From Bolinopsis microptera (lineage: Eukaryota > Ctenophora > Tentaculata > Lobata > Bolinopsidae), in NCBI RefSeq assembly GCF_026151205.1, contig NC_087075.1, forward strand, positions 11,702,303 through 11,766,302: 64,000 nt of DNA, read 5' to 3'. Positions 1 through 64,000 of this stretch are shown here, in pieces. The notes beneath the pieces were generated by a model. That model did no database searches. It was not told the DNA's origin and saw only the letters and a program-made list of their open reading frames with translations. Position numbers and translations under genes: made by a program. Every line of letters begins with the position of its first letter. Positions within the stretch are counted from its first letter, which is position 1.

Positions 1-90
1 ACTTTTAATTGAGACGGACAATTAAAGATGAACGCTATGACCTCCAGCTTCAATTAATGTCCGTTCAATAAGGTCCGTTAAGGTATTACC
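1..90. repeat. Foldback repeat fragment, copy 1
   Basis: Contains GATGAACGCTATGACCTCCA followed by CAATTAATGTCCGTTCAATA and a stretch ending in AAGGTCCGTTAAGGTAT. The same order recurs at 57213-57330, where a fuller copy forms a hairpin. The window cuts it on the left. Confidence 0.6.
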
Positions 91-2999
91 AAATAAGAAC
101 CAGTGTACAACACTAAATACACTCACCCTGTTTCCTAAAAACTCCCCCCCAACCTTCCCAGCCGTTTAAATAAAACCAGTTGCTTTTTGACCGGTGATTT
201 TACTAATTCCCCTCACAACACATTCTTATAGATTCTGGCGATATCGTCTTCAAAAATACCGGGGGGGCCGGTTTAGCCGGTTCTGCCGGAAATCGATCAG
301 GATGTTTTTTAATTTCAGGAATAAATTGATTTCGTTTATTCGAGTTAAACAATTCGCGTCGGGATTAGGATTTACTGGGAAATAAAACACAAAGCATTTA
401 TGACCTGACCATGCTGTTAAACTTCAATATTAAGAAAGTATACATCAAAACAATAAGATTTGAAACATTAAAATTATTTATGAGGACACTCACTTTTCGA
501 AAAAAATAAAATTATTCTTGTATTCGAAAATTTTGAAAATTTTGTGTGAGAATCATCACAGTTATACCCGAGATTTCAGTCGTTTTTAACGTTTTTTTGG
601 CTGATTTTTTTCCCTGACAGTACATTACAATCCGTACAATATTTTGACTACTTCTTAAGTTATCCATATTCACCAATCACCCTGGTCAGACCAGATATCG
701 CTTCAAAAATCTAGTGACAGTAGCTGAAGATCAAATCAAACTTTTTGGTTAACAGCATGGTCAGGATATAAAAACTTTTTGTTCATGTCCCCTATAAGGA
801 GGAGTGATACATGTGACACTGATAACGATATGTAATTAAGTCTGAACAGTGAAGCTGAAGCGCAATAAATTGGTACCTGAAACAATACAAAACTGGTCCT
901 AACGATCGGTCAGTTTTTCACCTGTACCCTGTACCTTCCACTTCAGTGAGAATATATTAGAGGTAAAGATTTAGGTAAAACTAGTTCCACTATTACATTA
1001 CAATCTTTTTACCCGCTTTAATGAGGAAACGAGATTCGAACTGATGTCGAAAGAGTGTCATTATTGTGTGTAAAGATCAGAGGTAGAAGAATGTGAGATG
1101 AAGTAGATAGTGGACCTACTGCAAATCGGTGGAGTTATATTATGTATAAAGTATTGGTTAATTAAGTATACCAGACTGAAGATATAATTATATAACAAAG
1201 TTTTTTAACGTATAAGTATTAAAGATAGCAGATTAATAAGAACATAAATAATGAATCACCTTGGAGGTGGATAAAATTGCAAACAAAAATTACTTCCTAA
1301 AAAGCAGAGCGGGTATATGAAATGTAAATGATAAACAAAATGTTTTGCTCTGATAATTTAAACCCAATCTAAATGTTTGGATCCAGTTTAAACAATGACA
1401 AATACTTCCAGTATAACCTGATGCTTCTTTACAGGCGGGAAAGAGCAGCACACGAGATAAGCTTCTAAAGAGAAGCCCCCCCCTAAGAGAAAGGGAAGGT
1501 GCCCACTCAGGAGATGTTCCGGACAGCGCAGTACTCAGCTTGGACTACCAGGGCTTTCCTACGCCTCTATGCAAAGGAGTCGAGGTGGGGGTTTGTTTAA
1601 TGTCCCAGCTGATGTTCAGTGGTGTTGCCTTTTATTTCGACAACGAAATAATGACTGATGATCGTTTATTTAATGGGGTCGTCCATCGTACAAATAAGAA
1701 ATATAATATATTTTTCTCAATTTATTGTTTGCCCCATCTGCAGCCCCCATAAGTTCAAAAACCCTCTGCAACCCAGGAAACCCAAATCACAACAGAATAA
1801 ACTTAAAGAAAACTCACACGCAGCTCAGGAAAAGCGCACAAAACTTACCTACAGCATACTCTGACATGGAGATCTAGATAGACACTATCTTTCACAACAC
1901 ACTGTAGATACCACAGGGAGACGTTCTGAGAGGAGCAATGAGAAATCCTGAACAATATTCATTTAATTGGCATCCTTAGACCACACTAATTTTTGTTTGA
2001 ACTGATTTATTCAAAAGTTTGGGAATGTTTGTAATGTGAATCTAACAATTTCATAGGTGTCCTTATAATACCACACTAATATTTTTTGACTTTTTGATTA
2101 AAAAAGTTGGAATATTTTCGAGTAAATACCATAAAAACATAATAAATTTTAAATGATTGAATCTGCTTTGTACTGTTGAAATGGATAACATTCTAGTTGG
2201 TTTTCTAATCGGGGAAATCATTTACAGCTTTTTGATGTTTTTACTTTTAGCTATGTTAGTTTCTGGAGCCCCACAAACAAACAAATAAGTATCTGAATTT
2301 TCTTGATGATTTGTTTTCGACTTAGTTATTTATGATCCTTAGAGCGTCAAAGTATTGTTTCATATTTTTCATCTCACGTCAAAATTGATCATATTGAACA
2401 TGCACTCTCACGACAGCCTAGCCAATTTACCTAGGATTCCTTTTTTTAATTCCCGTAATTCGTATTACGAATTACGTAAGGATATTCAAAAAAGAAATTT
2501 TAGGTATTGGGCTTTAAAAAGCCATAAATTTGTCTACTATACGTCCTGATCACAAATTTAAAAATCGAAATCGAATTTAATCCAAATGAGAATTGGGTTT
2601 TTAACCAAATTCATTATTAACAGGCTAAAAGTAAAGTAACTAAATACGATCAATCGTAACCATATCTCCTGGATACGTTCCTGGCGAAAAAACCCCTGAG
2701 TCATAGTACAAGTGCATACATTACGAGTTGAACAGAAACATGCCCAAGTTATGCAACTAACGGGGGTACCCCCCCCCCCCCCCCCCCCCTACTAACCATT
2801 GAACAATAAAACCAGTACAATAGATTCCATAAAGATGAAAATGTTTAAACAATTGAAAAAACAATGCACAATCAGGGGGTAGGGAAGCGAGGGGGGCAGA
2901 TGGGGGGCCATCGCCCCCCCCCCCCCCCCCCCCCCCATGAAATCTGGGCATGTAGGGCCAAAAATGGCCAAACATTTTTAATTTATGTTTCTAAAAATT

Positions 3000-3730
3000 T
3001 TTGGGAAAAAAATGATTTACCCGAAAATTTTTCAAGTCAAAAATTTTGTAGTCGAAAATTTTATAATCAATAAATTTTCAAGTTTTTCTTGGAAACAACT
3101 TTTGTTCATGATTCATGCAACCCTGATCATTATGAGCCAAAAAATATTTTTTTCGTATTTCGAAGTCGATATGAACGATTTTAGTACTCGAAGGTTCTTC
3201 CTTTATTAATGCGATCTCGGAAGGCAGGCCTCCGCATTCGCAAAATGACCTCGGAAATCGGAGCTCTGCTTTCAGATGTACGTATCGAGAATGACTCGGA
3301 CCGAAAATTTTTTACGTCAAAAATTTTTCAAAGTTTACTGGAAACTACGTTTGTTTCATGTTTCATGCTACCCTTATCATTATGAGCCGAAAAATATTTT
3401 TTTTCGGTATTCGAAGTCCTACTTACCCCTTCGATATACGATTTTTTTTCGGTTTCGAAGTCGATATATGATTTTTGGACTCGAGGGTATCCCATTTGTA
3501 ATGCGATCTATCGGAAGCAGGCCTCCCCTTCGCAAAATGAGCTCTGAAGCGGGAACTCTGCTTCCAGAGGTACCGTATCGAGAACAACTCGGACCGAAAA
3601 ATTTTCGAAAAGGTCAAATTTTCAAAGTTTTTCTGGAAGTTACTTTTAGTTTCATGTTTCATGCTACCTTATCGTTTTGGGCCCGAAATAGATTTTTTTT
3701 GGTTTTTTATGAAGTCCGTACCTACATTCG
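3000..3730. repeat. Degenerate tandem repeat, about 290-bp unit
   Basis: Two full units and part of a third share landmarks in order: runs of AAAATTTT with TCAAG, then TTTCATGnTnCATGC, then ATCATTATGAGCC, AAAAATATTTTTTTTCG, a TCGATAT block, AATGCGATCT and a purine/CG-rich block ending in GACTCGGACCGAAAA. Landmarks like CATGC and GAAAAAATATTTT also occur in the palindrome arms at 34.9-35.1 kb, so the two may be distant relatives of one element family. Confidence 0.6.
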
Positions 3731-5027
3731 TGAGGTTTGGATGTGATACTGATCGGTTTCATGTACTAATAATAGAAAAACGTAATATTATGGCCCACAG
3801 ATTTGAAGGAAAATACCGCAAAATTGGTCCTCAGATTTTTAAAGGAAAATCGCAAATTGCGCGAAGAACTGAAAAAATGCGATTTGTCGTGAGGGCCAGA
3901 TCTTTTTTATCCTTACCCTCGAAATTCCAGGCTTTGCGCGAACGCCAAAAAAAATAGAATTTGTCCCCCCCATGAAAGAAAATCAATTCCTACACCCCTG
4001 TGCACAATGAATACATTTTGTAAGCTTTTTCATTGCATATTGATTTCCATCTTCAATACTAGTACAGGACAAGCTATCTACTCTTTGTGTCCAAATACTA
4101 TGTTAATAAGCGCCATGAGTTGCAACAGAATTTTTGTCCTCTGATTTTGATAAAATTGTGTAACCAAAAGTTGCCTCTATTTATGAATTGGAATAATGCA
4201 AATTTCATCAACCGTGTATCAAAATAACGTCGGAGCAAAATGAGGGCCTCCTGTGCATTAACAAGAATGTACAAAGGACGAAAAATGAAATTTAATGCTT
4301 AAAATGCATATACACCTAAAAAACTGAAATATAATGAAATAATTATTACAGTATCGAAATGAGCTTAGTCCAGACGCCAACTTTTGGTACACAAAATATA
4401 ATATTTGAAGCACCAAATTTTCAAAAATTTTGTTCAAAATTTCACACAAGGGGGAATTCCTATTTGTTCAGATTGAAAAATTTTGTAAAATAATTTTCCA
4501 TTAAATCTTAAATTATATATACTAAAATTTCGTCTCGCTGAGCTGATACGATACCATTATAATTACCCTATGTGATATAACTACAATTGAAAGTTATAGG
4601 CCAAAAACTAAAAATTTGCTGCAAAAACATCACGCGCGGCAACAAGCGCCGTGTAACATTTTACGAAAATTGCTACACGGTTGATTTATATTATTCACAA
4701 TTTTAAGACCAAATTTTGGGTACCAAATTTTAACGAAATCGGAGAAAAAAAGTTCCTGTCTCGCGCTTGGCGCTTATTACAACTGACTACCATCCCAAAC
4801 CGAGTGAGACAGAGAAACTATTTATAGAAAGCGACAATAAACAGAAACTGATACTGCCAAATATAGGCCCTGAAACAGAACTGATCTACTAAACTCATTG
4901 ATGCATGCCAGAATGCGCCAGCCGTCTCTTCGATCAAAACCGAGTTTAATGGTTTAAGTAAACTGCATCTGATATTTGCACTAAATGGTTGGCGAGGATT
5001 CTCCCCGGCCCTCGCAAAAGGTACCAA

Positions 5028-8000
5028 TCAAATAATAAAGGAGTGGATGCGGTGCTCTCGTCTGAAACGGTGCTCAAGCTGATGAACGTTTTTGCCGGAT
5101 GTTGATAAATCACAGTGCGAGGGCTGATTATCACCAAGACCACTCATCTTTGGCGCTTCCTTCATCCTGCTCCGTGGGTCCACTGGTGTGACATTCTGGT
5201 CATCACTGAAATAAAATCCTCGTTAATTCAAATCCTTTGGTAATATTAAAGTGGGAAACAGAGATTGACAACATTTATTTCCTAGTAGACACGAGAAAGA
5301 TTTAATAATTGTGAGTCGGGAATTTAAATTGATAAAATTTACGCTAAACTTGATAAACTGTGTCCTCACTTAAACTTGAGTCCCGTTTCGTCGTCGAGAG
5401 CACTTGAGGGAAGAGTGGCTTGGTTCTCTGGAATAAAACGATTTAGAACTAATGGGAAATTTTGGACTAATTTATAAGCTAGCAATACTTAAATACAATG
5501 CAATGTAGGCAGTACAAGACCCGGAGGGTTATCATGGTGAAATTTCCCAATTTTTCTCGCCAGATTCATCATACAACTTTTTCATCAATTATCATCATGA
5601 AAAGTATAACCCTCCGGCACAGTCACACACACACACACACACACACCACACACACAGACACCCTTTCTTAAGTCACGTTTTGAAGTCTGGCCAATCGTCC
5701 AGTCAGGACATGGTTATCTGTCCCCCAGCTCGACCACTTTGTCCACCACATGTTCCACCTCTGTTCACTAGACGATCTAGTATTCTTTGCAGCACGTGAA
5801 TATCATCCTCCATTGCTGTCCATATCTCTGATAATATAAAGTGATCACAAAGGTTTGGAGATTTAGTGATGTACACGCTGAATAAATAATGCTTGTGTTT
5901 ACTAGTCCATTTTCAGACAAAACAGTGGTTAATCTATACATCCTTATTAATGGTTGATGAACAATTACATGAGCATTTGCGCAGCATTCACTGTTAAAAC
6001 GTCAATAAATTACCCTGTTTTATCTTAATTTTTTCGTTCCCATGGGAGACATTCTGCGATGCTTGCTCTTCAAAGTTCCTCTTCACAACCTTAAACTCTG
6101 AATTTGCTCGTACAGATTCATGATATGGACTTTTTAATATTTTGAACAGAATCAACAGAATGATCAAACCTTGAATGCAAATCTAAAAAAAGATAAGATC
6201 TAACTCCATACAATCTGTTAAAAACTGTAATTACCGGCGAAAGTTCGTCCCTGATTCCTCACTAGTATCATCAAACATGTCCCCTGTAGCTCGTCAAATT
6301 AAGATTTAATCCATATGAGTAAGCCTGAGTCTCTGGTGTATCAACTGACATCACCTACAGATGGAATTAGAAACGAGACAGTAAACCAATCAGCATTGGC
6401 TAAGAAGTCCTCAACAGACCATCTTAAATCCAATATGTTCCTGGAAACTACTTTTACCCTATGAACCGGAACACTATAGAGTCAAACTGAGATAACCCAC
6501 AAAGTGATAAAATTGTTGTCCAATATCAATTAAGAAATGCCGAAACCCCCCCCACTTACCATCCAGTAACGATCACCCCTCAGCCCCTCCAACTTTCCCT
6601 CAATCTCCCCAATCCTCAATGCCTGCTTCAGAGCTAGCTCCTTCTAGCTCTGGCTCTATGAGGAAACAGTGTGGTTCGCTCAACTGACTTAGTGAATGAA
6701 CTGGATTTCCTATCATCTTGTAAATGTACTGTATTTGTATTCTATCACTTAATCAAATATGGTAAATAAGACCATGTAATTTTAACTTACGTAAAAAATG
6801 ATTGTCATAAATAGTTGTTTAGCAATATGATTGGACAATATTTATGATCGTTGTTTAAGGAACGATATCACACTTACCGAAAACCCACTCAAGACTCTTT
6901 CATTTACAAAACCCTCAATAAAATTTTCAAACTGATTTACCCGCCAGTGACTGACAAGACTGACCACGTAACCCGGGTAGCCAGAGTGTCCACTTCCACC
7001 ACAACCTGAGCTCCATCTTCGTCTTTATCAATGATTGAACTCTTCGTTTTCAGCTAGAAACGTTTTATAAACGCAGCTGAAATTGGGATGCTTAGGTTAT
7101 CAGCAGATTCTTATAATTTAAACTATTTTTCTGAAAAGTTGAAAACAAGTTGGTGAACCTTATTTGTCGAACATCAACTTCTGATTATTTACTACATTTA
7201 AAAGTGGGCAGTTATGAGTTATAAAATATGACCGGTTCTATAAAAGAAAAAAGTCAAGAGACGTTCCTATTTTAATCGGAATATTTCAACTTACAGTCAA
7301 ACTTTGAATGCTTTGTCCGTCTCCCATTCGATCTCAAATTTATCGAGCATTATCTCGTTGTAGACTCCAATGGGAAATTCATTCTATGTGGCGTACCTCT
7401 TGTTCTTTAAGCAACACTGAATTCCTGGGTATAGAGTTACTAAAGTTGTACAAAAAAACAGAGTCCTTTTACAAAATCCAAATATTCCTATCTCATTCAT
7501 TATATTATTCCTAACCAATGAATGGCTTCATACTATTCTAGAAAAACCAAACGTAAATTCATTTACATCAAAAAATGCACATATCCATCTCGAATTTGAG
7601 ACATATGAAATTTTAAAATACGTTTGAACCACTTAACAGCTTCAAAACACATGCTGTACATTTGTACAACGGACTTACTTAAGGAGTACACAAAAAGAGG
7701 TAATTCTATGATTACTTTAACTGTTTGACTTCACTAATAGAAAGCATTCTCTCTCTATCACCGATCCCCTCGATTCTCCCAATGTTAGAATATCCTCGCC
7801 TCCAACTCATAAACAAAATAAGGTGACGGTTTATTAGATTTTCAGATCGAGTAAGAGCAGTATCCTGATCTATTCGGAAAAACCATGTTTCTGCTAACAT
7901 AGTGTAGTTTCACAATTACGTTAATCAAGCGTAGGGGGGGGTGGGGGGGGTTTCCGAATGTAAAACGCTAAGTGCTTATTGACACAATATCTAGTGTAAA

Positions 8001-9982
8001 ACTGATTACGTAAAGGGGGTGGGGTCATGATTACGTAATATATGAACGACCCATACTAAAACACAGCAATGAAGTCAGCAATTTATTATAAAGTGAGGTG
8101 TAAAGAAATTGCAGAGAACTAGACTATAAACACAGACCAAAACAATCATAAATGGAATAACCTTTTAAGAAGATTTCGATAGATATGCTGGGAAGAAGTG
8201 AAATAAAATTGAGGCTTGTGTTTTTTAAAATAATTAATTTGCAAAAAATTAAAAAAAATTGTAAAAAGGTATTCATTAAACAAAAAATGTGCTTTGGATG
8301 TTGACTTGTAGTTACAACTAGAAATGCTTGTAAAATTGTCAGGCTTTTCACTCCAGGTCAACAAAGAAGGGTTGTTTCGTATTCTTTCAGGAATCAAAAC
8401 CAGCGGATCAAAAGCCAAACCAAGAGCAAATATACATGTTTCTGAAACCTAAGTATTCGATACTTCTTCCATACGAAATTCACGACGCAAGGCCAAAATA
8501 TTTCCATGGTGTTCAAAAACCCACAAATAATTATCACCTCCGACAATCTCATCTTGGCTGAAATTGCTCTGGTTAATTCAACGACATCTTCTTCAAAGCA
8601 AAATACTCGGTCACATTACTGATAAAATCAGCTCTACCATTTTGGGCGCTGTTGTTGGAGTGGCCTTAATACGATTAATTTTTATATGACTATTGCGTTG
8701 AAATCAGTTTAACCGATTGTAACTTACAAATGGCAAAAGGCGACAAAAGAATTTTTACAGATTAAGGTTTTGGTTTAACGGATTTAAATCCCTTCTGGCA
8801 AAAGTTTATAATAAGATTCATTCTATGAACAAATAGAATATTAATCCTATACCCCAACTAAAACAACAAAGTCCCGGAGTAGTACCATAAGTTAACTAAT
8901 TTAGTTATTAGTAATTAATTAGTTTAATAAGGTAAATAATTATTAGTAATTAGTTATTAAGTTGAAAACATTAAAGTCATTTTTACCTGTAAGAACGTCC
9001 CTCTAATCTCCTTCAGCCTGTCCTCCTCCAGAATCCCAACAGGGCGTCCCCTCAACTCACCACTGTAAGTAATTCCTCACTGTCTCAAGCCCTAGGTTCG
9101 CATAAAATTGCCTTACTATGGGCTTTGGTGCTTATTATGTTCTTACATTAGGAATTATTTAAAGCACTCCTACATAAATTATAACCTTAAATCTTGCTAA
9201 CTGGAATTGTGTTTGCAAGGCTTTAACAGCTGAGAACCAGCTAAATCATACCCCCCCCCCCCCCCCCACACCAACCCTCGTTTTCAAGCGCAATGAACGT
9301 TGCTGCCAACCAAATTAAACCATCTAAAGATAATAGAAGGCATATTAATTTGCTGCAGCCCACTTGACCCTGGTCTAGATAACCAACACACATTACCTGC
9401 AGTTACAAGTATAGAGTTGAACTCTGGTTGTTACTGAATCATATCGTCTGAGCATCTGGACCTTTTCCACAGACTCACTGAGTATCCACATTCATCTACA
9501 CTCAGCCTGCACTGTTTGCATCTGCTCGTTTAGTCGGTCGTTACATCGAGTTGTAAATCTTGAATTCTCTGGTGTCATTTCTTCAGCTGTACCCTCATGG
9601 CCTACTCCAGCGAATAAGTTGGTACACACTACGATAGTAGCGAAATTCCGAACATCGTCAAATTCTTCTCGTGAATGCAAATTTAGTAAGATTAAGATCA
9701 AAGAGACCTCCGCTCTTTAAGTCGGCAAATTTGAGAAAATCAAAACAATGCAGATAACCCTCACACTTACATCAAAATATAGAAGATATCCAATACAGTT
9801 GTAAATTTAACCTGATATCCCACCATTATAACAGCATGCAGAGCACGGGGGTCTGCAGCATAAATGGGGTGAAAGAAGTCCTCCATAATGAGAACTCTTT
9901 CTTGGGGTCTGGGGAGGCGTACTCCGAGGTCGTGGAGATATTGGCTATCTTGAGGCGGTCTTACCTGAGTGTGTGTAGTCAT
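5028..9982 (-). CDS. Unrecognised 352-aa membrane/coiled-coil protein, 8 exons
   Basis: Reconstructed as join of complement 9771-9982, 9502-9714, 8987-9062, 6560-6643, 6014-6182, 5759-5827, 5370-5427 and 5028-5205. Every junction is GT-AG and keeps one frame. The total is 1,059 nt, 353 codons including TGA. The start is the only in-frame ATG (9980-9982), giving MTTHTQVRPP. After a soluble start come hydrophobic stretches around residues 50-80 (ending IAEVSLILILLNLH) and a weaker one near 92-105. Next is a charged, probably coiled-coil segment (EEDRLKEIRG, KELALKQALR), a clear membrane helix ICIQGLIILLILFKIL near residue 200, a second helical segment (MEDDIHVLQRILDRL) and a polar tail ending HSFII. 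I do not recognise the family. Two or three membrane passes with a cytoplasmic tail is inference. The donor of exon 6 is the least certain. It runs convergent to nothing nearby and lies 4.4 kb from the end of the MADD gene on the same strand. Confidence 0.55.
5622..5660. repeat. (CA)n microsatellite
   Basis: A run of CA dinucleotides with one CCA interruption, lying in an intron of the 352-aa gene. Confidence 0.9.
6644..8986. other. Large intron of the 352-aa gene, no exon called
   Basis: This stretch separates the exon ending in GTFLQ from the one starting KELALK, which join in frame without anything between. A possible open segment at about 8460-8590 can be read on both strands and was not called. 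A copy of a GTCGTTCAYATATTACGTAAT repeat family lies near 7918-8053. Confidence 0.5.
7918..8053. mobile_element. MITE-like repeat, family copy A (partial)
   Basis: Begins near AATTACGTTAATCAAGCG and ends GATTACGTAATATATGAACGACCC. It matches the right end of the copy at 12580-12751 and shares the internal landmarks ACTGATTACGTAA and G-rich tracts. The left end looks eroded. Confidence 0.55.
9250..9267. repeat. Poly-C tract
   Basis: A homopolymer of about 17 C in an intron of the 352-aa gene. Similar tracts recur through the window (2769, 2916, 19267, 48090, and poly-G at 48978). Confidence 0.85.
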
Positions 9983-11400
9983 TATTTTACATTCAATTAC
10001 CAAAACGCAAAATAACTAATTCAAATATTAACCGTAATCATTTTACTTTAATAACTTGATAAATTTCGGAAGAGTTACCGTAAAATAAAATTGGCTTCCA
10101 AGAGTTAGGGTAAATCAGATAATTAAAGTTAAATTTTAACAGAATTCAACATATATAATTTACTTGTAAAAAGTTGAACGTTTAACGTAACCCGATCATT
10201 GGGACTCCCCTTTTTACGGGAATTGACATTATCAACCTAGCATGAGCTAGTCTATCATTGCTAAATCGTTCTACTCTAAAATAAATTAGTCCCTTGATAG
10301 TGAGTCACTAAATGTCCAGTAATTAAAGTATTATAAATCTGACAAAAGGGCTAGAAATGGGGTCGCTCACCAAATCACGTTATCACTGAGGGGAGGTGTT
10401 TTCTAAATAATTACGCTAGTGTATTTTTAGCACAATAGCTTATGTGTAAAACTGATTTACCGGATGGGAAAAAGGGAGGTTATGTATTGACTGAAAAGGT
10501 GATACGCATACAATATTGTGAACAAATCCAAGGCTAATCACAAACAACTGGAACAGTGGTAACCACTCAACTGAAAAGAGTAACACAATTTGAAAAATAA
10601 TGGTTTATAAAAGATGTCAGTGTAACTGTAAAAAGTAAGTTTTTAGATACTCTAAAAGCAGGTATAGTGAGGGACAAAGCCTCACGACTCAAAAAACCTT
10701 CTAAACAGGTAACGCAAGTTTTCAAGGTTCAGGCAGTTACAACGAGGAGTCATGTATCTCTAAAAATGAAACTAACCAATTAACTATAACTCCTTTCTCC
10801 AACGGAGCACTCCATAAATGAACAAAGCCGATACATGAGAAAGAGAAAACTGGAGGTTGTATAATAAAAACTCTAGACGATGCGAGCCCATCCCAACTTA
10901 CTCAAAAATTAAGTTTAAAAGCCAAACAGTCTCTCATCCGCCTAATTTTATTTGTTCCATACAACGTAAAGAAAGCTTTCGATTTAGCGCTATCAGGCAA
11001 ATCAAACGGGGAAAAAACAAATCCTACTTAGATGAAATTCATGCCTCATACATCACATGTACGGATCACTGCTCACAAATTTAACATCAAGCAGCAAAGA
11101 AAGGAACTGGAAATACGTTGTCAACGCTGTGTGCAATGCACACTGATCACACATTAGCCGAATCTACCACCATAACAGAGAATGTAGGGAGAGGTGTACC
11201 TGACTTAATAGATCAACAGCAAGAATACAATCCCCACACAATTGGTGTGGCGTGCACAATAGACAAAGAATTGGCTGGCTTTGTACCTGTTTGTATTTGT
11301 GAGCAGTGTAATACGTAGATTCGTACGAGATCAAAATCTATCATGAAATTAGTGCAATGGAGAGAACTTGTGTGCAATGTCGCGCAGAGTCTGCAAGAAG
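9983..11400. other. Intergenic, no gene seen
   Basis: Upstream of the 352-aa gene. It holds an eroded copy of the GGGGTCGYTCAC repeat (about 10358-10480) and short open frames with no motif. A promoter for the 352-aa gene is expected just above 9982, but I see no distinctive element. Confidence 0.4.
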
Positions 11401-11436
11401 AAAGGGAAGACCTGGTGCCTGACTAAGTGTGTTAAG

Positions 11437-11854
11437 TTATGGTATTGTGTCGAGGAGAAACATTACAATTACACAAACCCTGAACCTCCTCTCCTATCAC
11501 CGGACATTTTACTCAGGTACTAGATAGTTATACCAATGGCAATACTCTAGTTTAACTAACAAAAACTTTAAACGCAAACGTGAAAATTTCTACCAAAAAT
11601 CATAATACATTATACAACCAATGGCAGTAAACTAAAATTTAAAATTTTGGTATTGATCGGTCCGAGTTGAAGAGGCCACCAGTCAAAACAAAGTATTTTC
11701 ACTCAATTCGTCAGTCAATACTTCATTATACCCGGGTAACCGGTAACGTATAACTTCATACCTCAGCTAGTTTGGAAGAGCAGTGACAGAGTGGGCTGCG
11801 CTGTGAGTCACGGCAGCAGTAAAACCTATGTTGTGTGTCACTACTCCTGGAGAG
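11437..11854 (+). pseudogene. CAP/SCP (CRISP/antigen 5/PR-1) domain fragment, frameshifted
   Basis: Two exon-like pieces carry the C-terminal half of a CAP domain. Piece one (11437-11516) reads KLWYCVEEKHYNYTNPEP in one frame, the usual VxLWYxEVxxYNY helix. It then reads TGHFTQ, the CAP signature, in a different frame just before a GT donor. Piece two (11767-11854) follows a CAG acceptor and reads LVWKSSDRVGCAV, then KTYVVCHYSWRG, the QxVWxxSxxVGCA and YVVCxYxPxGN blocks. Joined across the intron, FTQ-LVW is in frame, but a small indel between NPEP and TGHFTQ breaks the upstream piece. I found no N-terminal CAP half with the catalytic-like histidine. It is probably a decayed gene copy; a sequencing error is the alternative. 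Confidence 0.55.
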
Positions 11855-12579
11855 GTAATATTAAAGATTAGTTTTTTAAGGTGTTTCTGTAAGAGTTAGA
11901 ATGAGACTTGTGCTTAAATGGGTCAATGTGATTTTTCAATTTTCTTCGGGATTTTGACTTCCAGTACCTCAATTTGGTTTCATACCATCATCAATTAACT
12001 GAATAGTTGGTCTCTGGGCATTGGGCAAAAAGTCCATCCAAACTATCAAATTTGTGTTCAGAAATTTTCATATTTGAAAATGGGATCGGGACAGAAATTG
12101 TAAAATATGAATTTTCGTTTTGTTAAGCTTTGTGCTGTGAGCTTCCTCCGACCGATATATAACAAAATTTCGTTTTGTTATATTATACAAGATGTGTTAA
12201 TGTTGGGAACTATAGGCCGTCATAGGTGCATTTACAATGCCGACCGCAGCTATCAGCCGGCTGTTACGGTAATGGTATGCACCATGGATACGCCGCGCCA
12301 CCAAAATATGTGAAGGACGCACACTTAAGTTTAACAGCCGGTCGGAATTGTACTTATTTGTCAAAGTTATTGTTAGAAAACTATATCAAATAAACATCGC
12401 AGGTAACATACCCAGAACCTTCAAAGCTAACGTTGCGATGAAGAAGTTGAATGCCCAGCCTAAATACGACTCTTACTGTTAATTCAATAACTGTGAATAC
12501 TCGATACAGATTAAACCATATTTTAATATTGGGCTCTGAATGATGCCGGTTTCTCCATTATCTATTACTATTAGTATTA

Positions 12580-12751
12580 GGGGTCGTTCACATATTACGT
12601 AATCCCTTTTTGGCCCATTTTTAACCCCCTCCCCCCTCGGTAATCAATTTTGCACATAGCTTTTGTGTCGAAATTACACTAGCGTTATCATTTAGAAACT
12701 GGCCAGTGGCCCTCCCCCCTCGGCTGATTACATAATATGTGAACGACCCCT
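12580..12751. mobile_element. MITE with terminal inverted repeats
   Basis: The left end GGGGTCGTTCACATATTACG is mirrored by the right end CATAATATGTGAACGACCCC, about 24 bp of inverted repeat around a 172-bp element. It is non-coding. Relatives lie at 7918-8053 and about 10358-10480. No target-site duplication is evident. Confidence 0.75.
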
Positions 12752-14389
12752 CACTGTCTTTGTGGTTTATGAATATTTCGATTATTTGTGAGCAAGATGA
12801 TTCGTTTTATCTGGCTTGTCTTAGAATTTGGAAAATAGAAATTAAACTCGGTTTTAAGTTTTGTACTGCTAAAATACCTTAACAATAACAAATAGAAATT
12901 TCAATCAATACAATATAATCTTAAGCACAGAGGTAGACTATATAAAGTCTTTATTAAACACAAATTCGAAATGTGAAAAGTGAATCTAATTACATAATAT
13001 GAGTTCCTTACAAGTATACATGGGGCGGTCATTTTAAGTTTCATTTCGGGAAATTTGCAGAAATATGTCCCTCTTATTCGATAGAGCGTGAGATTAGTTA
13101 TGTCAAGATATAGGCAAACTTTTAGATACATCTTTATCAAATATCAAATTATTATTATTATTAATTTTATTGTTTTAAATAAGTAAATACTAACTCAGAA
13201 ATCAATCAGATTTTAACCTTCGTCAGAAAAATACATCATAAAATTTTAAATATGAGTCAATTCAAAGCAAAGGTAAAAACAAGATTGTAAACGAAATATT
13301 AAGATAATGACACGTTCTAAATCCAAGTCAAGAAATTATTAAATTGAAATGCCTTTCTCAGTATTTTAATGGGGTAACCTACCTAATTGGGGGACTTTTG
13401 ATAATTCTGTCATATCAATGTTTCGCCGGGCATTCAAATGTCGCTTACGGTAAGCCAACTAATTCATTAAATATTTGATTCATTAATTAATTGAACGTAA
13501 AACCATATTTTTGTCAGATACAATAGACTAAAATTCATTAACCAATTTTAATCGAATCGAAACGAAACAAATATTGAAACTCTCACATTTCAAAAGCACA
13601 ATCCTCAATAAAACCACTCAATAAACTCTCGTAGTTCCCGAATATCGTTCCATACTAACCCAAACTAATATGGTTAAATCTACCACAACCTTATATCAGC
13701 GGTTATTTGGGCTTCATTCTAACGGACAAATTGCACTTCATCCATACGTCCTAAGTACTACACTAACAAAGTTCATTCCTCCAAACAACTAATTTATAAC
13801 CACAAACATAAACAACCACAAAGGTAAACAAACCTAATCATTCACATATACATTTTCAGCAAAATGAAACATCATGGTCTTCAATTCCAAACTCATAAAC
13901 TGCACTTCAACTTCTAACGAAACAATCAAAAACAGTCCTCCTTATCTAGGCTTTGTAAGGAGTCCGGACTCTACGGTGCGAGACTCTACAGCGGCAGATT
14001 TTTTGGCACAAAAAAGTTAGGGTTAGGGTTGAGGTTTATGGGTTAGCATTTTGGTTATGATATGGTTAGGGTTTAAAGTTAGAGTTAGGGTTAGGGTTTG
14101 GGAATGAGAATTTTATCTCAACCTAAACCTAACCCTAGTTTTTGCACCGTCAAATTTCCCACCGTCAAGTCTAAGGCCGTAGAGTCCCGGACCCCTTTCT
14201 GAGCCCAGTGTTTTGAAAACAAACCGCTAAGTAGGGGGTTGGGGGAGAGTACCCCTAAGAAGTAACTTAAGTCTACAAATACGGGCACAAAAATGTTATC
14301 AGTTTGTAATGACGTATCAGAGAACCAGCTCGTAGTTTATATCATGTTTAGTGACGTCATAGTTCGGTTGATGACGTCATAGGTATTGC
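12752..14389. other. Intergenic region downstream of the MADD gene
   Basis: No exon is seen. It contains AT-rich sequence and, at about 14018-14135, a degenerate TTAGGG-type tract in both orientations. The MADD 3' UTR must lie at the right side of this stretch. I did not find a convincing polyadenylation signal close to the stop codon. Confidence 0.5.
14018..14135. repeat. Interstitial telomere-like TTAGGG tract, degenerate
   Basis: Several TTAGGG and GGTTAGGGTT units are interspersed with variants, then CCTAAACCTAACCCTAG on the other strand about 80 bp later, so the tract is partly inverted. A cleaner tract lies at 35903-35950. Confidence 0.7.
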
Positions 14390-17300
14390 TCAAATTCCTT
14401 CCTCGTCGTCACTAGACATGAACTGATACTCAGGGCTGGAGAGACAAATACTGCTCTCCTCATCAGACGTAACTGAGCTGTCACGTGAGCCTGTCGGAAA
14501 ATGTCGATTAAAATAAATTAAAGTTCAATAACATAATTAATTAACTGACTAATTGATGATGATCAACTGACTAATTAATTCACTGATCTTATGGGTATTT
14601 GCTATTTAGAAATTAGAATCATCAATTTCATGAATGTCTCAGTTGCGGAAATAAAAGTAAGAATATTACAAACCAGGTCGAAGGTGTTTCTTAGGTTTAT
14701 GCAGCGACATCCGCTCAAAGGAGGTTAGGATTCTGTCACAGATTGAGGACCCTTGACTCGTCTTGAAAACGTACGGCTTCACCTGCAACATTAGATATAA
14801 TATTTTAGATTAACATGTACATTGTACATATACATGTTGATTTCTTGATTCTTAAAAAAGAAATAAATGGATATGTTTTAAAATTGTATTTTGGAATAAG
14901 ATGGTCTTCACAAAAAAAAATGATTTTAAAGATATTTTATATTTTAACTAAAAATAAAAGATGTAATGTTGAGTTTCAATGACTTGGTTACTGAAAGAAG
15001 TGACTTGGTTACTGAAAGAAGTGACTTGGTTACTGAAAGAAGTGACTTGGTTACTGAAAGAAGTGACTTGGTTACTGAAAGAAGTGACTTGGTTACTGAA
15101 AGAAGTGACGTGGTTACTGAAAGAAGTGACTTGGTTACTGAAAGAAGTGACGTGGTTACTGAAAGAAGTGACTTGGTTACTGAAAGTAGTGACTTGGTTA
15201 CTGAAAGAAGTGACTTGGTTACTGAAAGTAGTGACTTGGTTACTGAAAGAAGTGACTTGGTTACTGAAAGAAGTGACGTGGTTACTGAAAGAAGTGACGT
15301 GGTTACTGAAAGAAGTGACTGTTACCTGTCCATTAGCTACTAGAGCATCCAGAGAGATAGAGTCTTTATTTCGTGTTACTCGGAATATCTGACTAACCGG
15401 GATCAGATTCTGAAAATTACCTAATCAATTACAAACTTATATAATTAACTTACATATAATTAACTTACATAATACATAATCAACACATTAACACACACAC
15501 ATCCTCTCAACATACTCATTAAAAAGATGATACAAATTTATTTAAAAGTAAAACTTTATTCAAAAATATTACAAAATATTACCGTCTCAGTCGGGAATTT
15601 GAGTTTGACATAATCTTGCGTAATCTCAAGGTAGACTGTAACCTCAGTATTATTGAATACTTGTACTTCAAACTCAGCTGACGAGTCCTGAAAAATTATT
15701 AGTCGTTACATTCTGATAATCTAATTGATGTTATCGAGCTATTAATTAATTATTCTACCTTGGAAGGATATATATGATGGTTTCTCAGAGAAGAAGTTGA
15801 CTTACAAATTAAAGTAAAGTGGTCCAGGATTACCATATTATTGAGCTCAAATTCACATTTACCTTTTTCGAAACAGTGGAATCAGTCTTCTTTATCCTCT
15901 TGAAACTTTCTTTGATCTTGTTGTAGGCTTCTGCGCTCTGAGTGGGGAAAAACCTGAATATCTCAGATATTTGAAGAAATGATTGCAGCAATTATTTTTT
16001 GTACTCTTCATCAATACAAGACATAAGGAGTAAAAAGAAGTGCAGTATATGCTACCTTAAATATATATTAAATCCTACTATATCTGTACGTTTGGACTAC
16101 AGAATTGTATCTGAGGACTGAGTGACAGGAGATTATTGATCATCGAATTACATTTACGTATGCAACTCAACAAAATAGCGTACTTCAAACTTGAACCTCT
16201 CTGTAAACTTTGCATAAGATTTCAGTATCATCATGAGTCTGAGTCACGAGGCTTATCGTAAAACTCAGCGCCTTGGTTGAATTACTTTGAAAATTTTTGC
16301 CCACACCTCCCTCACTAAATTTGGGGACAAAGGACCACGAGACACAAAATTTCCTCATAGAATCCCATCAAAGTCTGTTGAGTAGCAACATTTATTTGAA
16401 AAACTTTGCAAGGTTAACTTGTTATTAATATTATTTGTATTATTATATGCATAGTTGTAAGTTAACTTTACAAAAGATTTGTTGACCTCATACAATACAG
16501 TGCTTTTTCTAATTTGTTCAATTTAAATTTTTGTTCAATTCAAATCCATTTATTTAATATCTATCGTTTTTCATAGTAAGGATTGTCCACAATACTATTT
16601 TACCCAGTTCATAGCTTTGCAAGAATGCGATACAGAATAATAACATATTTGTGTTGTTGAGCAGCCTGCCAACACATATAAATAAATTAAAAATACATTA
16701 AATTCGCTGCACCTTAAGTAATTATGTCATCATGTGATTATGGGTTACTTTTCCTATATATATATATATGGTCCAAGACAACATTGAACGTACAAGGCCA
16801 ATAAGCAAGACGTAATTCTGTTCGACATCCTTTCCTCGTTAAAATAATTGTAATATTTTCCATAGTTATGGGCGTATCGATTTTATTTTTGCACGCAGTA
16901 TACCTAGTATAAAAATCTCCTAACAGTCACAGTACAAAAATAAATACCTTACTCGGGATTATTACGACGGGTTTATTAACGACCGGTTAAAATATGGTTC
17001 GGGAAAAATATGGCGAAATTGCTCAAAACCCACCACATTTTCCCGGTCGCCATTTTACCGGTGTCCAACCTTTCAATTTTAGATTCAAAAATTTTGTCTC
17101 AGATGTAAATTTCCTTATTAGAGATAAGCAAGTTTAGAAATTTTCGCATTGCTAAAACTTGTGAAACAAGTCGAATTATCAATAATTGTTGAAAGTAGAC
17201 AGAAATAATGACCCGTGGTTAATGAAACTAGATGGAAAATAATTTTTAACATTTGAAGCGTAACAACCAGATCGATATTAAGATAAAGGGAGAGCTGTTT

Positions 17301-20300
17301 AGTCTTCCAATAAGTTGTAATCATCTTCGTTATCTTCATCTGGATCATCCCTTTCATCAGTTTTAATTAATTCAAGTTTTAATTTAACTGTTACTTTTAC
17401 TTTGAGTCCTATTTCATTATGTAGAGATAGTCAATACCTAAGAAATTAAAAATTGGCCTATTTAAATCAAATTTGACAATAAGGATATATGACAAGAATT
17501 GGGCAAAAAGGTGAATTTTTTGCAATTTTAGCCAAATGAAGTCGAAAAACCTACAACAAGTGTCCCAATAGTCTTCTTTAATGAATATAAGACAACGATT
17601 AAAATATGAGCACCCATACCCCTTGGGAACCCTAAAAGCTGAGTAGGCGGGTTTATTAACGACCGGTGAAAATGTGGTTCGGGAAAAATATGGCGAAATT
17701 ACCCTAAACCCACCACTTTATCCCGGTCATAATAATCCCGAGTAAGGTATGCAGAATTGCGCGAGGAATTTGATATCTAACGATTCAATTTGATTAATAC
17801 AGACAAGCCAATCGAGTGATGATGTGTGTTGTGGCTGATCTTTACTATAGATATTTGATGAACCCTCATCTCCCAGATGATGATGATGACAACACTGACC
17901 AGCTTGATCCTGATGGTGCTCTGTTTCTCAGTAAACCCAGCTGCGGCATGTGAAGATGGTAACAGTCTGTGTGGTGATGGGAAAACGTGTGTCTACACCA
18001 TGTACATGTGTGATGCCTACAAGGACGATTGCCCAGATAACTCCGATGAAGACGCTGATTTCTGCAAGAAATTTGAATGTCCAAAAGGAAATTCAAAATG
18101 TACGGATGGTGTCACATGCGTAGAAGGTGGTAAGCCTGAATTATGTCCTAAAACACCTATTTTAAATGAGTGCACTGCTCAGGAAAAAGTTAAGTGCCCT
18201 AATGGCACCTGTGATTGGGATATGGACTGGTGTTTCTTTAGTGACAATGATTGGGATGAGTCAGAAAATTGGGACTCATTCCAATAATCTGATACTAATG
18301 ATGTTGGGAAGTGAAATGACTTAATATACACCTAACTCCTCCTAACTCCTCCTAACTCCTCCTAACTCCTCCTAACTCCTCCTGACTCCTCCTAACTCCT
18401 CCTGACTCCTCCTAACTCCTCCTGACTCCTCCTAACTCCTCCTGACTCCTCCTAACTCCTCCTGACTCCTCCTAACTCCTCCTGACTCCTCCTAACTCCT
18501 CCTAACTCCTCCTAACTCCTCCTAACTCCTCCTAACTCCTCCTGACTCCTCCCCGCTTCTCGCCCCTCTGTCGAACATGGACCTTGGATCGAAAATCCGG
18601 ATATGGAAGATGCAACAATTGGAAATTATTCTCTATTATTTATATATTCTGACGTATATATATCTGATTGGCATGATGAAAATAAATGGACTCAAATGGT
18701 CAAAATAGAGCATCAAAGCGTTTAAATTTTATCTTAGACTTAACTATAAATCTATGCAGTATACTATATCACGTGATAATTTTTTAATGATCAAGCATGC
18801 AATGGCTCTGTTTTTTACTTCGTCAAAAGAGATCAATTTTGTAGTAAAATTCCTTTTCGACGATGATTTTTTGCTGGGCTAGTAGTAGTAGACTGAACAT
18901 AAATACCGTGACACTGCTCAATAATAATTATTGTATCAGTATCGATATGAATTTAAACAAAATCTGTGAATATGATTTATTAATTTGACCAAAGATGCGG
19001 TTGTTTTTTGTCAACATATTGCCAAATCCTAGTCAGATATAGACTCAAGTTGAAATCTTCAAGTCTTACAATCTTGAATCTTTGAAAGATACAATTTAGA
19101 AAATTTGCATTTTGCAATTATAAATTACGACGAGTATGACATACTCAGTGGGGTATAGGATACAAGGGCGGTACTTTCCTTAAAGAGTGGACACGAGGGC
19201 GGGAATTTTCTATGGAGAAAATGGGAGAAAATGGAAAAACCCTTGACTTATTCTCCATTTATGCCATTGGCCCCCCCCCCCCCCCCCATCTGAGGACTGA
19301 GTCACAGGGGATAACTGTTGTATATCCTACCTTCTGAGAATCTTAGGGCAGTTTATCCTACTTTATATATATACTAGAAAGCCCATGGTCACAGGGAGGA
19401 AGCTAATAGTATTTTTTGTTAGTAAGTTTAAATTGAGTCAAAAAATATCACTAAACACAACTAAATGTAATATCAACAAAACCAATAAAAATGCCGTTTT
19501 AACAATCTTTGCACGTGCACGTGCGTGTAAGAACCCTCGTTACCATGGTTACTTTGCAACTACTTATTTCTCGTCTAATTTGCACGTGGGCGGTCGTACA
19601 GTGTACATACAACAAAAAGAATTTTCTGAATTATAGTAGAGACTAGAAAGCCCGTGGTAACAGGGACGAAGCTAGTAGTATTCTTTGAAAGAAAGTTTTA
19701 ATCGCAACAAAAAATATCCATCCCAACCGAAGATACAGCCGATTTAAATATAAAACACTTTAAACACAACATAATAACAACAAAACCGATCAAAATGACG
19801 TTAAAACAATCATTGCACGTGCACGTGCGCATCAAAACACCGTTGCTATGGAACGTTTTGGTTGTTACCTAAATTCCTATTTTTCATCAAATTTGCACGT
19901 GGGCGGCCGCGGTCGTACATACATACATTCTACAAAAAGAATCTTTTGAATTATAGTAGAGATTATATCCTATTATATATATATATATATATCCTACTTT
20001 ATCCTACTATATTCTACTATATCCTACTATATCCTACCTTACATAATACATCCTACTTTATATATATATCCTAGTGATCCTACTAGGCTACTATATCCTA
20101 CTATATCCTACTATATCCTACTCTATCCTACTATATCCTACTATATCCTACCTTTTGACTACAGAACTGTATCTGAGTGACAGGAGACTGCTGGGCACCC
20201 GTCAGAACCCACAGGGACATTATCTTGTACTTCTTACTGAAGGAGACTCGTCTCACGTCCTCCAGGAAATACCGGTCTTTTATCGTCATGTTGCTCGGAG

Positions 20301-20328
20301 ATCGGATAAAAATCGCTTCCGCTGATAT
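14390..20328 (-). CDS. MADD: MADD exons 29-34: C-terminal PH-like tail and stop
   Basis: Exon 29 (20152-20328) starts ISAEAIFIRSPSNM and has YKIMSLWVLTG (family VVLRSNIGTVYERWW, TKVLCLWRR). Exon 30 reads AEAYNKIKESFKRI (family RELYYCVKDSMERA). Exons 31-32 read VTVYLEITQDYVKLKF and NLIPVSQIFRVTR. Exon 33 reads VKPYVFKTSQGSSICDRIL (family HKYKTPMAHEICYSVL). Exon 34 is an acidic tail ending SSDDEEGI before TGA at 14390-14392. The exon 28-29 intron holds the opposite-strand membrane protein gene and the exon 29-30 intron holds the LDLa gene. Confidence 0.88.
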
Positions 20329-23300
20329 CTGAAGAAGTTCTTTGGTTAAACGTGATCATTAAAATTAATACGAAGTTTAAGTTTTAAATCAAATACCTAT
20401 TAGAATTCACTGCTTTAGTTGATTATAATTCTACTCATGTTTTAACGTTCAGCAAGCGTCGTAATCGATCAAATGCCGCCTAAAGGACTATGTACAATAA
20501 CGACCCAAATCGGCAAATCGGTATGATAATTTGTACAGTATACATCCCAGCTTAGTCTTCTTCAATTAATGGCAACCGACGAGATTGGGGAGGGTAAAGA
20601 ATAGACGAATAATCGATCGATAAAAAGGACCCAAGACAACTATTTGGTACGGTATTTTGTTTAAATCTAAAACTTTTATTTTAATGAAATTTTATTAGCA
20701 TTGCTAACCTATCAACGAACTAGCTGAATAAGAACAATCTACAAACGAACATGTTTGGACATCTTCTACTCTGGTTTTTCGTGGACCTTGGAGGTAACTA
20801 AACGTATTAAATCTAAAAAAGATATTCAACTACTTCTTTATCTGATGGCAAAAAGTGTTAATACAATTGTTGACATTTAATTAACTCATTAAATATTTTA
20901 TATCATATACTGCCAGTATCTAATTTAAATAATCACAGAACTTATAAATTGAAATATCAATGACACAAATTATTGCCTAATTAATTAATAAACCTCAGAT
21001 GGGGCAAAGCTTTCGGAATGTCACTCTCATATGGGATGTTGGAAGGATAAAATTATTCGAGCTATAGACGGCTACAAGTTCGCATCAACCAACCCAATAG
21101 AAGATTGTTACCAGTTCGCTAAATTGAGCGGTTGGTCGGTGTTTGCCGTACAAAATAGGAAGCAATGTTATACAGCGGTGGATGCGGGAGAAACATATCA
21201 GAAATATAGAGAGTCTACAGTTCTACAAATTGCAAGGAAGGTGGGAAAGGTGGCTACTGGGGGATGGATGTTTACCTTATAGTTCCTGACTGCGACGATA
21301 AAGGTTAATATTTGAATATTTATAATCCAATCACAATACGATAGAGCATATGCCATATTATATATAAACCTTTTTGAAAACAACTATTCTGTTATTTCCG
21401 GGAACCTTTTAGTTTTAAAAAGAAAAAAAGATTCAATCAGTCAGATCTTGTATCTCATTACTTAATTAATCCAAATCTTACACCAAATTAAATTAGCAAG
21501 CACGATTTATAAACCGACTATGTCAGATGAAGAAAAAGTCCTCGAATGTCGCATTAATCTTGGATGGGTAGTGAGAGTAACCGAGCTATAGCAGACAAAA
21601 CGAGCTTGAAATCAGATAGACCAATTGAGGACTGCTACAACTTCGCCAAAGAGAGGAAATGGTGGGTATTTGGAATTGAGGGCCAGGCTGGTGATCAGTG
21701 TTACACGTCGGCAGACGCAGGGAGATATTATCAGAAAAATGGAAAGTCTACAAATTGCAAGGCGGGCGGTAGAGGGGGCCACTGGGCGATGAATGTTTAT
21801 TGTATTATTCCGGATTGCTCAGATCCAGGTAAATTTGTAGCCTACTTTTACCCTATTGCTTCATTACTTTGGAATATTTCATTACTTTGGAATATTTCAT
21901 CCCTGGAAGCAGTGATCGATTAGGGCATCTGCTAAAACCTTAGAGATTAGCCAGGTCTAGCATTTCAATATAAGATTTAATAAATGACTAATAATTATTA
22001 TTCAAATTTGAAATGTTCTTGTAGTTTGTAATATTCGCCATACTCTGTCTAAGCATCTGATTGACACGAACATCTTAAATATTAAAGATACACCGAAATT
22101 AAATTAGCTATACGGCCTAAGATGAGAAATACGTACGGTACGTACCTTTAAAAATATCTGTACGGTACGTACTTTTAAACTTGGGCTGAAAGGTACAGTG
22201 CTTGCAATTGCAATGGCGCTTTGAACTATGTTGGTTGAAAAAGCTGGCAGATGTTGTTTACGCGATTTTTAGCGCATCCTCATTGTGTGAAACAAACTTT
22301 AGAGACTACAATATCTTATGAATAAAGGAAGGCTGAAGCCTCAGATTGCTGAAAAACTAGTGTCTATTTACTCCAATAAGCACATTAAAATGCGATACTG
22401 ATTTTATCTGTCACTGCTCATTTTCATCTCTCATTGTTAATTTATTATCCTAATAAATAATTTTTCTCTTCGACTGCTACCTCAAATAAAATTATGATAA
22501 TACTAAATAGGAACATTGCGACATTAAAAGGAACATTGCAAGTACTCCACTGACTTTGAAAAAAGTTACATTTTTTCCAAAAAAGGCTGTACCCTATAGG
22601 GCCTGTACGTTACGTACCTTTAAAAGTTGCTGTACCGTACGTACTTTAAGCCCAGTACCGTACGTACTTCTCATTATAGGGTATACCGATGAATAAATTA
22701 AACAATGCCAGATGAGGAAAAGCTATTAGAAGGCCGCACTGATCTTGGATGCTGGAAGGATAGTGAGGATAGAATTATAGCAGACAAAACGAGCTTGATA
22801 TCAGATAGACCAATTGAGGACTGTTACAACTTCGCCAAAGTGAGAAAATGGTCGGTGTTTGGGATTCTGGCTGGTGACCAGTGTTTCACATCAGCAGATG
22901 CAGGGGAAACATATCAGAAACATGGGGAGTCAACAGATTGTTTGGAGGGAGGAAAGGGAGGCTCTTGGGCGATGAATGTTTATCGTGTTACTTCTTCTTC
23001 AATTGGTAAATATACCATATATAAATATAATATATCACCCGCGCGGCGCGCGTCGCACACGCTCTAAGTAAGTAAGCAGGCCCACTCTAATCCCATTCAT
23101 GACAAACTCAACTAGCTTTAACGCCGCTTAACTCAGATATCCAATTAATACCCTGCCAGTGCCATCCAATAAGATTAGCTATTTAAGTCGCACTTTCGAA
23201 GTTTCCCTTTTATTCGTCAAACTCAATTCTTCATGGCTCTTAAGTACTCTCACAACGAAAGGGTCACGTGGTCCAAAAGGACCATATCCGAACAACCTGT

Positions 23301-26300
23301 TCATGTTACCATAACCCGTTACCATAACAACCCGTTACCATAACAACCCGTTACCATAACAACCCGTTACCATATATGGTCTGATTACGGAGCCAGGGGA
23401 CATCATCTCGGCGATTTTTGTTGTTGTTGTTGTAGTTGTTGTTGTTGTTGGGAACCCAAAATGATAAAAGTTTACGCTTTAAAATGCCCGGGGAAATTGA
23501 GTGGATTATTATATTCACTATAGTAGAGTTCCTGGGTAATTTGTAATTATGCTATTATCCTGCAAAGTATTAGATATCAGGAAAAGATCTGTTGAGAGGC
23601 ATTTTAATTGCTTAATTGTATTATAATCACATTTTTAAAATTATATAATCACATCGGGAAGAAGGAGATCTGACCAGTACCATATTAATGTAGACACTTA
23701 GCTTGCTATTTCGTTTGTCCTCTTTGCGTTAAAACTGGCAAAGTTCCAGCATTACGGAAAGGAATATTTTTCCTCTGGTACCTCTTCTACCGGTCGACTA
23801 ACGTCGACTTCTCTTTTTTTCTCTGGATTATGATCCAGCTTGAAAAGTTGCCAAGATTTACCCTCTTTTGTTTTTTTTATCAAATATCGATAGTATTCAA
23901 ATTCATTGCTAAGTTGTCATCTGATAATAATAGTAAAGAAATTGTTCTACATATGCTTTTCTTGATTCTTAAAAGTTAGTCTACTTTCCGAAGCTTTTGT
24001 TGTTACGTCATAAAAAAACGTTTGATCCTTACCACAATCTTTTCGATTGTCGATCTAACCTCATGGTGCACAGCGATACAAAGTATAAGTTCACAAATCT
24101 GATAGAAAAAAAAATGTTATATCTTCGAGGAAGAGGCGACGGATGGAAGAAATACTCTAAAAAATGTGTTTTTTTATGACTTTATTTTTCTGATTTAAGA
24201 TTGTCTTTTGTTTATGGGTTTGTCAATATATAATACTTCAGTTACTGATTGCAGATCACCGTTCATTTCTAGCTAATCCTAGATGAATGCGAATCTAGAT
24301 TTCCTAATTATTCTTTGGAGTGCTCTCCTACACCTGTCAAATGCAGCGGGTAGGTCAAAAGATTAATAATAACTATGATACAAAATTGTTTCCTTATTAT
24401 AATACTTAACTATAATTAAATAAAAATTAAACTAAACATGGTCATGGAAAAGAAAAAGCATCACCCACTAGTGTAACATCACTGTCAAATTGAACAAATT
24501 GACTAACAAATAACAATAAATTTTGAAAACTTTACGGCCAAACAATGATCACCGCCTTGGTATCACCGCACCCTTAAACAGGTACTCTATAAGGAGACTA
24601 CGTATTAGTATTAGTACTAATTAATATTATAATTAGTACTAGATAGTAGTAGTTACAAATAATTAATTACTATTAGTACTTAATAATAGCAAACCCTTAA
24701 ACAATAAACAGGCACTCTAGGAGACTGCACACTAGAAAGGGAACATCTAGGGTGCTGGGCAGACAGATCCAGTAGAGCTATAAGTATAGTCAGACTTACC
24801 TCTAATAATTCTATAGAGGACTGTCAGGTAAGAATTTATTTATTTATATATTATTTATTATCAATATCTAAGATTGTTTTTTGTAATCAATTAAAAGTGT
24901 AATGTAAATTGTTATGTTTATTGTTAACAGATATTTCGTTGATAAAAACGGTAGTGTAATTAGAACATAATTTCCTCTTCAAGTTTATTGTTCCTGAAAG
25001 GCGACTTTTTGAAAATTTGTAACGGGCACCATAACCAAGATAGTGATTAGTGAAGGCATTTAAATTATATTCTTTGTCTCTTAGGTTTAATCTGTATGTT
25101 GTTAAGAAAGTTTTATTAACGTCTTGTATTATACATACTATAAAGTAGTGGAATGTATAAATATAATTACTGGGTCTGTGAACCTAGAATTTTAATCCAA
25201 TCTTTAAATTTTTTTAGAAATATTTATGATGACGTGTGATGATTTTGGTGTCATAATTATTTGATTTAATTTTATTTGATCTCTTTTGCTCAGAAATATG
25301 CAGCAGACAAGGGGTGGGTAATATTTGCGGTTCAATTCAGCAGCGAGTGTTTCACCGCTGCAGACGCGGCAGACACATACCAGAAATACGGGGCTTCCAC
25401 CGAATGTAATTCTAACGGGAGGGGCGGAGATTGGGCCCAGAATGTTTATCGTATCTCTTGTAAATCAGGTGACATATTAAATCGACCATAGTCAACATGG
25501 TGATGTCATAAGGTTTGATACTAGACAACTACTAGTTTATAGATCTGTGGATTGTGGTGGGGTGTAATAAACCAATAAGCTTCCACTATAATTGATCAAT
25601 TAAACCCCAGAATCACTGTAACGCGTAAAAATAAACCTAACCTCCCCACCAGAATCCACATCTATCATAATTATGATGAATATCCGAACTTGCACAAAGC
25701 ACACCATAATATATAATAGACATTTCAAAAACTTGCTGAAAATCACACATTTCGGACAGGTAATAAAAAGTCCCATTTTCCATACTATACTTTCAAATTC
25801 CTTATTCCATCCTCAGAAAAAGAGATAAAAGTGCTCCCGCCAACAGTGATAACAATATTGGCTATAATTAGCGCTGGTTTCCTCTGCTTTGTAGGATATC
25901 GTATCTACCGGCGGTCACAACATACACTGCTCCCTACAAGCACACCCCATTTGAGGAGCAGTGTTGTGATGAGTAACGAACAGCACGCCACGCCCGACTC
26001 ATCAATAAACCCACCAACCACCACACGTGTAACTACACACGTGACCACCACGCGTGTAACTACACACGTGACCACCACACGTGTAACTACACACGTGACC
26101 ACAACGCACGTGACCACACTTGTCACCGCATACGTGATGGACTCACCGCCCTCATACGATGACATTACTAAAAGTATTTGCGGTAAATATAGGGTTCCTA
26201 GCTACGAAGAGACAATAGCTAACAGTAACAGTGTTACTCGAAACGAATGAGGTGGATTTTAAAACAATTTTTGTTATTTTTCAAAACTTTTAGTCTCGGA

Positions 26301-29300
26301 CTTAATACCTATTTGCACCATTCCATTCAACACCAGCAACATAAAAATATAACAAGAACAACTCAAACCTCGAGAAGAAGAGTCTCGCCGGAGAGAGTGG
26401 TCCCCTGGTGAACTAGATAAGAAGTGCGCGGTAGCTGGGACCGCAGCGGTTTCAGGGTCAGCTGGTTCTTGGTTAGGTGCGGTAAATGTTCCTTGATTAG
26501 TCGTAAACGAGGGTTGAACTTTAGGCCGATGTGAGTTTTACCTGGGAAGAAAATTGTGCTGTCATAATATGTTTTTGTGCTAATTTATCATTTATTTTTG
26601 AATAAACAGTAGCAAACTTTTTTGCGAGATTTTACAATTTGAACTGTTAAAAAAATAGATTATCTACTAATTTCGTTCATTGCATGTGTATTTTTTATGA
26701 TGTTATGAAGTAAATATTATCGTAATGATCGTTAAATTAGAACCAAGAATGTTATTATTATTATGTTAAATTAAATGTTATAATTATGTCAAAATCACTA
26801 CCTTCCAATCTGGAGATTAACTTCATGATAGTTTTAGTTTCCACCTCCAGGGCCACCATGAACCCCACTATGTTCTTTATACACCCATACAATAGCTCGT
26901 CTTCATCCGTCTCTATTCGCTGTCTTCCTCGTTTGGAGTGCTTCGTGTATCTGAAATTTGGCTTTTTAAATCATAGTATTCAAAAATTATTATATAATTT
27001 ATATGTGACCGGTAACCGTAAAACCAAATCCAATATATAGGCTTGCCGTATGAACCGTGGAGCAGAAATGACTGAAATTTTTACTACGAACACTTTTATG
27101 TGCAAGTAATCGATGTACTATTATCATGATCATAATCATAATAACACGAAAGATTTGTTTTAATTCTAAGTAAAATACTCGAATAGATCCTAACCTGTCT
27201 TGCATTTCGTGAGGATATCGGTTCATGCCGAGTATTTCCCGTTCCGTGTGTACAGCATCGTAAAACATGCCCTCCCACGTGTCCTCCTTCTCCCACACAC
27301 TCGACCTGGTATACCACGACATCACAACAAAGTGACGTCATCAAATAGTGATGTCATCAAATTCAAATGGTTAATAATTGAAACAAACAATCACAAACAA
27401 TTAGTACAACCTAAAAATAATTCTGCTTACCGAACTTTGCCCAAAATTTCTTCGTACAGATACTTCCGATGTATGTCAGTATCAGGCGGCATGGTGCCAG
27501 ATGCCAGCAGAGATGTTGCTAAGTTCATTATTGAACTCGACTCTTCTGTCGGGGGTGATCCTGACTCGGGTGTTCCTGTTCATTATTTAAAGTTAATATA
27601 ATTAACTTAATAAACTTAATAAATATATATTTTCAAGGTTAAGTGGTCGCGTCAAATTTTGTGTCGGGAATCTTCATTGTTCATGTCAGATATAGTAGCA
27701 AACTATTTTACAGATGAGGCAAGAAGATATCATTATAACGTAGAATTATCTAATTATCTAATTATCTAATTGTGCACTCAATTAACGTCTAAAGAAAATA
27801 ACCAGGAGGGTTGGGACTCCGTTGAAGAGTAGTTTGCTTATCAGTACTGGGATATTGGAACTGAGTGGCCTCTGTCTCCGTGTCCGGTGTAGGAGGACAC
27901 ACTGAGGGCGTCAGGGTAGGTTGGGGAGTGGTGAGGGTTGCTGGAGAGGGTGGGGACCAGTCTGGGTCACGCGGTGAGCCTAGCTTCTGAACAAAGGGAG
28001 ATTTTAGATGAGAGAAAAAAGAAATAGTTCATACTTTCTCTCTAATTTAAGATCTAGGTTTCTAACTCGACTGTATAGTAGGTTGCTAGGAGTATGAGTA
28101 ATACTAAAATATTACTTTTTTAGTATTATTGATAGTCTGAGAAATCTACAGTTGAGTCGACTTAGAAACCTAAATATATATCCAAATTATGTATGTAAGA
28201 TCAGATTTCTAAAGACTAGAATCATTCCAAGGGTTATGATCTAGTAAAGGCTCTGGAGGAAGGACCCTGTTTTGGTTACCTCTGAGGAAGTAGAGGCTGC
28301 AGCCTGTGAGGACACAGGCCGGTTGTTGAGATCTTCACACCCGTTTAGTATCTGCTTTATCTCGTTCACTGCTGGTGACTCTGTAGTTGGAGTTGATGTG
28401 GTTACTAGTGGTTACTAATGGTTACTAGTGGTTAACAATACTTTGTACTGGTTACCAGTGGCACAACAGAACTCTCTAAATTTCTATTTAACAATGTTAA
28501 CTTCTCTTAGTACCTGAGGTGCTTGAAACTGACGATGTTTTCTTTTTCTTCTGGTCGGTTGTCTTGTTTATTTCAACTGAAGCGAGTTATATGTCAGACG
28601 GCTCATTTATTATTATAAACTATATCAAAGTTCAAAATATCTGAAAACAGCGATCCTAAGAACTTTATTGGTAGCTGTCTCAAAACATAAGAAGGTCCTC
28701 AAAAGATAAAACTAAATTTTCTCAAAAAATAACTTCCTGACGGCTCAACACTTTCAAAATCAACAATTTGCCATTTCAACAAAATTCCAGTATATAATAA
28801 TTAAATTAAGTGATGGTGAAGTGATTAGACAACAGATAATTATAAATTAGAGGAAAATTATGATTATTTACTATAACATCTAATAATTATTTACCATACA
28901 TGATCTTATAAAAACTAGAAAATGCTTGCTCACCATAAGCGCCCATATGGCGGGTGTAAGCCACCTCAAGAAGGGTAAAGATAGAGCCTATTCCAGAAGT
29001 GTTAGCTCCATCTCCCACCTGATCTATACCCTTTACTGCGTGTTTTAACAGCGATGCCAAACCTTTGAACACATCCGGTGATATTTGCTGCAATGAAACA
29101 TTAGTTAAATACTCAATCAATAAAACACTCAATTAACTTCGTTGTAAAAATAATAAATCATAATTATTTAAAATGAAATTTCCTTGGTTTTACAGTGATT
29201 TGTAAACGAGTGATAAAGAATCAGCTATCAGAGTAACCATTTAACCGTATTTATGTTTACCTCGTGCTGTATGACGTCACGATGTTGTCTCTTAGTAGTC

Positions 29301-32300
29301 GTACCACTGAGTATCCTATTAGCTACCAACAACCTAATAATATCATTGGTCACTGTAATCACCCAATCAGCGAGTTTGTTAATAATTAATTATAAGATAT
29401 GAATTTATTCATAATTAGAGAATTAGTGTGTTTACACGTGATTACGGTAATTAGCTAATTAATTAATTACCTGATGTTCTCGTCCTGCATGACAGTTGCT
29501 AAACGTTTGTTCTGGTACCAGGGTATACCCACACCATCCAACACATTGTTCACTATCTTACTACAGGATAATAACAATTAGATATTATGAATCAAATAAT
29601 TAAATTTAATTGTAATTAAGTACATGATTAATAAGTTTTTAGACGATTTACTAGGTTGGAATCATTAGTAATGACTACCCACCCTAATCAATAATGTAAA
29701 ACTCATTTGACACAATAATTACAGATACCTCAAGATCTGCACGACAAAGCAGCAGTAATGGAGCGGTAATTGAGCGGTAATTGAGTGGTAATTGAGTTGG
29801 TACCTGATGAAAGCAATGTCTTCAGAGGAGCTGCGAGGAGCAGTGTTGGTCATCTCCCCATTAGACCTGGTCCTGGTCTCACCAAGAAGTCTCCTCTGGA
29901 GAATGGGGCTGGAGGTGTTGCTGGTGGCGGGGGAAGTGTAGCCTGGGGAGGGGACAAGTTAAAGGGATTTACAGATTTTAATCCTAATCTAGAATGTTTG
30001 GATCAGAAAACTTAGAAGACCACACCTTTTCATGAGTTCAAATTCCGAAATTTGGCCTGTACATAATAATCAGCCGCACACTCTGTGTGATTTAATGAAC
30101 CTACCAGAGGAATGAGCAGATCTAGGTTTAGTGAGCCGGGAGTTGTCGGTATCGTCTCCTAGGTCTATCGATAGGAGGGAGTATCCTCTGGCAAACCCAA
30201 ACCTGTCCTGGTAAATATTGTTTGTTAATTATTTTACATCAGGTAGTATATTAGTAATATATTTCTGGCTTCACGTTACATTTTGGGTTCACAGTTGTAA
30301 ATAAGATTTTCGCATGTCTGCCAATTTTAGTATTTCTGGGGGAATTGATATTTCCTCTTCTGAGACTTTGGAATCATGGATCGTTTTGGACCAAGTCAGA
30401 TAGATATCTTATCTGGTTCTTATGGGTTATAATAAACTATATAACCACAATTAAAAAACGAGGAATGTCACTCTCTAAAGTTTAGAGTTTAGAGTCTAAA
30501 CTTTAAAATCATGCACAATACAAAATATAATAGAACTTTGTAAATGATCAATATACTTTAAATTGACTGGAAAACAACAAATAGCAAAGTGGTAGCTGAA
30601 GTAAATAGGATATGTTTTATAACACGAACGATAAATTACATGCGATTTCAGACTGCATCTAAAGAAATTGTGTGGCTGAAAAAGTAATCTTGTCAGCTGG
30701 CAGTCAGCTCAAAGGTTAAGCAACTGAATAGTTCCAAAACGTTTTGAGGGGACTATTAAAATTAAATCAGTAGCAGAAACTATGCTTCACTTGACGTTTA
30801 GCTAAAAGAAGTATCGTCGGTGTAGGTGGTTTCCAATTTGGTCTGGTCCAATAAGCGTGAGTGTTTGGGAGTGATAGTCGAGATGTTTCGTTTATCGATC
30901 TCTTGAGTCGGTCGATCATGATAGATTACTAGTGAAGAAATGAGAGTCTCCACTATTTCGTCTCTCATTTCGTCCCCAGTAATCTATCATGATAGTCGAG
31001 AGTGTTAGATCAGTGAAAGAGTATTCTGCACCACAAACAAACACGCACGTGCACAAACACGCGCGTGCACAAACACGCACGTGCACACTAAAAACATAGC
31101 GCACTACACATGATCCGTACTGGAACTCGAAGACGCTCGAAGCCTCGCTGGTCCTGCGGCTGCTGGTCTCTGACCGGAGTGCTGCAGAAGGGGGTCTGAT
31201 TGATAGAGCGTTGATAGCCGGTTCCATAGAGCATTCCGCGGTGCAGGGTAGACTTTGGGTCGATCCAGACGGGGACCATTGTTCAGTTAGTATGGCTAAG
31301 TTTTTTTTAATGAGAGGTAGGGATTTTTGTGCGACTGTCTTTTGCGTTTTGGCGGCTTCTTCGAGGCTGATTGCTCTAAGAGTCAAGAGAAATTAGGTAT
31401 AAATTTTGAACAGATTGGAAATGAAACTGCACATTTGAGGATACCATAGCGAGCTGCCATTCGCGTCACTGTTCGTCTGTTGACAAGCTATTAATATACT
31501 GACAGAGGTTAAAGCTCATGTCAGAAGCTGTGCATAGAAGAAACGGATAAATTAATATAAACGTGTTCAAAGCATGATTAGTTGAAATCAATCGGATTCC
31601 AAAACGGCAATCAAATATCCTGGCCTAAAAAAACGTTCATATCGTAGACTCAATTATGGATTGTCTGGAATTAAATCAACCCAAGCTCCAACAGAAATAT
31701 AAAATGCATTAATACCGTACCTATACGGGTTGAAATCATCTACCAGCGGATTGCACGGAGTGATGTGGAAGGAGGTGTCCGTGGGTTCTAGGGCAATGTC
31801 ACTGATGTGGGACGTGTCCACTGTTACTCCGGGTTGGACTGCTAATCGGGCTATCTCCATCAGAGTCTTACCTGGGTGATGTGGTTGGGATATTGAATCT
31901 AGGGGGAATTATGTACGGAGGATTAACGGAGGATTGTTTTTTACACTTAAAAAAAGTAACTATAAGATTTATCTTAATTATTCAAGAACTTTCAAACGTC
32001 ATAAAATTAGTATAAGTCTCAAAAGATCCGTCCGAACACAAGCTCTCTAACTTTACCCTGAATGTTAACAGACTTGGCAGTCTCTGGCTCTCCTACCACA
32101 CCACTTCCTGGATCACTCTCCGCAATTGAGGAGGTACTCCGTGATTTGGTGCCCGTGTGGGGAAGCATCTCAATACCTAGTGTGTTACCTGCCGGACAGA
32201 TGCTGTGTTCTATAAACTCTACCTGTGGGTTGTTAGCTTGTTATTGTGGGGAAGCATCTCAATACCTAGTGTGTTACCTGCCGGACAGATGCTGTGTTCT

Positions 32301-35300
32301 ATAAACTCTACCTGTGGGTTGTTAGCTTGTTATTGTGGGGAAGCATCTCAATACCTAGTGTGTTACCTGCCGGACAGATGCTGTGTTCTATAAACTGTAC
32401 CTGTGGGTTGTTAGCTTGTTATTGTGGGGGAGCATCTCAATACCTAGTGTGTTACCTGCCGGACAGATGCTGTGTTCTATAAACTCTACCTGTGGGTTGT
32501 TAGCTTGTTATTGTGGGGAAGCATTTCAATACCTAGTGTGTTACCTGCCGGACAGATGCTGTGTTCTATAAACTCTACCTGTGGGTTGTTAGCTTGTTAT
32601 TGTGGGGGAGCATCTCAATACCTAGTGTGTTACCTGCCGGACAGATGCTGTGTTCTATAAACTCTACCTGTGGGTTGTTAGCTTGTTATTGTGGGGGAGC
32701 ATCTCAATACCTAGTGTGTTACCTGCCGGACAGATGCTGTGTTCTATAAACTCTACCTGTGGGTTGTTAGCTTGTTATTGTGGGGAAGCATCTCAATACC
32801 TAGTGTGTTACCTGCCGGACAGATGCTGTGTTCTATAAACTCTACCTGTGGGTTGTTAGCTTGTTATTGTGGGGAAGCATCTCAATACCTAGTGTGTTAC
32901 CTGCCGGACAGATGCTGTGTTCTATAAACTCTACCTGTGGGTTGTTAGCTTGTTATTGTGGGGAAGCATCTCAATACCTAGTGTGTTACCTGCCGGACAG
33001 ATGCTGTGTTCTATAAACTCTACCTGTGGGTTGTTAGCTTGTTATTGTGGGGAAGCATCTCAATACCTAGTGTGTTACCTGCCGGACAGATGCTGTGTTC
33101 TATAAACTCTACCTGTGGGTTGTTAGCTTGTTATTGTGGGGAAGCATTTCAATACCTAGTGTGTTACCTGCCGGACAGATGCTGTGTTCTATAAACTCTA
33201 CCTGTGAGTTGTTAGCTTGTTATTGTGGGGAAGCATTTCAATACCTAGTGTGTTACCTGCCGGACAGATGCTGTGTTCTATAAACTCTACCTGTGGGTTG
33301 TTAGCTTGTTATTGTGGGGAAGCATCTCAATACCTAGTGTGTTACCTGCCGGACAGATGCTGTGTTCTATAAACTCTACCTGTGGGTTGTTAGCTTGTTA
33401 TTGTGGGGGAGCATCTCAATACCTAGTGTGTTACCTGCCGGACAGATGCTGTGTTCTATAAACTCTACCTGTGAGTTGTTAGCTTGTTGTTAAATAATGT
33501 TAGCTTGTTATTGTTAACCAATATAACAGTGTAACAATGCTAAATATGTACGAGTCGTCTCGATGAGATGATAAATCAGCATTTATACGAGTAAGCATTT
33601 TAGCTTTTAAGACAGACCTGATCACTAAACCATATCAGCTTGTCTCCGATCAGTGTTTGATCGGAATTCCCGGATACTATTCTATGTACGACTGTGTTGA
33701 GGGGGCAAACTTCACTTTCACCAAACGCTTGAAGACACTGCAAAAAGGTGAAACATTAATAAAGGAACGAAATGGGAAAACTGATAAAGGCACTTTCAAC
33801 ACGAATCTGCATGCAATGAGTCCAATATTCTCATTACAAATAATCTTAAAATTTGCCACTTGATTATCAGATAGAATAGTGAATGTCTACTCACGCTAGT
33901 CTCTGACAGTCTCTGAAGGAACAAGGAGGGTTTTCCGGTGGAGCAATTTCGGAGGAAAGCGTTCCTCTGTAGGTATGTGATGGGACGTGGGAACAGTTTC
34001 ACTATCTCAGATGATGCTTAAACTTGCCTGTGGGTGGTATGGCTTGTTATTTAGGCTGTACAAATTGTTTGATGTGATTTTCCATGATATTTTTGTCTCC
34101 AAAGCTAGAACAAAATATTTTAGCTGTTAGCGGTTAAACACATAATTCAGGACTGGAGTTATAAAGTTTAACAAAATACAGTAAGCACGAACTATCAACA
34201 GTTTAATCATTGATAAATCCATCGGCCTAAATCTGACCTAGAACATTGGCAGACATGAAGAACTTTATCATAGCCACTCTGATCTCAACATCAATCGTAT
34301 TGAGGTCACGTGATCCTCCAGGTAAACATTCCCTGGGGTTTCTCCGAGAGTACAATAGTTGCAAACACTGAAATTTGGTTTGTTAAATAAGGGATCATGT
34401 TCTAAATTGAACGGATAACTCGTTTAGTCGAATTTACACAGTCTAACATTCTGTTGTACGCAAAGTTGTTTCTGTTTTGATGAACGACCTGTGTCTGCTG
34501 ATTAGCTCATTACTCCAAACGTACACCAATGTGATGTTTGAGAAATTGGTAAAATAGTACAGGGAAATCCGTCTGAAAAAATCGATCTGCTGACACACGA
34601 AGCTTACAAAGGATTTTTGACGTTTTTGAGTCCTAATAGGTGCCCTCTATGGCTGACCAACTTTTCCAAACTTTTCCACGTGGCTTAAGGCCACTTTTTG
34701 CCACTTTACCACTTTTTACCACCTTTCTTGTTTGTCGAATATCTTTAGTTGTGAACATCGTAAAAGGTTGCGAATCAATCGAGTGTGTTCATATTATCAG
34801 GAAGAAAAACTTTTGTTCTAACAATTTTTACGTCAGATAATAAGTTAATTGGATAATTCTCAATTAACCAATTAGCAAAATTCTAAAAAATTTTTATTGG
34901 CTAAAAATGATCGGAATAGCTTAAAACACGGAGAAAAGTAGTTTTTAGAAAAAATTTGAAAATTTTTCACTTACATTTTTTTTTCGAGACTTCGAAAAAT
35001 TTCGAAAATTCAAAATATTTTTTTCCGCCAAAAGTGATCAAATTGCATGAAACGCGGAGAAAAATGATTTTCAAAAAAAACTTAGTCAATTTTTCGTTTC
35101 AAGAATACTTAAATCACCAATATTTGTAGTTGGAGTTTAGTAAATCTCGGCAGATTTTAGTAATAATCAGGAATTACTAACTCTAAGTGGAAAGGTCTGA
35201 AACCTTAATACATATCGAGCTTAATACATATCGAGCTATATTCAATCACAATACGACACAGTACGTGTATATTATATGGCTCTTAATGAGGTTTATGAAA

Positions 35301-38300
35301 CGCTTTATACCGTGAGAAACCCGGTATAGAGAGATTTTACAGTTTATCACGAAAACGTCTACTTGGTCTCATGGCCCATTTACAGTTCGAAGAAGGGCAA
35401 GAACAGATCAGGGAAACTGAGGAACAGCCAGGTCCAGGAAGCAAGTGTAAATACACCTTCCAACGTCTACTGTAACTGTTTTGTATTGTACTGCATACCG
35501 CTTCATTTGCGGGATACCTCAAATCACCCCCATATGTCAGGGTCGGCTAAAAGTAAAATCAACAAGGGTAACATACGGGAAAGGGTAAGATTTAGATACG
35601 AGTACAGTGTCGGGCAAGGGGTAGTAAAGAACCGGTAATAATTAATTCAGTGAAATGTTCCACGAGAGTCAGGATATTTTGGAAATTGCTAATAGAGACA
35701 GATCCTGATCAGGAAGGATTGTTAATGTTATTGAGGATGTTGATTTGAAATCCGGACGTCCGCGTCGTGAAGTAAAAATACAGGTTCTTCCCGCAGGATA
35801 TTCGGGGCCCATGATGATCAGCTCGGGATTAATGTGGGACAGATCGAAGACTGACAACTGAACCCAATTGAACCTAGTTCCCACTAACCAATCAGCTTAA
35901 TTGGTTAGGGTTAAGGTTAGGGTTAGGGTTAGGGTTAGAGTTAGGGTTAATCTAAATGTCTAAATTGGGTTCAGTTGTCCGGTAGCCCGCTCTTGCGAGT
36001 TGACATTCTAAGCTTTTTGGTCTTTTCTTGCCTTCTTTGAGCTGTCAAAGAGCCATGAGACCAAGTAGACATTTTCGTGATAAAATGTAAAACCTCTCCA
36101 TATCGGGCCTCTCACGGGAGAAACGAGAAGTGTACGGTATAGAATATTTCATATACCTCATTAAGGGCCATAATATAATATACACGTGTTGCATTGTGTC
36201 GTATTGTGATTGAATATAGCTCGATATGTATTACTACTTAGTTTACATCACCCACCAAATGCAATATGAACAACTCGGTTTGATTGTTGAGGAAAAGAAG
36301 AGGTCTGGTAATACAGGTAGGCCGGTTTAGATTAGCACAATTGACGGTACAGAGAGGTTTCATTTATTACAAATCTTAACCCCACTGATTCATCATTGAA
36401 ATCAATAAAATGACAGTACAGCAGGCTATCGTTTCTATCTTGACTGTGCCATTGGTGCAGTTTCTGTGAAAATCGATAAGGCTGTATTGTAATTAGTTAT
36501 GAAACTCTTATATCGCGATCGTATGGTTAAACTTAACGTTTTTCAGTTTCAGACCTTTCCACTTAGAGTTAGTAATTCCTGATTATTACTAAAATCTGCC
36601 GAGATTTACTAAACTCCAACTACAAATATTGGTGATTTAAGTATTCTTGAAACGAAAAATTGACTAAGTTTTTTTTGAAAATCATTTTTCTCCGCGTTTC
36701 ATGCAATTTGATCACTTTTGGCGGAAAAAAATATTTTGAATTTTCGAAATTTTTCGAAGTCTCGAAAAAAAAATGTAAGTGAAAAATTTTCAAATTTTTT
36801 CTAAAAACTACTTTTCTCCGTGTTTTAAGCTATTCCGATCATTTTTAGCCAATAAAAATTTTTTAGAATTTTGCTAATTGGTTAATTGAGAATTATCCAA
36901 TTAACTTATTATCTGACGTAAAAATTGTTAGAACAAAAGTTTTTCTTCCTGATAATATGAACACACTCGATTGATTCGCAACCTTTTACGATGTTCACAA
37001 CTAAAGATATTCGACAAACAAGAAAGGTGGTAAAAAGTGGTAAAGTGGCAAAAAGTGGCCTTAAGCCACGTGGAAAAGTTTGGAAAAGTTGGTCAGCCAT
37101 AGAGGGCACCTATTAGGACTCAAAAACGTCAAAAATCCTTTGTAAGCTTCGTGTGTCAGCAGATCGATTTTTTCAGACGGATTTCCCTGTACTAAAATAG
37201 ATAATCGAGACATTCAAATGGGGTAAAATTAGCTGCTAAATCGATCGGCAAAAAGTGCGCGGCTCAGATTGATGTTTCGGAAAATGGTGCCGCGAAAAAC
37301 TTTTCTAGTAATTTTGTCCTTGCGCGTTACCTAAATCAAATGCTTAGAGAGGTTCTGTCAGATTGAAATTATTCTGTCTTCTTCTCACTGCTCATCGTAG
37401 CTAATTTAAGCATAATCATACCAACTATTGAACAGAAAATACAAAGATTGGCTACCTTTCTGAGCTCCTGACTAATTTCAGAGCCTTGCGGTTCAGGGAA
37501 GGTTGGCATGGGCGTTCTCCTCAGGATCTGAAAGAAAGTAGGTAGCATTAGCGACGGCAGGTAATGTTTATAATCTATAATGCGTGGTCAGACTTCGTGT
37601 GCTTATAACTAACAGGCGAATAAAGATTATGATCGAGGTGGCATTTCTCTACAGTTTAAAACTTACTCCAATTACTTAATATTTGATACATAACATTTGT
37701 ACGATTTAATGTAACTAAGATATAATGTAAATGGAGGTTACCATACTATTAACTATTACCTTTCCTGTGTCAATATTTACGAATACAACGTCTTCCGGAA
37801 CTTCCATTTTGTTTACTATGAAGAATGTCGAGGGAACCCCAAAGAGAAATGGCATCGGTGACCTCAATATCTGAAGTTAATTTATTAAGTCTTCAGTCAG
37901 TTAATAAATTCTATAGATATGTTAACAGATGGTGTTGTATTGTTAATAGGTTCAATAGGTAGGTAGGTTCTGATAAGATCAAGATCAATCTGAAACTTAT
38001 CTAATTGCCATAATATCAGTCTTCAATTGTGGTACAAACAACTTTAGTTTCTGTATTGCTACTCTTTTTTAGATGGTCCGTTCGAGTAATGTCAGCGGTG
38101 GAGACGGTGGTGACGCCAACTCCAACATATTTAACCCGAAGAAGAAATCATTTGTATCAACAACCATTGCATTAATGATCAGCTTCGCCACATTTAACAT
38201 CCGTGGGCTCGGTGTTCAGCAAGATGATAGCCTACATAGTAAACGTGAGTTACTAGGATTAGACTGTGAAAAGTACAATGTCGACATCTGCGCTCTGCAG

Positions 38301-41300
38301 GAAACTAAAGTCACCGAATCAGACAGCCTTGTTTTGCGCAACGGTTTTAACTTGTTTCTGTTCGAGCAGTTGGAAAGTCGCCATGGAGGCTTGGGTTTTA
38401 TAATCAGTCCTCGCATGATGAACTATGTGGTTTGCTGGAAGTACATCAGTGACCGGGTATGCTATGTCGATATTTGCATCCCCTCACGTAGCGGTACACC
38501 CCTACGTTGCAGGGTGATCAATGCCTACTGTCCACATCAGGGGCTAGTCCGTAAAAATCCAGTTGTTTTGGATAACTTTTATGGGCAGCTAAGAGAGGCT
38601 AAGAATGTACCCTCTAATGTGGAGTTGCAATTTCTGGGTGACTTTAATTCAAAACTGGGTAAATTATCCCCTTCTGATATTGAACAGGGTTTTGGTAGAT
38701 ATATGAGGAAATACGGAATGGGAGTAAGGAACGAAAATGGTTCTAGATTACTGGATTTTATCTCAGAAAATAATCTGTTTGCTGTGAACACTAGTTTTAT
38801 ACAACCTAGCAGACGTGTTACATCATTTACTGGTTGGCGGAAGGATTGGTCGGCTGGTCGGTACAGTAAGAAGACACTGCCTGTATACTCTCAAATAGAT
38901 TACATACTATGCCGAAATAGATCTAAGTGTCTTTTGACTCAATCAAGAACTTATGCTGGTACTAAAACATTTTCAGATCATAGACTTGTCATTGCTCGCA
39001 TCAATTTCAGCAACATTCATCTTTGTTTCAAACCTAAACAACGTCGTGTTCCTTCTTATAATATATCAGAACTTGTAAGCAACAAAGATATGCAACATAA
39101 ATATCACTTGGCCCTTGAAGGCAAGTTCTCAAATTTTGTGACCAGCAACGATCCAAATGCCGACCTTCAAAATCTTATGTCTCATATTCGTGATGCTGCC
39201 AATGTTTCCATCGGCCCAAAACCTAAAGCTCGCTTGAAACATCACAGCAGTGATGACACTCTCAAAGAGCTTGTTGAAAAGCATCACGATCTCCGACAGC
39301 TACTTAACAATAATCAATCTCTTGATCGAACTACATTGAGGTCATCCATCAACCACCTCACTAATAGTATCCAGAAAAGATTAGTTGAAGTGAGGTCTGC
39401 TCAAGCTGATCAGACCTATAGTGATATTACTAACACAAACGATTCAAGGAAAATGTTTGAAGCAGTAAGACATCTTCAGAAAAGTAAACCACCTAATAAC
39501 TCGATTGGTGTTCATGATGAAAATGGCTGTTTGATTGCATCTGACGACATGAAAGCTTCTGTTGTTAGAGACTATCTCGAAAAACAGCTGACTCGCAATG
39601 AGCAACCTCTCGAGCCTTTTGAGGGACTACCACGTGCTCTCAATGTCCCTTTTACTGGAGTTGAAATACATGCAGCCACCTCTAGCTTGAAAAATGGGAG
39701 GGCAAATGGTCCCGATGGAATACCCAACGAGCTAATTAAGTACTCTAATAGTACAGTCCATGAACATTATGCTGGAATCATCAACAGTTGTTTCGAGACA
39801 CATACTTTCCCCATTTCCATTGGAGAGGCTACTATAACACCCTTACAGAAGCCAAAAAAACCTATTGGTCCTCTGAAGAATTTACGTCCACTCACCTTGT
39901 CCAATGCAGCCAGAAAAATTCTGTCTATGGCTACTCTTAAAAGGATAGAAGAAAAAGTGAACGCCTTCACTGGTCCATGGCAGTGCGCATATAAACGCGC
40001 TCGTTCTTGTGCTGATATTGTTTGGTGTCAGCGAGTTCTACTGTCAGTTGTCCAAAGAAAGAAATGGGAGTATCATCGCATGGGCATTGATATGTCTAGT
40101 GCATTTGACACGATCAAACGCACTACGATTCTTGAACTCCTGAAACTGTGTGGCTGTACTGAGGATGAGCTGAGGATTGTCCGGTTGTTGTTGTCCAACA
40201 CAAAGCTACCGGTGAAAGTAAATGGAGTTCTTTCAGCCGAGTTTTTAAGTCTCCTTGGAGCTTTCCAAGGTGACTGTCTATCCGGCTGTCTGTTCACCCT
40301 TGTCTTGGCTGGTGCTTTGAATGAACTTAGATGGACTATAACAATCAGTTTAGATAGGCCGATCCCCCCGATTACTATTGCTGGCCTTCCACTTGACACT
40401 GAATATGCTGATGATGTTGACTTCAATGATGAAGAGGAAGACAACTTGAGAGCTATTTTGCCCCAGGCAACAGCTATACTCGAGAAATGGAACCTCTTTG
40501 TCAATGAAGACAAAACGGACTTCACTCATGTTTATTTAGCTAGTACGGGTGAAGTCGACAGTGATGGAAAATTAGTGTCGGGGAATGAAGCATGGAGGAA
40601 AAGTATCACTCTAGGGTCCGTCTTGTGTAGCAAAGCTGATATTCAGCGTCGCATAAACCTGGGATATGCTGCCTTTAACAATTACAAGAAGGCCTGGAGT
40701 GATAAACTGCCCCTAAACAAACGTATAATACTGTATAATGCTTTAGTCGTATCGGTTCTTATGTACAACTCATCCTGTTGGGCCGTCCCCAAAATATTCC
40801 TTGAAAAACTAGATGTTGTTCACCGCAGACATCTTCGCACTATTTTGAATATAAAGTACCCAGGAGTCATCTCCAACAAAAACTTGTATAAACGCTGCAA
40901 TGCTGAACCATTGTCAGAAAAAGTGGCCCGTAGTCGGTGGAGAATGTTAGGACATGTTTTGCGGGGTCCTATTGACGGACCAGCGTTTTCTTCCCTCATT
41001 TTTGCCATCAATACACTGGACTTACCAGGGAGAAGAGGAAGACCCCAAAGCAATCTATTCTCGCTGATTGTGCATGATTTATGTAAAAGAAATCTTTATT
41101 TAAATAATATCTTTGACCTGCATTATCTCCGTAATTTGAGTTATGACAAGAGATATTGGCGGAAATTGCAATGAAGTTTTTAATTTTTAGTTTTTGTTTT
41201 AGGGAAAGATTAGACTTGGGCGTTGTTTTTTAAACTATCCCTTGTTTAGAACTTTGATTTAATAATTGCTACTCTATAATATATCGTATAAATTAATGCA

Positions 41301-44300
41301 ACAAAATCGCAGATAAATATAACCTTGTAGAGCATTAAATGGTAACAACATATTCTCAATTTCATGCAACTTTATAAAATTGTGTTTGACAAACCTCTCC
41401 AGTGCTAGCTCCAGGCATGCTGACAGGCAATACAGGTATAACATTGTAGATGTACTCCAGAGGGTATAACAGGGCGATCAGAGCAAACACACATGTAGTA
41501 AGGTGAGAATAGTTCTCACTCGTCAAAACCACCTGAGGTAATTATCTGATTAGGTAATTAGTTAGTTAATTATAACGAGGTCTGATCGTCATCTTCTTAC
41601 AGCGTTTGATGTCTGTGTGAAGGTAAAATGGTGACATCCTCTGGATCAGGCAGAGGTCGAGTTGTATCGGGATTACTTCTGTAGTAGTTGTACACTGTAC
41701 AGCAATACTACCTTACAGCAATATTTTTATATTACCTTAGTATTGCTGTACAACTACTACAGTTAGTTAATTAGTTAATAATCTAACTGTTTCTTGGTTA
41801 GTTAATGGTGTAAAAATACACGCATTGTGTAGTGATGGGAAAGTTATTTTCGCTTTAAAAACAGACTGAAAAGGCGTGGCTTAACAAAATCCCGCTATTT
41901 CCGCGTTTACCTACAAATCATAATGCGAATTACGACATGATATTATTATTTAGTACAAAGCTTTGTTGTTCCGTAAAAAAATCTATAAGCTAATAAAATA
42001 CTGGTTGATATTTGATGGAATATTTAGCATGGCTACAATTTATTCAGTTACTACTACAGGTACGAACAGTTAAAACTACTGTAAGATTGCGAAACAACCA
42101 CTTTAAACTTCCGGCAACTATTTTACAACATCTTACTCCGGGAAGTACCATCATTTCCTTGATCTCCGCACCACTTACAAACCACTAATCTGACAGATAG
42201 TGGTGCTCCCTTCCCCCTGACAACTGCTACCTTGACGATTCTGTGTCAGACTAAGCATGATCCTGTAGACTTATTTAATCAGTCTGCTTGCTTCACCCGA
42301 AATGCAGTTTATATCCCAATTACTTGCAGTAGCTGCATCAAGTAGCGTTGCTTCACCCGAAATGCAGTTTATATCCCAATTACTTGCAGTAGCTGCATCA
42401 AGTAGCGTTGCTTCACCCGAAATGCAGTTTATATCCCAATTACTTGCAGTAGCTGCATCAAGTAGCGTTGCTTCACCCGAAATGCAGTTTATATCCCAAT
42501 TACTTGCAGAAGCTGCATCAAGTAGCGTTGGTGCACACAGCATTGCTTGATTTGCGTCATAAGCTACTTACCCCGCCCTTCCCTGGCTTGCTTGTTATCC
42601 TACTAGCCTACTATCCAGTCCTTAAGTGATGTTTAAATCTTTACAATGCCTTAGATTACGCTAACGTACCATGTTAAATGTGGGAGGTTTGAAGGGGTGG
42701 TAATGAGGGGTGGTAATGAGGGGTGGTATGAGGGGTTGTAATGAGGGGTGGTAATGAGGGGTGGTAATGAGGGGTGGTAATGAGGGGTGGTAATGAGGGG
42801 TGGTAATGAGGGGTGGTAATGAGGGGTGGTAATGAGGGGTGGTAATGAGGGGTGGTAATGAGGGGTGGTAATATAATGAGGGGTGGTAATGAGGGGTGGT
42901 AATGAGGGGTGGTAATGAGGGGTGGTAATGAGGGGTGGTAATGAGGGGTGGTAATATAATGAGGGGTGGTAATGAGGGGTGGTAATGAGGGGTGGTAATG
43001 AGGGGTGGTAATGAGGGGTGATAATGAAGGGTGGTATGAGGTACTGAGCTTCCGGTAAGATGGCGTGATAGGTACAGAATAATAAGTGCTTACTGCTCAT
43101 TAACATGATGCTCATTTAAATAACTACACAAATCATTTATAAAGGGTTTTCAATACACGTACATACTAGTCACTTGGTGTAAGTGTTCCTTTACATTTAG
43201 TTCCAGAACTGTACGAAAATAATATCATCTTCAGTAAGTTCTAGATTGTTTGATTTACAAAACAAAGAACACCCAATCCCTGGAGCTGCTGTCGATAGTC
43301 TGTATGGTGCTAGAGAGTAAGTCTGTAGACCTCTGTATTTAACAGACACGTACTAATTGTCTTGTTGTCGTAGCTCTGATAGGTTACCAGTACCTAGGTA
43401 AGTATAGCGCTTTGTTGTTTACAGAACCAGGCAGATACCTTATAACCGTATTATATACTACATACCAGATACTACATAGTTAGTACAATAGTACATACCT
43501 TATATAGTATATACTACAATCGAACCTCTATGTACCGCGCCTCTCTATAATACTGGATACCTCGACATACCGCGCCGGGCCTCTTCTATTCCAAAAACTT
43601 TTAGCTAATTAGCTCTTTTTTTGCAAGAAATATAATATATTCTCTTTATTATAGCTCTTATCGCATCGCATTTGGTGATGATTTAAGTACATGTCGAGCT
43701 GTATTATATGACAATGCGACGCAGTACGTGAATATAAGGCCCTAATGAGTAATGACTAATGGGGTATGTGACTGTGAGACACTTGACAGGTTATTTGAGA
43801 GGCTACAGACAATGGGGATTGGGATCATGTGAACCCCGGTATTGAGTTTTGACCGTAACAACCTTTTATTACCTTAAATATACTTCATACCAGATACCTT
43901 TTATATTACGTGCTAGATATTTGTGCTTAGTAGTGCAACATTTACAACGTGTTCAGTGTTCATCACAACCACCACAACCACCACTACAACCACCACCACC
44001 ACCACCACCACCACCACCACAACCACCACAACCACCACCACAACCACCACCACCACAACCACCACAACCACCACCACCACAACCACCACAACCACCACCA
44101 CCACCACCACAACAACCACCACCACCACCACAACCACCACCACAACCACCACAACCACCACAACCACCACCACAACCACCACCACCACCACCACCACCAC
44201 CACCACAACCACCACCACCACAACCACCACAACCACCACCACCACCACCACAACAATCACCACCACCACCACAACCACCACCACAACCACCACAACCACC

Positions 44301-47300
44301 ACAAATACCACCACAACCACCACCACCACCACCACGACCACCACAACCACCACCACAACCACCACCACCACCACAACTACCACCACAACCACCACTACAA
44401 CCACAACCACAACCACAACCACCACCACACATTGTTAATTAACATTAATTACAATTTATCATGATCAGATATACTCCCTTATTATCAACTGCCTCAACTC
44501 CTAACACAATATCTAATTTTACAGTAAGAATTACAATAGAACCTATCTACCCTCCCACAGCTTCCTAATCAACCGTCATTAAATCCACCAGCAGAAAATA
44601 TACACTAATCAAACCCAAGATTACAACACTGCTTCCTGATTGGTTGGCTGGACCACGTGATCAGGAGATCTGGCCGCTGATTGGTGGAAACCCACGTGGA
44701 GTGTGGCGAACAAATGGAACATTGCTTTTGTCTGATTCTGGGTGTAGTATGTTGTATCCAGGTTAAGATACATTGTATTTTATACATTGTATTTATACAT
44801 TGCACAGTGTACACACACTACTAGTATCAATTACTCAGTTTTATACACTAGTTACTGTACTATATAGTTCAAGGGGGCTATATTTATGAGTCGCATTTGA
44901 AACTGATTTCTCTTGGAGAATTTCTCTTTACACTCTTAACTTGCGAACAAATTGAAGCAGCAGACTTTAGGCTAGAAACTTTATTGAATAGAAATAATCA
45001 TTCCACGTAACAACGTCTTCTTCAGTTCTGTAATAAAATTGTTAAACATGTGTAAAATTAACGACGGAAAGAAATTTAAAATTTTTTTTTTTTTCAACAG
45101 TTTGTAATAAGATTCGCAACTACATCAAATCTAACAAACTCCCCATCAGAGTTATTTTTACACCTGGTAAGAAGTTACAGGACATCTTCTGCCGCTCTCG
45201 TCCACTGGATAAGAAGACTTGTGACCTTGGTAACCCTAACAATTGTGAGATCTGCCCTAGACTCACAGGAACAACATGCTCAACAAAAGGAGCTGTTTAC
45301 TTAGTTACTTGCGAGTTATGTGGTAAGAGATACTGTGGGGAAACTGAGAGAAGCCTCCATGCTCGTCTTATGGAGCACAGACAGGCTGCTAGGAATCCTA
45401 GAGCACATCCAGAGAATGGGGTTGGACAGCACTACGCATCTCTACATCCTAACCGAACCCCAGTTTTATCTTTTAAGTTACTTGATTTACAGAGTAAAAC
45501 TGTTCGTAGAAAGATTGTAGAAGCGATGTATATATTGAGATTAAGTCCTGAAATGAATGATCGTTCTGAGTTGAGTTATTTATACAAATATTTAGTCGAT
45601 ATTTAACTAGTAAGTAATGTATTGATAGGATTATCTTGGATAGTAACCATGACAACCGAGTTATCGTTGCTATAGTGCTTAGTTTTATCAATAGTTTTTG
45701 CACATGAATTGTGAATTCTGAACAACCAGTTTTACGTTTACTAATTAGTATAGTATCATGAGTAGTACAGTATTTAGTTGTTTTAGCTTACATTTCTTCT
45801 TGTCGTATTTTTTGTTGTTTTGAATTTTTTGCAATTACATTTTTTGGGTCATATTTCGTAAATTTTATTTTTCTGTTTTTGTTTTAATGTTATTTTAAAT
45901 TTCTTTCCGTCGTTAATTTTACACATGTTTAACAATTTTATTACAGAACTGAAGAAGACGTTGTTACGTGGAATGATTATTTCTATTCAATAAAGTTTCT
46001 AGCCTAAAGTCTGCTGCTTCAATTTGTTCGCAAGTTAAGAGTGTAAAGAGAAATTCTCCAAGAGAAATCAGTTACTGTACTGATAAGTTAGTTGGTACAT
46101 GAGAGGAATACAAGAGTAAACTGTTACTGTATAACGTAGCTTAGCTTCACTAGATGTAAATAATAATAATAATACACTTCTAATACAAGGAATAAGTATT
46201 TAAGTTTGAGTAGAAATTATGAGTAGAAATTATGAGTAGAAATTATGCTATTACATATATGTAAATGAGCAATCATGTATACATTAATTATTGTAGAGTT
46301 AAAGTAACATGATCATTTCAACATTGAACTCAATCGGAATGTTTAAATTCTCCGGGGAATGTGGGATGTACATTCTTCAGTGTAGGAATTTGCCCGCTCA
46401 ACAGTTAGTATTATCAGATGGCCTGCTAATTCGAATTCTCAAGGGAAAAGCTAGGTCACGCAAGGCTACTGTACATTTTTTTTGTATCGGGCTGCTTAAT
46501 TAAAAGTATTTATACTGGATATCCCGGCCCACATAACATGTGCATGAGGCAACATTTAAAGAATTTGTTAGGTTTTCGAAAAATTACTCAAGAGATTAGA
46601 TTTTACACTAAGGAAGGAAATATTGATTTTTTGGCTGAAATGCCATTATTTCAGACTAGTTTAGAAGTGTAGTTTAATATAAACTAGTGCAGTTTTTGAG
46701 TAGCCAACATTTTGAGTATCCTGATAATCATCAACTAATTCCCAATAAAGGTTAAATCTCAACAACACCACGTGACTATTACAACACCACGTGACTATGA
46801 CAACACCACGTGACTATTACAACACCACGTGACTATGACAACACCACGTGACTATGACAACACCACGTGACTATGACAACACCACGTGACTATTACAACA
46901 CCACGTGACTATTACAACACCACGTAACTATTACAACACCACGTGACTATGACAACACCACGTGACTATGACAACACCACGTGACTATTACAACACCACG
47001 TGACTATGACAACACCACGTGACTATTACAACACCACGTGACTATTACAACACCACGTGACTATTACAACACCACGTGACTATGACAACACCACGTGACT
47101 ATGACAACACCACGTGACTATGACAACACCACGTGACTATTACAACACCACGTGACTATTACAACACCACGTGACTATTACAACACCACGTGATTATTAC
47201 AACACCACGTGACTATGACAACACCACGTGACTATGACAACACCACGTGACTATGACAACACCACGTGACTATGACAACACCACGTGACTATTACAACAC

Positions 47301-48977
47301 CACGTGACCACCTGAAAATAAGTAAATTACCCGCTGCTCCAGAAGTAGACATGTGATGACCTCCAACGTTCCCTCCACTCCCAGTAACTCTAACGGTAAG
47401 TGGACACAGTACTCCGCGAAGGGGAGCCGCGCGGTGTCCGGGTAACAGAAGTTTATGATGGGTGACACCACGTAACATTTGTTGAACAGTCGTAGACAGA
47501 GCCTCTCTCCCTGGGATATATAACACATAACATAGGGAAATAGTTTTAAAGGTAATCCGTAACACAAGGAAATAGTTTAAAACATAACACAAGTCCGTTT
47601 GTTGATCCGGATGCAAATTAGAGTAAAAATAGAGATGTAATTATAGCACAGGTAATGATGTAATTATAGCACACAAACACAAGCTACACCCCATGGAATG
47701 TCCAACCAGACAGTTCCATTGTAACACTAAAACAGAACAATATTTTGCACAGCAGTTCACACTCTACAACACACTTTTATTTAGACTACGTGTATTAACC
47801 CAACCCGCTGAGCTCTACCTGTTGGTACACACTCAAAGGGGCTCATATTACATGGAGGGGGCAAGACACAGTGCAATACAGGTCTAGGTACTGAAGTAGG
47901 TCAACCCCAGCCCCAGCCCCTAGCCCCACATATAACTTAATGATGAATCTGTAAACATTTCAATAATTAAGCTTGGGGAGCCGCTCATCACATATTATAG
48001 GAAGGTGTACTGGCCCCCAACAGATAATATGATGAAATGAGCGCACTTAGTAGAGTAACCCCCTTCTGATATGGTAATCATCTCCACCCCACCCCCCCCC
48101 CCCACCCCACCTCAAGTCTTGAGAGAATTTTAATGAGCATGCAAGTTGCAACATAACATTTTGTGCAGTTAGGATTTAAGTCGCGGTAAAACATTTAGTG
48201 TCACCTATTCCGTAAAAAAGTTGAAGCATTCTGACAAAATTTGATTGGCTGAAGGATATCAATCGCAACAATATTTTGAGGATTTGCCTAGAAGAAATTT
48301 GGCAATAAGGATCATTTTCAAACACAGTTTTAAGAACGATTAAAATAATGCGATATTTTGAATGCATATCATGGCGTGTCAGCAGCTCTTGTTATATAAG
48401 TGTGGTCCAAAAAATATGCTTTTAGAAAAGTTTAATGAGCATGCAGTTGCGGTAAAACAGTTAGTGTCACTTATTCCTATAAAAAAGTTGAATCATCCTG
48501 TCAAAATTCGATTGGCTGAAGGATATCAATGGCAAGAATATTTTGAGGATTTTACTCGTGCCCAAGGCCTAGAAGCAATTTGGCAATAGATATCACAGTT
48601 TAAAAACCAATTCAAATGCGTTTTGAGTTTTTAAATGCATATTATATGCTGGCAGGCCCCAATATATTAGTCAGTAGCGTTTGCGGAATAAGTGTCGTCC
48701 CGAAAAAGAGATGTTTATTACAATATCACAGAAAAATTCAGGAAATTTGCTTTCAGAGTTGAAATCTAGGAATGAGAAACGATAAATCTAGCAAAATTGT
48801 ATTGTGTCCATTTAGGGATCAGGGGGCAAAGATCCGAAAATGTTGATTAGATAAACTTACCTCTGTCGAGGGAGCTGGACTGTTCATGAGGTTAACAAGC
48901 CACTCCTTTAGTTCAGGTGCAATATCTAGGCTTGTACACGCTTCTATATCAAACCCTGTAATGTTTAAATTTGTGAA

Positions 48978-49010
<33 letters not shown>

Positions 49011-52000
49011 CGGGGTGATATATCTTTTGGTTGTAAAAGGCTTAAGGGCAATTCCACCGTGACGGACACCACGATTTTGCTGTTTTTTAAAGTTCAAACG
49101 AATGTTGTACTCGAGATATTGTTTATTTATCAGTTCCAACTGTTTATTAGTCCACATTTAACCTTTCTACAGGTTGTGTGAAAATTTCAGACCCCTACCA
49201 TTATTACTTTCTGAGATAGCACCCCTGTGACGGACGCGACTTAAATATGACACTTTTTTTGGGTGTCTACTCAGAAGGTACCCAAATTTATCTCAAAAAG
49301 TTATCTATTGTCTCTAATTTGGAATTACAATGATAGAAGAAGGTTTAGGGATTTCTGAGATGCCATTTTCGCGGAGATTGCTCAATTTTTGTTTGCGTGG
49401 CGCCATTTTCAAATTGTGACAGACGCGACTGTGACGGACACACGTTTTTTTCCAATTTTTCCAAATCTTCCACTTGACACTTTTATCTTGTTCAGTGACA
49501 TCTACTCTGTATTCATGCCAATTTTTAGGCCTCAAATACCCCCAAGAGGTCTGCAATAGCCAAAATTGTCCATTTTGGGCATACGCTAGGGTATCAGTCT
49601 AGGGGCATCAACTATTTCTCTTCTTGAACAAATTTATAACTCTGGTAAAACATTCATCACTGTTCAATGCATCATACTGTTGAGACCATCTTCTAAAAGG
49701 TTCATTACTTTAGTGTATAAGATGTGGAAGATATTGAATTTTTACTTCAAAAATATGCGAAAATAGGGTAAAGTCCTTTTTTTGTGCCTTTTACCTCTGA
49801 AAAAGTTGTAAGCAAATAAAATGCCAAAAACTCAGTAAATTTAATTATTGAATTGCATATGATGTTATTTGATAGTCTAGTCAACATAGTCAACACAATC
49901 CAACCTTATTTGACTTCTACTTGTCTTGGTTTTAGTCAAAATAATGGAAATATGGATAAAAATGGCTAAAAGTGAGCCGTACGCCCATATATGGGCATAT
50001 ACAAAATTATACATAACTCGGCCATTTTCTGTCCAATTTTCGATTTGACGACATAGTTTTGTTGAGGACGGTCTCAGCTTTAAGAAAAATGCATTTAAAG
50101 TCTGTTTAAAGATTTTTTGGAGCATTTTCAAAAAAATGTGACAGACGCGACAAGTTGGGACCCCCCTTCCAAAATTTTTTTCTTAAAAGATACAAGCCTG
50201 ATAATTTCTACGGTACTCCCTTACCTTCAGAAGAGATATGTTACAGTGGTTTTTTGAATATAAATAGCACTATGTGGCTCTGAAAAAACTTTTTTGCTTA
50301 ATTTTGTGACGGACGCGACACCATCTTTGTGGAAATTTTTTAGAAAAAGTATTTGAGTAACGGTTTTGAAACTTTGCATAGCTCTCATTCTTATGCCTAT
50401 GCCTAAGTGTATGGAATTTCATAGAGAAATATTGCTGCATACCCAAACTATGGCCCTTTGAAAATTTGAATGATTTTTTTCATTTCCGAGTAGTGTTCCT
50501 TTGAATGAGAAAAATCAAAAGTTAACGCAATATGAAACAAAAAACTTTTGTTGACCTGTAAGGTTAAGAGTCTAATGAACATGTTTTAACCAAAATTAGG
50601 TGCCTATCTTAACATTTTTCATTTTCACCAAGTGGAACCTTACCGTGGAATTGCCCTCAAACAACACTAAGCAGTATTAGTCTGATAATAAACTAAACCT
50701 CATGGCCGTAAGATGGCATTTCTCTTGTTTAATATACGAATACTAGGATGATCATGAATACAATTTAGCCAATTATTCCAATTTTTTAAATGTTATGATC
50801 ACGATGTGTATCATGGTCGATGATATGATCATCATTTTTTAACAAGTGATACTGGGTTGTTAAAATATTGATGTAACGAATATCTTTTATCCAGATATGT
50901 ACTAGGCATTTCCATTGTAGTCTTAGAACAATATATTGTCAACAACAAATGTCGATGAGGTATTCGCCTCTCATCCGACAAGTGGAAGTGGCCACTTATA
51001 ACGAATATAATATCTGCGCTAATAGTGAATTTTGCATAAATTATGTCCAGATTATAAAGTTATCATATAGATTATAAAGTTATCATATCAGACTAGATGA
51101 TGACTTTTATTTGTTGAAAGTTCCTCCTGCTCCTCATTTCAGACGAACGGATGCTGCATTTATGTTTTGTGGACCAAAAATTTGGAATGAACTACCCTAC
51201 TCAGTGAGATCATTATCATCTGTAGAATGTTTTAAAAATGCGCTAAAGACGTTTTATTTCCACCTAGCTTTTGATAATATTTCTAATATTTGTCCACAAA
51301 GTCTGAACTGATATGAAAGTGCATAATTTTGGGAACTTCATACAAATATTTGTTCATAAAATGTGAACTGATAAAAAGTCCATAATCTTGGTATTTCATC
51401 ACTAAGTCTCGCTTGAATGACTTAAATGTACATCTTTGTTGGGTATATTTTAATGTCGAAGCGTGTAATAAATGTTAGTATTTATTTATTTATTTATATA
51501 ATCTGTAATTTGTTTACCAGTTGGATGAAAATCAGCAGGATAAAAAGAGAAGGACCAAGGTATGGAGTTCCTGAACAGTTCTTTCTCGTTTACTGCTGCT
51601 CCCATTTGCTGAAATATTCAAAATATAACTTCCTTATTTCTGTCATTAGAAATAATAATATTTACTAGAATCGTAAACTTAATAATACATTATTACCATA
51701 AATTATAAATTACTTAAAATATACGAATTTACTAGAATCAGTCAGTAAGTAAATCTTCTCGGTTCAGAGATCCTTTTAAATAAAATAGTAGAAGGACTAC
51801 AGGAAGGAATTCCTATTTTAAACACTGTTCAAATATGGTTTCAGACATGGTTTCAGACATGGTTTCAGACATGGTTTCAGACATGGTTTCAGACATGGTT
51901 TCAGACATGGTTTCAGACATGGTTTCAGACATGGTTTCAGATATAGTTTCAGATATAGTTTCAGACATGGTTTCAGTGGTGTAGCTAGGCGGACACTGTA

Positions 52001-53502
52001 CGTACTAATTAATGAGCTCCCTCAATAAGATCTCTGGTACTAAGTACAAAGTTATGACAGCATCCCAGAAATTGATAGTAACCCTTACACGTACACACAT
52101 GGTGACGGCATCGTAAAAATAGTCACAAAGTTTCAAACAAAATTAAATCTTGGAGTACAACTATAATTTGAAATTATGCGCAAACATTTCTCTTCTCTAA
52201 TTCCACATAAAAAATAAATATTTAAAACATTATAATTGTACATTATTAATCCAAATTTACAGACAGTATTCTATTCCATACCTTCATGAACATGAGTTTA
52301 AAGGCATGTATACACTCTTTAGTTGAGTTAAAGAAGGTATGGTGGGTTATGATGCAGAAAGTGGTTAGCATGAAGGCGACTACAGGCTTCTCAACATTCT
52401 CCTTAACTTTCTGTTTAGCTAGGATAGGACGGTAGAATTGTACACAAACTCCAAACCTGAGCGGGTCAATTAGGTTGTTAAATATATTTAAATAATAATT
52501 AAATATGTCATATAACATGATTACATTTTATATCTTCAAATTACAACAAAACAACATACTTTTATTTTTTAAAGCAACAGTTGCTTTAAACTGTAACTCT
52601 GTAATGAACCTCACAAGTTTAATACAGTTCTGAAGCATTTTCCGGTTGATTAATTGGTCAGCTTGTTGAATCAAAAGAATAACATAACCTTTAATTTAGT
52701 ACACAATTAGGAACAATCTAGGAAATTCAATAATAATAAAAGTAAATCTGTACCTTTTGACGTTATTCTTAACATCAGTAAGCATAAACACAAAACTGAC
52801 AGATTCTTTCGGCAGGGTTTCTAAAGGACTCAACACTGTACATCCTTCCGGTTGAGCAAAGAATTCGACATCTGAAAATGGCAGTTTTAAATTTATCTAT
52901 GGATCTATTTGAATTAAAGATTCCTCTGAATAAAAGTACTAGAGAGCATGCCCCTTAACTATTACAAAAAACCACTAGGAAATTAAATGCAACAGGTAAC
53001 TGTTTCAGTAGATCTTTGAAAGATCTTTGTTCAAGAGAGTTCGAAATAACTTTATCACATAAATATAACTTGAAGTAAATAAAAAATCTGAGTTAGCCAC
53101 GTTGTGAGAAGTTGCAAAATGTTTTAGTAATTGACAAGATCACAAAACGAACCTTGAGGCAGAGGATAATCCTCGTGGTTTGTAGCTGGGTATCTGTCGA
53201 CAACATGAGGTCTTACTGTCTCTCCGTTATCTGTGAGGGTAGGAGCATCTCCACTTACCTGGACAAACAGGTTATTTTAACCAAGCCCTGTTACATTATC
53301 AGAGGCTCTTATCTGTAAATTTTTAGCAGCTGAGAGTTTCAAAACGTAGAGATTTATCAAATCAAGACTGATGGTAAAGTTAATCATTCTCTTTTTTTGG
53401 TAAATACTGTTCTAAAAAAGGAGGATTTAGACAATCCAAGCATCAACAACTTACTATGATAAAGTAGTCAAAAAGGCGAGGGCTGTGTATCGATGGTAAC
53501 AT
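14390..53502 (-). CDS. MADD: MADD / Rab3-GEP homologue (DENN-domain Rab GEF), 34 exons
   Basis: MADD is a cytosolic guanine-nucleotide exchange factor for Rab3/Rab27 that acts on secretory and synaptic vesicle traffic and carries a death-domain-like region. Exons (complement, 5' to 3'): 53455-53502, 53153-53258, 52754-52871, 52282-52456, 48861-48955, 47331-47510, 41395-41532, 37760-37870, 37456-37527, 34238-34367, 34062-34096, 33895-34005, 33618-33737, 32057-32222, 31721-31871, 31108-31375, 30105-30207, 29804-29942, 29471-29560, 29261-29333, 28934-29087, 28514-28576, 28280-28380, 27803-27986, 27431-27575, 27195-27305, 26802-26950, 26369-26541, 20152-20328, 15863-15937, 15583-15687, 15326-15409, 14674-14782, 14390-14490. 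All junctions are GT-AG and phases agree, except that an exon of length 3n+1 is missing between exons 4 and 5. The visible product is about 1,390 residues against about 1,600 in vertebrates; the linker is shorter. The assignment rests on collinear similarity over the whole length. Confidence 0.92.
14980..15325. repeat. 21-bp minisatellite at the donor of MADD exon 32
   Basis: About 16 copies of GACTTGGTTACTGAAAGAAG plus T, with G/T and A/T variants, run to the intron boundary at 15326. On the gene strand each unit carries TTCTTTCAG, an acceptor-like motif, followed by TAACC. The real donor GTAACAGTCAC is itself a variant of the unit. The long open frames across it come from the 7-codon period and are not a gene. 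Confidence 0.9.
16944..17747. mobile_element. Non-autonomous TIR element, about 800 bp
   Basis: The left end ACCTTACTCGGGATTATTAC is mirrored by TAATAATCCCGAGTAAGGT at the right end. Next to each end lies a direct copy of GGGTTTATTAACGACCGG with AATATGGCGAAATT nearby. No transposase-like open frame is seen. It lies in the MADD exon 29-30 intron. Confidence 0.65.
17877..18287 (+). CDS. Small secreted LDLa-domain protein, 136 aa, intronless
   Basis: The first ~24 residues (MMMMTTLTSLILMVLCFSVN then PAAA) form a signal peptide. The mature part starts with a cysteine-rich LDL-receptor class A module: CGDGKTCVYTMYMCDAYKDD followed by CPDNSDEDADFC, with the calcium-cage pattern of acidic residues and SDE. 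A second cysteine group (CPKGNSKCTDGVTC to CPNGTCDWDMDWC) resembles a partial or diverged LDLa repeat. The tail is acidic and rich in W, D and E. The first of several tandem ATGs was taken as start. It lies inside a MADD intron on the opposite strand and is followed after 45 bp by a 10-bp minisatellite. LDLa modules bind ligands in calcium; a secreted binding or matrix role is inference. Confidence 0.75.
   Translation: MMMMTTLTSLILMVLCFSVNPAAACEDGNSLCGDGKTCVYTMYMCDAYKDDCPDNSDEDADFCKKFECPKGNSKCTDGVTCVEGGKPELCPKTPILNECTAQEKVKCPNGTCDWDMDWCFFSDNDWDESENWDSFQ
18332..18555. repeat. 10-bp minisatellite CCTAACTCCT
   Basis: About 22 tandem copies of CCTAACTCCT, many alternating with CCTGACTCCT, start just after the LDLa gene stop and may be in its 3' UTR. 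Confidence 0.95.
18556..19370. other. MADD intron, no gene seen
   Basis: AT-rich sequence with TATATATA stretches and a poly-C tract at 19271-19287. No coding motif on either strand. Confidence 0.5.
19374..19963. repeat. Direct duplication, about 280-bp unit, two copies
   Basis: The landmarks TAGAAAGCCCRTGGTMACAG, GCACGTGCACGTGCG, TTGCACGTGGGCGG and AAAAAGAATYTTYTGAATTA occur in the same order starting near 19375 and 19649. The second copy contains a small insertion. Confidence 0.75.
19965..20151. repeat. TATATCC/TACTATATCC array at the donor of MADD exon 29
   Basis: An imperfect 10-bp repeat (CTACTATATC) plus TATATA stretches abuts the splice donor. On the gene strand the intron begins GTAGGATATAGTAGGATATA, so the donor hexamer GTAGGA is the repeat unit itself. 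Confidence 0.85.
20751..26250 (+). CDS. Type I membrane protein with repeated cysteine-rich ectodomain, PPxY tail
   Basis: Exons 20751-20793, 20999-21303, 21527-21828, 22712-23005, 24712-24827, 25294-25468 and 25817-26250. Exon 1 is a short signal peptide (MFGHLLLWFFVDLGG). Exons 2, 3, 4 and the pair 5+6 each encode one domain of about 95 residues with the pattern GCWKD...RAI...PIEDCYNFA, W.VF, QCYTSADAGETYQKYG, ST.C, GGKGG.WAMNVY. I know this pattern from uncharacterised invertebrate extracellular proteins but not its official name. Exon 7 has the membrane helix VITILAIISAGFLCFVGYRI, a Thr-rich RVTTHVTT repeat and a tail with SPPSYDDI (a PPxY motif, WW-domain/Nedd4 binding type) and VPSYEETIA. 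Exons 2 and 3 are frame-disrupted. Because exons 2-4 are all phase 1-1, joining exon 1 to exon 4 gives an open frame. The gene is nested in a MADD intron on the opposite strand. Confidence 0.7.
20999..21303 (+). pseudogene. Domain exon 1 of the membrane protein, frameshifted
   Basis: Opens DGAKLSECHSHMGCWKD and is intact through DAGETYQKYREST. An 8-bp near-duplication (TCTACAGT at 21214-21221 followed by TCTACA) then shifts the frame. Downstream bases read CKEGGKGGYWGMDVY only in the shifted frame. The splice sites (CAG acceptor, AAAG/GT donor) are intact. Confidence 0.75.
21527..21828 (+). pseudogene. Domain exon 2 of the membrane protein, net 4-bp deletion
   Basis: Begins DEEKVLECRINLG, as in the intact third copy, but at about 21564 the GCWKD-coding bases are missing (net 4 nt), which creates an in-frame TAG. 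From 21570 the other frame reads GSESNRAIADKT through GDQCYTSADAGRYYQK to HWAMNVYCIIPDC. Splice sites are intact. Confidence 0.75.
22111..22685. mobile_element. TIR element with TACGTACGGTACGTAC motifs
   Basis: The left end ATGAGAAATACGTACGGTAC and the right end GTACCGTACGTACTTCTCAT are inverted. Just inside each lies a second inverted pair with ACCTTTAAA and GTACTTTTAA. The 570-bp body is non-coding. It is inserted in an intron of the nested membrane protein gene. Confidence 0.7.
23313..23376. repeat. 16-bp tandem repeat CCGTTACCATAACAAC
   Basis: Four near-identical units, ending in CCATATATGG. A (GTT)n microsatellite follows at about 23418-23450. Confidence 0.85.
23451..24700. other. Intron of the nested membrane protein gene, no exon seen
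   Basis: Lies between its exons 4 and 5. Only short AT-rich open frames without motifs are visible. Confidence 0.5.
26369..31871 (-). CDS. MADD: MADD exons 15-28: linker, helix block and death-domain-like region
   Basis: Exons 15-18 form a Ser/Pro-rich linker, weakly conserved as in the family. Exons 19-21 read IVNNVLDGVGIPWYQNKR, RLLVANRILS and ISPDVFKGLASLLKH then GSIFTLLEVAYTRH, matching the family block VVHSVLDGQGVGWLNMKK to SIFGLLEIAQTHYY. Exons 22-24 are again Ser/Thr/Pro-rich and are the most likely place for alternative splicing. Exons 25-28 read HRKYLYEEILGKVR, VWEKEDTWEGMFYDAVHTER, DEDELLYGCIKNIVGF and GKTHIGLKFNPRL, matching the family death-domain region (YLYEGLLG, WEDAFLDAVMLERE, DEDRLLATLLHNLISY, GKSHIGLVYS). 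Confidence 0.88.
27990..28275. other. MADD intron 23
   Basis: Non-coding, AT-rich, with no notable structure beyond a weak inverted pair around TAGTATTACT. Confidence 0.4.
28580..28930. other. MADD intron 21
   Basis: Non-coding, AT-rich stretch between the exons ending MGAYG and starting VEINKTTDQ. Nothing else seen. Confidence 0.4.
30208..31107. other. MADD intron 16 with an inverted repeat and alternating CACG tract
   Basis: ATCATGATAGATTACT at 30916 and AGTAATCTATCATGAT at 30979 form a hairpin about 80 bp wide. At 31043-31087 alternating purine-pyrimidine CACGCACGTGCACAAACACG repeats lie just inside the donor of exon 16. Confidence 0.6.
32057..34367 (-). CDS. MADD: MADD exons 10-14: dDENN region
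   Basis: Exon 10 (34238-34367) ends DVEIRVAMIKFFMSANVL (family DVATRVAMVRFFNSPNVL). Exon 11 is a 35-nt microexon (34062-34096) reading DKNIMENHIKQF. Exon 12 (33895-34005) starts IVKLFPRPITYLQRNAFL (family LRLFPRPVVAFQAGSFL). Exon 13 (33618-33737) reads CLQAFGESEV and later TLIGDKLIWFSDQ (family ALIGDKPKWYAHQ). Exon 14 (32057-32222) starts VEFIEHSICPAG. Its acceptor and first ~65 bp are the unit of the 89-bp tandem array immediately upstream, so the choice of the most 3' copy as exon start is inference. That choice fits phase 0. Confidence 0.85.
32157..33480. repeat. 89-bp tandem array overlapping the start of MADD exon 14
   Basis: Fifteen unit starts lie at 32157 + 89n with only a few substitutions (CATCTC/CATTTC, GGGGA/GGGGG, CTCTACC/CTGTACC, TGGGT/TGAGT). 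On the gene strand each unit is about 24 bp of intron end (CTAACAACCCACAG) followed by the first ~65 bp of exon 14 (GTAGAGTTTATAG...). The most 3' unit is the real exon start. Each unit also contains CGGCAG/GTAACA, a donor-like site 34 bp after the acceptor. The repeated 62-codon open frames on the + strand come from the period and are not genes. Confidence 0.95.
34555..37194. mobile_element. 2.64-kb palindrome / foldback element in MADD intron 9
   Basis: The outer arms 34555-35203 and 36546-37194 (649 bp) are inverted copies. Paired positions sum to 71749 throughout, so there are no indels, and the 66-codon open frame of each arm is identical. Inside lies a second, diverged inverted pair (about 35209-35430 and 36010-36235) with landmarks TCGAGCTATATTCAATCACA and ACTTGGTCTCATGG. 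The central spacer carries a TTAGGG tract. No transposase or reverse transcriptase is visible. The flanks share only a short A-rich run, so no clear target duplication is claimed. Confidence 0.9.
35903..35950. repeat. Interstitial (TTAGGG)n tract
   Basis: About seven consecutive TTAGGG-type hexamers with single-base variants, near the centre of the palindrome. Confidence 0.85.
37456..48955 (-). CDS. MADD: MADD exons 5-9: central DENN domain
   Basis: Exon 5 (48861-48955) reads ELKEWLVNLMNSPAPSTE. Exon 6 (47331-47510) has the DENN hallmark HLPLELLGVEGTLEVITC then LLLEQR. Exon 7 (41395-41532) continues VVLTSENYSHL, then LLYPLEYIYNVIPVLP. Exon 8 (37760-37870) reads PFLFGVPSTFF and DVVFVNIDTGK. 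Exon 9 (37456-37527) is the proline-rich PMPTFPEPQG piece. These are the Rab-contacting core blocks of DENN modules. The introns hold the E-box array, the Penelope-like element, simple-sequence arrays and a full LINE. Confidence 0.93.
38066..41264 (+). mobile_element. RTE-like non-LTR retrotransposon (LINE), apparently intact
   Basis: The insertion is flanked by an 11-bp duplication ATTGCTACTCT (38055-38065 and 41265-41275), which marks the ends. It has almost no 5' UTR (7 bp before the ATG) and about 90 bp after the stop. It lies in MADD intron 7 on the opposite strand. A single ORF and the APE endonuclease plus RT order suggest the RTE clade; the clade call is inference. Confidence 0.85.
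38073..41174 (+). CDS. LINE ORF: AP-type endonuclease plus reverse transcriptase, 1033 aa
   Basis: A single open frame with no break. The N-terminal endonuclease/exonuclease/phosphatase fold covers about residues 38-310: ATFNIRGLG, CALQETK near 75, LGDFNSKLG near 188 and SDHRLVIAR near 301. A linker follows, then the reverse transcriptase at about 530-810: NGRANGPDGIPNELIKY near 540, LRPLTLSNAARKIL, DMSSAFDTIKR near 672, GAFQGDCLSG near 730 and the catalytic YADD near 775. The C-terminal domain contains RRHLRTILNIKYPG and RWRMLGHVLR near 954, then PGRRGRPQ, as in RTE-type elements. The endonuclease nicks target DNA and the RT copies the element RNA at the nick. All key acidic residues appear present, so the copy may be active or recently so. 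Confidence 0.92.
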   Translation: MVRSSNVSGGDGGDANSNIFNPKKKSFVSTTIALMISFATFNIRGLGVQQDDSLHSKRELLGLDCEKYNVDICALQETKVTESDSLVLRNGFNLFLFEQLESRHGGLGFIISPRMMNYVVCWKYISDRVCYVDICIPSRSGTPLRCRVINAYCPHQGLVRKNPVVLDNFYGQLREAKNVPSNVELQFLGDFNSKLGKLSPSDIEQGFGRYMRKYGMGVRNENGSRLLDFISENNLFAVNTSFIQPSRRVTSFTGWRKDWSAGRYSKKTLPVYSQIDYILCRNRSKCLLTQSRTYAGTKTFSDHRLVIARINFSNIHLCFKPKQRRVPSYNISELVSNKDMQHKYHLALEGKFSNFVTSNDPNADLQNLMSHIRDAANVSIGPKPKARLKHHSSDDTLKELVEKHHDLRQLLNNNQSLDRTTLRSSINHLTNSIQKRLVEVRSAQADQTYSDITNTNDSRKMFEAVRHLQKSKPPNNSIGVHDENGCLIASDDMKASVVRDYLEKQLTRNEQPLEPFEGLPRALNVPFTGVEIHAATSSLKNGRANGPDGIPNELIKYSNSTVHEHYAGIINSCFETHTFPISIGEATITPLQKPKKPIGPLKNLRPLTLSNAARKILSMATLKRIEEKVNAFTGPWQCAYKRARSCADIVWCQRVLLSVVQRKKWEYHRMGIDMSSAFDTIKRTTILELLKLCGCTEDELRIVRLLLSNTKLPVKVNGVLSAEFLSLLGAFQGDCLSGCLFTLVLAGALNELRWTITISLDRPIPPITIAGLPLDTEYADDVDFNDEEEDNLRAILPQATAILEKWNLFVNEDKTDFTHVYLASTGEVDSDGKLVSGNEAWRKSITLGSVLCSKADIQRRINLGYAAFNNYKKAWSDKLPLNKRIILYNALVVSVLMYNSSCWAVPKIFLEKLDVVHRRHLRTILNIKYPGVISNKNLYKRCNAEPLSEKVARSRWRMLGHVLRGPIDGPAFSSLIFAINTLDLPGRRGRPQSNLFSLIVHDLCKRNLYLNNIFDLHYLRNLSYDKRYWRKLQ
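41533..42270. other. MADD intron 6, proximal part; small inverted repeat
   Basis: At about 41669-41765 the sequence TACTTCTGTAGTAGTTGTAC is mirrored by GTACAACTACTACAG around an inner palindrome with CAGCAATACTACCTTA and TAGTATTGCTG, a ~95-bp hairpin. No coding exon is seen. Confidence 0.55.
42290..42530. repeat. 60-bp tandem repeat, four copies
   Basis: Four head-to-tail units start GCTTCACCCGAAATGCAGTT and end CATCAAGTAGCGTT, almost identical. The 20-codon period leaves open frames on both strands, which I do not treat as genes. Confidence 0.95.
42686..43045. repeat. 13-bp minisatellite GGTAATGAGGGGT
   Basis: About 26 copies with occasional units containing an extra TATAA or lacking one base. 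It is strongly G-rich on the + strand. Confidence 0.95.
43690..43765. repeat. Diverged copy of the inner palindrome element
   Basis: TCGAGCTGTATTATATGACA followed by CGACGCAGTACGTGAATATA and CCCTAATGAG matches, in order, the segment at 35225-35300 (TCGAGCTATATTCAATCACA, CGACACAGTACGTGTATATT). Confidence 0.65.
43964..44430. repeat. (CAA/CCA)n trinucleotide array
   Basis: About 465 bp of CCA and CAA triplets with rare interruptions. It is open in five of six frames (poly-Pro/Gln, poly-Thr, poly-His/Asn and complements) because of composition only. It is intronic in MADD. Confidence 0.95.
44901..46073 (+). mobile_element. Penelope-like element derivative with 182-bp inverted ends
   Basis: The arms 44901-45082 and 45892-46073 are inverted copies (paired positions sum to 90974), starting AACTGATTTCTCTTGGAGAA. 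Between them lies only a GIY-YIG endonuclease frame, without reverse transcriptase. Penelope-like elements are known for unusual terminal repeats in direct or inverted order. The arm contains CTGAAGAAGACGTTGTTACG then TGGAATG, which resembles the CUGANGA...GAA core of the hammerhead motifs reported in such elements, but the fold is not demonstrated. Confidence 0.7.
45095..45606 (+). CDS. GIY-YIG endonuclease domain (Penelope-like)
   Basis: The frame opens after a poly-T tract, perhaps at an acceptor-like TTTTCAACAG. It reads VCNKIRNYIKSNKLPIRVIF, then a cysteine-containing linker KTCDLGNPNNCEICPRLTG, then KGAVYLVTCELCGKRYCGET with RSLHARLMEHRQAA, and ends YLYKYLVDI. The VYLVTC...YCGET...R..EH pattern is the GIY-YIG core as found C-terminal in Penelope-like elements; the first motif is VYL/YCG here. 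It cuts DNA to prime retrotransposition in full elements. No start codon is obvious at the 5' edge; the first ATG (45370) would remove the core. It is probably a truncated remnant or a non-autonomous unit. Confidence 0.75.
46769..47306. repeat. 19-bp minisatellite carrying 28 CACGTG E-boxes
   Basis: 29 tandem units of CACGTGACTATTACAACAC (T/G variants at one site). All but one keep the palindrome CACGTG; the unit near 46920 has CACGTA. It starts 24 bp inside the intron after MADD exon 6. On the gene strand each unit shows GTCACGTGG, close to the MiT/TFE and USF binding consensus. Confidence 0.97.
47511..48860. other. MADD intron 5
   Basis: No MADD exon is seen. It contains the duplicated segment at 48130-48595 and a poly-C tract at 48089-48104. 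Confidence 0.5.
48130..48595 (+). pseudogene. Duplicated gene fragment of unknown origin
   Basis: Two tandem related copies. The second (about 48415-48589) has an open frame reading LLEKFNEHAVAVKQLVSLIP, RLAEGYQWQEYFEDF and ending LEAIWQ. The first (48133-48310) has the same words at DNA level (AATGAGCATGCA, TTAGTGTCACCTATTC, GGCTGAAGGATATCAAT, TTTTGAGGATTT) but broken frames. I do not recognise the protein. It may derive from a transposon or from a decayed host gene. Confidence 0.45.
48978..49012. repeat. Poly-G tract
   Basis: A run of about 34 G with one C, lying 20 bp upstream of MADD exon 5 on the gene strand. Length in the assembly may be unreliable. Confidence 0.9.
49046..50656. mobile_element. 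TIR DNA element with repeated GTGACGGACGCGAC motif
   Basis: The ends GGGCAATTCCACCGTGACGG and CCGTGGAATTGCCC are inverted. They are flanked by TTAA on the left and TCAA on the right, compatible with a decayed TTAA duplication (piggyBac or Kolobok type). At least five internal copies of GTGACRGACRCGAC or GTGACGGACAC occur (49059, 49226, 49417-49440, 50138, 50306). No long open frame is seen, so it is non-autonomous or decayed. It lies in MADD intron 4. Confidence 0.65.
51096..51311 (+). pseudogene. LINE reverse transcriptase C-terminal remnant
   Basis: Reads LLKVPPAPHFRRTDAAFMFC then GPKIWNELPYSVRSLSSVEC and FKNALKTFYFHLAF, the tail typical of CR1/L2/jockey-type reverse transcriptase ORFs (xxPxxWNxLPxxLRxxxSxxxFKxxLKxxLF). 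Only the last ~70 codons remain. A second partial TTTGTCC/TGAACTGATA repeat follows the stop. Confidence 0.65.
51834..51976. repeat. 12-bp minisatellite CATGGTTTCAGA
   Basis: About 12 tandem copies, two of them with ATAGTTTCAGA. It is intronic in MADD. Confidence 0.95.
52282..53502 (-). CDS. MADD: MADD exons 1-4: start codon and N-terminal DENN (uDENN)
   Basis: Exon 1 begins MLPSIHSPRLFDYFII, matching the family start (PRLLDYLVIVG). Exon 2 ends RYPATNHEDYPLPQ (family RYPLEDHTEFPLPPD). Exon 3 opens DVEFFAQPEGC and continues SFVFMLTD (family VVFFCQPEGC, SFVFTLTD). Exon 4 starts RFGVCVQFYRP and later CIITHHTFF and ECIHAFKLM (family RYGICVNFYR, VLSHYPFF, ECLYTLKRL). The ATG at 53500-53502 is chosen because it sits at the family start position. 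The exon's 5' edge, and any upstream UTR exon, is not determined. Confidence 0.9.
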
Positions 53503-53917
53503 GTCATATCTGCAAAGTTTTCATTAGGTTTTGCAGAACATCTTAACTCGTATTGGAACTAAATTACTTGTCATTTCTAAATAAAAAACTAGACTAATAA
53601 TATTCGAAAGTTATGTTATTACCCACAGAGCAGTATGTAAATTATAAACGCAAGAAGCTAAAGAATCATCACTGAAATACTTATGTATTGCAACCTTGGG
53701 TTGTAATATACAAAAACAAATAACACTCTAGAGAATTTGATAAAAAATAAATATTATTTACTATTAAAAAAGAAAATTTATTATCATGTTAGGATTCTTT
53801 CATTTTAAATGAATTTATTGGAACTAGTGAACATTGACCAATATCATTCAACAAAAAAGAAACTCTTCAGTTCCATCATTTGAATGAAATACCTTAAGGA
53901 TATTTTCGTCTTTTCTG

Positions 53918-53923
53918 TTTATT
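53918..53923 (-). terminator. Candidate polyadenylation signal AATAAA
   Basis: AATAAA on the minus strand lies about 18 bp after the stop codon of the 171-codon frame at 53941-54456. That is compatible with a short 3' UTR and a gene end about 400 bp upstream of MADD exon 1. Confidence 0.4.
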
Positions 53924-53940
53924 TTGCAACACAGTTGAAC

Positions 53941-54456
53941 TCAATCATAATCATCTGAATCAAGGCATTCAGTTTCAGATTTTGAATCATCACTATCAAA
54001 CTCATTGTGATTAACTGGTTCCCTGTATTTGTTCTTGTCAACAACAACCAAATTGTCACCTCCCACTGTGATCTGGCAAGCTTTAAGGGCCTCCTGTGAC
54101 TCTTCAAATGATAGAATTTGTAATACTGGAATCTTTGCAGATTGTTTGGTTTCATTCAAAGAAAACTGCCTCTTTCCACATACAGGAAACTTTGATTCAT
54201 TAATATTCATCTTTCCAAACTCCTCAGCAAATGAGTATTGAGAATCTTTCCTTTTTATCAGAATGTCCTGTCCATCTTTAATTGCTTTCTCCAATTTCAC
54301 TCCTTTGTCGGGGAGCAAGTCTTTCTTGAGGAGTAACCTTTTTTGCTTTCCAAGAAGGTATTCAATGGAAGCATCATCCATTTCGTCCAAGTTTGATACA
54401 TGATCTCGACTGAATTTCTGTGTTGGTAAACCAAGAGATTGACTAGTTACTTTCAT
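53941..54456 (-). CDS. Hypothetical acidic-tailed protein, 171 codons (possibly a last exon)
   Basis: The open frame starts MKVTSQSLGLPTQKFSRDHV. It has a basic helical segment YLLGKQKRLLLKKDLLPDKG near residues 33-53 and ends in the acidic run FDSDDSKSETECLDSDDYD. The frame extends 14 codons above the ATG (SITISSPSRCS) to a TAG, and an AG just after that TAG could be a splice acceptor, so this may be the 3' exon of a longer gene. I do not recognise the family. Codon use and length are better than neighbouring frames, and a polyadenylation signal follows closely. Confidence 0.5.
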   Translation of the reverse strand: MKVTSQSLGLPTQKFSRDHVSNLDEMDDASIEYLLGKQKRLLLKKDLLPDKGVKLEKAIKDGQDILIKRKDSQYSFAEEFGKMNINESKFPVCGKRQFSLNETKQSAKIPVLQILSFEESQEALKACQITVGGDNLVVVDKNKYREPVNHNEFDSDDSKSETECLDSDDYD

Positions 54457-54529
54457 TGAACAACGGCTTGGACTGGAGATTGTGATGGAACAGTTCTACA
54501 TCAACTCAGCAGGACTATCTTCATGAACA

Positions 54530-55600
54530 GCTGGAAAATTATGTCAATTCAGTATAATAGGTAACATCACACTGTAGTCTATATATGAACACGTTCATAA
54601 AAAGGTGGCACTAGAGATTGATTTTTCACTGCCAAAATTGTGTGAAGCATTTAAAAATACTTGTATCTCAAGGAGTATGCTATGAAAGTTAACCAAATTT
54701 TAATATGTGGTCCAAAAGGATTCAAATGTCACATAATTAAGTCATTCATCTCTTTATATCTGTTAATTGTGCAGATATGAGCCAGAAATCACAAAATATT
54801 CATTTCTTGCACCTCTAATGATGAATTTACATTCTGTGAGTGTGTCCTGCTTCTCAATGTGATTATTGAACCTTTCTGAGATAGTTGAGTGTTAAAAGTG
54901 CAAAGAGTCACCGGTTAAATGTGGAGTTACGATGCAATTATCACACACATTACAGGGTTAATTCTGACTAAGTATCTCGGCCAGCACATTATTTCGGAAA
55001 CAATCAAAAAGTTATAATACTTCCCATATAACAATTTTGTTGAAATTTGGTCAGCTTACGTAAACACTTATGTTCTACTGAACCTAAATTAGTTTGAGCA
55101 ATTTCGATGGTCAAATGTCAATGGTCATATTTCGATGGTCATATGTCAGAATTTGAGTTATCAACGGATTTATACCTATTTTGTCATTTTAGACCTCTTA
55201 ATCAAGGCCAATCTCTCCCAACTAAATTAGGTTCTGTAGTTAAGTATGATTAGGAGGTTCTGACAAATTTTCAGCATGATTCATGTTCAGGAACCGAAAA
55301 TATGATAGAATAATACGACAAAAATCAACGAATTTCGTCAAATTACGCGACTTTTACACCTAATTTTGCTCCAAAAGCCGCGCACCATCAAATATGGCAC
55401 CTAGGCCATAGGCGAAACTCACCGATCATTCCAAAAAGGTATGACAAATTTGGTACTGTAAAAATTCTCACAGTCTCTAGAAAACAATGGTACAAAAATT
55501 TTGAAAATACGAGCAAGTTTATTTTTATCGTGCACCCCCTAGATACACCATACACGTCACTGCTTAACGAGTGATACTCGTATAATATCTGTTCCATATA
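54530..55600. other. No gene seen
   Basis: AT-rich, with a local triplication of TCGATGGTCA and ATATGTCA/ATATTTCGATGG words near 55100-55150. No coding exon is recognised. Confidence 0.45.
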
Positions 55601-55605
55601 TTAGG

Positions 55606-56356
55606 ACCGTCGACGAGTCCAACTCGATCGGCGCGCGTCTTCATGGTAGGTTGTAAACCTACAACTTAATTATTGCAGCCTTGTATGGGGGTTTTGCTGC
55701 CAAGTTTTGCTTCGTCAATTACTGGTACAAGGACGGTACCCCCAGCGGCAAGTACCAAGTCTGGCTTTTATTCACATAAAATATTGACAGTATACAGTAT
55801 CATTGTAAAGAACGCACTGTACTCATTTTAATGCATAAATTGAAAAACTTTCCTAATCTATAGTACCTTGTAGCGCGATGCATTGCTACACGTTGTATAC
55901 CTCTCGTGCACGCGAAGCGTGCACGCCGGCCGGCCGGCTGGCCGCGCGCGATCAAAAGGGGTTGCAGCGTGTGTCAAGCGATGCACTACTGGGTCGCGCC
56001 GCGCATCAAATAATTCTTCTCGCAACCACTGTGCCTCACCGAGCTGCGAAGGATTGACATCGTGAATCAAATAGTACCATGCGCACGTACACGTGTTAGT
56101 GTGTTACAATCTGAATAGTGAATTCATCCATGGTGTCATTCAGAGATAACCACATAGACAATCACATTAATTTGCAAAATTATAAAGCTGTGACCTTTTA
56201 TTCGGCCATTGACCGCGGAACCATTATCAATGGTCTGGCCCGGTGCGCGCTACTTTGTAGCACTTGCCATCGGGCCATTTCGAGAAGAAAGCGTTGTACG
56301 TAGGTTTATAACCTACCAAGCCGACGCGCGCCAAGTTGGACTCGTCGACGGTCCTG
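55606..56356. mobile_element. TIR element, 751 bp, GC-rich interior
   Basis: The left end GGACCGTCGACGAGTCCAAC and the right end GTTGGACTCGTCGACGGTCC are inverted. The pairing continues with CGCGCG and GGTAGGTTRTAAACCTAC for about 56 bp per side. The body has GC-rich words (CGGCCGGCCGGCTGGCCGCG) foreign to the AT-rich surroundings. No transposase is seen. Confidence 0.85.
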
Positions 56357-57000
56357 CTATTTGGAACAAATATTTTACGAGTATCACTTACTGGGCGCAC
56401 CGCGCTCAGCCTGTCATTCCGCCTAATCTCTATTCGGCGGAACATTATAGCCTGGGGTCCCCAGGTAAGAGTATCACCCGTTAAAGAAAGCGGCGCGCGC
56501 AACTTCGAAGAAATTTAAACAAGTAACATCCAAACATACCCAGGAAACCTTACTATACCGGTAGGGGCCTAACTTCGAAAATAAAAGAGATAGAAACGTC
56601 TAGTTTTCAACAAAATGTTCGCCTTGTAAAAATAACGTTACCTCCCCAGGAGGAAAATTAGGGACATTATAGATTTTGAATTATCGCGAAAAGTCTTATT
56701 TTGGGCCTTATAAAAGTGCGCAGCTTTAACTTTGCGGATTCTTGTTCTCTGAAATTGGCTGAATCGTATCACGTGGTACGTTGTGAAATTGCATTCTTGG
56801 AATAATTGAAGCGTACAAACGCAATAAACATTAAACTTGACACATAACCCCTTTTGATCGCGCGCGATCTAATTTGCTCTAACCAGAGCCCTCTCGCTTG
56901 CAGTAGCGCGCGACCGCCGAAGGCGGCAAAGGATATATATTCAACTTGTGAAACAAGCGCGTCACGCAGTACGCGTATACACATGGCTATGTGAACGATC
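56357..57000. repeat. GC-rich repeat sharing inverted words with the 55.6-kb element
   Basis: CCCCTTTTGATCGCGCGCGA at 56847 is the inverse of the TCGCGCGC-type GATCAAAAGGGG at 55949-55960, and CGCGC-rich segments follow. It is probably a related or nested copy; the ends are not defined. Confidence 0.5.
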
Positions 57001-57212
57001 TAATATCTAGAGGCTAGACAAGTTTGTCATGTTGGCGAGGATTTGCTCATAAACTAGCTGTCAAAATTTATAAAACTCATGTGTTTTCATTGATTCAACG
57101 ATATAGTTTAGTTTAATGATAGCTATTGAAATCGACTGAAATTAAAAAGTTGTCACATTCTGGACAAAAAGTTCGAAATGGAAAAATTTTTGAAAAAAAT
57201 TCAACGGACTTG

Positions 57213-57332
57213 GACGGACCTATAAATAAACGGACCTTAAATGAACGGACTTTATTTGGACGGACATTAAGATGAACGCTAGGGCCTCCAGCGTTCAATT
57301 AATGTCCGTCCAAATAAGGTCCGATAAGGTAT
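57213..57332. mobile_element. Foldback hairpin element, copy 2
   Basis: GGACGGACATTAAGATGAAC then GCT is mirrored by AGCGTTCAATTAATGTCCGTCC around AGGGCCTCC. Outer words GGACCTTA and TAAGGTCC continue the stem. The first 90 bases of the window match its right part. Confidence 0.75.
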
Positions 57333-57930
57333 ATGTTATAATAGTGCGCGCATTAAGTTCAACAAATAAAACTGAAAATTCTTGAAGTTATCAATAAAAT
57401 TGCCATACAATAGCAAGGTATCATTTAAAAACAGAATATGTCGTGATCACGCATTAGTATAAATACAACTCAAAAATAAAGGTTATGTTAAAATATAAAA
57501 TAAAGCAGAAAATCTCAAAATCGATTTCCTTAAGAAATAATTTACAAACTCTGGATATTGTCCTGACCAAGCAGTTTAACATGCATAAATAATTAATACC
57601 AAACTTAACATGCAATATGCATAAATACCTATAATCTCATTAAAACTGCGCTTGTTCATGCAACTATATACATTCTAGATTTCACATTTTGCGACTATAA
57701 CTGAAAGGTTTTTTTCTTATCACAAATTTAATTCATATCTGTACACGATGAAGAATTGTCAAAATATAAAAAAAAGATGTGAACTAAGAAAGAAGTATCA
57801 AAAAAAGATCATCATTTAAACTTTGAAAATCACATGACATAATAATTCCCTTTCATTATCCGTTCATGAAAATTCCGTTGTAATAACTATAAGAATCTTA
57901 CAAACATTCAATTTCGTCAGATCCGCCATT
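57333..57930. other. AT-rich stretch, 3' flank of the coiled-coil gene
   Basis: No exon is seen. It probably includes the 3' UTR of the minus-strand coiled-coil gene. Confidence 0.4.
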
Positions 57931-57933
57931 TAA

Positions 57934-60900
57934 TCAGATGAGTTGATTATCAGTCCCTTCTAAACAAACAGTGCTGACACTAGCTAGTGACTCACCGTCA
58001 GGAGGGTAGAAAGAAGACTGAGCCAAGTCAACTCCTAATTGATCCGCCATGTTAAACAGCTGTGACCTGCAGAACGGAGAGTTTACAAGTTTCTCGATCA
58101 AATTCTTTGGGAAACATTCCCCAAGTTACTTTCTTCATTCTTGAGGGAATTTAGTTACACTTACAATAAAAAGATAAAGCAAATCTTCAATTAACTGCGA
58201 ACTAAATTTAGCAAATTATTATTATTTTTACTACAAGATGCAACTGAAAGCAAATAAATACCTTTGAATCTCAAGTTGGTCTTGAAGCTCACACATTCGC
58301 TCACCCTTAACATCCCCACTCCTGAAGTAACGAACTTTAATGTATACATAATAGGTACTCCCAATGCAAATAATGTCACAGAATTGAGTTCACAAGTATC
58401 AAAATAGGGCTCGTAAGAGAGTTTTAATCTTCCAATTGTAGAATGTCGAAGAGAACTCAGAGCTGCGCGATACAAAATGGAAATTAATTAAATTTAATAA
58501 GGTTTCATAATCTTGACAGCTATAATTTATACTGTAAGTAAAAATTAAAATAAGGGATAAATTGATATAAGTATAGACTATAGCTATGTTAACTTCAGGG
58601 TAACCTGTCGATGTAGCTTTTAAGAATTCGCACTGAACTCCTCAGAGCGTCCGACATTTCGTGAGCTTTATTCTGCTCTGAATCGTGAGTATCTTGTAGG
58701 ATCTTATACCTGGGAGATACAGTCATTAAAATACGGAAGGAAGTGTTATTATACCATGTTATATATAGTGTTATTATGTTCGTATACATAGTGTTATTAT
58801 GTTCGTATACATAGTGTTATTATACGAGCTTTATAGTCATGTTTATTAGTGCTAACTGGTAGACGCAAACTCTCCATTAATTTGAATCTCAAGTTTTTTG
58901 AGAAATAACAACAAACCTCTCTTTCAAATCTTTAAGCTCAATATCCAAAGTCTTGCACCTCTCAGCGAGACACAATGTCTCTACATTAGAAATTTGAGAC
59001 GTTGCCATGGACACACGACTCTGTGAGGCGAGACTTGGCATGGAGGCTCGACTCTCGACAGCAAGACGCCGAGGATCGTTGTCAGATCGGATGGGTTCCA
59101 GCTCATCGGATACGTCCATCAAGCTCTGCAAATAAATGGTTTAGAGCATTCCTCTAATCTTACTATATATAAAGCGAGACGATATATATATATTTATCCG
59201 TGCCATTTTACTGACACCATGGCATCAACTTTAACGCGAATTTCTGCAAAAACCGTAAAAAATATACAACTAAAACTTTTTTGACTGGGTCAAATGCTTT
59301 AATGGCCTCCAAATCAGCATGAAAAAATAAAAAATTGGCCAAGAAATAGGAATTTTAGAGCCCGAAATTTGGACCCCCAAGTGGTGTCAAAAACGCGAAT
59401 TAAATAGGTAATAATTATTTAGTCTCTTGAGTCTTGACACCATCTTAGGGTTATACGGGTTCCTGCTAGTTCCTCTAATTCCTCAGCTTGCTCAATGTCG
59501 ATCTACTAGCTGCAGGCTAACACATGGTTTCTAAGTGTTCTTATTAGTAAAACATAAGAAACTAGAAGTTTATGAAGAAGTGAACTTACCCTGTTGCTCC
59601 GAGAGTGGTTCGGCGTGGACGCCAAGAACTGATCTCGACTTTCCTCCAAGTCTCTTATTTTGTCCTGAAACGAATGATAAGCTTAACTTGATGGGCAAGT
59701 AAAAAGAACACATCCCTCTGATTTTATGTCGATTGGTTACCAAAATTAAATATTTAATTGATTGATAACGAATCGATGATGCATGAACGATGTGCCAGTC
59801 ATTTATGCGCCATATAACGCATAATATCAAGTGCGCGCTATTAATTAATTTAATTTGCATGCATGCTACAAGGTATCCTGGATTTAACTTGAAGAGTAAG
59901 TTACAAGTTATCCTGAAGTTGACTTATAGAGTACTACAAGGTATCCTAGAGTTAACTCAAAAAGTACTACAAGGTAACCTGAAGTTAACTTGAAGAGTAC
60001 TACAAGGTATCCTGAAGTTAACTTGAAGAGTACTACAAGGTATCCTGAAGTTAACTCAAAAAGTACTACAAGGTAACCTGAAGTTAACTTGAAGAGTACT
60101 ACAAGGTATCCTGGATTTAACTTGAAGAGTACTACAAGGTTATATCCTGAAGTTAACTTGAAGAGTACTACAAGGTATCCTGAACTTAACTTGAAGAGTA
60201 CTACAAGTTATCCTGGAGTTAACTCAAAAATTACTACAACGTATCCTGAAGTTAACTTGAAGAGTACTACAAGGTATCCTGAAGTTAACTTGAAGAGTAC
60301 TACAAGGTATCCTAGAGTTAACTCTTATAGAGAACTACAAGTTAGCTTCAAGTTATCATTTATCTACTTAATTTAACCTAAACAACCTCCATGTTGCTGT
60401 AGCCTGCAGGCAACCGTGGATCAACTTAAGATAAAGCGATGATATGATCCTGAAGTTAACTGACAGAAAGCATGAAGTTTCAACCTACAGTTAGATATGC
60501 GTCGTCTTCTAATTATATCGGTCCTGATATTCGAAATTTTATCGCCTCTCGGATTTGCTCTCGGATCCTATAGGAATTGAGTATCCTATCGGGTCCGAGA
60601 GCAAATCCTATCGGCACTCGGAATTGTTAAATCCTATCTCCGCTAGGATTAGCGCTCGGATCCGATAGGTTATTAATTTCCTATCGGGTCCGAGAGCAAA
60701 TCCTATCGCCTCTCGGAACTTACACATCCTATCGCCGCTCGGCGATAGGAATTCATCGGAGGTATCCTGGGGGGACTGGATCGGCGTTAGGATTGATAAA
60801 ATCCGAGGTATCTCGGACGCGCTAGGATAAATCCTAGGGTAATCCTATCTAATTAGAATCGCAGAAATCGACGTTTTGAACAGCCGTGCATGATATTATG

Positions 60901-61718
60901 TCTTTGAAAAGGCATCACGATTTCTCACTTCAACAGTAAAATGTTTTCGCGCGCTACGTACTACAACGCCGCGCGTTGGCAGTTAAAATAAATATGGCAC
61001 AAATATTATATTGTCCGGATAAAGAAAATTTGGTTCATACCTTCAGCATAACGTTTGCGTCTTTGCTTGTATCCAGCTTCTGTTTCAACGAATTAATCAT
61101 CTTTTTAAAATGGGAGTTCTCTTTTTCTAGTTCGTCTTTCATCTCATTAGAATCGTTCAAGTTTATCTGAAGCGTTATTTCTTAAACAAATTAGATCACC
61201 CAACTGTAATGATTAGAACTTTAAAGCAATTAAAGACATAATTCTTGACTAGAATGTAAGTCACCATTTTGTTTACTCATTTGGCATACATTTTACGAAT
61301 ACAATGATCACGTACCAGTTGATCCTCCTTGTCCCTCAGCATTTCCTTCATCTTCCGAACTTTATTCTTCAGAATGGTGTTGTCGTGCTCTAGCTTGTCA
61401 AGCCTACGAAAAAAGAATATCTCAAGTAAAATATGAGGAATTTTACCCATTTTAATCGAGATCGTGATAAAGGAAGTTTTCTGCAAATAATAAATTTGAA
61501 GTTGTAAACCATCGCAAGTAGGAGTATTAACTAAAACTAATAGTTTTAATTAAAATTTAATTACAATTTACACGCCATAAAAGTACCTATTAGAGCGTGT
61601 AGACATGCCGTCCAACTGAGCTTGTAACATTTGATTGTGAGCCAGGAGCTCATTAGACACTTCACCGTCTTTAGACAAGTCTATCAAACTGTTATCTAGC
61701 TGGTCTTTAAACTCGTTC
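57934..61718 (-). CDS. Coiled-coil protein gene, 3' part, 8 exons (5' end outside the window)
   Basis: Exons (complement): 61587-61718, 61316-61403, 61041-61166, 59590-59664, 58917-59125, 58605-58709, 58262-58321, 57934-58066. They have GT-AG sites and continuous phase (2-2, 2-0, 0-0, 0-0, 0-2, 2-2, 2-2, 2-stop), giving about 309 visible codons. The product is highly charged and heptad-like: LLAHNQMLQAQLDGM, LDKLEHDNTILKNKVRKMKE, KENSHFKKMINSLKQKLD and DKIRDLEESRDQF. A Ser-rich hinge (RASMPSLASQSRVSMATSQ) follows, then more helix (CKTLDIELKDLKERYKILQD, RSSVRILKSYIDR) and the end GTDNQLI. Only coiled-coil character is certain; a scaffold or motor-adaptor type role would be a guess. The first visible exon is entered in phase 2, so more exons lie upstream, beyond the tandem array. 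Confidence 0.75.
59866..60345. repeat. 33-bp minisatellite
   Basis: About 14 units of TACTACAAGGTATCCTGAAG followed by TTAACTTGAAGAG, with substitutions and a few length variants, in the intron between the third and fourth visible exons of the coiled-coil gene. Confidence 0.92.
60520..60845. mobile_element. Foldback-type repeat with CCTATCGG/CCGATAGG words
   Basis: Tandem and inverted copies of TCCTATCGGGTCCGAGAGCA, GCTCGGATCC(G/T)ATAGG and CTCTCGG fill 325 bp, so the strand can fold on itself in several registers. No coding frame. The ends are not defined. Confidence 0.65.
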
Positions 61719-61849
61719 CTGTGGTCACGTGACGTCAAGTGTGTGAAACGACGAATTAAACTTTATAATGTTGCAAATTTATTATGAAGGAGCATTGTAA
61801 ACAAGTCTATAAGTATAAGCATTACATGAACATATTCCTTATTACGCTC

Positions 61850-64000
61850 TAAGTTATTAATTAAAGAACCTCTCAGTCTCACCCTCTCAGATTTTCAACG
61901 CTCCGTTCATTTTTATAGCTTTATTATTTTTATCTTTTTACTACACTTACTAACACGTGCTTTACAAAGGAGCAATAGTTTGCGGAGGCATTCTAGAACG
62001 GTATATATTTTAGCTTTCAGTTTCTGTTTCATTATCTTAAAATTTATTCCGCTTTTATTTTTATTTCCACTCTCGATTCCTTGCTAGCAGTCCGGTTAAT
62101 TTAGTACCTTTAGTGGGTCTCATTTTATCATTAGCTCTAATTAAAGAACCTCTCACCCTCTCAGAAAACTCCGTTTGGAGATATTCATATTCCTTATTAC
62201 GCTCTAAGTTATTAATTAAAGAACCTCTCAGTCTCACCCTCTCAGATTTTCAACGCTCCGTTCATTTTTATAGCTTTATTATTTTTATCTTTTTACTACA
62301 CTTACTAACACGTGCTTTACAAAGGAGCAATAGTTTGCGGAGGCATTCTAGAACGGTATATATTTTAGCTTTCAGTTTCTGTTTCATTATCTTAAAATTT
62401 ATTCCGCTTTTATTTTTATTTCCACTCTCGATTCCTTGCTAGCAGTCCGGTTAATTTAGTACCTTTAGTGGGTCTCATTTTATCATTAGCTCTAATTAAA
62501 GAACCTCTCACCCTCTCAGATTTTCAACGCTCCGTTCATTTTTATAGCTTTATTATTTTTATCTTTTTACTACACTTACTAACACGTGCTTTACAAAGGA
62601 GCAATAGTTTGCGGAGGCATTCTAGAACGGTATATATTTTAGCTTTCAGTTTCTGTTTCATTATCTTAAAATTTATTCCGCTTTTATTTTTATTTCCACT
62701 CTCGATTCCTTGCTAGCAGTCCGGTTAATTTAGTACCTTTAGTGGGTCTCATTTTATCATTAGCTCTAATTAAAGAACCTCTCACCCTCTCAGAAAACTC
62801 CGTTTGGAGATATTCATATTCCTTATTACGCTCTAAGTTATTAATTAAAGAACCTCTCAGTCTCACCCTCTCAGATTTTCAACGCTCCGTTCATTTTTAT
62901 AGCTTTATTATTTTTATCTTTTTACTACACTTACTAACACGTGCTTTACAAAGGAGCAATAGTTTGCGGAGGCATTCTAGAACGGTATATATTTTAGCTT
63001 TCAGTTTCTGTTTCATTATCTTAAAATTTATTCCGCTTTTATTTTTATTTCCACTCTCGATTCCTTGCTAGCAGTCCGGTTAATTTAGTACCTTTAGTGG
63101 GTCTCATTTTATCATTAGCTCTAATTAAAGAACCTCTCACCCTCTCAGATTTTCAACGCTCCGTTCATTTTTATAGCTTTATTATTTTTATCTTTTTACT
63201 ACACTTACTAACACGTGCTTTACAAAGGAGCAATAGTTTGCGGAGGCATTCTAGAACGGTATATATTTTAGCTTTCAGTTTCTGTTTCATTATCTTAAAA
63301 TTTATTCCGCTTTTATTTTTATTTCCACTCTCGATTCCTTGCTAGCAGTCCGGTTAATTTAGTACCTTTAGTGGGTCTCATTTTATCATTAGCTCTAATT
63401 AAAGAACCTCTCACCCTCTCTAAGTTATTAATTAAAGAACCTCTCAGTCTCACCCTCTCAGATTTTCAACGCTCCGTTCATTTTTATAGCTTTATTACTT
63501 TTATCTTTTTACTACACTTACTAACACGTGCTTTACAAAGGAGCAATAGTTTGCGGAGGCATTCTAGAACGGTATATATTTTAGCTTTCAGTTTCTGTTT
63601 CATTATCTTAAAATTTATTCCGCTTTTATTTTTATTTCCACTCTCGATTCCTTGCTAGCAGTCCGGTTAATTTAGTACCTTTAGTGGGTCTCATTTTATC
63701 ATTAGCTCTAATTAAAGAACCTCTCACCCTCTCAGATTTTCAACGCTCCGTTCATTTTTATAGCTTTATTATTTTTATCTTTTTACTACACTTACTAACA
63801 CGTGCTTTACAAAGGAGCAATAGTTTGCGGAGGCATTCTAGAACGGTATATATTTTAGCTTTCAGTTTCTGTTTCATTATCTTAAAATTTATTCCGCTTT
63901 TATTTTTATTTCCACTCTCGATTCCTTGCTAGCAGTCCGGTTAATTTAGTACCTTTAGTGGGTCTCATTTTATCATTAGCTCTAATTAAAGAACCTCTCA
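61850..64000. repeat. Higher-order tandem array, 629-bp repeat of 355+274 bp subunits
   Basis: The shared core (CTCTCAGATTTTCAACGCTC ... TAGCAGTCCGGTTAATTTAG) recurs at least seven times. Units alternate between a long form with GAAAACTCCGTTTGGAGATA plus a second TTAATTAAAGAACCTCTCAG and a short form lacking it. Long-form starts at 62113 and 62742 are 629 bp apart, and 63371 continues the register but with a shortened insert (313-bp unit). Copies are almost identical. The array runs past the window end. The 82-109-codon open frames in each unit are repeat artefacts. Confidence 0.95.

Follow-up and report, generated by a model that had tools for sequence, protein, structure and literature searches.

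A minisatellite across an intron–exon boundary of a DENN-domain gene in Bolinopsis microptera: a probable mirage with fifteen candidate acceptors

A minisatellite of 15 near-identical units repeats the boundary between an intron and the exon that we provisionally number 14 in a DENN-domain gene of the ctenophore Bolinopsis microptera, within a 64,000-nucleotide stretch of contig NC_087075.1 (positions 11,702,303 to 11,766,302; hereafter the window). Our preferred reading, to which we assign a probability of roughly 0.6, is that the array is a recently expanded and probably length-variable ‘mirage’, seeded by chance across the exon-14 acceptor, in which unit 15 is mostly selected and units 1–14 are intronic. 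Most likely, it is near-neutral and stems from the abundance of minisatellites in this genome, exon definition picking the acceptor nearest the exon. The array, its reading-frame consequences, and the scores of its splice sites under a small gene-specific matrix were established directly. Beyond the original prediction, we found that a 34-nt piece of the unit is in frame with exon 15, that arrays of this kind have already been described, and that further cases exist elsewhere in the genome.

The Gene and Its Exons

Four joined upstream exons match the DENN domain (Pfam PF02141, E 2.5e-27), and the DENN part matches DENND1B in the PDB (E 6.9e-12). The feature had been predicted to belong to exon 14 of MADD; a DENN gene is confirmed by Pfam, and the name MADD is tentative. 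The gene looks like MADD, a Rab3 exchange factor, and we take it to be MADD rather than another DENN gene by its likeness to the human protein, which exons 11–16 presumably resemble at RVAMIKFFMSANVL, KLFPRPI, and LIGDKLIWFSDQ. For the dDENN region, Pfam returned no family at E 1 with exons 11–16 joined (317 residues), and exons 11–14 had no match in the PDB. Exon placement drew on splice signals, open frames, and the human MADD protein, and the site matrices depend on it; large gaps, e.g., between exons d and 11, may conceal exons, and the exon number 14 is provisional. Joined through unit 15, exons 11–16 form a single open frame. The features are as follows, in gene order.

33618..33737, minus strand: exon 13, 120 nt, ending ..GATCAG/gtctgt and encoding CLQAFGESEV..IGDKLIWFSDQ; placed by its open frame with the neighbours and its splice sites
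33493..33617, minus strand: intron 13 ahead of the array, read from the sequence; its 3′ end carries a further copy of ACAAGCTAACA
32158..33492, minus strand: minisatellite of 15 x 89 bp (TRF and unit table), with a CACAG acceptor and an internal CAG/GTAACA in every unit
32247..33492, minus strand: units 1–14, whose acceptors run into a stop if the exon extends to the exon-14 donor (14/14)
32158..32246, minus strand: unit 15, from whose acceptor (first exon base 32222), alone among the 15, the long exon 14 is open
32189..32222, minus strand: 34-nt cassette of unit 15, VEFIEHSICPA(G), in frame with exon 15
32183..32191, minus strand: internal donor CAG/gtaaca of unit 15, score 9.28
32057..32222, minus strand: long form of exon 14 (166 nt), ending at the donor AGG/gtaaag
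31721..31871, minus strand: exon 15, GKTLMEIARLAVQPG.., beginning GTAAGA after CAG

Anatomy of the Array

On the minus strand the unit table resolves 15 head-to-tail 89-bp units without any slip in register, and TRF reports the array at 32156–33488 (period 89, 15.0 copies, matches 98%, indels 0%). Each unit joins the last 24 nt of the intron (CAATAACAAGCTAACAACCCACAG) to the first 65 nt of the exon (GTAGAGTTTATAGAACACAGCATCTGTCCGGCAG/GTAACACACTAGGTATTGAGATGCTTCCCCA), bearing out the proposal that an intron end and an exon start had been amplified together with the acceptor; the array lies where it had been placed (32157..33480), although by units it extends over 32158–33492. The acceptors are spaced at exactly 89 nt, with the first exon base running from 33468 in unit 1 to 32222 in unit 15. 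As predicted, a donor-like CAG/GTAACA stands 34 nt past the acceptor in 15/15 units, free of substitutions. The units open with GTAGAG after CAG (GTACAG in unit 13 alone), and the 34-nt cassette is the same in 14 units, whereas that of unit 13 has a single substitution (E to Q). Across the 15 units, 11 substitutions depart from the consensus, and the outermost unit, unit 1, accounts for four; the mean pairwise difference is 4.0 bases between unit 1 and the others and 1.0 among units 2–15. The intron part of each unit holds CTAAC, which we take to be a branch-like motif, and the ACAAGCTAACA copy at the end of the pre-array intron is the likely source of that intron part.

Searched against the whole 264.65-Mb assembly, the unit plus flank gave 15 matches, all within the array, and 2,767 bases around the array matched only themselves, with no second copy or haplotig lacking the array; these searches skip common words, and a lone match does not prove uniqueness. 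The G+C content is about 0.37; like the assembly size, it looks atypical of a lancelet genome. A 401-nt piece of the array folds worse than its own shuffles (z +2.23), and the idea that RNA structure masks decoy acceptors was dropped on this result. Rfam returned no family for 31000–34500 at E 0.1.

Reading-Frame Consequences

When exon 13 is joined to unit k onward and then to exon 15, a stop follows for k = 1–14, and k = 15 alone is open. This agrees with the expectation that upstream acceptors would shift the frame, the unit length of 89 being 2 modulo 3, and that some 15 near-identical acceptors stand in a row; we count 15, of which the last gives a continuous frame. Exon 14 (166 nt) and the 34-nt piece are of equal length modulo 3, and exon 13, one cassette, and exon 15 make an open mRNA whichever unit supplies the cassette. 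A stop arises with 0 or 2–6 cassette copies between exons 13 and 15, and likewise with 1 to 4 copies placed before the long exon 14. Since one cassette is open and the long exon is open from unit 15 only, a short form can be reached by 15 equivalent routes and the long form directly by just one. The exon-14 tail after the internal donor (132 nt) has a coding score of 17.4 bits, reached by 0/1894 overlapping intron windows (215 of them open), and because this tail is coding-like, full-length exon 14 is probably made. Short and long forms of exon 14 both look possible.

Strength of the Splice Sites

Sites were scored with weight matrices built from 19 donors and 21 acceptors of the same gene, leave-one-out, and the scores are small-sample ones; the scored set excludes the uncertain donors of exons 16 and 27. 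The internal donor CAG/GTAACA scores 9.28, second of 20 (best real donor 9.32), whereas the exon-14 donor AGG/gtaaag is weak (4.13, 18th of 19). Between 26800 and 48000, 18/1465 GTs reach the internal-donor score, namely the 15 array copies and three others, which include one real donor (exon 19) and one exon start (exon 15). The unit acceptors score 8.35–8.47, where 8.35 ranks fourth of 21, and unit 1 scores as well as unit 15. Among the seven in-frame open acceptors listed for exon 14, that of unit 15 has 8.35 and the remaining six, which were considered as exon-internal alternatives and rejected as weak, range from −8.15 to 0.44. The acceptor of unit 1 lies 149 nt from the exon-13 donor, and 15/18 other measured introns are 125–357 nt long.

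Interpretation of the Array

In the preferred reading, a minisatellite would have been seeded by chance over the exon-14 acceptor and would then have expanded recently, its length probably varying. The spliceosome would most likely pick the acceptor of unit 15, because it is the one acceptor that exon definition can couple to a downstream donor over an ordinary, stop-free exon length; units 1–14 would be removed as intron. Single units are also expected to yield some of the 34-nt short product, a minor isoform still in frame, and the array as a whole would be near-neutral. This reading is favored by the 15 units matching at 98%, unit 15 being the sole open unit, the coding-like tail, the minisatellite-rich sample with its three similar arrays, the lack of a clear exon-edge excess at arrays, the poor folding of the array, and the regular splicing reported for lancelet mirages. 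Against it stand an internal donor (9.28) exceeding the exon-14 donor (4.13) and a hint of non-random seeding in this gene (5/16 vs 1.4). Unit 1 is equally strong and sits at the usual intron distance, so proximity would favor the wrong acceptor.

Among the alternatives, it is rather unlikely that the units act as interchangeable micro-exons of which exactly one is used, so that the main product, or a regulated one, would consist of exon 13, a single 34-nt cassette from any unit, and exon 15. The open frame left by one cassette, set beside the stops left by 0 or 2–6, fits such a rule, as do unit acceptors ranking fourth of 21 and an internal donor ranking second of 20, with just three GTs outside the array as high in the 21-kb span. 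Neighboring cassettes are separated by 55 nt, below the shortest measured intron (125 nt), which would hinder the use of two adjacent units; however, units two apart leave 144 nt, an intron-sized gap. The in-frame state also has a one in three chance of arising, exon definition is hard at 34 nt, and the coding-like 132-nt tail suggests that a long form probably exists. Vertebrate MADD carries a conserved neural micro-exon, according to PMC12626424, and we claim no link between it and the 34-nt cassette.

We also think it unlikely that the array serves as a bank of 15 near-identical 34-nt micro-exons under an exactly-one rule, or as a recursive ladder with as many as 15 steps, in either case created by a minisatellite, as one of many such arrays in this genome, and with copy number tuning how much short relative to long exon 14 is made. 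Both the cassette reading and the recursive one follow from the letters alone.

The ladder by itself, in which exon 13 would join an early unit and the rebuilt CAG/GTAGAG would be spliced stepwise to unit 15, leaving a traceless mRNA, is quite unlikely. Exon 13 ends in CAG and the units start with GTAGAG (GTACAG in unit 13), and the donor thus rebuilt at the upstream junction scores 6.81, seventh of 20, above exon 13's own donor (5.78); every step would drop a multiple of 89 nt and leave the mRNA unaltered except for unit variants. Competition between a rebuilt donor at the junction and an internal donor downstream is also the layout published for RS-exons (PMC6224609, PMC8605326), although here it comes in 15 tandem copies predicted from sequence. 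In this array, however, the internal donor 34 nt on is the stronger (9.28 vs 6.81), the exon junction complex is reported in PMC6224609 to repress rebuilt donors in human cells, and an exon that starts with GT behind an AG is no rarity: exon 15 in this gene is another. The original prediction that the array may force nested or recursive splicing, or act as a copy-number-dependent switch, is not established by the sequence, which permits recursive splicing but also a direct splice to unit 15, and the lancelet cases are reported as splicing normally.

A damaged or weakened allele, in which use of upstream acceptors would lead to stops and decay and lower the output of the gene, is very unlikely. 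Upstream acceptors do lead to a stop in 14/14 cases, and the nearest is at a normal intron distance, but the identified exons keep an open, continuous frame, similar arrays occur in apparently two more genes of the sample, and normal splicing is reported for lancelet cases in PMC3087553. That the copy number is an assembly artefact is hardly credible: near-identical units (1.0 difference per pair in units 2–15) would suit it, but variants are scattered along the array, the outer unit has diverged, and the same assembly holds many such arrays.

Comparison with Known Systems

By its anatomy alone, the array would be filed as a mirage: the tandem units straddle an exon–intron boundary, the exon-nearest unit is continuous and in frame with the real exon, and the inner units are homogenised while the outer one has diverged (1.0 vs 4.0). 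In PMC3087553 and PMC3902484, mirages are minisatellite-like duplications of intron–exon boundaries in lancelet genes (Adh3, the globins BflGb6 and BflGb9, and troponin C, with PGBD5 repeats likened to them), reported by RT-PCR not to disturb regular splicing. As described there, they share with our array tandem units that span the boundary, AG/GT signals in many units, and homogenised inner units with the outer ones set apart. The BflGb6 mirage is on the acceptor side, as here, whereas that of BflGb9 is at the 3′ boundary of an exon; BflGb6 has 3 or 6 units of 150–160 bp at 81–100% identity, compared to 15 units of 89 bp at 98% here. Unlike the lancelet mirages as described there, this array offers an in-frame 34-nt cassette from an internal donor. 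No mirage outside lancelets was named in the accessible text of the open-licence literature searched on boundary repeats.

Two other systems are related. In the potato RdRp gene, an intron was gained via tandem duplication across an intron–exon boundary (PMC4974935). There, too, the duplicate comprises the 3′ end of an intron and the 5′ end of an exon, and the downstream copy's acceptor is matched with a cryptic donor inside the exon part of the upstream copy, the same layout as here; the potato gene has two copies and a transcript-supported new intron, compared to 15 copies with sites read from the genome here. In fission yeast, some genes carry multiple 24-bp AGGT duplicates within exons, and introns extend across several of them (cited in PMC4974935). 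As in our array, several AGGT units stand in tandem, and splicing there occurs between units; by that citation the yeast repeats are exonic and few, whereas here the intron–exon boundary is repeated.

Other Boundary Arrays in the Genome

The sample examined was 264 kb, i.e., the window and 20 stretches of 10 kb. Counting arrays of period 15 or more and 3 or more copies, with overlapping TRF rows collapsed, we obtained 51 arrays covering 24,748/264,000 bases (9.4%), a minisatellite-rich sample. Edges were checked for nine candidates from the top 20 rows, of which six were rejected and three accepted as boundary arrays:

L009, 6229-7480: 25 units of 50 bp, each with 8 exon nt and a donor; GTGAG intact in 25/25
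L010: 13 acceptors at 32-nt spacing, ahead of a coiled-coil-like exon at 3559-3467
L022, from 8986 on: 6 donors in 48-bp units, each with 11 exon nt and a donor

The exon-nearest site is open in all three, and the other sites tried lead to a stop (12/12 in L010, 5/5 in L022, and 3/3 tried of 24 in L009). The three arrays look to sit in two more genes. The L010 exon joins in phase with the next exon at 3051; the next exon of the L022 gene matches DUF4139 weakly (E 5.3e-5, short of the cut-off), continued by an above-cut-off match about 3 kb further on; and Pfam gave no family for either of the two coiled-coil-like exons. The six splice-core columns of L009 carry 0/27 substitutions compared to 3.2 expected, too few for a claim of selection. 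L009 and L010 are neighbors of the window, and the 18 remaining stretches, taken at even steps, contain one case (L022), so the rate of boundary arrays is poorly known.

New here are the three similar arrays in 264 kb, the donor rebuilt at the unit junction, and the frame left open by a single cassette. Where near-identical splice sites stand in a row, nature itself tests how the spliceosome chooses among equals: the right site is the first made in a row of donors and the last in a row of acceptors, and this genome offers both kinds, with the wrong choices tested leaving a stop. The host is not a lancelet, and mirages, which have been proposed as raw material for new introns, would then range more widely than reported in the literature searched.

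No clear excess of exon-like edges was found at arrays over random places: a score of at least 26 was reached in 4/204 array tests compared to 11/400 random controls, and a score of at least 16 in 14/204 compared to at least 20/400, where the array tests span both edge modes and the controls are in acceptor mode only, with arrays and exons kept in. The four array tests at 26 or above are the boundary arrays of exon 14 and L009, exon 16 where it runs on into a small repeat, and L019, a coding-like proline-rich repeat; L022 (21.9) and L010 (16.3) score lower. Within this gene, sixteen arrays of the gene span were taken from TRF, omitting sub-rows of the same array. An exon edge falls within one period in 2 arrays, compared to 1.1 at random (P 0.30), and an array end lies no more than 30 nt from an exon edge in 5/16, compared to a random mean of 1.4 (P 0.0098, a post hoc statistic), a hint that seeding here is non-random.

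Similar arrays at other exon boundaries

Three boundary-spanning arrays in the 264-kb sample resemble the exon-14 array, two of them in 10-kb stretches neighbouring the window (L009 and L010) and one in a 10-kb stretch from the same genome (L022):

L009:6229-7579, minus strand, tandem splice donor array (25 donors, 50-bp unit)
L010:3467-3978, minus strand, tandem acceptor array (13 acceptors, 32-bp unit) ahead of a coiled-coil-like exon
L022:8800-9281, plus strand, tandem donor array (6 donors, 48-bp unit) downstream of an exon in a DUF4139-like gene

The L009 array, about 6-7.5 kb past the window end, lies directly downstream of a coiled-coil-like exon and, with its donors following the exon, mirrors the window's exon-14 acceptor array. 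The L010 acceptor array lies on the same strand, about 6 kb from these donors, and the two possibly belong to one gene.

Other repeats and a retroelement-like frame

In the DENN-domain gene, a 19-bp x 28.8 array (window 46762-47308) begins about 22 nt into the intron past the donor (47331) of a DENN exon, small arrays lie at most about 35 nt from exon edges (29751-29796, 28398-28434, 27744-27771, and 27331-27362), and a 16-bp x 3.2 repeat (31037-31087) sits immediately beyond the tentatively placed end of exon 16. A plus-strand open frame (window 45046-45603) resembles, judged by eye, a retroelement end with a GIY-YIG-like motif. A satellite with spacings of 355/274/313 bp spans the window end (window 61831-64000 and L009:77-1500), and interstitial telomere-like TTAGGG runs occur at window 35903-35949 and 14016-14102.
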